Below, one piece after another: positions 1 through 64,000 of a DNA stretch of 64,000 nt; the stretch's first letter is position 1; each line of letters opens with the position of its first letter. The DNA comes from Tieghemostelium lacteum (Eukaryota; Evosea; Eumycetozoa; Dictyosteliales; Raperosteliaceae): contig LODT01000039.1 of the NCBI GenBank assembly GCA_001606155.1, positions 310,001-374,000 on the forward strand. The letters are read 5' to 3'. The translations under genes were made by a program, and so were the position numbers. The notes under the pieces are model-generated. The model was not told the DNA's origin and made no database searches. It saw nothing but the letters and a program-made list of their open reading frames with translations.

Positions 1-333
1 CTAAGTACCAATGACATGAATGACAATGACGACAGCACCTATGAATCACTCATTTCAATTAATGTTCCACATTACTATCAGAATCTCTTTTTAGATCCTG
101 ATTTTTCACTCTTAATTGACTCAGAAAATGCCAACACCAATCCCAATGCCAACTGTAAATCAAATGCAAAATCAGGATTGACAAGAATTCAAAAGATTGG
201 TATTATAATTGGTTGTTCGGTATTTGGTGTCTGCCTTATAATAGTCTCATTGTTCATATTGTACAAACACAATATCACATTCAAAGTTCAAGTACAAAAA
301 GTTATTAAAATGAAACAAAACAATATCCTTTAA
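1..333 (+). CDS. 3' end of a single-pass surface protein (EGF/IPT-type dictyostelid family)
   Basis: The frame is open from base 1, so only the C-terminus (110 residues) is present and the true start lies upstream. A short extracellular part contains a pattern of tyrosines and prolines ending in a Ser-Gly-Leu-Thr stretch. It is followed by one hydrophobic helix (IGIIIGCSVFGVCLIIVSLF) and a short basic, Lys-rich cytosolic tail. This end layout is what I know from the large dictyostelid EGF-like/IPT surface proteins of the ComC type. No EGF or IPT domain is visible here, so the family is inference. The membrane anchor itself is clear. The next gene on this strand starts over 600 nt downstream. 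Confidence 0.55.
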   Translation, partial: LSTNDMNDNDDSTYESLISINVPHYYQNLFLDPDFSLLIDSENANTNPNANCKSNAKSGLTRIQKIGIIIGCSVFGVCLIIVSLFILYKHNITFKVQVQKVIKMKQNNIL

Positions 334-949
334 ATTGATAAATATTTACATTAAACTGATTTATGATTATACTATATCAAATTACAAATAGTTAACTATT
401 ACCTTTCATTTTCGTTGATATAATGGTATTAGAATTCTATTTAGTATAATATCTTTCTGGCATTTGTCACCGGACATTCCTGTGACATGTAGAGGTTCTA
501 TGTTATAAGAGTTATCTCCTTTTGAATAAAAATTTTTTGGTTTTTTGTTCTTTTAGCCATGTGACTCATTAGATCTAGTTACTAACTTTTCCATATATAC
601 ACTTTTACTGGTCTATCTATATGTTAGTTAATTAGTAAAATGAAATAATGAAAAAACCGAATTAATGATTGGTTAATTTAAAAAAAAATTTTTGTTTTGG
701 GGGTATTAGTATGCTAATTTAAAATATATTATCATTAGTATCTATTAAATTTAATTTATTAAAAGTAATATTGATCAAATAAATGAAAGACATGTAATAA
801 ATCTGTTTTCATTATACAAAGATTAAAGGTATAATTTCAGATTGGTAACTAGTTAAAATCTTATTGGGGTAAATAAAGTTTATTTAAATTAAAAGCTATT
901 TTTATTTCAAGTCATTATTATTAACTTTAATTGTTTTATTCTTAAAACT
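334..949. other. Intergenic region upstream of PKS 1
   Basis: This is A/T-rich and has no gene I can support. It should hold the terminator of the upstream gene and the promoter of the first PKS. The last 112 bases (838-949) recur almost unchanged before the second PKS (9111-9221), so the proximal promoter was duplicated with the gene. Confidence 0.7.
838..949 (+). promoter_or_regulatory. Duplicated PKS proximal promoter, copy 1
   Basis: This matches 9111-9221 in front of PKS 2. Both begin CAGATTG, share GTTAAAATCTTATTGG then G/A-GTAAAT, and end with an identical run of about 27 bases up to the ATG (core TTTAATTGTTTTATTCTTAA). The middle differs by several indels. Retention of both ends suggests shared regulation of the two genes. 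No specific factor site is recognised. Confidence 0.55.
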
Positions 950-3900
950 ATGTTACAAAATAATATTGATTTTAAAGACAGTGATATTGCAGTAATAGGT
1001 ATTGGCTGCAGATTCCCAGGAGATTCAAATTCACCAAAAGAGTTATGGGAAAACTTAACTAACAAAAACTTTAGTGGAATTGTTGAGGTTCCTGAGGAAA
1101 GATGGTCACCATTATTTCATCAACAAGGAATGATAGGCAATTCAAAATCAGGTTTGATTGATTTTAAACATTGGAAACAATTTGATTCTCTATTCTTTGG
1201 TATCTCTCCCCAAGAATCAACAAACATTGATCCACAAGAGAGAATGTTGAATGTACTTCTTTGGGAAGCATTAGAAGATGCTCATATCAGACCATCTGAA
1301 TTCAGAGGTTCTGATACATCTGTTTTCATTGGTTCAATGCACAATGATTACCCAAACATTAGACTTGTTCAGAAATCGACTACTCATTCTTCAGGAACAT
1401 CATCAACATTTTTATCAAATTCATTATCTTTTGCATTTGATCTTAGAGGCGCATCAATGACTCTTGACTCAGCATGCTCATCATCATTGAATGCAATTCA
1501 TCTTGGTTGTCAAACCATTCTCAACGGTGAAAGTCAAATTTCAATTTGTGGTGGTGTAAATGCATTGTTTGATCCATTAATTTCTATAAATTATTCTCGT
1601 CTTGGTATTTTGAGTAAAAAAGGAGTTTCAAGACCATTTGATAGTGATGCAGATGGATATATCAGAGGTGAAGGTGCTGGATTGGTTGTTCTCAAGAAAT
1701 TATCAAAAGCCATTCTTGATAAAGATAGAATCTATTGTGTTATCAGAGGTTCTTGTTCAAATTCTGATGGTCAAAATCAAAAGAACTATTCCACTCAACC
1801 ATCAGGTCAAGCTCAATATGAAAATATTGTACAAACATTGAATCGATTTGAAATTCCTCGATCTGACATTTTCTATGTTGAAGCACATGGAACAGGTACT
1901 CCAGTTGGTGATCCAATTGAAGTTGAAGCACTCTCAAGAATTTTCAAAGATCACCATTCTTCTGACAATCCATTATATATTGGAAGTCTCAAATCACAAT
2001 TTGGACACACTGAACCAGCAGCTGGAGTTGCATCACTCATTAAAGTTGCAATGATGTTAAAACATCGAAAACTTTCACCAAACATCAATTTCATTAATCC
2101 AAATCCAAAAATTGACTTTGATAATTGGAATATCAAAGTTGTCACTGATTTTATTGATTTCCCTCAAGATCAAATCATCACAGTTGGTTTGAATAGTTTT
2201 GGATTTGGAGGTTCAAATTGTTTCATGGCAATTCAAGAATATCAACCAATAAACGATCAAATAACCACCAAGATCCCAATAGAAGAATCTGAATATTTAA
2301 TTCCATTCTCAGTTAAATCACAATTATCATTTGATAAATACATTGATGAAGTTATCAGAAGAAAATCAAACATTAATAATGATGAATCATTTCATGATTT
2401 TGTCAGATATCAATGTCAATCAAAAGATTTGAATCTTCACAAAAGAATTACACTCTCTTGTAAAGATTGGAATGATTTGATATCAAAAAGAAATCTAATG
2501 ATTTCAGATTCAGAAACAAGATCCAATGATTTGACATCAATTGTTTATGTATTCTGTGGACAAGGACCACAATGGAAAGAAATGAATGATTATCTTTATC
2601 AACACAATCACATCTTCAGAAATTCAGTTCAACAATGTGATAATCTGATGAAAGAATACTTTGGATATTCAATTCTTGATAAATTGAGATCAATAGCCTC
2701 GGATTCAAATGAAATTCATCATCCAATCATTGCACAACCAAGTTTATTCTTGTTTCAATTTGGAATGATGAATCTTCTCAAAAGTTGGGGAATTCAACCA
2801 GATGCTGTTGTTGGTCATAGGTATGTAATAATTTTCAGTTTTAATTTTTAATTTTGTTTTTAGAAAGATCTTTCTAACAAATGTTTAAACATTAATTTAA
2901 TAGTTTTGGAGAAGTTACATCAGCATTATGTTCTGGAATTATAACACTTGAAAATGCAATCAAAATTGTATATTTCAGATCAACATTACAACAACTCACT
3001 GTTGGAAGTGGGAGATTGTTATCAATTGGAATTGGAATCGATAAATATAATGAATTGATTGATAAATCAGAACAACTTCAATCATTGAAGGATAAAATTG
3101 AAATTGCATGTTTCAATTCACCTGATTCAATTGTATTAACATCTGATGAAGATAATTTGAAAACAATTCAAAATCACCTTCAAGATCAAGGAATATTCAG
3201 TTCATTCTTAGGAACACCATGTTCATTCCATTCGAGTAAACAAGAATCAATCAGAGATAAAGTCATTGAATCACTTTCAGATCTTCCTCAATCATCAACT
3301 CCGAAAATTCCATTCTTTTCAACAGTGACAGGACAACAAATGAAAGAAGATTCATTTTACAACAATGAATACATTTATCAAAACCTTCGACAACCAGTCA
3401 GATTCAATGAATCAACTCAATCAATTTATCAATTCATTAATGATAAACAAAAACAACAACCAAACTCATCAACAATATTCATTGAAATCTCACCTCATCC
3501 AACACTCTCATTTTACATTCCTCAATGTATTAAAGTAACACCCAACTACAGTATTAATTATAATAATAACAAAATCACAACACTCTCATTGATTCACAAA
3601 AAGAAATCAATTCCAGAACAAATTCAACAAACGCTTTCACAACTCTATCTCAATGGAATCAATTTGAATTTTCAATCTGCACAATTTCAAAGTGAGGAAT
3701 TGCACAACTCATCATTTAAGTATCGAACTGATTGGATTCCAAAATATCAATGGGATTCACAAGAATATTGGAATACTCCAAAAATTCTTCGAAATGACAT
3801 ACTTCCATCAGCCAATTTACTTGGTAAAAACAAAGAACATGGAATCACTGTTTTAGAGACTTTAATTGATCTGCAAAAACCTGCATTCGAATTTTTGAAA

Positions 3901-6900
3901 GGACATATTATCAAAGGTAAAGTTATCTTTCCAGGATGTGGATATCTTGATATCATCTTGAAACAATACCCAAAACAAGATTTGACAATCTATAATCTGA
4001 TTTGTGAGAAACCATTATTGATTTCAAATGATCGACCAGTTATTATTCAAACAATCATTCAACCAACAATGACTCGTTCTGAATTCAGAATTGATTTCTA
4101 TTGTAGAGATACCATCACTGAAAAATGGACAAAAACAACTCATGGAAGATTTGCATTACATTCTCTTGATTATCAGAAATCTCAATTTGATATTGATAAA
4201 ATCAGAAAAGAATGTTCATTTGCCAGATTGAATAAAACTGAAATCTACAACAGACTTGTACAATTGGGATTACCATATGGTCCATCATTCCAAAGAGTAA
4301 AGTATATGGATATAAGTTCATTTTCAACATTTACAGTTCTTGATGCAGTCAACAAAGATAAATCATTCTATTTCAATGCAGCTACACTTGATTCAGCATC
4401 CCATGGTTTAATGTCAGGAATAGAACCACCTCAAGATCTTGTCTTAGATACTGTTGAATTACTCAATTATTACCCATCAAACATGACATCTGATCAACCT
4501 GATACTCTATATATCTATGGTTTAGGTAATGGACAAACTAGTAACAGTTCTACTGGTACTGTATACATCATCAATCCAGTCAATGGAAGATCAATCATTC
4601 ACATGAGAGTTAAAATGACATCGATAGTCAAAATTAAACACATCACACCAACTGGTCTGTTCAACATCAAATATCCATCCAAAGAAATATTCACCTACCA
4701 TTGGCAACCAAAAGAATCAATTCTCTCTGATATTGATCATCAATATGACCTAAACAATTCACAACCAATGAATATGTTGAAACATAAATTCTATCAATTG
4801 AAAAATATCAAAATTTCTGGTAAACATCTCATCAAAATTCTCTTTTTTAATGACGATGATGCTGCTAACAATAACAATGAAATGAATTTGAATTCAATCA
4901 TTTCAATCATTGAATCACAATTGACTGACAATTCACAATTCATCATTGATATTACCAATTTGGCAACAACAAAGAATGTAACTGAAATCAATGAGTCACT
5001 GAATGATAAACATCATAGAATTTCAATCAGAAATCGATCAATTCAACATGGAATTGAATCATTTGATCCTGAAAAAGAATTTATTCATAAATCAAATTTT
5101 GATTTGATTATTCTTCCATCTTCCATTTTGAAATCGATGAAAGATGATAATGGTGAAAAAACCAAATCCATTCTTTCACATCTTCACAATCTCTTGATTC
5201 CAAAAGGTTCATTGATGATATTTGACAAACAACAACAAGAAGAGGCAGATCAAGAGGTTTCCATCAACACCACATTGATATCTCAATTATCAAATGTTGG
5301 ATTCTCATTTAACAACCAGATTCAATCATCAAGTAAAGTATCATCAAAATCAATTTTCTGCTATAAAAATGATTTCTTCAACTCAAAACAGAATAACAGT
5401 AATAACAACTTGATTATCATTCCATCATCAATATCAATAACTGATAACCAACAGTTGATGAGAAGCATTGATTTAATATTCAATAAACAACAATATCAAA
5501 TAATGAATTGTAATGATTTCTTATCATCTGAAACAACACCAATAGATCAAAATCAAAATATATTCTATTATGGAATTAATATGAACAAAGAAAATTACAT
5601 TCAAATATCAATGGAATATATCAGAATTGCACAATTTCTTCATAAATCTCAATCAAAGTCAAAATATATTCTTTTGACTGAGAATTTTGATTCAATGAAC
5701 AACCTGAACTATTTCAATGGATCTTTGATTGGTTGTTTTAGAAATCTCGGTAAAACTGAATTGATTGATGCTTATTCCATTAATTTTGATCAAGATTCTA
5801 TAAAATCAAAGAAATCTCCATTAATAACTTCAATGATTGATTCTAACATGATAGGATGTGATAAAGAAATCATAATCAGAAATGGACACGTTCAAATTCA
5901 AAAATTACATCAAGATGATTTTAAATCAAATTTATATGAAACTGATTTGAACAAACTCTATTTAAGATGTAATTCAAAACTTTTAATGGAATATTTTCCC
6001 AAACCAGAACTTCAACCATTTGAATATGAAGTTAAAGTGATGGCAGCTGGTATTAACTTCAAAGACAATATGTTCTATAAAGGTTTATTACCACTTGATA
6101 TGTACCCTGAAGGAACTGATATCTATAATCCACCCATTGGATTAGAATTCTCTGGAATTGTTACAAGAATGGGTTCAAAATGCACCAAATTCAAAATTGG
6201 TGAAAGAGTTATTGGAGGAGGTTTATATACAGTAGCCTCTCATGTATATGTACATGAACATAAATTCACACATTTACCAGATAATATCAGTTTTGTTGAT
6301 GGAGCATCAGTTCAAATAACCTATTTAACTTCTTACTACTCTTTATTCTCTCTTGTGAATATTGAAGCATTTGGTTCAATTCTAATCCATTCGGCAGCTG
6401 GTGGTGTTGGTCTATCAACTCTTAACCTTCTCAAATGGAAGAAATATCAAGGTAAAATATTTGTCAGTGTTGGTTCTAAAGAGAAAGAACAATACCTCAG
6501 AGATCATTATGGTGATATGATAACTGACTATTACAACTCAAGAACAGTTGCATTTGGTCAAGAAATTATTGATAAATATGGAGGTGTTGATATCATTATC
6601 AATACACTTTCAGGTGATTTCACATCAACCAATTTCAGTTGTCTCACCAAGATTGGAAGAATTGTTGATCTTTCTGTCACTCAATTGGTTGAAAATGAAA
6701 CTTTGGATCTTGGTCAGTTCAGATACTCCAAAGCATTCATTCCATTTGAATTGTCGGCATACAGAGAAGTTAAACCACTAGAATGTGTAAATTACACTGA
6801 TATCATTCTTGAAGCAATCTCAAAAGGTGAATTAGAACTTTTTCCCATAAAACAATATAGAAGTGATCAAATGAAAGAAGCAATTGAATATATTGCAGAA

Positions 6901-8121
6901 TCTAAACACATTGGGAAATTGGCTATAAATTTTGAAAATATTGAACAAGAGGTCATCTCGCCAATGTTAAAACAATTCAAAGAAAATCCAAAATTATCAC
7001 CAATTGAAAACCAAAGAATTCTGAAATACAACTATCAAATGAGAAACATCAAAGATACTCTCTTAATCACTGGTCAATCTGGTGTTGTAATTCCAGTTTT
7101 GAAATGGATTCTTCAAAGATCACCAAATCTAAAGAATGTGATTATTCTCTCAAAATCATCATGCAAATGGGAAATTGAATGGGTGAAGAATTGCAACAAA
7201 CACATTCAATTCTATTTCAGACAATGTGATGTTTCTGAAAAATCTGATATCCAAAGATGCATTGAAAATATTCAACTTGAACACTCTCAAACTTTATCAA
7301 TTAAATCAGTTTTACATTTTGCTGCAATTTATGATTCAACTGATTTCCCTGAAATGAATGAATCAATATTCACAGAAACTCACAAACCAAAAGCCATTGG
7401 TGCAATTAATTTACATGAAATTTCAATTGAACAACAATGGAATTTAGATCATTTCATTTTATTCTCTTCAACCTCAGGATTCACAGGATCTAATAAACAA
7501 AGTCATTACAATTCAGCCAATCTATTATTGGATCATTTGGCAGAATTCAGAAGATCAATTGGATTGAATGCAGTTTCAATCAACTATGGTGCAATGGGAG
7601 GAACTGGTTTTGTTTCAACCAACAAGGCAATCGAAGAATACCTTCAATCAGAAGGAATGAACCTCGTTTCAATTCCAAAGATACTTGGTGGATTGGATAT
7701 TGCACTTCAAATTGATCAAAAATCGATTTCAAATTTCCAATGCTCAAACAATAGTTTTGTAAAGATGTATTACGTTGGAAAACTGTTGAGAAATGTATTA
7801 GATCATTTAATTCCCAAACCAGATCAAATCCATCAATTATTCAATAATGATAACATCACATCTGAATTCACCACCATCAATGATAGTGTTCAATCCAAAG
7901 TCATTCAAATGGTATCACAACTCTTATCAATTGAAGTATCAAAACTCAACCCAGATATCAAATTGAAAGATTATGGAATTGATTCACTCGTGACAACTCA
8001 ACTCAAAACATCCATTGAAGACACTTATGAACAGACTAGAAGCCAATTCACTCACATTCAATTGATTTCAAATTCCACCAATTCTATTGCTCATAAAATT
8101 TCATACATAATTAATAAATAA
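950..8121 (+). CDS. Type I iterative polyketide synthase, tandem copy 1
   Basis: Joined exons are 950-2820 and 2904-8121 (intron of 83 nt, GTATGT...TTAATAG), giving 2362 residues. The order is KS (about 12-430; Cys176, His313, His353), AT (about 530-850; GHSFGE with Ser624, and a CSFH motif at 730-733 that fits malonyl rather than methylmalonyl selection), DH (His958 in HIIKGKVIFPGCGY, Asp1120), a degenerate methyltransferase (about 1260-1400), ER (about 1650-1970; NADPH motif HSAAGGVG), KR (about 2010-2210; GQSG motif, Tyr2159) and ACP (Ser2318 in YGIDSL). It ends 44 residues after that serine with no thioesterase, reductase or type III domain. It should build a reduced acyl chain from malonyl-CoA, released by an unknown route. 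Its nearest relative is the next gene. Confidence 0.93.
2904..3632 (+). repeat. Identical tract shared by the two PKS genes (copy 1)
   Basis: I find no difference by eye between 2904-3632 and 11168-11896, over 729 bases covering the second part of the AT domain. The intron just before it differs by several indels, and substitutions resume right after it. Such a sharply bounded perfect tract is typical of gene conversion between tandem copies. Confidence 0.75.
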
Positions 8122-9221
8122 AACTATTTATAAATTTTTTTGGATTTTTATATATCTATTCTTCCTTGTTAAACATATTTAATTGAATATATTAGAAATT
8201 TAATAATATCTGAATATAATATTATAAAACTTAATTGCACTAAATTCAAAATTGTTGGTGTATATGCACATTCAAAGGTTACACATTTTTTATTGTTTTA
8301 TAAAAATATTCTTATGAATTGTTCATATATATAATAGATTTGGATTATCTTCATAAAGCAATAAACCTTAGAGGCCAGAAATTACATTTGATATCAAAAT
8401 TTGGTTTAGATTTCTGAAAAATCTGAAAATGAAAGAAGCTTTGAATTTTGAAGACCATAATACAGATACACAAAAATCCAAACAATAAGCTTAATAGAAG
8501 ACAATTTTTGATATTGATTGAAATCTTATTTAAACTCCAATTCAATTAAAACAATAACTTGACTAAAAAAATGGAATCACTTGATTGAATTAAATAGTGG
8601 AGAATTTGAATAATTATCAATTAAATATGCAATTTATATTTAAATTTTTATAAATTTTATTGTCTTTTATCTATATGTTTGAAAATTGTCTGAAACTTTG
8701 AAATTAGTTTCAGACAAACTTAAAACATTTGATATATAATTCAAAAATAAACATTGATATAGTTAAATCCGAGCAATAAAATTTATTCATAGATATCTAA
8801 AATTTTTATCAAAGAGGTTTATACCAATATGTTAAAGTTAGGGGCTTGTTCCTAATTCTGAAAATAAAAAAATCCCAATCTAAAGAAAAAATAAAAAACT
8901 TAAAAGTAATTTTTTTGTCTGTTCTCATAAAACACATAACACTTTTCCACATTAACAAATTGCAATTTGGAGATTTTGATATAAATATATATATATTATG
9001 ATAAATTTTGATATTTATTAAATTCAAGAGATTGTCCAAAATAGACTCATTTAATATATTTACTCTTCATTAGATAAACCATAATACAAAAAACTATTCA
9101 GATATAGCTTCAGATTGATTACTAAGTTAAAATCTTATTGGAGTAAATATATTTTATAAATGATTAAAAATTATTTTCTAGTCATTAATATATTAACTTT
9201 AATTGTTTTATTCTTAAAACT
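8122..9221. other. Intergenic region between the tandem PKS genes
   Basis: These 1.1 kb are A/T-rich. Two short minus-strand open frames (64 and 76 residues, about 8351-8545 and 8809-9039) are hydrophobic or lysine-rich with no family signature and begin in plain A/T-rich DNA. I do not call them genes. The 3' end carries the duplicated promoter. I see no transposon ends or relic of another gene. Confidence 0.6.
9111..9221 (+). promoter_or_regulatory. Duplicated PKS proximal promoter, copy 2
   Basis: Counterpart of 838-949. Similarity starts at CAGATTG and runs to the ATG with indels in the middle. Upstream of this point the two intergenic regions are no longer obviously alike, so this marks about the left edge of the duplicated unit. 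Confidence 0.55.
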
Positions 9222-12200
9222 ATGTTACAAAATAATATTGATTTTAAAGACAGTGATATTGCAGTAATAGGTATTGGCTGCAGATTCCCAGGAGATTCAA
9301 ATTCACCAAAAGAGTTATGGGAAAACATAACTAACAAAAACTTTAGTGGAATTGTTGAGGTTCCTGAGGAAAGATGGTCATCATTATTTCATCAACAAGG
9401 AATGATAAGCAATTCAAAATCAGGTTTGATTGATTTTAAACATTGGAAACAATTCGATTCTCTATTCTTTGGTATCTCTTCCAAAGACTCTGAAAATATT
9501 GACCCCCAGCAGAGAATTTTATATTCAATACTTTGGGAAGCCTTAGAGGATGCGCACATCAAACCACCTGAATTAAGATGTTCTGATACATCTGTTTTTA
9601 TTGGTTCAATGAACAATGATTACCCAAATATTAAAAAAACTGAAAAATCTAGTATTGTATTGGGTACTTCAACAACATTTTTATCAAATGCTCTTTCATT
9701 TGCATTTGATCTTAGAGGTGCATCAATGACTCTTGACACTGCATGCTCATCATCATTGAATGCAATTCATCTTGGTTGTCAAACCATTCTCAATGGTCAA
9801 AGTCAAATTTCAATTTGTGGTGGTGTAAATGCATTGTTAGATCCATCAATTTCTGTAAATTTTTCTCAACTTGGTATTTTGAGTAAAAACGGAGTTTCAA
9901 GACCATTTGATAGTGATGCAGATGGATATATCAGAGGTGAAGGTGCTGGATTGGTTGTTCTCAAGAAATTATCAAAAGCCATTCTTGATAAAGATAGAAT
10001 CTATTGTGTTATCAGAGGTTCTTGTTCAAATTCTGATGGTCAAAATCTAAAGAATTATAACACTCAACCATCAGGCCAAGCTCAATATGAAAATATTGTA
10101 CAAACATTGGATCGATTTGAAATTCCTCGATCTGACCTTTTCTATGTTGAAGCACATGGAACAAGTACTCCTGTTGGTGATCCAATTGAAGTTGAAGCAC
10201 TCTCGAGAATTTTCAAAGATCACCATTCATCTGAGAATCCATTATATATTGGAAGTCTCAAATCACAATTTGGACACACTGAGTCAGCATCTGGAGTTGC
10301 ATCACTCATTAAAATTGCAATGATGTTAAAACATCGAAAACTTTCACCCAACATCAATTTCATCAACCCAAATCCAAAAATTGACTTTGATAATTGGAAT
10401 ATCAAAGTTGTCACTGATTTGATTGATTTCCCTCAAAATAAAACCATCACAGTTGGTTTGAATAGTTTTGGATTTGGAGGTTCAAATTGTTTCATGGCAA
10501 TTCAAGAATATCAACCAATAAACGATCCAATAACCACCAAGATCCCAGAAGAACTATCAGAATATTTAATTCCATTCTCAGTTAAATCTCAATTATCATT
10601 TGATAAATACATTGATGAAGTTATCAGAAGAAAATCAAACACTGAAAATGATGAATCATTTCATGATTTTGTTAGATATCAATGTCAATCAAAAGATTTG
10701 AATCTTCAAAAAAGAATTACACTCTCTTGTAAAGATTGGAATGATTTGATATCGAAAAGAAATCTAATGATTTCAGATTCAGAAACAAGATCAAGTGATT
10801 TGACATCAATTGTTTATGTATTCTGTGGACAAGGACCACAATGGAAAGAAATGAATGATTATCTTTATCAACACAATCACATCTTCAGAAATTCAGTTCA
10901 ACAATGTGATAATCTGATGAAAAAATACTTTGGATATTCAATTCTTGAAAAATTGAGATCAATAGCTTCGGATTCAAATGAAATTCATCATCCAATCATT
11001 GCACAACCAAGTTTATTCTTGTTTCAATTTGGAATGATGAATCTTCTCAAAAGTTGGGGAATTCAACCAGATGCTGTTGTTGGTCATAGGTATGTTAATT
11101 TTCAGTTTTTAATTTTGAATTATGAATTTCGTTTTATTTTTCTAACAATTATTTTCTAATTTAATAGTTTTGGAGAAGTTACATCAGCATTATGTTCTGG
11201 AATTATAACACTTGAAAATGCAATCAAAATTGTATATTTCAGATCAACATTACAACAACTCACTGTTGGAAGTGGGAGATTGTTATCAATTGGAATTGGA
11301 ATCGATAAATATAATGAATTGATTGATAAATCAGAACAACTTCAATCATTGAAGGATAAAATTGAAATTGCATGTTTCAATTCACCTGATTCAATTGTAT
11401 TAACATCTGATGAAGATAATTTGAAAACAATTCAAAATCACCTTCAAGATCAAGGAATATTCAGTTCATTCTTAGGAACACCATGTTCATTCCATTCGAG
11501 TAAACAAGAATCAATCAGAGATAAAGTCATTGAATCACTTTCAGATCTTCCTCAATCATCAACTCCGAAAATTCCATTCTTTTCAACAGTGACAGGACAA
11601 CAAATGAAAGAAGATTCATTTTACAACAATGAATACATTTATCAAAACCTTCGACAACCAGTCAGATTCAATGAATCAACTCAATCAATTTATCAATTCA
11701 TTAATGATAAACAAAAACAACAACCAAACTCATCAACAATATTCATTGAAATCTCACCTCATCCAACACTCTCATTTTACATTCCTCAATGTATTAAAGT
11801 AACACCCAACTACAGTATTAATTATAATAATAACAAAATCACAACACTCTCATTGATTCACAAAAAGAAATCAATTCCAGAACAAATTCAACAAACTCTT
11901 TCACAACTATATTTCAATGGAATCAATTTGAATTTTCAATCTGCACAATTTCAAAGTGAGGAATTGCACAACTCATCATTTAAGTATCGAACTGATTGGA
12001 TTCCAAAATATCAATGGGATTCACAAGAATATTGGAATGCTCCAAGTATTCTTCGAAAAGACATACTTCCATCAGCCAATTTACTTGGTAAAAACAGAGA
12101 ACATGGAATCACTGTTTTAGAGACTTTAATTGATCTGAAAAGTCCTGCATTCGAATTTTTGAAAGGACATGTTATCAAAGGTAAAGTTATCTTTCCAGGA

Positions 12201-15200
12201 TGTGGATATCTTGATATCCTCTTGAAACAATACCCAAAACAAGATTTGACAATCTATAATCTGATTTGTGAGAAACCATGTTTAATTTCGAATGATCGAC
12301 CAGTTATTATTCAAACAATCATTCAACCAACAATGACTCGTTCTGAATTCAGAGTTGATTTCTATTGTAGAGATATCAACAATGATAAATGGACAAAAAC
12401 AACTCATGGAAGATTTGCATTACATTCTCTTGATTATCAGAAATCTCAATTTGATATTGATAAAATCAGAAAAGAATGTTCATTTGCCAGATTGAATAAA
12501 ACTGAAATCTACAACAGACTTGCACAATTGGGATTACCATATGGTCCATCATTCCAAAGAGTAAAATATATGGATACAAGTTCCAATTCAACATTTACAG
12601 TTCTTGATGCAGTCAACAAAGATAAATCATTCTATTTCAATGCGGCTACACTTGATTCAGCATGTCATGGTTTAGTATCAAGAATGGAACCACCTCAAGA
12701 TCTTGTCTTTGATAGGGTTCAATTACTCAATTATTATCCATCAAACATGACATCTGATCAACCTGATACTCTATATATCTATGGTGTAGATAATGGACAA
12801 AAATGTAACAGTACAACTGGCACTGTATATATCATCAATCCAGTCAATGGAAGATCAATCATTCACATGAGAATTAAATTGACATCGATTGTCAGAATTA
12901 AACACATCACACCAACTGGTCTATTCAACATCAAATATCCATCCAAAGAAATATTCACCTACCATTGGCAACCAAAAGAATCAATTCTCTCTGATATTGA
13001 TCATCAATATGACCTAAACAATTCACAACCAATGAATATGTTGAATCATAAATTCAATCAATTGAAAAATATCAAAATTTCTGGTAAACATCTCATCAAA
13101 ATTCTCTTTTTTAATGACGATGATGCTGCTAACAATAACAATGAAATGAATTTGAATTCAATCATTTCAATTATTGAGTCACAATTGAATGATAATTCAC
13201 AATTCATCATTGATATTACCAATTTGGCAACAACAAAGAATGTAACTGAAATCAATGAGTCACTGAATGATAAACATCATAGAATTTCAATCAGAAATCG
13301 AACAATTCAACATGGAATTGAATCATTTGATCCTGAAAAAGAATTTATTCACAAATCAAATTTTGATTTGATTATTCTTCCATCTTCTATTTTGAAATCG
13401 ATGAAAGATGATAATAGTGAAAAAATCAAATCCATTCTTTCACATCTTCACAATCTCTTGATTCCAAAAGGTTCATTGGTGATATTTGACAAACAACAAG
13501 AAGAAGAGCTCTCCATCAACACCACATTGATATCTCAATTATCAAATGTTGGATTCTCATTTAACAACCAGATTCAATCATCAAGTAAAGTATCATCAAA
13601 ATCAATTTTCTGCTATAAAAATGATTTCTTCAACTTCAAACAGAATAACAGTAATAACAACTTGATTATCATTCCATCATCAATGTCAATAACTGATAAC
13701 CAAAAATTGATGAGCAATATCGATTTTATATTCAATAAACAACAATATCAATTAATGAATTGTAATGATTTCTTATCATCTGAAACAACACCAATAGATC
13801 AAAATCAAAATATATTCTATTATGGAATTAATATGAACAAAGAAAATTACATTCAAATATCAATGGAATATTTCAGAATTGCACAATTTCTTCTTAAATC
13901 TCAATCAAAGTCAAAATACATCCTTTTGACTGAGAATTTTGATTCAATGAACAACCTGAACTATTTCAATGGATCTTTGATTGGTTGTTTTAGAAATCTC
14001 GGTAAAACTGAATTGATTGATGCTTATTCCATTAATTTTGATCAAGATTCTATAAAATCAATGAAAACTCCATTAATAACTTCAATGCTTGATTCTAACA
14101 TGATAGGATGTGATAAAGAAATCATAATCAGAAATGGACACGTTCAAATTCAAAAATTACATCAAGATGATTTTAAATCAAATTTATACGAAACTGATTT
14201 GAACAAACTCTATTTAAGATGTAATTCAAAACTTGTAATGGAATATTTTCCCAAACCAGAACTTCAACCATTTGAATATGAAGTTAAAGTGATGGCAGCT
14301 GGTATTAACTTCAAAGACAATATGTACTATAAAGGTTTATTACCAATTGATATGTACCCTGAAGGAACTGATATCTATAATCCACCCATTGGATTAGAAT
14401 TCTCTGGAATTGTTACAAGAATGGGTTCAAAATGCACCAAATTCAAAATTGGTGAAAGAGTAATTGGAGGAGGTTTATATACAGTAGCCTCTCATGTATA
14501 TGAACAAGAACATAAATTCACACATTTACCAGATAATATCAGTTTTGTTGATGGAGCATCAGTTCAAATAACCTATTTAACTTCTTACTACTCTTTATTC
14601 TCTCTTGTGAATATTGAAGAATTTGATTCAATTTTAATACATTCAGCAAGTGGTGGTGTTGGTCTATCAACTCTTAACCTTCTCAAATGGAAGAAATATC
14701 AAGGTAAAATATTTGTCAGTGTTGGTTCTAAAGAGAAAGAACAATACCTCAGAGACTATTATGGTGATATGATAACTGACTATTACAACTCAAGAACAGT
14801 TGCATTTGGTCAAGAAATTATTGATAAATACGGAGGTGTTGATATCATTATCAATACACTTTCAGGTGATTTCACATCAACCAATTTCAGTTGTCTCACC
14901 AAGATTGGAAGAATTGTTGATCTTTCTGTCACTCAATTGGTTGAAAATGAAACTTTGGATCTTGGTCAATTCAGATTTTCCAAAGCATTTATTCCATTTG
15001 AATTATGGACATACAGACATATTAAACCAAGAGCATGTGTAAATTACACTGATATTATTCTTAAAGCAATCTCAAAAGGTGAATTAGAAGTTGTTCCCAT
15101 AAAACAATATAGAAGTGATCAAATGAAAGAAGCAATTGAATATATTGCAGAATCTAAACACATTGGGAAATTGGCTATAAATTTTGAAAATATTGAACAA

Positions 15201-16373
15201 GAGGTCATCTCACCAATGTTAAAACAATTCAAAGAAAATCCAAAACTATCTCCAATTGAAAACCAAAGAATTCTGAAATACAACTATCAAATGAGAAACA
15301 TCAAAGATACTCTATTAATCACTGGTCAATCTGGTGTTGTAATTCCAGTTTTGAAATGGATACTTCAAAGATCACCAAATCTAAAGAATGTGATTATTCT
15401 CTCAAAATCATCATGTAAATGGGAAATTGAATGGATAAAGAATTGCAACAAACACATTCAATTCTATTTCAGACAATGTGATGTTTCTGAAAAATCTGAT
15501 ATCCAAAGATGCATTGAAAATATTCAACTTGAACATTCTCAAACTTTATCAATTAAATCAGTTTTACATTTTGCTGCAGTTTATGATTCAACTGATTTCC
15601 TTGAAATGAATGAATCAATATTCACAGAAACTCACAAACCAAAAGCCATTGGTGCAATTAATTTACATGAAATTTCAATTGAACAACAATGGAATTTAGA
15701 TCATTTCATTTTATTCTCTTCAACCTCAGGATTCACAGGATCCAATAAACAAAGTCATTACAATTCAGCCAATCTATTATTGGATTATTTGGCAGAATTC
15801 AGAAGATCAATTGGATTGAATGCAGTTTCAATCAACTATGGTGCAATGGGAGGAACTGGTTTTGTTACAACCAACAAAGCAATTGAAGAATACCTTCAAT
15901 CAGAAGGAATGAACCTCGTTTCAATTCCAAAGATACTTGGTGGATTAGATATTGCACTTCAAATTGATCAAAAATCAATTTCAAATTTCCAATGCTCAAA
16001 CAATGATTTTGTAAAGATGTATTACAATGGAAAACTGTTGAGAAATGTATTAGATCATTTAATTCCCAAACCAGATCAAATCCATCAATTACTTAACAAT
16101 GATAACATCACATCTGAATTCACCACCATCAATGATAGTGTTCAATCCAAAGTCATTCAAATGGTATCGCAACTCTTATCAATTGAAGTATCAAAACTCA
16201 ACCCAGATATCAAATTGAAAGATTATGGAATTGATTCACTCATGACAACTCAACTCAAAACATCCATTGAAGACACTTATGAACAAACCAGAAACCAATT
16301 CACTCACATTCAATTGATTTCAAATTCTACCAATTCTATTTCTCTTAAAATTTCAAATATAATTAATAAATAA
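9222..16373 (+). CDS. Type I iterative polyketide synthase, tandem copy 2
   Basis: Joined exons are 9222-11089 and 11168-16373 (intron of 78 nt, same position and phase as copy 1), giving 2357 residues. The domain order matches copy 1: KS with Cys175 in DTACSSS and the HGTSTPVGDP and GHTE motifs, AT with GHSFGE at Ser623, DH, degenerate MT, ER with HSASGGVG, KR, and ACP with Ser2313. Most of the protein is nearly identical to copy 1. Differences cluster in KS residues about 86-175 and in scattered parts of DH, MT and ER, and a four-residue deletion lies after the MT region. Exon 2 starts with a stretch showing no difference from copy 1 that I can see, which points to recent gene conversion. 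It also lacks a release domain. Both copies look intact and functional. Confidence 0.93.
11168..11896 (+). repeat. Identical tract shared by the two PKS genes (copy 2)
   Basis: Partner of 2904-3632 with a constant offset of 8264 bases. The first mismatch is 3633 (G) against 11897 (T). Confidence 0.75.
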
Positions 16374-16436
16374 ATAGCCAGTTTAGAATTTAATATTATT
16401 TTTTTTTATTTTTTGAATTATGAAGTAATATTTACA

Positions 16437-18125
16437 ATGTCTAATCACAATGATCATTTCCAAATCCTTTTTAATAATAGTTTTATAAGATTGAAGATAT
16501 TGAATGGAATTGATAGAGTTATAGATTTACTAAGATTGATGTTTACTTCAAATCAAAATAGGAAATTGATACAATCATCAATAGACAAAATGTCAATCAC
16601 TATAAAACAGAGAGATATTATAAAAGGAACTCTTGAACAGATTATTAAAAACCTATCTAATGTTCATACTTTAGATATTCATCTACCATCGATAGAAAGT
16701 CTATATCAACTGAAATCTGTTAATACATTGATTATTAGGAGATTTCCAGAAATCAAACAGAATAAGGAACAGTTATTCACTCATCTTTCAAAAGTTGTTA
16801 AAGATGAATTAAGAATTTGTAATTCTAATGTTGATATTAACATTGGAGGGATTGATAGACTGATAAAACAGCTATTTTTAGATACTCTACCCACTCGATA
16901 TACATTCGAAAGTTTTGATCAGATCACCACACTAAGACAAAACCCTCTAAAATCATTGTATCCACATTGTGTATCAATCATTTCACAGAAACACTTTCCA
17001 TTACTTCAAAATATCATTTTGAATGGGGATCAGATTACAGATCAGATTTTACAGAATCTATCAAAATCAGCTCAATTGAGGAATGTAAAACTTTATAGGT
17101 GTTCACAAGTCACAGATGTTGGAATGGTTGCATTTAGAGATACTGTTACTAAACTTGATGTGGACGATTTACCAGAAATCACAGATTTAGCACTTCAATA
17201 CCCACATCTAAAATACCTAAAGATTCAACATTGTCCAAAAGTAGTTGGACATTGTTTTGAATGGTTATCTAATACATTAGAGAATATTGATATTGGAAAT
17301 TCAATTATATATCTCAAGCCCGTTAACAACTATGATTCCTATAAATATTTTAGAAAGATTCCAAATGTCACAATTAACCTGAGAGAGGGTAATGTCAGTA
17401 ATACATGGGATAAAGAAAATGAATATTCACATCTCGCTTTATTGACCCATTTTAAAACTTTTCCAACCTCTCAAATGTTAACCGATGATATTCTATCGAA
17501 TTTAACAAGAGTAAAGGTTTTGTATTTTGGCTCTTACGGTGGAAGAAATCATACATTCTCTGATATTGGAATTCAAAGAATGATTGAAAATAGGTACCCA
17601 AAAGAGAATAATCCTATAGAGAGTATTATTCTAGATAGCTTTTTAGTTACTGATAAATCACTTGAATATCTCAGTACAATTGTAATTAACAGAATAGAAC
17701 TCATATGTGCTGATATCACCGATGAAGGGTGTAAATACCTGAACCAAATCAACGATATTTCTCTATGCCTATGTGATAGATTAACAGATGATGCAATGCA
17801 ACATCTTAGTCATGTAAAAAATCTTGAAATTTTATGGTTAAACATCACAGAAAACGGAATAAATCATTTAAAATCCCTAAAAGAGTTGGTTATAGATGAT
17901 GAATTTCCAGTGGAAGCATTTGAATATTTACCACACATTGATAAACTTACAGTTTTAGGGTGGAGAGACCCAATACCCTTTTCAGTAGCCAAACATCTTA
18001 AAAACCTAGTTGAACTTGTTGAAAATAATGGTGATTGTAATTTTACACAAGATGAAGAACAATATGAAGACAGTGAAAATAAATTATTCCTACACCAAAA
18101 TGGTGTCATTTTATCCATTCTTTAG
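16437..18125 (+). CDS. Leucine-rich-repeat protein (AMN1-like LRR)
   Basis: 562 residues. I start at the ATG at 16437 (MSNHNDHF); the open frame extends eight codons further but without ATG. From about residue 200 on there are irregular repeats of the cysteine-containing LRR type, such as LRNVKLYRCSQVTDVGMVAF, IELICADITDEGCKYL and ISLCLCDRLTDDAMQHL. This pattern is typical of AMN1/F-box-LRR proteins. I see no convincing F-box in the first 60 residues and no transmembrane segment. The gene begins only 63 nt after the PKS 2 stop on the same strand, so its promoter must be very short or overlap the PKS 3' end. The LRR fold implies protein binding; the partner and any link to polyketide production are unknown. 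Confidence 0.75.
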   Translation: MSNHNDHFQILFNNSFIRLKILNGIDRVIDLLRLMFTSNQNRKLIQSSIDKMSITIKQRDIIKGTLEQIIKNLSNVHTLDIHLPSIESLYQLKSVNTLIIRRFPEIKQNKEQLFTHLSKVVKDELRICNSNVDINIGGIDRLIKQLFLDTLPTRYTFESFDQITTLRQNPLKSLYPHCVSIISQKHFPLLQNIILNGDQITDQILQNLSKSAQLRNVKLYRCSQVTDVGMVAFRDTVTKLDVDDLPEITDLALQYPHLKYLKIQHCPKVVGHCFEWLSNTLENIDIGNSIIYLKPVNNYDSYKYFRKIPNVTINLREGNVSNTWDKENEYSHLALLTHFKTFPTSQMLTDDILSNLTRVKVLYFGSYGGRNHTFSDIGIQRMIENRYPKENNPIESIILDSFLVTDKSLEYLSTIVINRIELICADITDEGCKYLNQINDISLCLCDRLTDDAMQHLSHVKNLEILWLNITENGINHLKSLKELVIDDEFPVEAFEYLPHIDKLTVLGWRDPIPFSVAKHLKNLVELVENNGDCNFTQDEEQYEDSENKLFLHQNGVILSIL

Positions 18126-18188
18126 ATTTTGATTCAAAAAAAAGATACCAAAGTTTATGTAAATATTTCTGTGATGTTTAAAGTTATT

Positions 18189-18295
18189 ACATCAAATATC
18201 CACCCAAAGAGATATTCACCTACCTATTGGCCAAAAGAATCAATTCTATCTGATATTGAATAAAAGAATTCAATGAAATGTATTTGAATTTCAAT
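18189..18295 (+). pseudogene. Relic of a third PKS gene
   Basis: 18189-18259 matches PKS 1 at 4664-4737 (and PKS 2 at 12928-13001), the segment just after DH that encodes IKYPSKEIFTYHWQPKESIL. After a gap of about 137 bases in the PKS, 18271-18295 matches 4875-4898. Small indels shift the frame, and nothing else of a PKS is visible around it. It is therefore a scrap left from a deleted PKS copy on the plus strand. No protein can be made from it. Confidence 0.75.
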
Positions 18296-18362
18296 TGGTG
18301 ATTCTAATAAAATAAACACTTATAAATCACAATTTCAAACATAAATTTTATTATTTAATGTT

Positions 18363-19502
18363 CTATAGTTTTTTAATTATAGCCCCTTCTGCAATAATAC
18401 CACAACCAAATGCCATTATAAAACCATAATCGTTTTTCCAAGGGTATTTTGAATTTCTTGATTCATTCAATACAAAAAAGGCACTACAAGCACAAACATG
18501 ACCATATTTTCTAAGTACATCTTTAGAATATCTTAAATCTTTTTTTGTTACTTTGGAATTAGCACGTAAAACGAAATATGGTCCTGTATGAAGTATGTAT
18601 TCAAAGTTATTTAAGTTATTACTAGGAAGTGGTATGGTACATTTATCAACTAATGTTTTTGCAAATGGTAATAGTGATGCTGATATTTTTACTTGAAGAC
18701 GATTGGTAAAAGTAATTAAAGAATTATTATTCTTTAATATTATTCCCAAATCCTCTTGTGAATTTGGTATTGTTCTACTTTGGACCGGGAATAATTCGAA
18801 TATTGGTTTTGATTCGTATGAAATTTCACTTGGTGAACCTATAACCAATGAAGCAGATCCATCACCTAAAATTAAATTCATAATAAAAGTTGGTTTATCT
18901 ATACTATCAAATTGTAAGTGATTCATAAACATTTCAGTAACAACTAATAAAATTCTATTTTTAGGATTTAATCTTGCTAATTGTTCTGAGAGTTTTAATG
19001 CAGTCAAACCACATTGAAAAGATTGAAATATCATTGGTATTTTTTCAACGTCGTGTCTCAAACCTAATTGCCGAATCAAATCAAGGGATATATCTTGAAA
19101 TCCTGTTGAGGACACATAGATTATGTGAGTTATATCTTGAACATTTCCTCCCCATTCTCTCAAAGCCTCTCTACTAGATTGTAATGATAATTTTAGTGAT
19201 GGTTCATATACAGAGTTATCACTATCTTCAATATTTGGAACAATTTCTTTCTTTAGAATTTTTTTCATTCTTTCGGTGGCATCAAAGGTAAGGTATCTAT
19301 TCTCAACATAAAGGTATTTTTTAAATAACCTATTTAAACCCAAAAGTTTAAATACTTTTGAATTTTGAAAAATTCGAGGTAACTTAGATATTGCAAAATC
19401 TAAGAATTCATTATCATTCAGAGTATCAGCTGTACTGTTTTTTACATCAGAAACTGAATTTGCCAAACCATATATATATACTGTCTTTTTTATGTTTTTC
19501 AT
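18363..19502 (-). CDS. Free-standing divergent type III PKS (chalcone synthase fold)
   Basis: 379 residues from the ATG at 19502 (MKNIKKTVYIYG), preceded by an A-rich context; the frame extends nine codons further without ATG. It aligns with plant and bacterial type III PKS over nearly its full length: EPSLKLSLQSSREALREWG, ITHIIYVSSTG, LGLRHDV, ILGDGSASLVIG, the His loop (ILHTGP, His305) and a C-terminal AFGCG where the family has GFGPG. Aligned without gaps from LGLR, the nucleophile Cys position holds Phe162, and the only nearby Cys is two residues later (Cys164). The family Asn (YGN) is His335 (YGH). Canonical condensation chemistry is therefore doubtful. The frame is long and intact, so the protein is probably selected for. 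Dictyostelid type III PKS domains known to me are fused to type I PKS (Steely); this one is alone. Confidence 0.85.
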   Translation of the reverse strand: MKNIKKTVYIYGLANSVSDVKNSTADTLNDNEFLDFAISKLPRIFQNSKVFKLLGLNRLFKKYLYVENRYLTFDATERMKKILKKEIVPNIEDSDNSVYEPSLKLSLQSSREALREWGGNVQDITHIIYVSSTGFQDISLDLIRQLGLRHDVEKIPMIFQSFQCGLTALKLSEQLARLNPKNRILLVVTEMFMNHLQFDSIDKPTFIMNLILGDGSASLVIGSPSEISYESKPIFELFPVQSRTIPNSQEDLGIILKNNNSLITFTNRLQVKISASLLPFAKTLVDKCTIPLPSNNLNNFEYILHTGPYFVLRANSKVTKKDLRYSKDVLRKYGHVCACSAFFVLNESRNSKYPWKNDYGFIMAFGCGIIAEGAIIKKL

Positions 19503-19989
19503 TTTGAATAAGAAAAATAATGAAACCACTATTTTTTACATGTAAAAAATTTATCTGTTTTGTAAAGAAAAACCGAGGTCTTAGCTTGCAATCTGAACAG
19601 ATGAAGATACTAAATATTAGCTAATATTTGGTAAAAATTATGTAAACTTTTCTTATTTGATATGGTCTATTTTAACTAATTTTAGATTTAAAATTTATTA
19701 TCATGATAATTATTCGAATACTACCTCTTTAGATATTATATCTATAAATTTATAATCTCATATAATAGCATTAAATTAATGTAGTCAAGATTTCTAGAAA
19801 TGTAGATTTAAATTTTTAATAAATAGGTGTATTTAAAAAAATCATTTCTAATAAAATTGTAAAAATACATCACAAATGAACTTTTAGGAATATATACAAT
19901 ATCATTAAATTAATCGAGTGTATATTAAATAAATCAATTAAATTAAATTATATTAAAATTTTTTTTTTTTGAAGATTGATTTTAAAAAA
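19503..19989. other. Divergent intergenic region
   Basis: This lies between the starts of the type III PKS-like gene (minus) and NAD synthetase (plus), so it should contain both promoters. It is very A/T-rich with an oligo-T run just before the NAD synthetase ATG, common for this genome. No specific site is recognised. Confidence 0.6.
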
Positions 19990-22122
19990 ATGAAACATGT
20001 TACTCTAGCAACATGTAACCTTGACCAATGGTCAATGGATTTTAAAGGAAATTTAGAAAGAATTATAGAATCTATTAAAATTGCAAAGATTAAAGGTGCT
20101 AAATATAGATTAGGACCCGAGTTGGAGGTACCTGGTTATGGTTGTGAAGATCACTTTCTTGAACAGGATACACTGTTACATTGCTGGCAGAGTTTAGCTG
20201 TGATATTAAAAGATGACTACTTAACAAATGATATCATTGTTGATATAGGTATGCCAGTTTTACATAAAGATGTAAGATATAATTGTAGGGTTTTATTGTA
20301 TAATAAGAGAATTGTGGTAATTCAACCAAAAAAGTCATTGGCAATGGATGGTAACTATAGAGAAAGTAGATGGTTTGCAGCTTGGGCTAAACCAAGAACT
20401 GTAGAGACATTTTATCTACCATTAATGATTGCAGAGATTTCAGGACAAGAGAGTTGTCTAATAGGAGATGCTATTGTAAATACATTGGATACAGCCCTCT
20501 CTTCAGAAACTTGTGAAGAACTCTTTACTCCATTTTCACCACACATTGAAATGAGTTTAGATGGTGTTGAAATTGTAACTAATGGCTCTGGTTCACATCA
20601 CCAACTCAGAAAATTAGATCAAAGAGTTGATCTAATTCGTTCAGCAACCTCAAAGAGTGGTGGTATCTACATGTACAGTAATCAACAGGGTTGTGATGGT
20701 GGTAGACTTTATTACGATGGTTGTTCAATGATTATGATTAATGGTGAATGCGTAGCACAAGGTTCACAGTTCTCTCTCAATGATGTAGAAGTCATTACAG
20801 CAACTGTAGATCTTGATGATGTAAGATCAGTAAGAGCTTCCTTTATGTCTAGATGTGCACAAGCAACTATTACAAAAGAGTTTCCTCGTGTCAGATGCCC
20901 AATTCAACTGACTAATAGAGACCAAACTCATCCACCAAGTAAAATCATTCACATAAAATATATTCAACCATGGGAAGAAATTGGGTATGGTCCTGCTTGT
21001 TGGTTGTGGGATTATCTTAGAAGATCTGGATTAAATGGTTATTTTTTACCATTATCAGGAGGAGCTGATAGTGCAGCTACAGCAGCTATTGTAGCTATTA
21101 TGTGTCAATTGGTGGTATTAGATTGTGGAAAAGGTGTAAGTCAAGTTATTCAAGATGTCAGAAGAATTACCAATTCATCTAGAGATTATATACCAAATGA
21201 TCCTAGAGAATTGGCAGGTAGATTATTTTTCACAGCTTATTTAGGTAGTCAAAACAGTAGCCAGGAGACTAGAGACAGGGCTAAACTCATTGCCAAAGAA
21301 ATTGGTAGTGTTCATAAAGAGGTTGAAATTGATGCAGTTACAGAGGCATTTAATATGGCATTCGCAGGTGTTTCTCAAAAGTCACCAAAATTCAAAATTC
21401 ATGGTGGTTCCAATAGAGAGAATTTAGCTCTACAAAATGTACAAGCTAGAACTAGAATGGTTCTTTCCTATCATTTAGCCACTCTATTGCTTTGGGAAGC
21501 AGGAAGAGAAGGTAATCTATTGGTATTGGGTTCAGCAAATGTAGATGAATCTCTCAGAGGATACATGACTAAATATGATTGTTCCTCAGCTGATATCAAT
21601 CCAATAGGTGGTGTTTCAAAAATTGATCTAAAGATATTTTTGGAATGGGCAGGAAAAGAAAAAGGTATACCCTCTTTACTATCCGTTCTCAATGCAACAC
21701 CAACAGCCGAATTAGAGCCTATAACTGAAAACTATACACAATCTGACGAAGCTGACATGGGTATGACCTATGCTGAACTCAACCAATTTGGTAGATTAAG
21801 AAAGTTTAACAGATGTGGACCAGTATCCATGTTTGAGAGATTAGTAGCAGAATGGTCTCATTTAGAACCTTCAATAGTTGCAGAAAAAGTAAAGAAATTC
21901 TTTTATTACTATGCAATTAATCGACATAAATTGACAACTCTCACTCCTTCCTATCATTGTGAAGGTTATTCACCAGATGACAATCGTTATGATCACAGAC
22001 CTTTCTTGTACAATTCAAAATGGGATCAACAATTCGCCTACATTGACAAATTAGTTGAAAACCTAAAAGCTAAAAAGGTTCACACATCTATTTCTGCTGT
22101 AACTACCGCCTCCGCATTATAA
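19990..22122 (+). CDS. nadsyn1: Glutamine-dependent NAD+ synthetase
   Basis: 710 residues, close to the human enzyme's length. It makes NAD from deamido-NAD, ATP and glutamine in the cytosol. An N-terminal nitrilase-type glutaminase domain (about 1-290) shows the catalytic set: Glu in LGPELEVPGYG, Lys in QPKKSLAMDGNY and Cys in SSETCEELFTP. The C-terminal synthetase domain (about 320-690) carries the ATP pyrophosphatase loop LPLSGGADSAATA and the LVLGSANVDESLRGY motif. I start at the ATG at 19990 (MKHVTLATCNLDQW), which matches family N-termini; the frame extends seven codons upstream without ATG. There is no intron. The gene converges on the next one with 94 nt between stops. Confidence 0.97.
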   Translation: MKHVTLATCNLDQWSMDFKGNLERIIESIKIAKIKGAKYRLGPELEVPGYGCEDHFLEQDTLLHCWQSLAVILKDDYLTNDIIVDIGMPVLHKDVRYNCRVLLYNKRIVVIQPKKSLAMDGNYRESRWFAAWAKPRTVETFYLPLMIAEISGQESCLIGDAIVNTLDTALSSETCEELFTPFSPHIEMSLDGVEIVTNGSGSHHQLRKLDQRVDLIRSATSKSGGIYMYSNQQGCDGGRLYYDGCSMIMINGECVAQGSQFSLNDVEVITATVDLDDVRSVRASFMSRCAQATITKEFPRVRCPIQLTNRDQTHPPSKIIHIKYIQPWEEIGYGPACWLWDYLRRSGLNGYFLPLSGGADSAATAAIVAIMCQLVVLDCGKGVSQVIQDVRRITNSSRDYIPNDPRELAGRLFFTAYLGSQNSSQETRDRAKLIAKEIGSVHKEVEIDAVTEAFNMAFAGVSQKSPKFKIHGGSNRENLALQNVQARTRMVLSYHLATLLLWEAGREGNLLVLGSANVDESLRGYMTKYDCSSADINPIGGVSKIDLKIFLEWAGKEKGIPSLLSVLNATPTAELEPITENYTQSDEADMGMTYAELNQFGRLRKFNRCGPVSMFERLVAEWSHLEPSIVAEKVKKFFYYYAINRHKLTTLTPSYHCEGYSPDDNRYDHRPFLYNSKWDQQFAYIDKLVENLKAKKVHTSISAVTTASAL

Positions 22123-22216
22123 ACTATATAAATTATATATTCAATAAAATTTTATCATTTTTAATTTATTCATTGTTTCTATGTTTATTATTCATTGTTG
22201 TTTTGTTATGTTTTTA

Positions 22217-25200
22217 TTAATTCAATTCCATTAGAGGATGCAATAAAACACATTTGGTATCAATTGGGAATTTCTCTTTGTTGACTTCCAATTTAATATT
22301 GACTATAGAAAGTTCTTTAATTTTTTGGATGTGAGCAGTAGTTGAAATACCTTCAATTGGAGCCCAAAGTACAGTGTTTTCTTGATCATCATAACGAGAG
22401 CCAGTGATGAGATGTCTTTGTTTCAAATCATCAAAGAATATTTTTTGTTCAGATCCAAACTGAGGTACAATAACAGTTAGGAAATTATTACCACATGATA
22501 AGACCACTGCACTTGTAATGGTAATAGTATTTTGCAATAGAATGCAAAGGAAAACCTTATCGGATCTCTCTTGAGCTTTTCTTGCAAGTAATTTCTTTTC
22601 ATTACATTGATTAGTGATCTGGTCTAATTGTTCGGCAGTTGGTAACTGCGATAGTTGATTTCCTACATTCTGGACATCCATTTTATCCAATTGAATTGCA
22701 ATTTCTAGAAGTCTGTGTACAATGATATCGGCATATCTTCTGATTGGTGAAGTGAAATGTGTGTAAAAGTCTACATTTAGTGCATAGTGATGCCACATTT
22801 CTTGTTCTTCAGAAGCCGAGCAAAAGTATTCAGCCAATCTCATGGAACGTACTGAAAGTAATTGAATAGCTTGAAGTATTCTTGGATCCTCTACTTTATC
22901 CTTTAGTAGTTGGATAGATTCACCAAAAGAACCTACAGAGGAACTATCAATTTCCCAGCCGTGTTTAGCACAAAAACTGATAAAGTTTTGTAATTTTGAT
23001 GGATTTGGATCAGGATGTCTTCTGAGGAGTGAGTTGGATGGGAAAGATGTAGCAATCTTTTCAGCAACTCTCATGTTAGCCAACAACATAAATTCTTCGA
23101 CCAACTTGTTGGATTCCATAATTGGATAGACTTTGGTACTTATTGGGTTACCTTTGCCATCCAATTCAAAAGCCAATTTAGTTGGGTGAATTGTGAATGC
23201 ACCATTGGCGACTCTTTTTTCTCTAAGATTTTTAGCAATAGATCTGAGACCTAGTACAGATGTTCTAACTCTGGAAATATGTTCTGGAGTATTTGGACCA
23301 AATTCAGGTCTGACTTTACCATGAAATTGGTTCCAATCTGATTGAATTTCATCGCTTATAATAGCCTGAGCTGCAGCATATGTTAGACGACAAAATGATT
23401 TGATGACTGATTTACCAAACCATTCATCTACAATCTTACCCTCTGGAGTAAGTGTCCAAATGACAGAGAATGCGTATCTCTCTACACCCATATTCAATGA
23501 ACACAATTCTTCAGAGAGCAATGAGGGTAACATTGGAATAGCTTTCTGAACCAAATATACAGTAGTAGCTTTCTGAGCAGCACATTTATCCAACTCAGTA
23601 CCTGGTTTGACAAAATGTGAAACATCAGCAATGTGTACACCAACTTCAAAGTTTCCATTATCTAATTGTATACAATGTAAAGCATCATCTAGATCCTTTG
23701 CAGAATCAGGATCAATAGTTACAATGTCATAGGATCTTAAATCTTTACGAATTTCCAGTTCTTTCTTGTTGATGGACCATTGGTTGCCACTGACTTTTGG
23801 TAGACATGCCATAACCTCTTTAGAAAACACTTTGGTATCCACTTGGAACTCATCCAAAAGTGCTTTGGTTTCTGGCTCAATTTGACCACACTCGCCATAG
23901 AGTGCCTTGAATCTTCCTGATGGATAAGTTGATGTCTCTTTCCATGCACCATACTTTACAGATACCAAACTGGTTTTGTATTTTTCTGGATTAGTTCTAA
24001 ATTGAGGAATAGTTTCCTTAAATATCAAACATTTTGGTAAAGTTGTATCAATTGGTAAAAATTGTGCAAATATTTGACTATTTACGTCATCCTATTTATA
24101 ATTAATTATAAAATAAAACACTGATTAATATATATGCTCTGAAAATTTGAATGGATTGAATTACATACAATAATCATACCAACATGACTTGAACTATGTT
24201 TTTCCTCAACTATATAGACAACTTTAGCAGTTGCATATAAACCTTCTTTGGCACCTTTAGATAGATATTCTTCTAATTTATCCAAATTTTGTTTGAGTTG
24301 AATAGTTGTAGTAGATTTTTTAGATTTACTTTTACTTTTATCAACTGTAGATTCATTATTGTTATTATTATTTTTGTTGTTATTCTTTTTTTCACTTTCA
24401 GAATTATCAGAATCTGTATGGATAGCCATAGCAGTAGTCTTTCCAGAAAGTTGGTTAATATCATCTTCAGAATCAATTTCAGATTCGTCTTCTAGGTGAT
24501 GAGCAGAATTGTATTGGTGCAATTCCTCTCTAAGTATTAGTTCACCAGTTTCTTCATCCATATCACCCATTTGGAATTGGAAATTTTGTTCAATGGATTG
24601 CTTTTCTTTCATTGCATCCAATGTAGAAGATTTCAAAACTACGGTACCAGCATCACCAACAGCTTCCTGAGATGTAGTATCTTTAATGATTGCCATCTCA
24701 ACATCTGAATCCTCTTCTTTGGTATTACCATTCTCAGAGGACTTGGGTCTGGATTTCCATGTTTTAATATCCTCATAGATTTCAAATGCCACAACATCAG
24801 TGTGAAAAGCTCTATTTCTATCTTTAAGAGCCTCTACAAATACATCAGCACTAGATCCCTGAACTGTAATGTAGGCGTCATTATATTTCTTTGGATTTAC
24901 TCTAATTTGTCCAAAAAAGTATTTACCCTCTGCCAAACCAATCTCTAATTGTTCCCTGGTTATGTGTTTTTCAAATTTTGGTCTATTTGATCTACTACTA
25001 CCACCAGTATTCGAACCACTAGTATTTGATTCCTCACCACCACGACCATTAGATTTCTTTTTTGGTTCCTCTTTCTCTAGTTTTCCATTTTTACTTTTTT
25101 TATCTAGTTTAACAGGTTCCTTTTTATCTTTTTTATCCTTCTTATCCCTACTTTCTTTTTTATCTTTCTTTTCGAACTTAGTATTCTTTTCCTTTTTATC

Positions 25201-26277
25201 CTTATTATCCTTTTTATCCTTTTTATCTCTATTGTCTTTTTTATCTTTCTTTTCAACTATATCGTTTTTCAGAGATGATTTAGAGGTATTGGTTGTAGTA
25301 GTTGTTTGATTGGATTTTTGATCAAATAACTTTTGGGCCTGTTCTTGTTGGAATTTGAATTGTTGTTCTATATCTTCTTGTTGTTGTTCTTCTTGGAATT
25401 GGAATCCAAATGATTTTGGTTTTGCAGTGGCTTGTGGTGGATGAGGAGCAACTTTAGCTTGTGGTGGTTTAACTATCGATTGTTGTGGTTGAGGAGTTAT
25501 TTGTTTAGTTTGTGGGGTTGGTTGTTTTTTAGCTGTAGTAACTGATGGTTTAGGAGATGGTTTTTTACTAGTTTGTTTTGGTTTTTTAATCATACTAAGA
25601 TCTTCTCTAATTGGTAAACCTATTGGCTTCTGATTGGCAGTAAAAGTATCTACAACATGGTCGTACAAATCTTTATCTAATTGTGATACATCTAAACTTC
25701 CATCATCGTCAAATATTTCATCATCATCTTCGTCATCATCTTGGTTTTCTTCTTTTCTTTGTTTGGCCTTCAGAATCTTTAACTTCTTTTTTTCTTTTTT
25801 CTGTGCCTTTAGTTCTTTTCTAAGTTCCTCTTGATCTTTATTGGATTTAGTAATATTTATTTGTGATTTCTTTGGTTTTGGTTGTTGTGATTGTGGTTGT
25901 TGTGGATTTTCTTTCATGAATTTAATTTGTTTATCTATAAACTCTCTTTGTTTTTCTAGCTCCATTAACATTTGGTCTTGTTGTATTAGAGGTTGTTGTT
26001 GTTGTGGTTGTGTTTTCTTTACAGCTTGTGGTTTGGGTGTTATTTGTACAGGTTTCTTCTTTATATTATTATTATTATTATTGTTACTGTTATTATCAAT
26101 ATTTGCTTGATTTTGAAATAAATGTGATGATTCAGTGAACATTTTTAATTCTGATGGTGTTAACGGTATATTATGTTTAACTTTCTTTTTAATTGTATTA
26201 ATTATAATCTTTTGATTAATTTCTTGTTTACTTGGTGTTGTTTTTGTATTTTCTAATTCTATATTATGATCAGACAT
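22217..26277 (-). CDS. DIS3L2-like RNase II/RNB exoribonuclease
   Basis: Joined exons are 26277-24169 and 24091-22217 (intron of 77 nt, GTATGT...AATAG), giving 1327 residues. The first 450 residues or so are low complexity: Gln/Pro-rich, then an acidic patch and long Lys-Asp repeats. A cold-shock domain follows (about 455-570, with the hallmark IRVNPKKYNDAYI), then a second one (about 680-800), then the RNB catalytic domain with acidic residues in IDPDSAKDLDDAL (Asp830, 832, 836, 838, 839) and the late motif HFTSPIRRYADIIVHRLL, then an S1-like end. No PIN domain is visible, which favours DIS3L2/SSD1-type over DIS3. The family degrades RNA 3' to 5', often after uridylation, in the cytoplasm. 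The charged N-terminus is longer than usual. Confidence 0.9.
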
Positions 26278-26696
26278 TCTTTTATTTTTTCTATTTCTCT
26301 TAAAGAGAATGATGCACTTCTTGTTTTGTTAGTTTTGAGAAATAATGGTTATATAAGAAAAAAATATGAAAAAATAAATTTTAAAAAAAAAACTGAGAAG
26401 TTAATATTAAGTTAGAAAATAAGAACTTCCGTGTATAGTTTTATGATTATTCAGTTTCCAAATCTATTTCAAGATTCTTTGAATTATTACCAACTTTTTA
26501 AAATAACCTAAATAGCCATCATAATTCTTTTAAAAAAAAAAAAAAACTAAATTTATAAATGGTTGGTTAGAGCTTGAATTTTCAAATTTAATTGGGTGTT
26601 TAAACAATTAAAGTAAAATAATGAATTGGTTTATAAATCTAAAAAAAAATAAACTAAAATTTTATTTTTAAAGTTATTAAAGTCTATCAGATTTAA
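26278..26696. other. Divergent intergenic region with promoters
   Basis: These 419 bases lie between the starts of the RNB nuclease (minus) and the PSI gene (plus). They are A/T-rich with A-runs near 26380 and 26530. I see no recognisable regulatory element. Confidence 0.5.
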
Positions 26697-28793
26697 ATGA
26701 AATTATTTATTATAACAATTTGTATTTTTAGTGTATTTTTAAATATTAATATTTATAATTGTCAAGTGGCACCTCCACCAACAATTGATGTATCAGGGTA
26801 TATATACGATCACCATCCAGTTTTAAATCCGAATTTTGAAGTTTCAGTAGATACTACTATGGTACCAGATATGGTGTTACAAGACCTAAACCAAACAAGT
26901 AGAGTTCCAACTTGGAATCCAAATCAAAAGTCATCGTATACTGGTATGATCAAACCAGAAAGATTTAAAGAATTCTTTTTACCAACTGGTGGTCAGTTTA
27001 ATATTGAAATGCCTATAACATTGACTCTGGTAAAGAATTCTGAAAACATCTATTCCAAGGTAGATCCAGCTTTCTTTCCTATTGACAACAAGGGTTTTGA
27101 TACCATGGCATGGAGCAAGAACTACAAGTACTATGATGACAACGGTGTTCCTCACAATTTCCATTTTTGCCTGAAATTCAACCATTTGTTTACCTATCGT
27201 GGTGTAGAGGAGTTCAAATTCACAGGTGATGATGATGTATGGGTATTCATAAACAACAAGTTGGTAATCGATCTCGGTGGTGTACATGTCCCAAAATCAG
27301 CATCTGTCAAACTCTACGAACTTAATGGATTGGTAGTCAACAATACCTATAATTTTGACTTTTTCTATTGTGAGAGACACACATCACAATCTTCATTAAG
27401 AATAGACACTAGTATCAAGACATTCTGTCCATTGGATTTCTGTGGAGTTTGTAATGGAAATGGTGCTTGTTGTGATGCTAAAAGAGACTGCGACGATGGT
27501 AACCCATGTACAATTGATAAATGTCCTCCTCCATACAGCCCTGGCATGACTAAAGACAATTTCAAGTGCACTCATGAGCCAATGAAATGTCCTGGAAACA
27601 GTTCCATATGTGCCACTGGGTTCTGTGATAACGGACAATGCAAAACTTCTCTTTGCGAGAGTAATGATTTCTGTACAAAATCAATTTGTAATCCTAATGC
27701 TGGAGGATGTTATACTGAACCTAGATGCAAAGGTGACAAGTGTAACACACCTTTATGCAATGGACAAGATAAGACATGTTCACTTGTACCTATACAATGT
27801 GATTCCTCTAAATGTCCAGACAAATGCATGGACTATACATGTGACTTGTCAACTGGTGGTTGGGTAGGTACACCAACTAAAAAATGTCAATCTTCCAATG
27901 TCTGTAAACCATCGTTTTGTAACCCTACCTCAGGACTCTGTGAGGAGAAACCAGTTGTAAACTGCACATGTAATTGCGAGAAAAAGAAATGTAAAGATTC
28001 CATTTGTAATCAGGAAACTGGTCAATGTTCTTGGGTAGATACTGATGTGTCAGATGGTATTGAATGTACTGATGATAGTTGTGATCTCAATACAGGTCTT
28101 CCAGTACACACCCCAAAGGATTGCTTGAAATTCGGTGAGTGTTCTTCATGTAAAGTTGGTATCTGTGGTCAAGATGATATGTTATGTAACGACTATAATC
28201 TCTGTACTTTAGATGTTTGTAATCCAAATTTAACATGTTCACATACTAAAATCTCATGTGATGATGGTAACCCATGTACAGTAGACAGTTGTAATGCAAC
28301 TTCGGGATGTGTACACGAACCTGTAGTATGTCCAGACCTAGGCGGATGTCAAGTAGGTGTCTGTAGAATTGACCGGGGAGGATGTGTACTAGAACCTAGA
28401 CAATGTCCAATCCCAGCAGACTTCTGTAGAACTACAGTTTGCACTGAACCCATAGGTTGTGTTGAATTTGATAGAGAATGTGTTCCAGAGAATCCACGTT
28501 GTCAAAAAGGTATATGTAATAATGAAACTCGTGAATGTACATCAAAAGACTATGACCCAGCTCCATTCATTTGCAGTACAGCTAAAGTTGTATCAACATC
28601 TGTCATTGCGGGTGTATCCGTTGCAGGAGCTGTGGCACTCGGCCTAGCAATCTTTGGTGGTAAGAAAGGTTACGATCACTGGAAAGAAACCAGAGGTAAC
28701 ACCATTTCAATGGCAAGTTCCAATCCACTCTATGAAGCCAATACCTCAACCAACGGTGAAAATCCACTGTATAATAATAACACTGCTAATTAA
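26697..28793 (+). CDS. PSI-family surface protein (PA14/fibro-slime, Cys-rich, one TM)
   Basis: 698 residues with no intron. A signal peptide (about 1-22) is followed by a PA14/fibro-slime domain (about 100-245) whose hallmark is FTGDDDVWVFINNKLVIDLGG. Then come many dictyostelid CTDC-type cysteine repeats (about 245-620, for example DGNPCTIDKC and DGNPCTVDSC), one transmembrane helix (about 631-654) and a short tail with two NPLY motifs. This is the architecture of the dictyostelid PSI proteins, some of which are secreted or surface factors acting in prespore development. The tail NPLY pair resembles sorting or PTB-binding signals; that is inference. Which PSI member it is cannot be said from sequence alone. 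Confidence 0.93.
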   Translation: MKLFIITICIFSVFLNINIYNCQVAPPPTIDVSGYIYDHHPVLNPNFEVSVDTTMVPDMVLQDLNQTSRVPTWNPNQKSSYTGMIKPERFKEFFLPTGGQFNIEMPITLTLVKNSENIYSKVDPAFFPIDNKGFDTMAWSKNYKYYDDNGVPHNFHFCLKFNHLFTYRGVEEFKFTGDDDVWVFINNKLVIDLGGVHVPKSASVKLYELNGLVVNNTYNFDFFYCERHTSQSSLRIDTSIKTFCPLDFCGVCNGNGACCDAKRDCDDGNPCTIDKCPPPYSPGMTKDNFKCTHEPMKCPGNSSICATGFCDNGQCKTSLCESNDFCTKSICNPNAGGCYTEPRCKGDKCNTPLCNGQDKTCSLVPIQCDSSKCPDKCMDYTCDLSTGGWVGTPTKKCQSSNVCKPSFCNPTSGLCEEKPVVNCTCNCEKKKCKDSICNQETGQCSWVDTDVSDGIECTDDSCDLNTGLPVHTPKDCLKFGECSSCKVGICGQDDMLCNDYNLCTLDVCNPNLTCSHTKISCDDGNPCTVDSCNATSGCVHEPVVCPDLGGCQVGVCRIDRGGCVLEPRQCPIPADFCRTTVCTEPIGCVEFDRECVPENPRCQKGICNNETRECTSKDYDPAPFICSTAKVVSTSVIAGVSVAGAVALGLAIFGGKKGYDHWKETRGNTISMASSNPLYEANTSTNGENPLYNNNTAN

Positions 28794-28918
28794 CTGTAAA
28801 CAAAAATAAATATCATTTAACTGATTATGTAAAATAAAAAATAAAAAAAAAAATAAAGTTATGGATGTTGATTAATAATCTTATTTGGTTTTGTTTAAGT
28901 TTATTTTAAGAATTGAAA

Positions 28919-30781
28919 TCAATTTAATTGTGAAGATTTTTCTAGAAACGATAACATTCTAAACATTTTTACAACAAATAATTCAGCATGTCCCTCCAGC
29001 ACAGTCAATAGTTTCTCAATAACTTCGGATGGGGACAAATGTGATTTTAATAATTCAATGATATGATCATTAAGAAGGGGTTCTTCAATACCACCCATAA
29101 ATTCGGTTGTTTTCTTTGTAATCCATGGTCTCATTTTCTTTTCAATGAGATCTAATTTATCAATGATATCCCATTCCATTTTCATTTTTAGTACATCTTC
29201 CTTCTCAGTAGGTATCTTACTAATAAGTTCTGTAATCTCTTCCTTACTTCTATTAGAAATTGTATTTGTAGAAGTTGGTGTTGTTGTTGTGGAACTAGGT
29301 GTTGAAGTAGAAGTTGTAGTAGTTGTTGTTGTTGGTGACTGTTGCTGTTTAATTTCATTATAATCCAATGGAATAAATGTTTGTTTCTTTTTAAATATAT
29401 TATTGTATTCATCATCATCTTGATCTTGATTATTAAAAGTAGATGTGAATGTATTAGGATTGAGAACTGGTTTCTTAAATCTAATCTTATTTAAATTATC
29501 ATCTAATAACTTTAATTTCTTTTCCTTTTCTATTTGTTCTTCGAGTTTTTGTTGTTTTACTAGATTGATTTCTTCCTGTTCCTTATCTCTATCTATCAAG
29601 TCCTCCTCTTTTTCAATTTTTCGATATTTAATAGCTCTATCTGACCTATAGAGTTTACGTAACTTATCATCACTATCAGAATAATCTTCCATATCCTGCA
29701 AACGGATATTTTTAATCTCCCTCTGTTTCTCTCTTTCCTTGTCTCTGTCTCTTTCACGGTCCCTCTCTTTGGCTCTCTCTCTAGATTCCCAGAGATCCAC
29801 CTCTTTTATAAATTCTCTATATTCTCTCTCTCTCTTTTTCATATCTCTCTCCCTTTCTCTTTGTACCTCTTTCTCAATCTCCTTTTCAATGACCTTAATT
29901 TTTTCATTATTGGTCAAATCCTTTCTGTCCTTGGTGTAGATATCTGTATTGACCATTGCCTCTTGCATACCCATCTCCTTCTTCTTATTCTCTTGAAATA
30001 TAGGCTGATTCTTTTCAATCAATGCCTTAAATGTTTCTTTTATAATTATATCATCAATCTGTTCATCATTACTAGCATTCCCAGCAGACCCATTACCATT
30101 CTCTTGAGTCCCTGTTGAAGATGTACTATCAGAAGTAGATTCAGATTTCTGTCTATTTATAAAATCATTTAAAAGAGCCTGAACTTTATCCTCTACTTTA
30201 ACAGACAACTTTTTACCTTCATCAATCTCTAAATCATTTAGTAGTCGTAGAGCTCTTAATGCACCCTCTGGTTGATCAAATTCACAAAACCCAAAGCCTT
30301 TCAGCTTACCGCTTGCATCAGAACCTCTAATCCACTTTGAATAAGAACCACATTGCTCAATGAGCAATTTAATAAATATATCATCTACCCACGATGGAAT
30401 TTTACCAATAAACACTGATATAGTCGATGGTATAGGTGGTGATAATCCACTTCCAATTCCACCATTACCAGTAGATGACCCTAGATTAATCTGTGCAGGT
30501 GATGATATCTGTATGCCACTAGATCCTGATGTCTTTAGAGGTGTTGAAACAGATGTTGGTGCACCTTGATGTATAATAGGTGCCTTTTGAATCTGGTGTG
30601 GTATTCCTGGTACTGCATTCCCCAAACCAACCATACTAGGGGGAACAAACCCAAATGGTGGTACAAATCCATTGGGAAGTGGGAATCCAGGTGGTGGAAC
30701 AAACCCAAATGGTGGAGGAGGTAAATTCTGAGGATATCCAGGTGGTGCTCCTCTAAATCCTGGGTGACCATATGGATTCAT
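28919..30781 (-). CDS. RBM25-like splicing factor (RRM plus PWI)
   Basis: 620 residues with no intron. A Pro/Gly-rich N-terminus (1-80) precedes an RRM (about 115-190, SVFIGKIPSWVDDIFIKLL and KGFGFCEFDQ). A long Arg-Glu/Arg-Asp and Lys-rich region (about 270-420) and a Thr/Ser tract come next, and a PWI domain closes the protein (about 525-612, RPWITKKTTEFMGGIEEPLL). This order defines RBM25/Snu71-type nuclear splicing regulators. The PSI gene upstream converges on it with 125 nt between the stops. Confidence 0.92.
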   Translation of the reverse strand: MNPYGHPGFRGAPPGYPQNLPPPPFGFVPPPGFPLPNGFVPPFGFVPPSMVGLGNAVPGIPHQIQKAPIIHQGAPTSVSTPLKTSGSSGIQISSPAQINLGSSTGNGGIGSGLSPPIPSTISVFIGKIPSWVDDIFIKLLIEQCGSYSKWIRGSDASGKLKGFGFCEFDQPEGALRALRLLNDLEIDEGKKLSVKVEDKVQALLNDFINRQKSESTSDSTSSTGTQENGNGSAGNASNDEQIDDIIIKETFKALIEKNQPIFQENKKKEMGMQEAMVNTDIYTKDRKDLTNNEKIKVIEKEIEKEVQRERERDMKKREREYREFIKEVDLWESRERAKERDRERDRDKEREKQREIKNIRLQDMEDYSDSDDKLRKLYRSDRAIKYRKIEKEEDLIDRDKEQEEINLVKQQKLEEQIEKEKKLKLLDDNLNKIRFKKPVLNPNTFTSTFNNQDQDDDEYNNIFKKKQTFIPLDYNEIKQQQSPTTTTTTTSTSTPSSTTTTPTSTNTISNRSKEEITELISKIPTEKEDVLKMKMEWDIIDKLDLIEKKMRPWITKKTTEFMGGIEEPLLNDHIIELLKSHLSPSEVIEKLLTVLEGHAELFVVKMFRMLSFLEKSSQLN

Positions 30782-30923
30782 CTCAAAATTCTATAAATAT
30801 CAAGACTTCCTTCCTTTGTCGAAAAAAGAAAAATAAAAATTAAAAAAAAAAAAAATAAATAAAAAGGTGATTCATTTATAAGTTGAGTGGTGTTATATAT
30901 TTAAATATTATCTATATCTATAT

Positions 30924-32126
30924 TTATTTAAATTTTTTAGAAAAGAAACATGGTTCTGATTTTGATCTTTTTACAGATTTAATTACATTATTTAATATGA
31001 GATCATTTGTTGAATTTTTTTGTTTTAATTTTCTAAAATGTTCTGGTTCTTGTTGTTGCTGTTGTTGTTGTTCAGATTGGTTTTGTTGATTTAATCTATT
31101 TTCAATTGATGATTGATCAGGTAATTCGGAAATTGATTTTAAATTATAATCTTGTTGTTCTGTTGTTTTACTATTTATATTACTATTTATATTACTATTA
31201 TTTATATTTTTGTTTTTGGATTCTGTGTTATTTGAAATACTATGATTTATTGATGTCAATAAATTTGGTGAACTTGTTGATAATTTTGAAATTTTCTTAT
31301 TATTATTAGTATTATTGTTGTTATTTAGAAAAGAATTAATCATTGAATCTAATTGTTGAAATTTAGCTGGTTTTGAAAGGTATTCATCCATACCAGCTTT
31401 AAGACATTCATCACGATCACCAGTTGTCAAAGCAATGATTGGTGTTCTCTTTCCAAGTGACTGTTCATATTCTCTAATTTTTTGAGTGGATTCGTATCCA
31501 CACATGGTAGGCATATGTACATCCATTAGTATTAAATCGAAATTGTACATTTTATTTGCCTGATAAGCCTGTAGACCATTCTCAGCCAAATAGACATTGA
31601 ATCCCAATCTTCCAAGGAAATTCAAAGCAATAATTCTATTTAGAGGATCATCATCAGCAACCAATATATTAGCTTTCTTTAACGATTCTGTACAGTTATT
31701 TTCCTGTTCTACTTGTTGTTGTTGTATTAGGAAATTTTGATTAATTATTGGTGAATTCATAATTTTATCACTGATACAGATGTTGTTAGAATTATTTAAT
31801 TGATTGTTGTTGTTGTTGTTGTTGTTGTTGTTATTGTTGGAAATGAACTGAGAATTTTGGTTGATTTTAAATTTAAAATCCTCAGTCGTCGAACCATCAG
31901 ATAATTTAAGATTTTTAATACACTTGCTTCGATAATTGTTAAAGTCGATTATATTGGGTGACGAAATGAGGTCCAGGTTTTTAATATGTATATTTTTTTT
32001 AAAAGATGGTGTTAAATGAGAATATTTCGGAGATTTATTGCTGATTTCTTCTGATTTTTTGTGATTATTCTCATTAGACGAGAGGAATGTAGGTGAACTT
32101 TGTCTAAACACATCAATATCGTTCAT
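30924..32126 (-). CDS. Stand-alone response-regulator receiver protein
   Basis: 400 residues. A Ser/Asn-rich N-terminus with an Asn run precedes one receiver domain (about 153-270). The acidic pair Asp158/Asp159, phospho-acceptor Asp202 in LILMDVHMP, Thr234 and Lys252 in YLSKP are all present, so it should accept phosphate. An Asn/Gln/Ser-rich tail and a Lys-rich end follow. No kinase, phosphodiesterase or DNA-binding output domain is visible. The receiver resembles those at the end of hybrid histidine kinases. In dictyostelids, phosphorelays through RdeA control RegA and cAMP levels; this protein could be a phosphate sink or a partner-binding regulator, which is inference. Its upstream region is 1.1 kb, the longest in the housekeeping part. 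Confidence 0.85.
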   Translation of the reverse strand: MNDIDVFRQSSPTFLSSNENNHKKSEEISNKSPKYSHLTPSFKKNIHIKNLDLISSPNIIDFNNYRSKCIKNLKLSDGSTTEDFKFKINQNSQFISNNNNNNNNNNNNQLNNSNNICISDKIMNSPIINQNFLIQQQQVEQENNCTESLKKANILVADDDPLNRIIALNFLGRLGFNVYLAENGLQAYQANKMYNFDLILMDVHMPTMCGYESTQKIREYEQSLGKRTPIIALTTGDRDECLKAGMDEYLSKPAKFQQLDSMINSFLNNNNNTNNNKKISKLSTSSPNLLTSINHSISNNTESKNKNINNSNINSNINSKTTEQQDYNLKSISELPDQSSIENRLNQQNQSEQQQQQQQEPEHFRKLKQKNSTNDLILNNVIKSVKRSKSEPCFFSKKFK

Positions 32127-33224
32127 TTTGTTGGTGGATTTCTATTTTTCAAATGATGAAATCACGTTGATTTTGTGTTTTAGAACTGATCTTTTTTTTT
32201 CTAGTTTGGCTACCCAAAAAAGGGGGTTTGATGATGAAAATTTATTTTTATATATCTAAAAAATATAAAACTATTTATAAATAAATTTTATTTTAATAAA
32301 AAAATAAATGATATTCTAAATAAATTGATTTATAATAATAGTTTTATAACCCAATAAATTTTTAAAACCAAGTGTTATAACAAAAAAATGATGATTTAAA
32401 ATAAAAAAATAAAAAAAACAAACTAATAAAATTAATGTTATAATTAGATTAAAATTTTAATAAAACATAAAATATCTTGGTTTTAAATGTTGAATAAAAA
32501 TATTCACAACTAGTATGAGGGTTAAGTGGTTTTATGATACAGATACATTAAAAATTTAAAATAAAAAAAAAAAATTAAAAAATCAAACCTTCCCACCCAT
32601 CATCACATTTTGCAAGTAATAAAAAATTGATAAAAAAAACAACAAATTCAAAAAAGTTTAGACTTGAAAATATAATATTATATTAACAATCAAACGGATT
32701 CCTGTTCCCTTTAACTCAAACATGTCATTCCACTCATATGAGGGGTTTGTAAAACAATAACTTAACCACCCACTATCACCCCCCCTCATTTTTCAAAATA
32801 ATTGTTGATTCAGATTAAATGATGATTGAAGATTTTTGTTTTTTCTCATTATCTCACTTTCAAAGCTAACACAAAGAAAGAGCGGATTATTGGAGTTAAT
32901 GTATAGGGGTGGGTTTTTATGTGTGTGTTTATGTATACATATGTGTGTGTGTTTTTTTAGTGTTTGTGGTTAGGTCTATATTCTATTTATTGAATGGTTC
33001 TATATGTACATCTGAAATAAATTAATTGGTTGGGGAGAAAGTGAGAGGAGAAATGATATCATAATATATGTTGTGATAAATTTTTTGATACTTTTTTTAA
33101 CTGGGGATATATATAATAAGTTAATGGACAATGATGTTACTGTTGCTGTTACTGCAGTTATTATATATTTCTTATTATTTGTCTAGTTAGTTATTATATT
33201 TTCTGTTGTTGTTGTTGTCTACAT
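32127..33224. promoter_or_regulatory. Long upstream region of the receiver gene with CACCCA-type elements
   Basis: No gene is visible. Unlike other spacers it has G/C-rich islands: CCCACCCATCATCAC near 32592, ACCACCCACTATCACCCCCC at 32765-32784, and the reverse-type AGGGGTGGGT near 32905, plus a TG-rich stretch (about 32920-32955). In Dictyostelium, CACCC/GTGGG-rich boxes bind G-box factor in cAMP-induced genes. These are candidates by resemblance only. Confidence 0.4.
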
Positions 33225-34059
33225 TTAAGTGTTTAATCTTATATAAGAATCTTCTTTCTTTTTAATAATGTATAAAAATATGATGGCAACTATGATGTTT
33301 AAGACCACCATAGATGGTATGAGATAGGATAGATTGTAATTGGTTACTCCATAGACTTCTTTAATGGTGAATTGACTCATCCAAATACCGACTATAGTCA
33401 TTGTACCACATACAGTCCAAATGACTTTGATTATATCCTTTACCAGAGACTTTGTGCTACTCTGACCTCTGTCACGTGCCAATATGATTCTGTGTCTCTT
33501 TCTAATGTGATCCTTGTGTAAAAATAAATCAACAACTACAAACATTGGTGGCATCCAATGAATCAATATATTCTGCAGCCATGCAAATGCTACACTGTGA
33601 TGCTCTTTCTCTGCTCTCTGACCTATAAACTCTGGATTTAAAATTACAAGTAGTATAATACTAGTTATCATAACTACAAAACTACCAACAAAACTCAGTG
33701 AATGTAATATCTGTATGAAAAAGTTATTCTTATTGGTCGTCAGATCCAATTCAAAATATAATATATGTATTAACCAAAACCAAAATGTTAAATTGGTTAT
33801 TAAAAATGGAAACCTGAGTTTTTTTTGTAACATTTTCTCTATATTAGTAACCAATTCACTTTACTCTACTAATATATTCAACTCACATTGTAATTGCAGT
33901 TATAAAATAAGCTAACATTAGATAAAATAGTATTCTCCTACCCCAATGTTTATATTTATCTTTTTGTATACTAGATCTTATTGGTAATTCAGAATAATAT
34001 AGTGAACCTCCATTGAAATCTTCCTGATATGCAGAATCAGTCAATGAATTGGACATCAT
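33225..34059 (-). CDS. Multi-pass membrane protein, possibly FAR-17a/AIG1-like
   Basis: Inferred exons are 34059-33887 and 33813-33225 (intron of 73 nt, GTGAGT...CTCAG), giving 253 residues. The join creates a continuous hydrophobic run across the splice (FITAITMFPFLITNLTFWFW). Five to six membrane helices are predicted by eye. The middle pattern, with FVGSFVV, an Asn-Pro-Glu turn, then WLQNILIHWMPPMFVVVDL and a basic His-rich loop, resembles AIG1/ADTRP proteins. Those hydrolyse fatty-acid esters of hydroxy fatty acids using Thr and His; the His (ILIHW) is visible, the Thr is less clear. The family call is tentative. The short intron and acceptor choice rest on frame and hydrophobicity. Confidence 0.55.
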
Positions 34060-34175
34060 CTTTCTTATTATTAATCAGTAAACTAAATTAAATTAAAAAA
34101 AATTTTTTTTTTTTTTGCGTCAGTTATGTGAGAAATAGCCTGGGATTAATCAAATCAGAAGACAAAATGACTATT

Positions 34176-36722
34176 TTATTTTAATTTAAAAATTGATTTT
34201 AAAAATGGATTAGTTGATAATCCATTTTGGGAAAATGTTGGTGGAGTTGAGGTCATTGAGGAAGATGTACTTGAAACTTCAGTTCCAACCATTCCACAAG
34301 CTAAAGATTTTGAAATGTTTCTAGCTAGGAGTAAGGAAAGTTCTTGAATCTCCTGAGTGGTGCAACCTTGGGAATACTCATCAAAGAGATGTGATGAAAT
34401 AGCTTCTTGGAGATGAGCATGAATCATCAATGAATCTTGAGTATTGAAATACAATTTATCATTACTCATCAGTAAAGGTTTGATATCCAATAACATCTTT
34501 AACCAGAATCTTTTGGATATTTGATGATCTCTCAACATTCCAACAAGACCTTTGGCATAGTCTTCAAAGTTTCTCTCTTTCCACAGTGATACCAATTCCT
34601 TATACTTGATTAGGAATATCAAGTCTTTAGAGTGTTGGTATTGGTTAATAGGTCTCTTATCTAAAAGTGATGGAAGGTCATCTAACAAATCCGATGTTAA
34701 TTCGTTCTTTACTAGGTAGTTTGTGAGCAGAGTGATTCGAGGTTGATCATCAGCCATCATTAACCAAGAGAGACTTGATGCATATCTATGTCTCTTGAAA
34801 TCATTTAATGACAACATTCTATAGATTGACAGTTTAACATCTTCATTTTGAGTGTATTCCAACATTTTCAAAGCAGATTTCTCATATATTATTGGTTGTC
34901 TAGATATGAATTCATCAATATAAAATGAACCATTCTTTACAAATTTCAAATAGTGAACTGCTAATTCCAACAATGAACCATAACTATAATCTACTAATTC
35001 CTGCGCATAATCAACAATAAAGTATTGTCTAATCTCTGAGAGTTCTGAATCACCACCTACATGTTTCTTCATTATATATGGATGATGATAAAATAAATCT
35101 GTTAAATGTGTAACTACACATAATGGAATATGTTGACTTATCAATTCCAATGTCTTTCATATTGTATAAGATATATTAGTAAATCTAGATTTATAGATTT
35201 AGATATATAGATACATACGTTTGATAAATCTTTATTAGCAAAAGATAAAAGGATCTGATCTATAATGGAATTTGAGTTCAATTGGTTGAATGATTTGATA
35301 AAAAGTTGTCTAATTTCGTTGAGGGATGAAGTGTGTTCTATATAGAGTACATTGGAGATTACCAATGACATAAAACCACTGCAATATTTAATAATGACGT
35401 TCTCTCTACCCAATAGAATGTGAATGATATCTATCAGACTCTTTTCCATACCTGTACTGATACTATCAAATACCGATAGATTCTCGACTGAATCTTGATG
35501 CCATTTAGTCCAACTGATAAAATAGTCTTGATTGCTGTTATGTTTCATACGAATTGGCATCTTTTGTAAAATGTCGAGTATGGCATTAATAGGTGTCTTT
35601 CCACCTTTTGTCAAAGGTGTTTGTGATCTGATTATTGAACTTGAATGTTTAGGAGTTCTAATGACACTAGACAACAACTTTATAGCCTCTTCAACACACC
35701 CATTAACCAACAGTGTACAAACATGTTGATAGTTCTGATCCAATTCACCATTGTTTACATCGTCAAAATGTTTATCTAAAAGTTCTTTTTTTTCAAAATA
35801 CAGCAAATCATTCAACTGAAGTGGGGTAACAGAGGAACTGAAATAAAACAAATGAGCAACTCTCCAAATGAGGAGAGTGATCTTTAAATCCATTGTAGCA
35901 CCTTGATATTCAGAGTATATACTATCAACCTCAGTAGCTACAATATACTGGGACTCTGGTAATCCAGATGTTACATTATTCCTATCAATATAGTCGCCTC
36001 TATTCTGATAATCCCTCTTGGAAATCACTAAATACTTGCACTGGTTCTTCTCAACAATCTTCTGAATCTGATTAATCTGTTGTTGCTGTTGTTCGGTATC
36101 CATTTGTCTGACAACACAAACACCTCTCAAACCCAACTGTTTCATAATTTCCGAACAAATAACACTGTAGAATGAATCAGCCATTCCACAAAATGCAATA
36201 ACCTGTTCATTACCCTGCTCTTTTATACCTTGAAATATCTCCAATATTCTATTCTTTTCGAGAGCCATCAAATAATCGTTTTCATTATTATATCTATATT
36301 CTGAAACTTGATCTTCTGTATCCAAATACTCTGCAGACTTCATTGATCTCTCCATTTGTGCGTATATTGATATCATAACAGACATGTATCTATTACTAAT
36401 AGTTACAATCTCCTGTGCCCTTATATCAGGTGACTGTGCCTTTTCAACAGCACTCTGCATTGATTTAAAATGTGAATACATTTCATTATAATACTATTAG
36501 TGAATTAAATGTTAGTTCTAGTGATATTGTGGAATATAAGTCACTCTAATAATCCATCTATATACACACAGCTGTAAGTTGATTTAATATAGGTGCTTTT
36601 TCAGAGTTAAACTTTAAATGATCATTTTTATTCTTTTGAGTGTTTCTATTTGATCTTTTTGATTCAAATGTCAACAACTCTCCATTGGGAGACCATTTAA
36701 AGTTTATAAAATTAGATTTCAT
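34176..36722 (-). CDS. nup85: Nucleoporin Nup85
   Basis: Exons are 36722-36570, 36493-35219 and 35153-34176 (introns of 76 and 65 nt), giving 801 residues. This is a scaffold subunit of the Y-shaped (Nup107-160) nuclear pore complex. It is recognised from the start (FKWSPNGELLTFES, like the WGPGEMLVCE of human NUP85), the alpha-solenoid middle (WTKWHQDSV, IIDQILLSFANKDL) and the C-terminal half (CVVTHLTDLFYHH, YASSLSWLMMADDQPRITLL, ISKRFWLKMLLDIKPLL). Joining exons 2 and 3 gives KDLSN-TLELISQHIPLCVV, which aligns with the human sequence across the junction. The protein is longer than human (656) through inserted loops and a Ser/Thr-rich end. Confidence 0.9.
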
Positions 36723-36875
36723 GATTTGAATCTGTTGTTGAACTTTATGCAAAAAAATATTCAAAAAAAAATAAAAAAATTATGATTTTAGGGTATAAAT
36801 AATTAGTTTTAATTAACATATCACCCACATGTAAAGAAAATTTTATTTTATTTTATTTTGTATTTTCATTGTAAA

Positions 36876-37202
36876 ATGGATCTGATAATTAATAATTTCC
36901 ATATTCTAAAAATAAACAATCAAAATGTTAAAAATAAGAATAATAGAGAAGATGTAGGACCTGCTGATATTTCAAACTCACCTCCCAGAATAAAGAAAAT
37001 TAAAGAAGAAAAAAAAGAAGAAACACTTCAATTAAATATCATTAATCCTTTTACAAATAGAAATTATGTAAATGATATTGAATTTCCAATGCATCCATTA
37101 CCACCAATAACAACAAAACATGTTTTTAGCCTTGGAACTATAAAACCAAAACCTCAGAAAGTAAAAGCAAGATTTTATAGAGATATAAAATTATGGAAAT
37201 GA
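36876..37202 (+). CDS. Small orphan protein
   Basis: 108 residues from the ATG at 36876 (AAA before it, typical here); the frame extends six codons without ATG. It is Lys/Asn-rich in the first half with a charged stretch (IKKIKEEKKEE), then a Pro-containing segment (FPMHPLPPITTKHVFSLG) and a basic end (KPKPQKVKARFYRDIKLWK). There is no signal peptide, membrane helix or known domain. It lies head to head with Nup85 (153 nt between starts), so they may share a bidirectional promoter. I do not recognise it. A clean Met context, a proper 3' A/T-rich end and non-repetitive sequence favour a real gene. Confidence 0.55.
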   Translation: MDLIINNFHILKINNQNVKNKNNREDVGPADISNSPPRIKKIKEEKKEETLQLNIINPFTNRNYVNDIEFPMHPLPPITTKHVFSLGTIKPKPQKVKARFYRDIKLWK

Positions 37203-37312
37203 AAAGAAATGTATATATGTGTGTGTGTGTTATGCAAAAGTTGAATCTTTAATTGAATATTCTTCACAAATTATCAGAAATAAATAGTAATAATTATTAT
37301 TAGAATAAAATA

Positions 37313-38932
37313 TTATTGAAATTTTGTACATTCTTTCCAAGTATTATCTTTTAGATTATACATGTAAACAAAACAACAAGAGTATTCTATCAAGAATATT
37401 GTGTTATTACCATCGTAGTAGAGTACTGATGTCAACATTTGGTTTCTGGGTTTAGGTGAAATTGCCATTGGACTTGCGGTATTAGTCGTACAATCTATTC
37501 TGTAAAATGTAGAATCGTGTGACAGTATATAGAAAGACTTTAATTTGGTTACAAAACATCCACTTTCAATGGTATTGATACCAAATGTTTTGGTATCGTA
37601 TAATGAACTAACATTACGACTGAAACAATAATACTGGTCAATTCTAGTGAGATTTTGATTCTTTAGATAACCACCAATGATATATACAACTGGCTCCACG
37701 CCATTATCGTAATATGCAAGACTGTGTAGATGGCTTTGTATAGGTAGTAAACCAACTTCTTCATAGGTTGCGAGTTGTATATTGAATTTATAGATGGTGC
37801 GTAAAATATTCATTTGCGAGTATCCAGAGAGTAAATAGAGATGTTCTTTTCCATCGTAGACATAGTTTATATAGGATGCAGGAGACTTTACCTCTGTTGT
37901 GGTAGATGACCACTGAGGATTCTGGGTATCCAAGTTCATGGAATAGTATCTATTGTAACTAAACGAAAATATTCTCTTCTTACCCTGTGATTCAACAACA
38001 GGAAGTACACTATAATAACCATTATACAAAGGTGATCCTATAGTACCACTAGGTGTAATCAATTTTATAGAATTACCATTATTGGGGTTAACTGAATCAA
38101 AACTATAACACAACAATCCAGATTTGGCATAAAACATTACATAACTAACTGGATTCTTTAATTTACTGAGTGCTACAACCTGTATCAACTCTGATATCTT
38201 ATTCAATTCCACTTCATCAACTGAATAATTTTGATATTCAATTTTTTCATTATTGTTATTATTATTTGTCGAGTTTGTTAAACTTTGATTATTATTATTA
38301 TTATTGTTATTGTTGGTGTTTGGTTGTTGAGTTAGTGAATATACATAGTTTTGAAAAAGTGTTAATTGGTTTACATGTTGGTTTAGTGAACCTGTAGAGT
38401 CTCTTAGCAAATGCATTTGTTCACCTAATTGTTGTGATTGGTTTAGTTCAAAGTCAATCTTTGATATCATTGTTGTATATGCTTCAGAGTTTGTTTCTAG
38501 ATAGGAATTTAATTCTCTTTTTAGTTGAACTTCTTTAATATGTAATTGATCGTGTAGATTCCTAAAACATCTGTCAATAATCTGTAACTGTTTTTCATGA
38601 TTTTGTAAGACATCATTCTTGAATAAATCCTCAGAAGTCTGTCTTTCTTTTAATTTTTCATTTGCTATATTCTGTAGACTAGTACCCAACTGAATAGGAT
38701 CCGTAATCAACTCTCTAAAAACATCTTCATAATCTACAACTTTATGTGACTGGTGAGAAGATATACATTTCCTACAGACACATAATTTACAACACCTAAA
38801 TAGAGTTGTTTTCCAATAAGAATAAATTAATATCTAAGTTTTAAAATGAAAGAAAATGCAAGAATATTTAACTTACTTGCAATACATATCTGCAGATGAT
38901 AAATGTTGTATATTTGTACATTTGCTCGTCAT
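37313..38932 (-). CDS. B-box zinc-finger protein with coiled coil and propeller-like C-terminus
   Basis: Exons are 38932-38877 and 38795-37313 (intron of 81 nt, GTAAGT...ATTTAG), giving 512 residues. The short first exon supplies the first Cys and His of a B-box. The join gives a Cys/His array ending in CVCRKCISSHQSHKVVDYEDV, the usual dictyostelid B-box signature. A helical coiled-coil region follows (about 55-160), then an Asn run, and then about 300 residues of repeated beta-rich units (for example YVYDGKEHLYLLSGYS and VVYIIGGYLKNQN) that look like a Kelch-type propeller. Proteins of this build are numerous and mostly uncharacterised in dictyostelids. No RING is visible, so E3 activity is not implied. 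Confidence 0.8.
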
Positions 38933-39149
38933 TCCTCACTTTTTATCTAATATTTAATATTTGTATGTTATTTTATTTTATATCGTTTATATATAAATTA
39001 ACTTGTATTTTAAGTAAAATTTTCAATGTTGTTGTTGAACATGCCCTTCTTCTGAAAACTAAAAAACTTGAAAAAAAAATTTAAATGGAAGGCGGCCTCT
39101 TTCAAGAATATAGAAGTATATTGAATCGCCATTACAAAATAACATTTAT

Positions 39150-42100
39150 TTACTTTCGATTCGAACCACCAAATGGATTGTATTTCATAGGTTGTTTTGC
39201 GTTATTTTGATTTTGAGTGATATTTTTTTGTTGTTGTGGTTTACCATTATTAGAATGGTTTTTATTATTATTGTTACCATTGTAGTTATTATACTGTTGT
39301 TGTTGTTGTTGTTGATTTTGTTGATTTTGTTGATTTTGTTGATTGAAATTATTTGAATTGTTTGGTAGATATCCATTATATTGTTGTTGTTGTAAATATT
39401 GTTGATAATTTTGGTTATTTAAATAGTTATTTTGGTTATTGCTGTAGGCATCAAACTTTTGTTGATTGTAAGCTGCAAAATTGTTACCAGTATTATTATA
39501 ATTATTAAACTGTTGGTTGTTATTATAATTTTGCATATCATTTCCTGAATAATTATAATTTTGATACATATCATATCCTTGGTAGTTATTAAATTGTTGA
39601 TTGTTATTATAACCATTGCTATAAGCATTATTGTATTGTTGTTGTTGCTGTTGTTGTTGGTTATTATATTGTTGTTGATTATTGTAATTATTATAGTTAT
39701 TATACTGTTGTTGGTTATTATTGTATTGTTGTTGTTGTTGATTATTATAATTCACATTATTATTATTATTATTATTATTGTAATTATTATTGTTATTGTA
39801 TTGATTATTTTGATTATTTTGGAAACCATGTTGTTTGTTGTAACCTTGATTGTTTTTATATTGACTAGAATGTTGAGCACCATTAACCAAACGATCAGCA
39901 GCAGAGTTTTGATTCATTGATTGTGATTTAAGTTGAGTAATAGTTTTAGCAGGAATGATAGCACCTTTAAGTGTGGTATATTTAAATGTATAGCCTTTTG
40001 GTAATGCTGGATGATTGTATTTATATGCCATTGATTTGTTGAGTTGTGGCATGTGTTTTTGAATAAGTTCACTATTCTCACATACAAAACCTAGAATCTC
40101 ACTGTTTTCAATAGTGAAATGAACAACTTTTGGTGACTCTTTCAATTTCAGGTATTGTTGAGATACTTGATCATCTTTACTGAAAAACATGATATCATGA
40201 CCCAAAGAATTTCTATCAACTTCCTCTTGTGTTAGAAGTGACTCATATTTCTCCAGAGTTGGTAAAAGTAGAGTTTCATCAATAAATGGTAAATGACAAA
40301 CACCTTTGTATTCAGGTTGATGTGGAGCTCTATCAATTTTGAATTCTAATGGATAGTATTGAATAATTGGTGAGTCTCCATCGAGAGTCTCTTTTCCGTC
40401 ACTGGTGATACCCATAAGAGTTTGGAATGGTTTTGGTACAAATTGGGAACTTGCAGTTGGAAGTACACTCATTAACTGTGAGAATGGTTTAAATGGTTGG
40501 CCTAGACTATAAGTAGGATACTCAATTTCGTCACAGTATTTAGCTAAATCTGCAATAAAAGGAGCGTAATGGTATGGGTAGTACCAACCCCATGAACAAC
40601 AGCCTCTAAAGTAGTATCTAAGTACCCAAATCAAACCTTCAATATAAGATTTACAAATGTCTTTAATCTTATCAGATTCCTCATCCTTGATATCAAAGTA
40701 GGCTTCATAGTATCTAGCTCTCCAACCTTCCTCTTCATATCGTATATTTCTTGAATTGTCAAAGAAAATGGAACGAGTTTCATCATCTTTCTCCTTGAAT
40801 GCTGCTGTATTTACAGGTACTTCACTACCTTTAGTAGTCTCTTCTTCCTCATCGCTATCCCTAGCCCTTTTCTTTGAGCCCTTCTTAGACTCCTTCTCAA
40901 CTATAGACTGCTGTTTCTGTAGTAACTGATTCTTGATGATATCAGCAGCCTCCTTATTTGATATCATTATAGTTGATTTCTTTCCACCAGCTTTAATCTC
41001 TTGTTTTACCTCCAAAGCAGCCTGTTTATTTGACTTTAATTGTTTAGCAGGTCTTTCTTCAGTACCATCTTTGATATCAGTGACTGGCTGGAAGATCTCA
41101 GCCAAGAGATTATTAGCAGCCTGTCTATGTTCAAAGGTTACAGCTTGGTTAAGATCAAGTGATTTTGGAGGTTCTGATATCCTAGCCATCGACTGTTTCC
41201 GTTGAAGAAACTGTCTCTCTCGATTGGCATTTCTCTTTATCAACTCAATTTCAGATTTGGACAATTCTTGAAAAATGGAAGAAAGTCTCTCCATATTAAC
41301 ATCACCTTTATCTACAATATAGTCTTCAAATGTCGGTAGTAGTTGTTTGTAGACTTTGGATACCCTATCCAAAGCACCACCACGAATTTCCATATTTGGT
41401 AAATGTGGAAGAAAATCATTACCAACAAAGAAACATAGGAATATAAAATCATCAATCAATCTGTCCAAATTGAACTTGAAATTTGGAGTATTCACCTTTA
41501 ACTCTAGTTCCAAATACTCTTTTAGCAAGTGTAAATGTAAAATCTGATAGTTCTTTGTAAGAAATTCCTTTTCAGAAGGTTCTTCAATATCCTCTGGAAT
41601 AGTCCTACAATTTACACTGAAATGTCCACTTTGATGACACTTGTGACACTTCATCTTTGGAATAAATTCTCTCAACACATCAAATCTAACCTCATGTGTT
41701 GCCAAACCTAACATTATCAAATCTGCATCCAAACCGTAGATTACATGTTTCAAATTTGGATTATAACCTTCTTGTGCTCTCTGATGTCTTACAAAATCCA
41801 TAATCTTATGTTCACCCTCACCCGGTACCGAAGCATCTGAGATTATAACCTTAATCTAAAAAATTTACGAAATTTCTATTAAAATCCTATTCATCCTCAT
41901 TTTATAAAATAACAAATTCATTATATACATACATCTTTCCATGCTGGATCAGTTGAGATTTTCTCGTCAACGTAAGATCTTAAACTTAGAGCTACATGAT
42001 TCATAAATTCAGTACCTGGTGTGATACAATTAGAATCAAATTTAAATTTTAAGGATTTTTGTTTTTTAAAATCTTCATATTCTTCCTCTGTGGCATTACC

Positions 42101-42517
42101 ACTGTTTATACGTAACCTCCATTCTCTTTCTTCTTTTTCTCTGCTGAGTCTAGAGTCAAGAGCTGCTCTAAAACGTCTTGAACGCTGTTGATTCATTTTT
42201 GCACGAGGTGCAACACCATCAACAGCCATATAGACCAACTTTCTAGGTCTAATGATTGCAAATACTAAATCTAAATACTCATAGATACTGTCTACTATAT
42301 CCTGTAGACAAGTAGGTTGAGGACCATTTTCAGGATGTGCACAAGGATGAATGATACCGTTCATATCCAAGTATAAATTATCATATTCACCATTGGGGTT
42401 AGGTAGTGTAAAGTCAACTCGTGAACGAGAACCATCAGCTTCCCTAGGTTCTATTGTTTCAGATAATAAATTACCATATTTATCTATCAACCATCTAAAA
42501 AATGTGGGAATTCCCAT
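39150..42517 (-). CDS. xrn2: 5'-3' exoribonuclease XRN2/Rat1
   Basis: Exons are 42517-41933 and 41855-39150 (intron of 77 nt, GTATGT...TTTTAG), giving 1096 residues. The catalytic core starts with the family's MGIPTFFRWL and contains LYLDMNGIIHPC, APRAKMNQQRSRRFR and, right after the intron, SDASVPGEGEHKIMDF and YGLDADLIML, which supply the acidic metal ligands. A CCHC zinc knuckle (about residues 265-278, CHKCHQSGHFSVNC) marks the nuclear XRN2/Rat1 branch rather than XRN1. A second conserved block (about 560-800) includes FRGCCSWGWYYPYHYAPF. The last 230 residues or so are Asn/Gln/Tyr-rich low complexity. It should degrade 5'-monophosphate RNA in transcription termination and rRNA processing. 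Confidence 0.95.
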
Positions 42518-43227
42518 TTTATATTTTTATCTTAATATACTAGGTAAAAATTAAAAAGAGTAAAAGAGAGAGTACGAGAAATGAATATATAAATAGATGT
42601 TTGTTTTTTGTATTTAAAGTGTAGAATAAATTTTTATGTCTATTTAAAAATATATTCTTTTTTTAAAACAATAAATAGGAATTGTAATAGATTTTAATAA
42701 GGTATTGAAACTGAATCTAATAATCCAATTAAATAGTAGTTTATAACTAAAATTCACGGATACCTGTTATACAATAAAAAAAATCAAAAATGACTCGAGT
42801 TGTTAAAAAAAACGAATTTGAAATTTAAAAAAAAAAATAAAAAAATTATTAATTATTTATATATTTCTTTTTTTATTTAATTATAAAATATGTTAAAATA
42901 AAATCAAATTTCTCTCTTTTAAAGTTTTAAAAAATGAGAATTGTAAAAGAATTGAGTTAATATTGAGAATGAAAAAATGTAAGGTTATTAAATAAGTTGT
43001 AAATTTAAAAAAGGAAATATTTTTTAATTGTGGAATTTTCAACAATTAATTGATGAAGTTCAATACCTTATAAAAACAAATAAATTTATAAACTAGTTTG
43101 AAAAAAAATTAAATGATTTTGATTACACAAAATAATGAAAATGAAAAAACTCACTCACCATCAAATAAAAATATTTCTTTTTTTTTTTTTTTTTTTTTTT
43201 TACAATTATAATTGAATTTCCAAAATC
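42518..43227. other. Intergenic region with a T24 run
   Basis: 710 A/T-rich bases lie between the XRN2 start (minus) and the uniporter start (plus). The region holds a homopolymer of 24 T at 43178-43201 just before the uniporter. No gene or recognised RNA is visible. An untranslated or coding first exon of the uniporter gene could be hidden here. Confidence 0.5.
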
Positions 43228-44165
43228 ATGTATAGATCAGTCTTTTATTTTTAATCCAATTTTATCAAGAGGTGTATTAAATTCATCATTTAGATGTTAT
43301 ACTACTAGTACAATTGCTCTTGGTAAACAAGAAATTGATACCATTTTGAGACAAAGTAAAGCTGTAAAATTACAAGAGAGACTTGATCTAGATCCAAGAC
43401 ATAAAATTACATTTGATGAATTCAAACAGATTTGTGCTGAATTTGAAATTCAAGATAAAGATGTAAAATCATTGTCACAAGCCTTATCAGATACTGGAAA
43501 GATTGTCTATTTACCAGATTCCATTGTAGCCAGTTTGAAATCTTCCATTTTCATTAAACCAAACATTATCTATCAATCATTGTACAAGTATGTGTTTTTT
43601 TATTCCCATTATATAAATATATAGAATTATTGGAAAATTAATTTTATAATTTTACAGTATTTTGGATATTGAAAATAAAGGTGTGGGGTTAAGTCAATTA
43701 ATAGAAATCAAAAGAGGTGAAATTGATAGATTAAAATCCAAATTGGCACCACTTCAGGTTAAAAAAGATGTTATTGATAAGAAAGCATCCAGAAGAGCAC
43801 ACACAATTATATACACAGGTTTAGGATACTGTTTTGTACAGGCAGCTATTCTTGGACGTTTGACATGGTGGGATTTGTCTTGGGATATCATTGAACCTGT
43901 ATCCTACTTTTTGACATTTGGGTCTGTACTCTTTGGTTACTGTTATTTCTCTTTCACCAAGACTGAGTTTACCTACGAGGCTTTAACTCACAGACTCTTT
44001 TCCAAGAAACAAGCTAAACTCTTTAAGAGAACCGATTTCCCAATACTTGAATACACTAGACTTTCTGAAATGTTAGCTACCAAAGAGAAAGAATTAGAAG
44101 CTTTAGAAACTACCATTAATTACTCTTCAAATATTGCTTTTGAAACTTTATCTCAAAAGAAATAG
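43228..44165 (+). CDS. mcu: Mitochondrial calcium uniporter pore subunit
   Basis: The main exons run to 43587 and then 43658-44165 (intron of 70 nt, GTATGT...TTACAG). The pore signature is RLTWWDLSWDIIEPVSYF; humans have WDIMEP, so Met is Ile here and the Asp and Glu of the selectivity filter are kept. Two membrane helices flank it, and a C-terminal coiled coil (LSEMLATKEKELEALE) follows. Upstream lies a MICU/MCU-type N-terminal domain and a mitochondrial presequence (PILSRGVLNSSFRCYTT). The only nearby ATG (43228, MYRSVFYF) is one base out of frame with the rest. A single extra T in the T5 run at 43248-43252 would explain it, or an upstream exon supplies the start. The start is therefore provisional. 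Confidence 0.88.
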
Positions 44166-44333
44166 ATTATTGATACTAGGAAACTCTTAAAAGTCACACA
44201 CACTAAGCACCCCATGTAATCCAAATAAAGAAATTCAAAATAAAAATAAAAAACAAAATTGTTGTATTTGATTATAAATAAATAAATAAATAAACAAATT
44301 TGTAAACTCTAAAGGAGTTTATTAGTATTGTTT

Positions 44334-45317
44334 TTAAAATATAATTACAAGACTAATTAATAGTAAAATAGCAGAGATTGAGGAAGATAGAGTTATAGCT
44401 GATGACATGTTATCTTTAGATCCTTCAATTTCACTTTGAGTGTCTGTTGTGGATGGTGGTGATGTAGTTGTAGTTGATGTAGTGGTTTGTGGAGGAGAGG
44501 TAACAGTTGGAGTTGGTTCTGGAGTATTTGGTTGACCACATCCAGAAGGTCTTACATTAGTCCATTGCAAGAACCAGTTCCAAACATTGAATGATGAGCT
44601 AGGATCATAGGTTTTAGTCCATGCATCATGTGATGTTGCAGTGTACACTGTAAGATTGGTTTTTGGACAAATATTATTGTCGTTAAGAGTATTATTCCAA
44701 TTTTGACTATTCGTGATACTAACTTGTGGATCACCGTTATTGTGGAAGAATAGGATTGGAAGACCACTGGAAACTGGGGCTACATAGTCAGTACCACCAG
44801 GCTGCTGAGCTGGACAAATGGCAATAGCAGCAGCATAATAATCAGTAACAGTTTTATTAATTCTAATAGTATCAACAACACCAGCTCCACCCATTGAAAG
44901 ACCAGTTAGATAGATTCTAGATGTATCAGCACCTGGATATTTTGTAGCAACTGATTTAGTGAGCATATGTACAAAATGACATGACCACCAACCCCAAATC
45001 TGTGGAGACAATACAATGAATGGGTAACTCTGTGGCCAAGTATTTTTATCAATCATATAAGGAGGTGATCCATATGCATTTTTTAATTTTTGGAGTGTGT
45101 CTACGGTGCCACCAACTTCTCCAGCACCATGAAGAAAGATGATTACAGGTGATTTGGCACCTCCAGATTCTGAATAAGTTGGTGGAAGATATTCAAGATA
45201 ACTCATATATTGACCTTGGTTAACTAAAACTGTTCTATTAGATTGGAGATATCCTTCAACTCCATTACAATATAAATTTACTAATACCAAACAACACAGT
45301 ATTATTTGTTTGTACAT
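44334..45317 (-). CDS. Secreted, probably GPI-anchored alpha/beta-hydrolase esterase
   Basis: 327 residues with no intron. A signal peptide (1-22) is followed by an alpha/beta-hydrolase domain: oxyanion region IIFLHGAGE, nucleophile Ser141 in GLSMGGAG, acid Asp196 in HNNGDPQV and base His230 in ATSHDAW. This resembles PHB-depolymerase/LpqC-type and feruloyl-like esterases. A Thr/Pro/Ser-rich stalk leads to a C-terminal hydrophobic segment after small residues (SKDNMSSA), the usual signal for a GPI anchor. It probably sits on the cell surface. The substrate cannot be deduced. It converges on the uniporter gene with 168 nt between stops. Confidence 0.85.
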   Translation of the reverse strand: MYKQIILCCLVLVNLYCNGVEGYLQSNRTVLVNQGQYMSYLEYLPPTYSESGGAKSPVIIFLHGAGEVGGTVDTLQKLKNAYGSPPYMIDKNTWPQSYPFIVLSPQIWGWWSCHFVHMLTKSVATKYPGADTSRIYLTGLSMGGAGVVDTIRINKTVTDYYAAAIAICPAQQPGGTDYVAPVSSGLPILFFHNNGDPQVSITNSQNWNNTLNDNNICPKTNLTVYTATSHDAWTKTYDPSSSFNVWNWFLQWTNVRPSGCGQPNTPEPTPTVTSPPQTTTSTTTTSPPSTTDTQSEIEGSKDNMSSAITLSSSISAILLLISLVIIF

Positions 45318-45573
45318 TTTTAAGATTGAATTTGAAGAAAGAAATTTTTTGTAACATTTTATATTAGAACCATCACATCATCTATTTTAATTTTTATTTG
45401 AATAATAAAAAAATATCAAATCTGCACAACACAAAGGACACATTTGTCTTTTTTTTTATTAGATATTTATTAAATTAAAATATCTTTTTTGTGTTTTGTA
45501 AATATCTATTTTATTGATATTTATGTGGGACATTGTGTAAAAATAAAATAGGTTATTCACATCTAGATTGTGG
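45318..45573. other. Spacer between esterase and F-box gene
   Basis: 256 A/T-rich bases holding the esterase promoter and the F-box gene terminator. Nothing else is seen. Confidence 0.4.
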
Positions 45574-47156
45574 TTATTTTTGAAATAAAGATATTTCACT
45601 GAGATCATTGATACTCCACAATGCACCTAAATTGCAGAGAAGAAATAGACCATTGTCAGTGATATCTAATTGTGGGTGCCTATTGTAATCAGTAGTTTTT
45701 AAAAAGGCCCCCAAGTTAATGTAGGAGATTAGTTTACCGTCTTGACTATTCCAAATATTGATACCACGAGGATCTTGAGTGGATGCCAAATATCCGTGAT
45801 TTCCAGGCAACCATACCACACTTTCTCTTGCATGGTTTCTAGAAAAGTTTTGAAAATTCATTGTTTTACAGGACTGTGGGATGAGTGTGGATTGTAATTT
45901 TCTATTTCTTAAATCTAATGATCTGCCAATTCCTCGTCTCAATACATATCCCAAATAGTGAGAATCATTGCTAATACTCAATCCAGTGCATTCGATATAC
46001 TCGGTCCATGCCAATACCTTTTGTTTTTGATTCTCTCTTATATCCCAACATTTTACAAATCCTGTATTGTTATGAAATCCAGTGTTGTTGTTGAGTATCT
46101 CACCACACCCAAACAACAAATTATTGTCTCTTTTTTGCCAGGAGACATCGCATACTGGCATAACTGGTTGACATTGTGACCAAACTAATTTTTGATATTC
46201 TACATCATATACATTCACTATACCATCCATTGACGATACTGCCAATAACTGAGAATCCACTGAGAGTTTTACTTTTATATTTTTACTATCCATTTGATTT
46301 GCCTTTAGAATATTTGGATTGGTGAAGTTTTTAACTCTTCTGTATCCTTGGAGTGACAGAAGTGAAATGTCATTATTAAATGTATTGCTAAATGCAATCA
46401 TATTACTACCTGATGTTACTGAGTATATCGACTAATAATATTCCAATATTAATATCACACAATAAAGTTATCTACACTCAAATGACTCCTAAATACTTAC
46501 ATATGGTTCAGTTTTTGTGAAGTTAAAAGATCTATAATAATTTCTATAAATAAGATCCGTAACTTCAATATCACGGCTAAAGTCATAGATTTGTAAATAA
46601 GGTGAGCCATTAGATGTCTCATAACCTCCTACTATTATATTACTGGAAAAGGGTATAGAACAAGATACTGTAATTGTTATATCTTTTAATCTCTATTAAT
46701 ATAAAATTATGGTTAGAATATGTAGAGTATATACACAAGTTTGATGTACAAATAATATTATCATACATTTTGAATATTTAAAGAGTATCTCTCATAGTTT
46801 CCATCTTGATTCGTTTCTAAATAGGTATTAAAACGTTTTTTCATCATGGTAGTATCAAGATATTTTCTATAGGTGTATTGGGACTTTATCCATTGTAACA
46901 TTTCTCTTTGCTGATAGGTATATTCATTTGGATTCTCTGTGTATCTAGCTTGTTGGATTGTTTTAAATGTAGTGAGATTGTGGCAAACTATGGTATAGTA
47001 ATAGGTCCCATAGAAACTAATGACCCTTTTCCAGAATTCAAAGTCATATCTTAGCTTATTAATATGTACACAGGTAGATGTCAATGCAAAACAATCATGC
47101 TTTGAAATGAATTTTAAAATTCTTTGTAATATAATAGTAGGTATTAAATTTAACAT
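45574..47156 (-). CDS. F-box protein with WD40-like repeats
   Basis: Exons are 47156-46767, 46692-46501 and 46431-45574 (introns of 74 and 69 nt, all phase 0), giving 479 residues. The N-terminus is an F-box (LIPTIILQRILKFISKHDCFALTSTCVHINKLRYD with a following WKRVISFY). After about residue 125, units such as SNIIVGGYETSNGSPYLQIYDF, LLAVSSMDGIVNVYDVEYQKLVW and GFVKCWDIRENQKQKVLAW give a WD40-type propeller. This is the usual layout of a substrate adaptor for SCF ubiquitin ligases, with the propeller binding the target. Which target is not visible. Exon joins keep repeats continuous. Confidence 0.82.
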
Positions 47157-47354
47157 TTCTCTATAGCAATAATAATAAGTCTATACAATTGGATATTCTC
47201 GAGGTATTTCTAACTAAACCAAAAGGGATCATATCATTTTTCTTTTTTTGTTTTGAGAGTAATATTTAGTTGTAGAGTGTTAAAATATGTGGTTCTCGAG
47301 TGAAAAAAAATCCAAAAAAAAATAAAAAAAAATTTTTTATTGAAATCAATAGAT

Positions 47355-48242
47355 ATGTTTGGAATAAAAGTAATTCAAAAATGTTGTAATGGTTTATATA
47401 AACCTACAAATTTAAGATGCTTTTATTCAACTAGTAACAGTAGTAGTGATAAACCATTTAATACATTAAAATCAGAGGAGATTAATTTCTTTAATACACA
47501 AGCAAAAGATTGGTGGAATCCTGAAGGGACAATGAAACCTTTACATAGAATGAACCCAGTGAGAGTTAAATATATAGTAGATAGATTAAAGTCAATCCAA
47601 AAGATTCCAAGAAGCAATTCAGTGCATCTACCACTTCAAGGACTGACACTAATGGATATAGGTTGTGGTGCTGGTCTACTCACAGAATCTCTAAGTAGAT
47701 TAGGTGGGGATAAGGTCATTGGTTTAGATGCTGCACAAAATAATATATTAATGGCATGTTCACATGCCAATTTAGATAAAAAACTACAATGTAATTTAAA
47801 TGAAAAAAAATTAGAATATATAGAATCTACAATTGAAAATTACATTGCAACTAATCCTAGTGTGTTGACAGCTGATGGTGGATTTGATGTTGTATGTTCA
47901 CTAGAGGTTATTGAACATGTTGACAACCCACAAGAGTTTGTAAACTATTGTTCAAAGGTACTTAAACCTGGTGGAAGTATGTTTATATCCACCATTAATC
48001 GTACCTATCTATCCTATCTATCCACCATTTTAGCAGCAGAATATATACTAAGATTAGTTCCCATTGGCACTCACCATTGGAACCAATTCGTAACACCTTC
48101 AGATCTCTCTCAATTTCTTCAAAAATCTAATCTCTCTATTCAAGACAGTAAAGGTCTATTCTACAATCCACTGACTAGTAATTGGACCCTTATCAATGAC
48201 AATACAGTAAACTATATCATTCATGCAACTAAAAAACTATAA
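47355..48242 (+). CDS. coq3: Ubiquinone biosynthesis O-methyltransferase COQ3
   Basis: 295 residues from the ATG at 47355. The first 35 residues are basic and Ser-rich (KCCNGLYKPTNLRCFYSTS), a typical mitochondrial presequence. The body shows the family blocks: INFFNTQAKDWWNPEGTMKPLHRMNP, SAM-binding LMDIGCGAGLLTESLSRLG, and DVVCSLEVIEHVDNPQEFV with GGSMFISTINRT. It carries out both O-methylations of the quinone ring using S-adenosylmethionine at the matrix side of the inner membrane. It lies head to head with the F-box gene (198 nt apart), which suggests a shared promoter region. There is no intron. Confidence 0.95.
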   Translation: MFGIKVIQKCCNGLYKPTNLRCFYSTSNSSSDKPFNTLKSEEINFFNTQAKDWWNPEGTMKPLHRMNPVRVKYIVDRLKSIQKIPRSNSVHLPLQGLTLMDIGCGAGLLTESLSRLGGDKVIGLDAAQNNILMACSHANLDKKLQCNLNEKKLEYIESTIENYIATNPSVLTADGGFDVVCSLEVIEHVDNPQEFVNYCSKVLKPGGSMFISTINRTYLSYLSTILAAEYILRLVPIGTHHWNQFVTPSDLSQFLQKSNLSIQDSKGLFYNPLTSNWTLINDNTVNYIIHATKKL

Positions 48243-48342
48243 ATACTATTTATAGGTTACTACTTACCCCCACCATATAATTTTTGTTATTATTATTATT
48301 TTAATATTTTTTTTTATTATTTGTTTTTTGTTTTGAAATGGT

Positions 48343-49305
48343 TTAGATAACAAAGAATGCAACACAACAACCAATAATAATTAAACATATACATGCTAGG
48401 GCAACCATAGATGCTATATCTTGATTAGATGTTCTTCTTCTAGGCACAGCAACCGGGATATCAGCACCATCATTAATAGCTGCATTGTCTACATTGATAT
48501 TCACTTCAACCATTTCCACAGGTCTAGGTTCCACACCGCCCACATTATTATTAGCATTGGTTCTGGAACTGTCTTGAAATGTTGAACTTATTACACTATA
48601 ATTCAGAGAATCATTAGGAACAGATGCTGAAACTCTTCCATAGGTATGTTCAACATCAGAACTTTCATCATCCAAAGGTATCTCCAATCCACCAAATCTA
48701 GTTCCACCACCAATCATTGAGTTTATAGACGCTCCGACTTGAGATTGTGATGATGTCAAACTTGGAGCACCACAGTATCTAGTTATATCCTTATCAATAT
48801 TATCCGGCTTCAAATAGGGAAGTTCGGAACTTGAAGAATTCTGGTCAATTGAAAAACTCTTTAGTGGAGGGCTAAATGGAACAGTAACAAATTCTATTCC
48901 ACCAATTTTAGTAGACTCACTTCCGGAAACTGAATTGTCACCTATGATTATTGGAGTGTCTTTCTCTAGTATAACCCCACTCTCTGAGGTATTTATAGTC
49001 TTTAATGTAGTTGTGCTGTTTTGACCACCAAAGGGTGACTCTTTTGACAATGATACCCTTTCGGATTTCAATTCTCCTGTAACAGCATCCCTATAGTAAG
49101 CTTCCACTGTCGGACTCTCTACTTTACTATTTTTAGAATTTCTAATACTGTTGACAGTGTCCTCAACCACTGTTCCATTTGCACTTCGTTTCACTAAATT
49201 TCCTTGTACTGTTGTTTTTGGTTTTTCCAAGAGTGCAATATCATTATTACCTTGAAGTGTAGTACTAGCATCTATACTATTTTGTAGAACTTTATCTTCT
49301 GCCAT
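48343..49305 (-). CDS. Tail-anchored membrane protein, function unknown
   Basis: 320 residues from the ATG at 49305 (MAEDKVLQ); the frame is open 19 codons further without ATG. Most of the protein is Ser/Thr/Asn-rich and probably unstructured, facing the cytosol. A basic patch (VPRRRTSNQD) precedes a single C-terminal helix (IASMVALACICLIIIGCCVA) ending at the C-terminus, as in tail-anchored proteins. There is no SNARE heptad pattern. It converges on COQ3 with 100 nt between stops. I do not recognise a family. Confidence 0.7.
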   Translation of the reverse strand: MAEDKVLQNSIDASTTLQGNNDIALLEKPKTTVQGNLVKRSANGTVVEDTVNSIRNSKNSKVESPTVEAYYRDAVTGELKSERVSLSKESPFGGQNSTTTLKTINTSESGVILEKDTPIIIGDNSVSGSESTKIGGIEFVTVPFSPPLKSFSIDQNSSSSELPYLKPDNIDKDITRYCGAPSLTSSQSQVGASINSMIGGGTRFGGLEIPLDDESSDVEHTYGRVSASVPNDSLNYSVISSTFQDSSRTNANNNVGGVEPRPVEMVEVNINVDNAAINDGADIPVAVPRRRTSNQDIASMVALACICLIIIGCCVAFFVI

Positions 49306-49994
49306 TATACTATACAATGTTGATAGAAATCTAACCCTATGCTTTCTATAGTGATTTACCAAATGTTATTATAATATTAAAACAACAAGAATAATTATAA
49401 ATTTCAACTAAACTAAGTTTAATATAAACAAAAACACTTTTATTTTAGAGGATATTTAAATAAACAGAAATTCAATTTTAAAATTTAAAAACACAATAGA
49501 ATAAATTAATAGGTTTTCTTTAGAACACAATAATTTTATACAAGAGATTGTTTATAAGGGGTACGAGTTTTTTTTAAAAGTTTGGTATTAGCTTTTTTAG
49601 ATAAAAATATAATTTGTTATATAAATAAATAGAATAAATAAATGGCAACTTGTAGTGTCTAGATATCAACAAACTTTACTGTATTAATTTGAAAAAAAAA
49701 AAATTAAAATATCTTTAACCTCTTACTCATAATTAATATTCCAAAATCAAAATTCCAAAAATAGTAAAAAAAAAAGAATTAAATTCAAAAAATGTTTTTT
49801 TTAAACTTTTAGATTTTTTTTTCAAAGTTTTTGATATACACATTTTCTGACACCAAAAGGTATGAGAGAATCTATATATTCTAGAACTTATAAGTTTTAG
49901 GAGTGCATAGTTGTGGGGTAGATTAATTTATTTAGAGAACATATGTTGTTAATTTTGAAATGTGTATCTTTTCAATTGTGTGATATTGGACTAT
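49306..49994. other. Intergenic region
   Basis: 689 A/T-rich bases between the tail-anchored gene start and the RAD23 stop, both on the minus strand. It should hold the promoter of the former and terminator of the latter. I see no further gene or structured RNA. Confidence 0.5.
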
Positions 49995-51643
49995 TTAGTT
50001 ATCATCTTCTTGGTGTTCAAAGAGATAAGATGCTGTCAAGTTTTCATCTTTGTCACATGCAAAATAAGCTTGAATAACTTCACTTTTATCTAAACCTGTT
50101 AAGTTTTGTAACTAAATATATTCAATATTAATAGTTAGAATTTAAATTTGTTTCCCAATCTGTAAATGTAATACAAACTCTCTCAATAGCTTCTGATTCT
50201 TCTTGAGTGACTGGAATTGAAATTTGTCCCTCTCTTTGTTGTGGCATACCTTCACCACCACCACCACCACCTTCTTGTAACATTGCCAAAAATTCATTTG
50301 GATTCTCACTAATTTGTCTAACGAGTTGTGGATTAGTTCTAGCCAATTGACCTAAAATTTCTGGAAGTACATTTGGATTCTAAATTAATGTGTAAATTGT
50401 TAATCAATAGGTTTAACAGGTTAAATATTGTTATAACAAACATACTCTTTGAATAACTTCACGCAAGGTATTGAATAATGGATGATTTCTTAAACTTGCA
50501 AATATATCGCCACCTTGTCCTTGTCCTTGTCCCTGTCCTTGTCCTTGTCCTTGTCCTTGAACTGCACCAAGATTTGGTTGATCTGTTTCCATGTCATCAT
50601 CGTCGTTTTCGTCATCATAAAATTCCGCAATTTGAAAAAATAGGTTTTTGGGTAGTAAGTTGAATTTTATATATAAAATGTAGAAATATAGAAAAAAAAA
50701 AAAGAAATAAAGAAAAAACAATAGAGATAAAAAAAAAAGAAAAAAAGATTATTATGTTTAGAATCTTTGAATTCTATATACTTTTTTTTCTGTGTGATGT
50801 TTGAAATCTCAAGAATATATACATATAGAGAAGAAAAAGGTGTGTTTTTGTTGTTATATATGGATGTGGGGGATGTGTATATAATATTTACCTTCATTTT
50901 GGTCATCATCATCTTGGTCATCTTGTTGACCACCACCACCTCCTACACCACCAGATAACAGATATTCAACAGCACGTTCAGGGTTATTATAAGTGGCCCT
51001 GAGAGCTCTGATAATTTGGTCTCTTGCAAAACCCATAGACTCAATATTCTGAATAGCGGATTCATAATCTGGACCTGTAACAAAGGTATTGGCTTGGTGT
51101 GGTGATGTATTAGAAGTAGAAGCTGATGGAGTTGTAGTTGGGGTTGATGAAGTAGTTGGAGTTGGGGTTGGTGAAACTGGTGTGGTATTTTGTGGTGGTT
51201 GTTGGACTACTGGTGGTTGTTGTTGTTGGAGTGGTTGTGGTTGTGCAGTAGTGGTGGTAGTAGAAGTGGTGATAGCTGGAGCTTCTGTAGTACCTTCTTT
51301 TGGTTTCTTTATCATCATTACAATGAAACCAGATTCAGTGATATTATAAGAACCTAATGTATTTTTATCATCTAATATTTTACCACTGAAAATCAATACC
51401 AACCAACTTGGTTGGTGGTTATATTTCTCATGTATCATATTCTTTAGATCTATAACCTGAATAGTAAATATAGATATTATATACATCATTGTTAGAATTT
51501 CATTCTGACTTTTAAAACAACAAATCTGTCTTTTCCTTTCACCTATTTGTATAATAGTTAATTTACAAAAAACATACTAATGTCTCTTCATTTACATCAA
51601 ATTTATAAATTTCCTTGTTAATGTTTTTAACAGTCACAATCAT
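49995..51643 (-). CDS. rad23: RAD23 ubiquitin shuttle / nucleotide excision repair protein
   Basis: There are five exons: 51643-51578, 51456-50892, 50624-50446, 50379-50179 and 50111-49995, giving 375 residues. The order is a ubiquitin-like domain (1-75, MIVTVKNINKEIYKFDVNEE and LVLIFSGKILDD), a Thr/Pro/Gln linker, UBA1 (about 150-195, IQNIESMGFARDQIIRALRA), an acidic and Gly-Gln repeat linker, an STI1/XPC-binding domain (about 245-300, NPLFNTLREVIQ-type block) and UBA2 at the end (LTGLDKSEVIQAYFACDKDE). It shuttles ubiquitinated proteins to the proteasome and stabilises XPC. Introns 1, 3 and 4 are ordinary GT-AG (121, 66 and 67 nt). Intron 2 (50891-50625, 267 nt) has no usable AG. The frame-preserving end is GCGG, that is GT-GG. 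Confidence 0.9.
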
Positions 51644-51691
51644 TTTTTCTATAGAAACTTAATTATTTATATCAACTCCTTCAAACTTTTA

Positions 51692-51728
<37 letters not shown>

Positions 51729-51785
51729 AAAAATAAAAAAATTAGTGATCATTCCAATTATTTTCACATTAATTAATTTCAAGTT

Positions 51786-52844
51786 TTATTTTTGAGCAGA
51801 TTTGATCTTTTCCATGACCTCAGATTGGTAATCGGTTTCTTTTCTTTCAATACCTTCACCTACTGAACAGACTTTGAAAGAGTTTACAGTGACGGAAGTT
51901 GTTCCTAATTGTTTGGAGAGTTGCTCTAGACATTGACTGACAGTTTCACCGTCGTTGGAGAACATGAATTTCTGTTCTAGTAATAAATCATCACTGTCTG
52001 CTTTCTCACCATTTGAAACAGTATCTACAGATACATATTTTGGAGTATTTCCTACAATATGTACAGCTAATTGTTGAGCAAAACTATTTAATAACTCTAC
52101 ATTGTTACATTGACCTTGATACTCTAATTCAACCAATGAACCAAGTCTTCCAACTCCCAATAATGTATTTTGACCATGTGCATAACCAGAAACCACAATC
52201 TTACCATCTACCTTCTTGTTAGTACCTTGCAATGCAGATGCACGACGTAACTGAATATTCTCACGAAGTTTAGCAGTGGTAGTTGTAATTGCATCGGCAA
52301 TGCTCATTTGCTTACCATCAACATTTACCATCATTGGTAAGAGTTGGTCTTGAACTGACAAATCCTTTACACCTTGTACACCAGAAAACAAATCCTTATT
52401 CAAAAGTGCTGATTTGGTGAGATCTCTTGTCAATCCTATAAATGATTCACCACGTGCTACAAAATCAGTTTCACTGTTAATCTCTAATATGATACCTCTG
52501 GATGTCTCTTTATCGACATTTACAGAGATTAAACCCTCTAAAGAAACTCTAGTCTTTAGTTTATCAGCTGTTGCCTTTCCTTTCTCCAATAGCCATTCTA
52601 CAGCTTTAGCCAAATCATTATTACTACTTTGTAATGCTTTTTTGCAATCTGTCAATGGTGCTTGTGTCTTTTCTCTTAGTTCTTTAATTAAATTAACTGG
52701 TACTTTTGCCTCTGTACTGTAATTTCTTAAATATAAAACTTTATTTGACTGATTTCCTAATTTTGAAAATTCAATTAATTAACTATTCAATGAATAAGAT
52801 TATTTATAATAATTACTCAAAACAAAGTTGATGGATTTTAACAT
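51786..52844 (-). CDS. tsfm: Mitochondrial translation elongation factor Ts
   Basis: Exons are 52844-52817 and 52756-51786 (intron of 60 nt, GTAATT...AAATTAG), giving 332 residues. The tiny first exon plus the start of the second gives a mitochondrial presequence (MLKSINFVLR-NQSNKVLYLRNYS). The core begins with the UBA-like EF-Ts N-domain (VNLIKELREKTQAPLTDCKKAL) and the signature SETDFVARGESFI, then the dimerisation-type C-terminal domain ending in QSEVMEKIKSAQK. It recycles EF-Tu-GDP in the mitochondrion. A run of 29 A (51698-51726) follows the gene's 3' end. Confidence 0.94.
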
Positions 52845-52953
52845 TTTTAAATTAGAGATTAACAGAAATATGATGAATAATCAATGATTCGATATTTTTT
52901 TTCGTTTTTGTTTGAAATGTGTTTTTCATTTGAATTTCAATGTTTTGGAGAAT

Positions 52954-54249
52954 ATGATTGGCAATAGATTATTTAAATTTTCAAATTCATTATTGAATTC
53001 ATATTTTGCTAGTAGGAATATTATAAAACAATGTACAAATAATATATATTATAATAATAGTGGCAATTCTATATTTTCAGTGAATTTTGGAATTTTAGAG
53101 CAAAAGAGAGAATTTACATTTAAGAGTTACAGTAACCAATCTTTAGACTACAAGATAACTTCAGACGATGAGGTATTTCAAGAGATTCAAGATTTTAAAA
53201 AGTATCAAGAAACTGGAAATTATAAAGCTTCCAAAAGTATTATAGACAGATCGATAAAGATGGCTGAACAGACTTTAGGTAGATCCCATTCCATTACTAT
53301 GAATATTCTATTTAGACTACTGAATTTAGAGATGACCAATGGTGATTTGGAATCATCTAATAAGGTTATAGAGACTATTCTTCAAAGAATACCAAATGAT
53401 TCAGAATCTACATCACCATATATAATAGCAGCTTTAAATTATCAAATGTTGATATTACAGTATCTAGGCGATACTGAGTCGTCTCTGTTATCTCTAGATC
53501 GTTTGATAGAATTAGCAAAAGCAAGAGGAGATGATACAGTGTTACTAGGATCCAATTTAAATAAGGCTGTTATATATTCATTGGAATGTAAAGAAGAGGC
53601 TAAACAACTATACGAAGATTCTTTAAGTCAATTAGAAGGAGTATCTATTGACAGTCATTTGAAAGAGACTGTCATCGGGAATTATGCAACTTATCTACAC
53701 TCCCTTGGAGGTAATGACGAACTCTCTGAAAAACTCTATCAACAAGCAATAGATATATGTAAACAAGTTTCAAATGATTTGGAGTTGGCTCATATAATGT
53801 CAAACTATTCAGAGTTTCTCTATGACTCTGACCAATTTGATAAAGCCATTACAACCATTGACCAAACTATAACACTACTTGAACAGTTATACGGTAGAAA
53901 TAACCCAAAGACAGGTAGTCTCTTGTATATTTTGGGTAAATTATATAGGGATAAAGCAGAGTTTGTTAAAGCTGAAGGTTTCTTTAACAAATGTATAACA
54001 ATATTTGAAGACTACAAAAGTGCTACAAAGAATATTCAAACAGAGAGAGAAAAGATTTCATCCTCTTCTTTGATACCTTTTGAGTTTGGTAAAAGGGAAA
54101 TGGAGCTACGTGTCAACAGGGAAGTTTATATAGATTTTGGTAATGTACTTTGGGAGTACTCTCAAATGATGAGAGAAAGAGGTCGTTTAAAAGAGGCTTA
54201 TAATCTTGAAGAGAGAGCTAGACAACTGCATTCAATTGAAGATGATTAA
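52954..54249 (+). CDS. Mitochondrial-type TPR protein
   Basis: 431 residues from the ATG at 52954 (MIGNRLFKFSNSLL); the frame extends 14 codons without ATG. The first 70 residues are basic, Ser/Asn-rich and lack acidic residues, as in mitochondrial presequences. The rest is helical tetratricopeptide repeats of the kinesin-light-chain type, for example LGRSHSITMNILFRLL, LYGRNNPKTGSLLYILGKLY and ERGRLKEAYNLEERARQLH. It probably acts as an assembly or translation helper inside mitochondria; this is inference from targeting and fold. It starts 109 nt from mitochondrial EF-Ts, head to head, so the two may be co-regulated. Confidence 0.75.
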   Translation: MIGNRLFKFSNSLLNSYFASRNIIKQCTNNIYYNNSGNSIFSVNFGILEQKREFTFKSYSNQSLDYKITSDDEVFQEIQDFKKYQETGNYKASKSIIDRSIKMAEQTLGRSHSITMNILFRLLNLEMTNGDLESSNKVIETILQRIPNDSESTSPYIIAALNYQMLILQYLGDTESSLLSLDRLIELAKARGDDTVLLGSNLNKAVIYSLECKEEAKQLYEDSLSQLEGVSIDSHLKETVIGNYATYLHSLGGNDELSEKLYQQAIDICKQVSNDLELAHIMSNYSEFLYDSDQFDKAITTIDQTITLLEQLYGRNNPKTGSLLYILGKLYRDKAEFVKAEGFFNKCITIFEDYKSATKNIQTEREKISSSSLIPFEFGKREMELRVNREVYIDFGNVLWEYSQMMRERGRLKEAYNLEERARQLHSIEDD

Positions 54250-54468
54250 AATAGTTTTCAATCAAAGTTTAGACCCTTTGATATAGAGGTTTATTTATTG
54301 ATGAAGATATTTAAATTTAATAATTGATGTACATTTCTTATTGTCACAACATATGTTAATATTTTCAAGGAACCCACTAAAGACCACAAATAAATTACTA
54401 AAATCATAAAAATTCTATTCAAACCAAGTGTATTTAAACATTTTCTTTTTCATTTCATTAATTCACTA

Positions 54469-54921
54469 ATGAATTTTTATAGTGTTTGTTACAATGGTAA
54501 TTTTGATACTGTGAATATCGATGGAGATTTGTGTTTTTCACAGTATATTGATAAAATTAGAGAACGACCACAGTTAGGGGTTCCTAATCAACGTGTCAAT
54601 TTATATTTTACTATTAATATAGATGATGTCAATAATAACAATTTTGGTGCAATGGAATTATTAAATCCAATAGGCAATATGTGGATAGATGGTCATTTAG
54701 TGCATCCTGGTGGATTGAACTCTTACATTTATGTCCTTTTAAATCCAATTGTACCAGTTCAACCTCAAGCTCCTGTAGGCCTAGTTCGTGTCTTTGTTCG
54801 TGGAAAAGGTGTTGCTCATCGTTTATTTGCAGCTGGTTGTTCATGGGAAACTGTTGCTAGAAGTCTTCATTTATCTCAAGGAGGTCAAACAGACATGGCT
54901 GTTATGAAGCTGGGACTATGA
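54469..54921 (+). CDS. Orphan 150-residue protein
   Basis: The frame starts at the ATG at 54469, and composition is protein-like rather than repetitive. Blocks include VNLYFTINIDDVNNNNFGAM, MWIDGHLVHPGGLNSYIYVL and VRVFVRGKGVAHRLFAAG. It has no signal peptide or obvious membrane helix. The later part, with basic residues and a small helix-turn-like segment (CSWETVARSLHLSQGG), could bind nucleic acid, but I cannot name a family. No intron is needed. It is followed by the hairpin at 55075-55156. Confidence 0.6.
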   Translation: MNFYSVCYNGNFDTVNIDGDLCFSQYIDKIRERPQLGVPNQRVNLYFTINIDDVNNNNFGAMELLNPIGNMWIDGHLVHPGGLNSYIYVLLNPIVPVQPQAPVGLVRVFVRGKGVAHRLFAAGCSWETVARSLHLSQGGQTDMAVMKLGL

Positions 54922-55332
54922 GGTTATTAATGCTAAGCCATCTGTATGTGTTTACTGATTATTAATAGTTTACATGTTCAAATTTAACTAAAAGAGTAGC
55001 AACAAAGGAAAATTGCCTATTATCCATTGTTTGCTGTGGTTATAGGTATAGTGTCATTATTTTTAAATATTTTCAATAAATAAGCTATTACATCTAAAAA
55101 AAATATTATTAAAAATTTTGATAATAATTATTTTTAGATGTAATAGTTTATTTATTAAAATCACATTTTTTTTTTTTTTTTTTTGTTTTCATTTTGTTTT
55201 TTTCTGAAGATTCTGCACTGTATCACCAAAATCATTTCTTTGGAATCTGAGAATTAGGTCCCAATGCAACATTGCATTTTCTAAATTTTATTTATATTAA
55301 AGATATTTAATTCCAATTAATATTAAGAAACC
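54922..55332. other. Intergenic region carrying a large hairpin
   Basis: This contains an 82-nt inverted repeat (separate entry) and a run of 19 T (about 55166-55184). No other gene is visible. Confidence 0.5.
55075..55156. repeat. Long near-perfect inverted repeat (hairpin)
   Basis: Arms 55075-55100 and 55131-55156 are 26 nt each, with a single mismatch (C at 55085 in the left arm's GCTATTACATC against T in the right arm). The 30-nt centre is A/T-rich and itself partly self-complementary, so the whole 82 nt could fold into one long stem. It could be a terminator, a hairpin RNA precursor, or a short miniature inverted-repeat element. No target-site duplication was identified. Confidence 0.7.
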
Positions 55333-58300
55333 ATGTCATTTTTTAATAAACTAAAGAATAAGATTGAAGAGACTATACAATCTAATACACCAACAACACC
55401 TCAACAATCATTATCCAGTTCACAACATCAACGAAGACCTTCACAACAATTGTACTATAATTATAACAATGAACAAAAGACTTCACCTACATCTACAACT
55501 ACAACATCTCCACGTACCAGCACTCAATTTGATAGTCCTATATTCAATAATAATAATAACACGCTATCACCTTCTTCATCATCTACTGATCTATTTACAC
55601 AATACCATTCTTCAAAATCCATTTTAGAATCTGAAGATAATGATAAAGAAGACAAAAATTGTAGGTTATTACTGTCATTTTAATATCATTTAGTATCTAT
55701 ATATACTTATTATAACCTATTTGATAAAAGATATTATAAATATATGGGGAAATGGTATGAAAAAAGATGGTAGTTTAATAGAGTTTTCAGAATTATTTCA
55801 GAGACAAAAGATAGTGTTGATAAGTGCTGGTGCAATACATGCAGCTTTGATTACAAATTTAGGAAATTTATATACATTTGGAGACGGTTTATTGGGTAAA
55901 TTAGGTCACGGTGACCAAGAGTCTTGTCAGATTCCACAATTGGTTGAGTATTTTCAAAAACAGTCTATAAAGATTATACAGGTATCTACAGGTGGAAAAC
56001 ATACTCTGGCATTAAGTGACCAGAATGAACTGTATTCGTGGGGTGGAAATGACAGTTGTCAACTTGGTAATGGTTCTTCTCAGAGTTTTCAATCAACACC
56101 TCAGAAGATACCGACTGTGTATAACAATGTTAAATGTCAAGTTGAAAGACTGTCATGTTCGACAACACGCTCGGCATTTGTGACGAGAGATGGGTTACTT
56201 TTCACATGGGGAAGAGGTGATCATGGTAGACTAGGTCATGGTGATACTCTGATGCAAAGTACACCTAAACAAGTGATGGCACTACACGGTCATCATATTG
56301 TTGATATATCGTCTGGTGGAGGACATTCCATGGCTTTAACAAGTCGTGGAGAAGTATTTTCATGGGGTAGAGGTGAAAATGGTCAATTAGGTCACGGGGG
56401 TATCATAGCACAACAACTTAAACCCAAACAGATTATGGAACTCTCTGGAAAATTTATTAGATTGATATCAGCAGGTGGATACCATTCATTTGCAGTTCAA
56501 GACAATGGTGATGTATATTCATGGGGTCGTTCAGATTATGGAGTTTTGGGAAATGGTACTTTAGAAGTTGGTGATAAAACCACACCATTTCTATTACAAA
56601 CATTTCCAAATTGTCAACAAAATCCAATTATTCAATTATCTAGTGGATTTCAACATAATATTGCAATTCTTCAGGATAAGTCTTTATATTCTTGGGGATG
56701 CGGTGCTGGAGGTAGATTAAATAATATTGAAAATCAAGAGAACTTGTTTCTTCCTAAAAAATGTCAAATCAATTTTCAACCTACTCTTATATCCTGTGGT
56801 GAGATTATCACTATAATTATAGGTAAACAACCTCGTAGCATTCAAAAATCACCAGTTATAACATCACCCGTTTCATCATCTAATATTAATAGTAATTCAA
56901 TACCAAATCAGTTAATTAACAATAGTATAGAATTACCAAAAATTACAACACCACTTCTACTTAATAATAATATAACACATGATATCATTAGAAGATCTTC
57001 ATCACCTACACCTAGTTTTGTTAGTTTGGCAAGTGATAAAACACTTCCTGGTAAAGACTTACTATTAAATACTCAAAGTCATTTTATAGAGTGGTTAAGT
57101 AGAATCTCAAAAAGTAAAGAAATTCTATCTATAATTCAAACTAAAATCACTAGTAGTGGTAATATATCAAATCAACAGGAACAATCAATTGAAAAGAAAA
57201 TCATCCAATACGATGACATAAACAAATCCATTAGATCTCAACTTGCTCTCTCTAACAGTACCTCTGGTAATGATCTAGACGTTACCATTGACCAGAGAAA
57301 TAAACTGTCACAAGAACTCTTAGATACTGATATCAACCAATCTATAGAATATTGGTTAGATATTCATCAACAAAAAGAATCAATACATTTAAAGCTTTCA
57401 AATTTAATTAAACAACTAAATAGTAATAATAATAGTAACAGTAATAATAATAATAATAATAATATTAGTATTAATGATAATGATATTCAAAAATCTAGTA
57501 ATTATTTAATTGAAAAATTAAATGAATCATTAAGTTTATTTTTAATGAATATTAATGATAGTGTGAATAGCGGCCAAATGGAGTCTCTTAGATTATCAAT
57601 GGAGGCTTTACAGTTTATAGTTTTTGAAACTATAAAATATGCTGAAAAGTATTTATATCAGTTATCGAATACATTGACTCAGAGTCAAAGCTTAATGAAC
57701 CAGAGGAAATCTAAAAAAATGGAAATACAAACTCAGTTGGATAAACAAAAAGAGGCAATGGAACTTATAGATCAGAGAGAAAAGTTAAAGATGTCTTATA
57801 GAGTTTGTAAAAGAAATTCAATTGAGTTAAGTAAGAGAATAGAGGTATTGGAGTTGGATGACGATGATGGCGGTGGTTCTCGTGGTGATATGAAACCTGA
57901 TGACCAACTAATTCAGATAAAAGAAACTCTGAATAAACTGAAAAAAGATGAACAGAAACTAATGATTCAACAACAGGATCTAAATACATCATTACAAGAA
58001 ATCATTGATAGATATGCACCAGAACTCAGGGTAACTGTCCTGAAACAACAAGAAAAGCTATCAAATAGGGTTAAAGATACTGGTTTGGTTCTGATTGAGA
58101 GAAAGTTCAATAGTTATGATATTGTGAAGACATTGTCAACGCATCCACATAATGTGTATTTGGCTAGTTTTGGAGGTGATAATCAGTTGGTGGTCTTGAA
58201 GGAATTTGGAATTGGTGACCAGATGGGGAAACAGATGTTTGAGCGACAAGTAAGTTTGATGAAACAAATGAATCATATATGTATAATGCCAATTCAAGCT

Positions 58301-60094
58301 GTATTCTACGACAGAAATGCATTTATTCAGATGGAATATATCGAAGGTGGTGATTTGGTACAATGGCTACGTTTACAAGAACGAAAACCATGGGAGATTC
58401 AAAAAGTATTTCAACAGATTATACAAGGTATTGCATATATGCATTCCAATGGTATTATTCATAGAGATTTGAAACTGGAGAATATTCTATTAAAAGAAGG
58501 TACTATACCTGTAATTTCAGATTTTGATCTTTCCAAAGATCTAAATGGACTTCAGACAAATGTTACCATGTTCCAAGGTGGTACTGAACTCTACAAGGCA
58601 CCAGAGATGAAAGAACTTGGTGTAATGGGTAGTTATGCAACGGATATATGGGCATTTGGTGTAATGTTATATAAATCAAATTTCCCTAAAGGTCGTGAAC
58701 CTATACTGCTTCCTGAGGAATCTTCAATACCCATTCCATCACATAATGATCAGAGACTTAGATCACTACTCCAACAGACTCTTCAGAGAAATCCATCATT
58801 GAGACCTACATCACATCAGATTACAGTTCATCCCTATTTTGTAACCTCACCTGTTGAGGATCTACTTCAGTCTAGAACTCTAGTTGATTCTCGTGAGAAA
58901 ATTGCAGCTTTCAGAGCCCATATATCTTCCATTTTAGAGATTTCAGAAGATATTAACGATAGTTTACAAATGACGATTGAAAGAGAAACTCTGATACGTG
59001 ATGTATTTCAGTTCTTTAAAAAGATTGAAACTAACAAACTCTTTCAGAGACTAGAAGTCACTTTTAAAGGTGAAAAAGGTTTAGATCATGGTGGTCTAAC
59101 TTCTGAAATGTATTCCATATTCCTAAATAATTCAACTGTTAAAATACCTCTTCATTATTCAGACGACAACAATAACAACAATACTGAACCACATAATATA
59201 GGAGATAATGAAAAAAGTATATTTTCAAAAAGATTTAATCTATTTGAATCTAGTCAAGAGTCACCCTTTTATTTATTACAGTCACAACCATTAGATATGA
59301 ATGATCAATCCTATCCTTTATCAGTTATGCAAAGAGAACAGATACTATATCGTACACTTGGTAGAATATTTTTGAAATCTGTTATAGATGGTAGAGTGAT
59401 TCCAGATGTATTTCCTCCATCCTTTTTCAAATTCCTTTTGGATATAAAACCAAATTTACAGGATTTGGAAGTCTATGATCCACCATTAGCAATGAGTTTC
59501 AAGAAGGTATTGGTATTAGATAACATTCAAGACTACCTATCCACGACATTTGATGGTTTGGTTGAAGGTGGTGAAGAAATTGCAGTAACTGATTCAAATA
59601 AGGTGGATTTCATTCAAAAGAATATTGAGAGAGTTTTAATTGGATGTAGACAATCTCAAATGGAAGCATTCAAGGCAGGGTTCATGTCTATAGAGTCATT
59701 GAATGCTCATTTCCAATTGTTTTCCTCAACAGAATTACAATTGTTAATGTGTGGTAACACTATAGTTGATGCTAATCTTCTAAAGAAATCACTGAAATTC
59801 ATTGGTTTTCCAGAACAGTCATCAACTCCAAAATACTTTACACGTGTACTCGATGAAATGTCTCAAGATGAACTTCACATGTTCCTGCGATTCCTCACAG
59901 GTATGGTAGCAATACCATTACAAGGTCTTGAAAAACCATTATCTATTGTCTATGTACCAAAAAGTGATAAACTACCAGTTTCTCATACATGTTCCTATCA
60001 ACTGGATCTACCAGATTACAATGACTACACTCAATTGAAAAAGAAAATCTTACAAATGATTGAATGGTTAGATTCTGGATTTTCATTTATTTAA
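55333..60094 (+). CDS. RCC1 - protein kinase - HECT ubiquitin ligase fusion
   Basis: Exons are 55333-55660 and 55731-60094 (intron of 70 nt), giving 1563 residues. After a Ser/Thr/Gln-rich N-terminus (1-105) there is an RCC1 propeller (about 111-370; repeats such as LFTWGRGDHGRLGHGDT and VFSWGRGENGQLGHGG). A low-complexity and coiled-coil region (about 380-880) leads to a kinase domain (about 900-1150): Lys933 in VVLKEF, HRDLKLEN at 1020-1027, APE present, no clear glycine loop, and DFD (1040-1042) instead of DFG. A HECT domain closes the protein (about 1185-1563; FKGEKGLDHGGLTSEMY, catalytic Cys1530 in HTCSYQLDLPDY). RCC1 plus HECT recalls the HERC ligases; a kinase between them is unusual. 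All key HECT residues I know are present. Confidence 0.9.
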
Positions 60095-60184
60095 AAATAA
60101 ATCATCAGTAGTTCCATACATTCCCCATATTATAATATTCGAATTTATTATTAGCAAGTTAATAAATGTATGCAGGATTAGACT

Positions 60185-61532
60185 TTACAATCCTAATACA
60201 TATTCTGAAAATTTAGCCAAAAATGATGGTCTTGATGGTGTACTATACTGATTGGTTGAGTTTGGATCGTATTCAATTCTAGATGGTACATATTTCTCTT
60301 GAATTGAAGAAAATGAGTGTGTTTGTAATTTTGCTTGTGGATCGGAATCATTTTTCTATTGTAATAAGTTAGTATTTAAATGTGATTAGGTTGGTATAAA
60401 AGTGAAATTAACTTACCAATTTATCTGGACAGAGAGTAAATCCAATAATTGAATTACCAATTGAAAAATTACCACTCTTTTTGAGTAAATCAAAAGTTGA
60501 GTATTCATACTCATATTTTAGATAGAGAAAATTAAAATCTTTACTTGGAAACTCTCTATCTAGAATGTTACCATATCTTGATAGTTCATCGAGAACTAAA
60601 CTCAAATCATGTTGTTGGTAACCATAAACTTTAACCCATCTCTTATCTAAACTATCTAATGAATCCTGGTTCACTCCTAAGTATTGGTTGAATTGAGATG
60701 ACTGTAATGAGGAATCAAAGTTTGGTTGTTGTTGTTGTTGATTCATTGATGATTGTTGCATTTGTTGTTGTAGTTGATTATTCATCATTTGTGGTGACTG
60801 TGTTTGAAATGGTACAAATGCAGATTGTTGAAATTGGGTATTTGGTTGTTGAATTTGTTGAATTATAGTATTGTTAGATGGTTGGAATTGTCCAGGTTGT
60901 TGAATTTGTTGTATTTGTTGTTGTTGCATTTGTGATTGTTGTAATTGTAAATATTGTTGTTGTTGTTGATTTAGTTCTACTATATGCTGTTTTTGTTGAC
61001 TTAAATATAGTTTATCTCTTTCTTGTTGTTGCTGTTGTTGTTGTTCTTGGTATTGTTGTTGTTTTTGTATGTCTAGATCGTATAATGAATTCAATGGTAT
61101 TTTTGTAAGAGGATTATTTCCAGTTTGTTGTGGTAAAAATCCCATTCCAGAGTGCATAGAATGCTGTTGTTGTGAAAAGTAAATAGGTTGATTTGTATTT
61201 AGATTTGAAGTTGTCAATGGAGTCTGTTTTGGTTGTGAAATAGCTGAGGTATTAAATGCAAAGGATTGTTGACCTCCACCTATACTATTTGTTGGTATTC
61301 CACTACCTGACATATTCAAACCACTAGCCCCAAGTGAATTCTGAAATATACTTGTACCTGATGGTCTAGGATAAGAAGAATATGGTGTATTTGGTGTTTT
61401 AGATGGTGGGGATGATAAATTGGTAGGTGTACCATGTGTAGATTCATTTTGGGTAGTAGGAAATATTTGACTGACTATCACATTACTAGTAGTCTGTGTT
61501 TTAGAAGATGAACTATTTAAATAATTACTCAT
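60185..61532 (-). CDS. nup35: Nucleoporin Nup35/Nup53
   Basis: Exons are 61532-60417 and 60355-60185 (intron of 61 nt, GTAAGT...CAATAG), giving 428 residues. A Ser/Thr/Asn-rich N-terminus and long Gln tracts are followed by the MPPN/RRM_Nup35 fold (about 292-372; RWVKVYGYQQHDLSLVLDEL, SRYGNILDRE, IGNSIIGFTLCP). The short last exon ends in an amphipathic helix (SFLAKFSEYVLGL), the membrane-binding end known in Nup53. It links inner-ring nucleoporins to the pore membrane. FG repeats are scarce. Confidence 0.9.
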
Positions 61533-61660
61533 TATTCTTTAATTATGATCTCTTCACGTGAAATTTTCAAAATGAGAAAAAAATTCAAACAAACCGCCAT
61601 TTTTCAAATTTTCATCTTCATTTTTGAAATTCTTGAGTGTAAACAATCAAATATTTAAAC

Positions 61661-63582
61661 ATGTCAGGGAAAGAACAATTAGAAACTATTTTAACTAAAA
61701 TTAATAGTTTACTAATAGATGAAGGTTTTGCAATCAATTATAAATGGATAAGTGACCAATATAAAATTCCCCCTAACATATCTAAAGAGTAATATATATA
61801 TATGATATTTTATATGTTTCCAATACACTAATGTAAATATTGAAATTAAAGGATTTTAGTATACTTTTACCAAAAGAATAGAGAACAGCTATCAGCTATC
61901 TATTTGATCTCCGGCTTATTAAAAGATCAAAATAAGTTGGGTTATATATTGACCTCAAAAGAGTGTTTCCAAAGTAATACCTCAACCTCCCCCTTCATTT
62001 CATCTACTATATGTTCAAACATTGTATATTGACATTGATATGATTTATATTGATTTTAAAAACTTTAGATACCAAAGATAAATTTTCAAAAGTTACATCA
62101 GAATATATATATGGCCTCTCTAAAGGTGACTCATTACCAAAGGATCCAATTAATATAATCACATTGACCTATACGAAAATCAATGAGAGATATGAAGCAA
62201 TTAAGGTGTTGGGTGATGACTATTTCAATGTTAAATTACCTATACAATCTCATCTTTTTAAGAAGAGAGAACTTAAAACACCTTTACCAATTTCTGTAAA
62301 TCCCGTTCCTTATATATCATCAAAACCTATGGCACCAGTAACTACAGCGCCTACTACTACTACACCTGCCAAACCAAAAGCTACTACATCAGCGGCACCA
62401 ATGAACTTTTTCAAAGTTCAGGATACAGACGCTAAACCAATCAATCTATTTGATAAATATAAAGATGAGGAAAAGAAGAATCCTAGGACAAAATCTACTG
62501 TAACATCTGTTCCTGCTTCCTCAAAGAAGAAATCTGCTGCCACACCCAAAAAGACAGCTACCTCCACTTCTACAAAGGAAACTATTAAATCCAAAACAAA
62601 ATCAAAATCCAAAGATTCTGATGACGATGATCCATTCGCAAGTGACAAAAGTGATGAAGATGTTCAATTACCAAAATTCAAGAGAACTAATAAAAGAATT
62701 GATATTGATGACATGGATGATGTTGAAATGAAATCTAGTGAGCCTGAACCTCAACCAGTCAAGGATGTAATTATGAGTGATAAAGTTGTTGAAGACACAA
62801 AAACACCTGCCAAAAAGAGAAACTTTGAGGAAATTCAAGAAGATGAGAAATCCACAACATCTACTACTGATAAAAAGAAAGAAAATACTCCAGAGAAAGC
62901 AATTAAGAAGCATAAACTTGATAAAGAGGCTAAAGAAAAGCAAGATCAAGAGAAACTAAAAGAGGAGAACGAAAAGAAAGAAAAAGAGTTGAAGGAAAAG
63001 AAACTAAAAGAGGAAAAGCTTTTGAAAGAAAAAGAACAGGAGAAAGAAAGAAAATTAAAGGAGAAAGAAGAAAAACTTGCAAAAGAAAAGAAAGTTAAAG
63101 AGGAATTGGAAAAGAAGGAGAAGGAACAAAAGAAAACTAAGTCTCCTAAAAAACCCAAAAAAGCTGTAATTGAAGAAGAGGAAGATGAACAAAGATCACC
63201 TTTAAAACAAAAAGAAGACCAACTTGAAGAACTAAACCAACAACTTAAAGAAACTGAAGATAAGTTAAGTAAAAAGAAAGAAACACCAACTAAAGAAAAA
63301 CCAAAAGAGAGTAAGAAGGAAAAAGAAAGTGAGAATGTAAAGGATAAAAATGAAGAAGAGGAAGAGGAAGAACAGGGTTCTAAAAAGAAAAAGAAATCAA
63401 CTAAATCTAAAGATACTGATGATAAAGATGATGAAACTAAATCTAAAAAGACTAAGAAAGAGTCTACAAAGACTGCTAAAGCAGATAAACCACCTGGTAA
63501 ATCATCAAAGAAAGCTCCACCAAAAGTTGATGAAAAGCAAACTAAAATTGGTGCATTCTTTAGTGTTGTTGAAAAGAAATAA
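61661..63582 (+). CDS. pold3: DNA polymerase delta subunit 3 (POLD3/Cdc27)
   Basis: Exons are 61661-61788, 61852-61973 and 62069-63582 (introns of 63 and 95 nt), giving 587 residues. The N-terminal winged-helix region (about 1-115) matches POLD3: FAINYKWISDQYKI, REQLSAIYLISGLLKD, and after the second intron KFSKVTSEYIYGLSK, which aligns with the human VTASIHVYSIQK stretch. The donor after CAAA (GTAATACC) is the one that gives this match and preserves frame. The rest is very Lys/Glu/Asp-rich and disordered, with POLD3-like spacing. The C-terminus is a PCNA-binding PIP box (QTKIGAFF, about 574-581). It tethers polymerase delta to PCNA in replication. It starts 128 nt head to head from Nup35. 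Confidence 0.9.
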
Positions 63583-63667
63583 AAGAGAAATCTGATTTGG
63601 ATACTGTAACTTAAATATATGTATGGTCGACAAGAGATTAAAGAATTTTATTGTATTTGGTAAAATT

Positions 63668-64000
63668 TTAGTACACTTTACTATTACGTGATCTACTGGC
63701 ACTGTAGATGCTATTACTGAAAGTAGTGTTATTATTACTATTATTATTATTATTATCATTATTTGGGTTGGTATTTGTATTCGATACTACTGGAGGTAAT
63801 GTAGTAGGGTTGGATGATGTTGTTTGGGGAGGTGGATTTGGTACAGTCGAATTAATGTTATTGGTGTTGTTGATTGGAGGTATAAATGTAGAATATACAA
63901 ATGAATTATTTGTTGGAGATGGAGGACAACTCTTTTTCTGAATAAATACTCCGTTGAATTCAACTTTATCGTGATCTCGATATACGTGTAATTGTAGACT
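63668..64000 (-). CDS. 3' end of a gene running off the window
   Basis: The frame is open from the window edge and stops at 63668, giving 110 C-terminal residues. It begins with a beta-like segment (LQLHVYRDHDKVEFNGVFIQ) and becomes Pro/Thr/Asn-rich with an Asn run, ending SRSRNSKVY. There is no membrane helix. The family cannot be named from this end. It converges on POLD3 with 85 nt between stops. Confidence 0.6.
   Translation of the reverse strand, partial: SLQLHVYRDHDKVEFNGVFIQKKSCPPSPTNNSFVYSTFIPPINNTNNINSTVPNPPPQTTSSNPTTLPPVVSNTNTNPNNDNNNNNSNNNTTFSNSIYSASRSRNSKVY

Follow-up and report, generated by a model that had tools for sequence, protein, structure and literature searches.

The gene at positions 18363..19502 on the minus strand of the window (the whole stretch of 64,000 nucleotides analyzed here) raises the question of what a type III polyketide synthase (PKS)-like protein may still do when Phe occupies the place of its catalytic Cys. 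This Cys is very constant in the family: it is reported as conserved in all of the >1000 fungal type III PKSs covered by one survey (PMC12559476, in the portion of the text available to us), and it is present in 144/144 of the other sequences aligned in this study. The same portion of the survey describes one major cluster in which the His and Asn are changed (H303D and N336S), and seven modelled cyanobacterial type III PKSs are reported to retain the triad (PMC8086630).

The coding sequence, which is supported by its open reading frame, Pfam and phmmer, specifies 379 amino acids plus a stop. Its frame runs from an ATG at 19502 to a stop codon at 18363, is open throughout and makes an intron unnecessary; the initial annotation had likewise described an intact frame of 379 residues. 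A run of 379 open codons would occur by chance at the local base composition with a probability of about 3e-14 (i.i.d. estimate). An AATAAA hexamer located 10 nt past the stop codon (18347..18352, minus strand) is a possible poly(A) signal, which is weak evidence in AT-rich DNA. The 466 nt upstream of the coding sequence contain stops in all three frames and are followed by a divergent NAD synthase gene; thus, the gene is free-standing. The arrangement of the Steely hybrids, a type III domain behind a type I PKS, is not found in this single-domain frame. A Steely gene with an overlooked type I part was also considered as a candidate and is ruled out by the closed upstream frames. The view that the locus encodes a stand-alone type III PKS-like protein therefore holds on the evidence of frame, Pfam, phmmer and upstream region. 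A tblastn search of the window with this protein matched its own gene and nothing else below E 3, so that no paralogue was detected in the window.

Membership of the family is well supported by several searches. Both Pfam domains, Chal_sti_synt_N (PF00195, 7e-21) and Chal_sti_synt_C (PF02797, 1e-12), pass the curated cut-offs, and the protein scores 147 bits against a profile from which it had been left out. Among solved proteins, the type III domain of Steely1 (StlA) from D. discoideum is nearest in sequence, with an E value of 3e-37 (phmmer) and 29-31% identity. The AF2 model, which was based on a 44-row alignment, has a mean pLDDT of 76 and a pTM of 0.83. Its top PDB match in Foldseek is also Steely1 (2h84, TM 0.83), and every one of the 50 entries listed, out of 1260 PDB matches, appears to be a type III PKS. 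Confidence in the model drops in some regions: pLDDT falls below 50 at residues 21-29 and ~59-87, the block 301-310 around His305 averages 58, and the blocks within 301-320 average 57-58. According to this prediction, the thiolase-type fold of the chalcone synthase (CHS) monomer is present, with low confidence in the N-terminal third and in residues 301-320. The initial annotation had the protein following the chalcone synthase fold from end to end; AF2 and Foldseek support this, with the poorly modelled residues 21-29, ~59-87 and 301-310 as a caveat.

The active site was examined in a MAFFT alignment with 144 comparison rows, of which 141 are domains encoded at bacterial loci and three derive from PDB entries. 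The 141 domains were kept from 149 domains at 149 loci; the absent ones (L043, L086-L090, L110 and L117) were identical to others or spanned <270 residues. A first contig scan had returned no relative. A contig scan with two patterns, of which one contains the Cys motif and the other the His-Gly-Gly motif, contributed 79 rows, which are hence biased at those columns. This pattern scan used plasmid-borne bacterial proteins and gave at least 570 relatives, of which the best 80 were taken; the AF2 alignments drew on 43 of these 80 loci. Another 62 rows were retrieved through their similarity to the protein studied here; these and the three PDB rows are free of the pattern bias. Plasmid records gave a match in 131 cases, five of which were fetched, and whole genomes with a match numbered 31 of 398 and 73 of 282, which contributed 29 and 30 new loci, respectively. 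All 65 unbiased rows are canonical at the nine tabulated active-site columns.

Phe162 (19017..19019; this and all other codons given here are on the minus strand) falls without a gap on the catalytic Cys column, where the other sequences have Cys in 144/144. Four alignments agree on this register, namely the phmmer alignment with Steely1, two MAFFT alignments (one with the three PDB-derived sequences and one with the 144 rows) and the independent profile. In the latter, which was built without this protein, the posterior is "*" across the Cys motif and there is no gap. A shift of the alignment that would restore the Cys was examined separately and is ruled out by this ungapped profile alignment. 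The earlier observation of Phe at the Cys site, followed by a Cys two residues on, is thus confirmed; this Cys164 (19011..19013) occupies a column with Ala in 124/144 and Gly in 20/144 rows. The 144-row alignment likewise upholds what had been said of the rest of the site. The catalytic His is kept as His305 (18588..18590; His in 144/144 others), the catalytic Asn is replaced by His335 (18498..18500; Asn in 144/144), and the [GA]FGPG loop reads AFGCG here, with Cys367 (18402..18404) in place of a Pro found in 144/144 others. Phe162, Cys164, His305, His335 and Cys367 were confirmed codon by codon.

Several departures go beyond the initial annotation. The Gly preceding the nucleophile is Ser161 (19020..19022) and, in the His-x-Gly-Gly loop, Pro308 (18579..18581) replaces the second Gly, both columns being Gly in 144/144 other rows, and Cys337 (18492..18494) stands in a column that is Ser in 141/144. 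The loop at 134-142 has a two-residue deletion and has lost an invariant Pro (138); the placement of the gap varies among three alignments, none of which has the Pro. A second invariant Pro is lost at position 270. In addition, the N-terminal third contains ~16 extra residues (50-65 in the 144-row MAFFT alignment, 19308..19355), whose place is ambiguous, as the profile puts them earlier. Leu212 occupies a column with Phe in 138/144 and Trp in 6/144 rows, which we take to be that of the Phe215 gatekeeper of CHS. At seven of the 18 near-invariant columns (>=98% constant in the other rows), namely 138, 161, 162, 270, 308, 335 and 367, the protein has a different residue, and it keeps His305 and ten more. 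When each of the other 144 rows was examined in the same leave-one-out manner, 136 departed at none, seven at one and one at two. By the features of the type III PKS family, the protein therefore has the CHS-domain similarity and the His, and lacks the Cys, the Asn and the Pro of GFGPG.

We favor, with modest confidence, the reading that the gene encodes a free-standing and selectively maintained type III PKS pseudo-enzyme that would be dead for condensation and would bind acyl chains or a partner. Without the nucleophile, no starter would be loaded on the usual Cys, and the loss of both Cys and Asn would leave neither malonyl-CoA decarboxylation nor chain extension. What probably remains is an acyl-thioester pocket, which would then bind acyl-CoA, acyl-ACP or a finished polyketide. 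Alternatively, the protein might associate with a functional type III domain, such as that of a putative Steely in the same cell, and tune or protect its chemistry. Which partner or ligand would be involved is a guess. CoA enters CHS at the N-terminal region, and since model and alignment are at their poorest there, acyl-CoA binding is left as a proposal. The loop that has lost Pro138 lies at the dimer interface in CHS, and the loss speaks against an unchanged dimer.

Published CHS mutants provide the closest analogy. The C164A, C164S and C164D mutants are reported to form no naringenin, N336H to abolish malonyl-CoA decarboxylation, and all Asn336 mutants but N336H to raise the Kd for acetyl-CoA 15-40 fold (PMC6274091, in the portion available). 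As the protein effectively corresponds to a naturally occurring C164F N336H form of CHS (CHS numbering), condensation and decarboxylation should be gone. Judged from these mutants, there is probably no condensation and no decarboxylation, with CoA-ester binding possibly spared. Against a strict version of this view, the C170S and C170R mutants of a moss CHS reportedly keep some pyrone-forming activity (PMC3431822), so that loss of the Cys by itself may not abolish all activity. The case against a maintained pseudo-enzyme is also that the protein is known from one sequence. The initial annotation had offered two options, a Cys moved to Cys164 in a Cys-His-His site, or a protein that no longer condenses and instead binds, hydrolyses or transfers an acyl chain. 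The second is better supported by the loss of the Cys, the Asn, two Gly and the GFGPG Pro and by the CHS mutants. A condensing Cys-His-His site is disfavored by the N336H result and by the absence of an indel that would shift Cys164.

Other chemistry at the same site needs to be weighed against this reading. A re-tooled thiol enzyme, in which Cys164 or Cys337 would carry out acyl transfer or hydrolysis together with His305/His335, seems unlikely to us. In the AF2 model, the helix spans 164-178, with Cys164 at its start and 161-163 outside, where the canonical range would be 161-178; in a canonical bacterial control (L015; pLDDT 93.6), the helix spans 149-166 and the nucleophile Cys150 is its second residue. 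The first helix turn thus appears unwound in the prediction, which leaves a possible role for Cys164, a predicted boundary being weak evidence. Moreover, of the five Cys in the protein, all but one lie within five active-site segments (35 residues; hypergeometric 3e-4, with segments chosen post hoc), and the other rows have 0-2 Cys in the same segments besides the nucleophile. The column of Cys337 (Ser, two after the Asn) lines the CHS cavity. However, no indel carries Cys164 into the Cys column, the Asn and two loop Gly are gone, AF2 is of low confidence around His305, and N336H of CHS is reported to be inactive in decarboxylation (PMC6274091). The clustering of Cys in the active-site segments weakly supports a new thiol or metal site. 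A rebuilt site in which Cys164, Cys337 and Cys367 together with His305 and His335 would make up a new pocket for metal binding or thiol chemistry is somewhat more doubtful still, and a metal or thiol use of the type III PKS fold was not met in the open-licence literature searched. It is very unlikely that the protein is a malonyl decarboxylase that makes acetyl units in the manner of KSQ or CHS C164A, with the nucleophile lost and the His kept. His305 is indeed retained, and CHS C164A and C164S are reported to largely keep decarboxylation; this reading is weakened by the equivalent of N336H, the change that abolishes decarboxylation in CHS (PMC6274091), and by the Leu at the presumed gatekeeper column.

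The gene might instead be a young pseudogene, or a lineage- or strain-specific dying copy, in which the site has drifted after a recent loss and the frame is still unbroken. We regard this as fairly unlikely. The protein has the longest end branch of a 32-row tree (3.05 vs. a median of 0.66), as would be expected under relaxed constraint and equally under a new role. Seven near-invariant residues are lost, and the single known sequence is compatible with a dying copy as well. The in-frame coding signal is 0.228 bits per codon (negative in two shifted frames and the one antisense frame tested), which is near the bottom of the 15 other frames in the window (0.197-0.505, with lower values in three; the codon table was trained on 13 of these 15); for synonymous choice alone, the values are 0.076 for this gene and 0.005-0.230 for the others. 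Against decay stand His305 and the ten other near-invariant residues that are kept, and also simulations that started from this coding sequence with simple neutral mutation and one set of settings. When 39% of residues were changed, which equals the fraction of near-invariant columns lost, decay produced a mean of 12 stops and 0/300 runs were stop-free. No run was stop-free at 20% either (0/300). At 10%, 10/300 runs were stop-free and 0/300 were free of both stops and indels. At 5%, 61/300 were stop-free, 19 of them also indel-free, and about one loss among the 18 columns would be expected, not seven. Drift heavy enough to cause the seven losses would have broken the frame, and therefore these losses were probably fixed under selection on the frame. 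Long neutral decay is thus disfavored, and functional divergence followed by later death may be compatible with the simulations. In that sense, the earlier judgement that the gene is "not simply decaying" agrees with the simulations, with recent death after divergence still compatible. A sequencing or assembly error, or an alignment artefact, is scarcely credible: only one copy is at hand, but a few base errors would hardly produce seven separated changes and leave the frame intact, and the four alignments concur on the register.

The protein differs in distinct ways from the known systems that it resembles. In a tree of 32 of the 145 rows, the protein is placed beside Steely1 and two plant enzymes (93/88), and a clade of the protein and Steely1 alone is neither established nor rejected (AU p 0.358); both have an odd letter make-up. 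Steely1 is its best match in sequence and in fold, but has Cys-His-Asn and AFGPG where this protein has Phe-His-His and AFGCG, and its type III part sits at the C-terminus of a large type I PKS, whereas this protein is free-standing. The CHS domain of StlB in stalk cells is likewise described as a free type III domain acting alone in a dictyostelid (PMC9489281, in the portion available); that domain is freed by cleavage of the fusion and supports a product, whereas the present gene encodes a single domain whose catalytic residues are gone. The open-licence dictyostelid literature, in the portions available to us, describes Steely fusions, and no stand-alone dictyostelid type III PKS was met in it, which is consistent with the statement in the initial annotation that no stand-alone dictyostelid member with this triad is known. 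Plant chalcone and stilbene synthases share with this protein the predicted fold, the start of the His loop and the GDG motif, but it lacks their Cys, Asn and GFGPG Pro, and its 134-142 loop is shorter by two residues. A condensing-enzyme fold in which another residue stands in for the nucleophile is also seen in the KSQ domains and chain-length factors of type I and II PKSs, the latter working as non-catalytic partners. These are members of the KAS I/II branch, in which Gln typically takes the place of the Cys. Unlike them, this protein lies in the type III branch, as its best families and structures are type III, and its residue is Phe, not Gln.

Viral relatives were searched for as well. 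Viral contigs, scanned once with the protein and once with a 4-row alignment, and phage records, searched by tblastn, yielded no relative. The two best viral structural matches in BFVD are A0A5K0UBM6 from Yasminevirus (a giant virus) and D0UWK5 from Streptomyces phage ZL12, both named as type III PKSs, and the sequence searches are therefore judged to be insensitive.

The window also contains a tandem pair of type I PKS genes, on the plus strand and thus opposite to the type III-like gene. One (9222..16373) has the Pfam domain order KS-AT-DH-ER-KR-ACP, and its tandem copy (950..8121, Pfam) is 93% identical at the protein level. Both have the KS Cys motif and the ACP Ser motif and terminate in the ACP without a type III domain. 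D. discoideum Pks16 is the sole PDB match at E <1e-60 for the type I PKS (one copy searched). The AT motif of each copy is apparently split by an intron, the splicing in 9222..16373 being inferred by eye. A 570-aa frame (16413-18125) separates the PKS pair from the type III-like gene; it is leucine-rich-repeat-like by eye and has no Pfam match at E 0.01. The window has a GC content of ~30% and also encodes a Dicty_CTDC/PA14 protein (Pfam); together with the Pks16 match, these features give it a dictyostelid appearance.

The interest of this protein is decided by its conservation. As a dying gene, it would be of small interest. If it is maintained, it would be a natural pseudo-synthase and a test case for the uses of the type III PKS fold apart from condensation. 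It might then also be a possible regulator of the polyketide signals of social amoebae, in which a free type III domain reportedly matters (PMC9489281, in the portion available).
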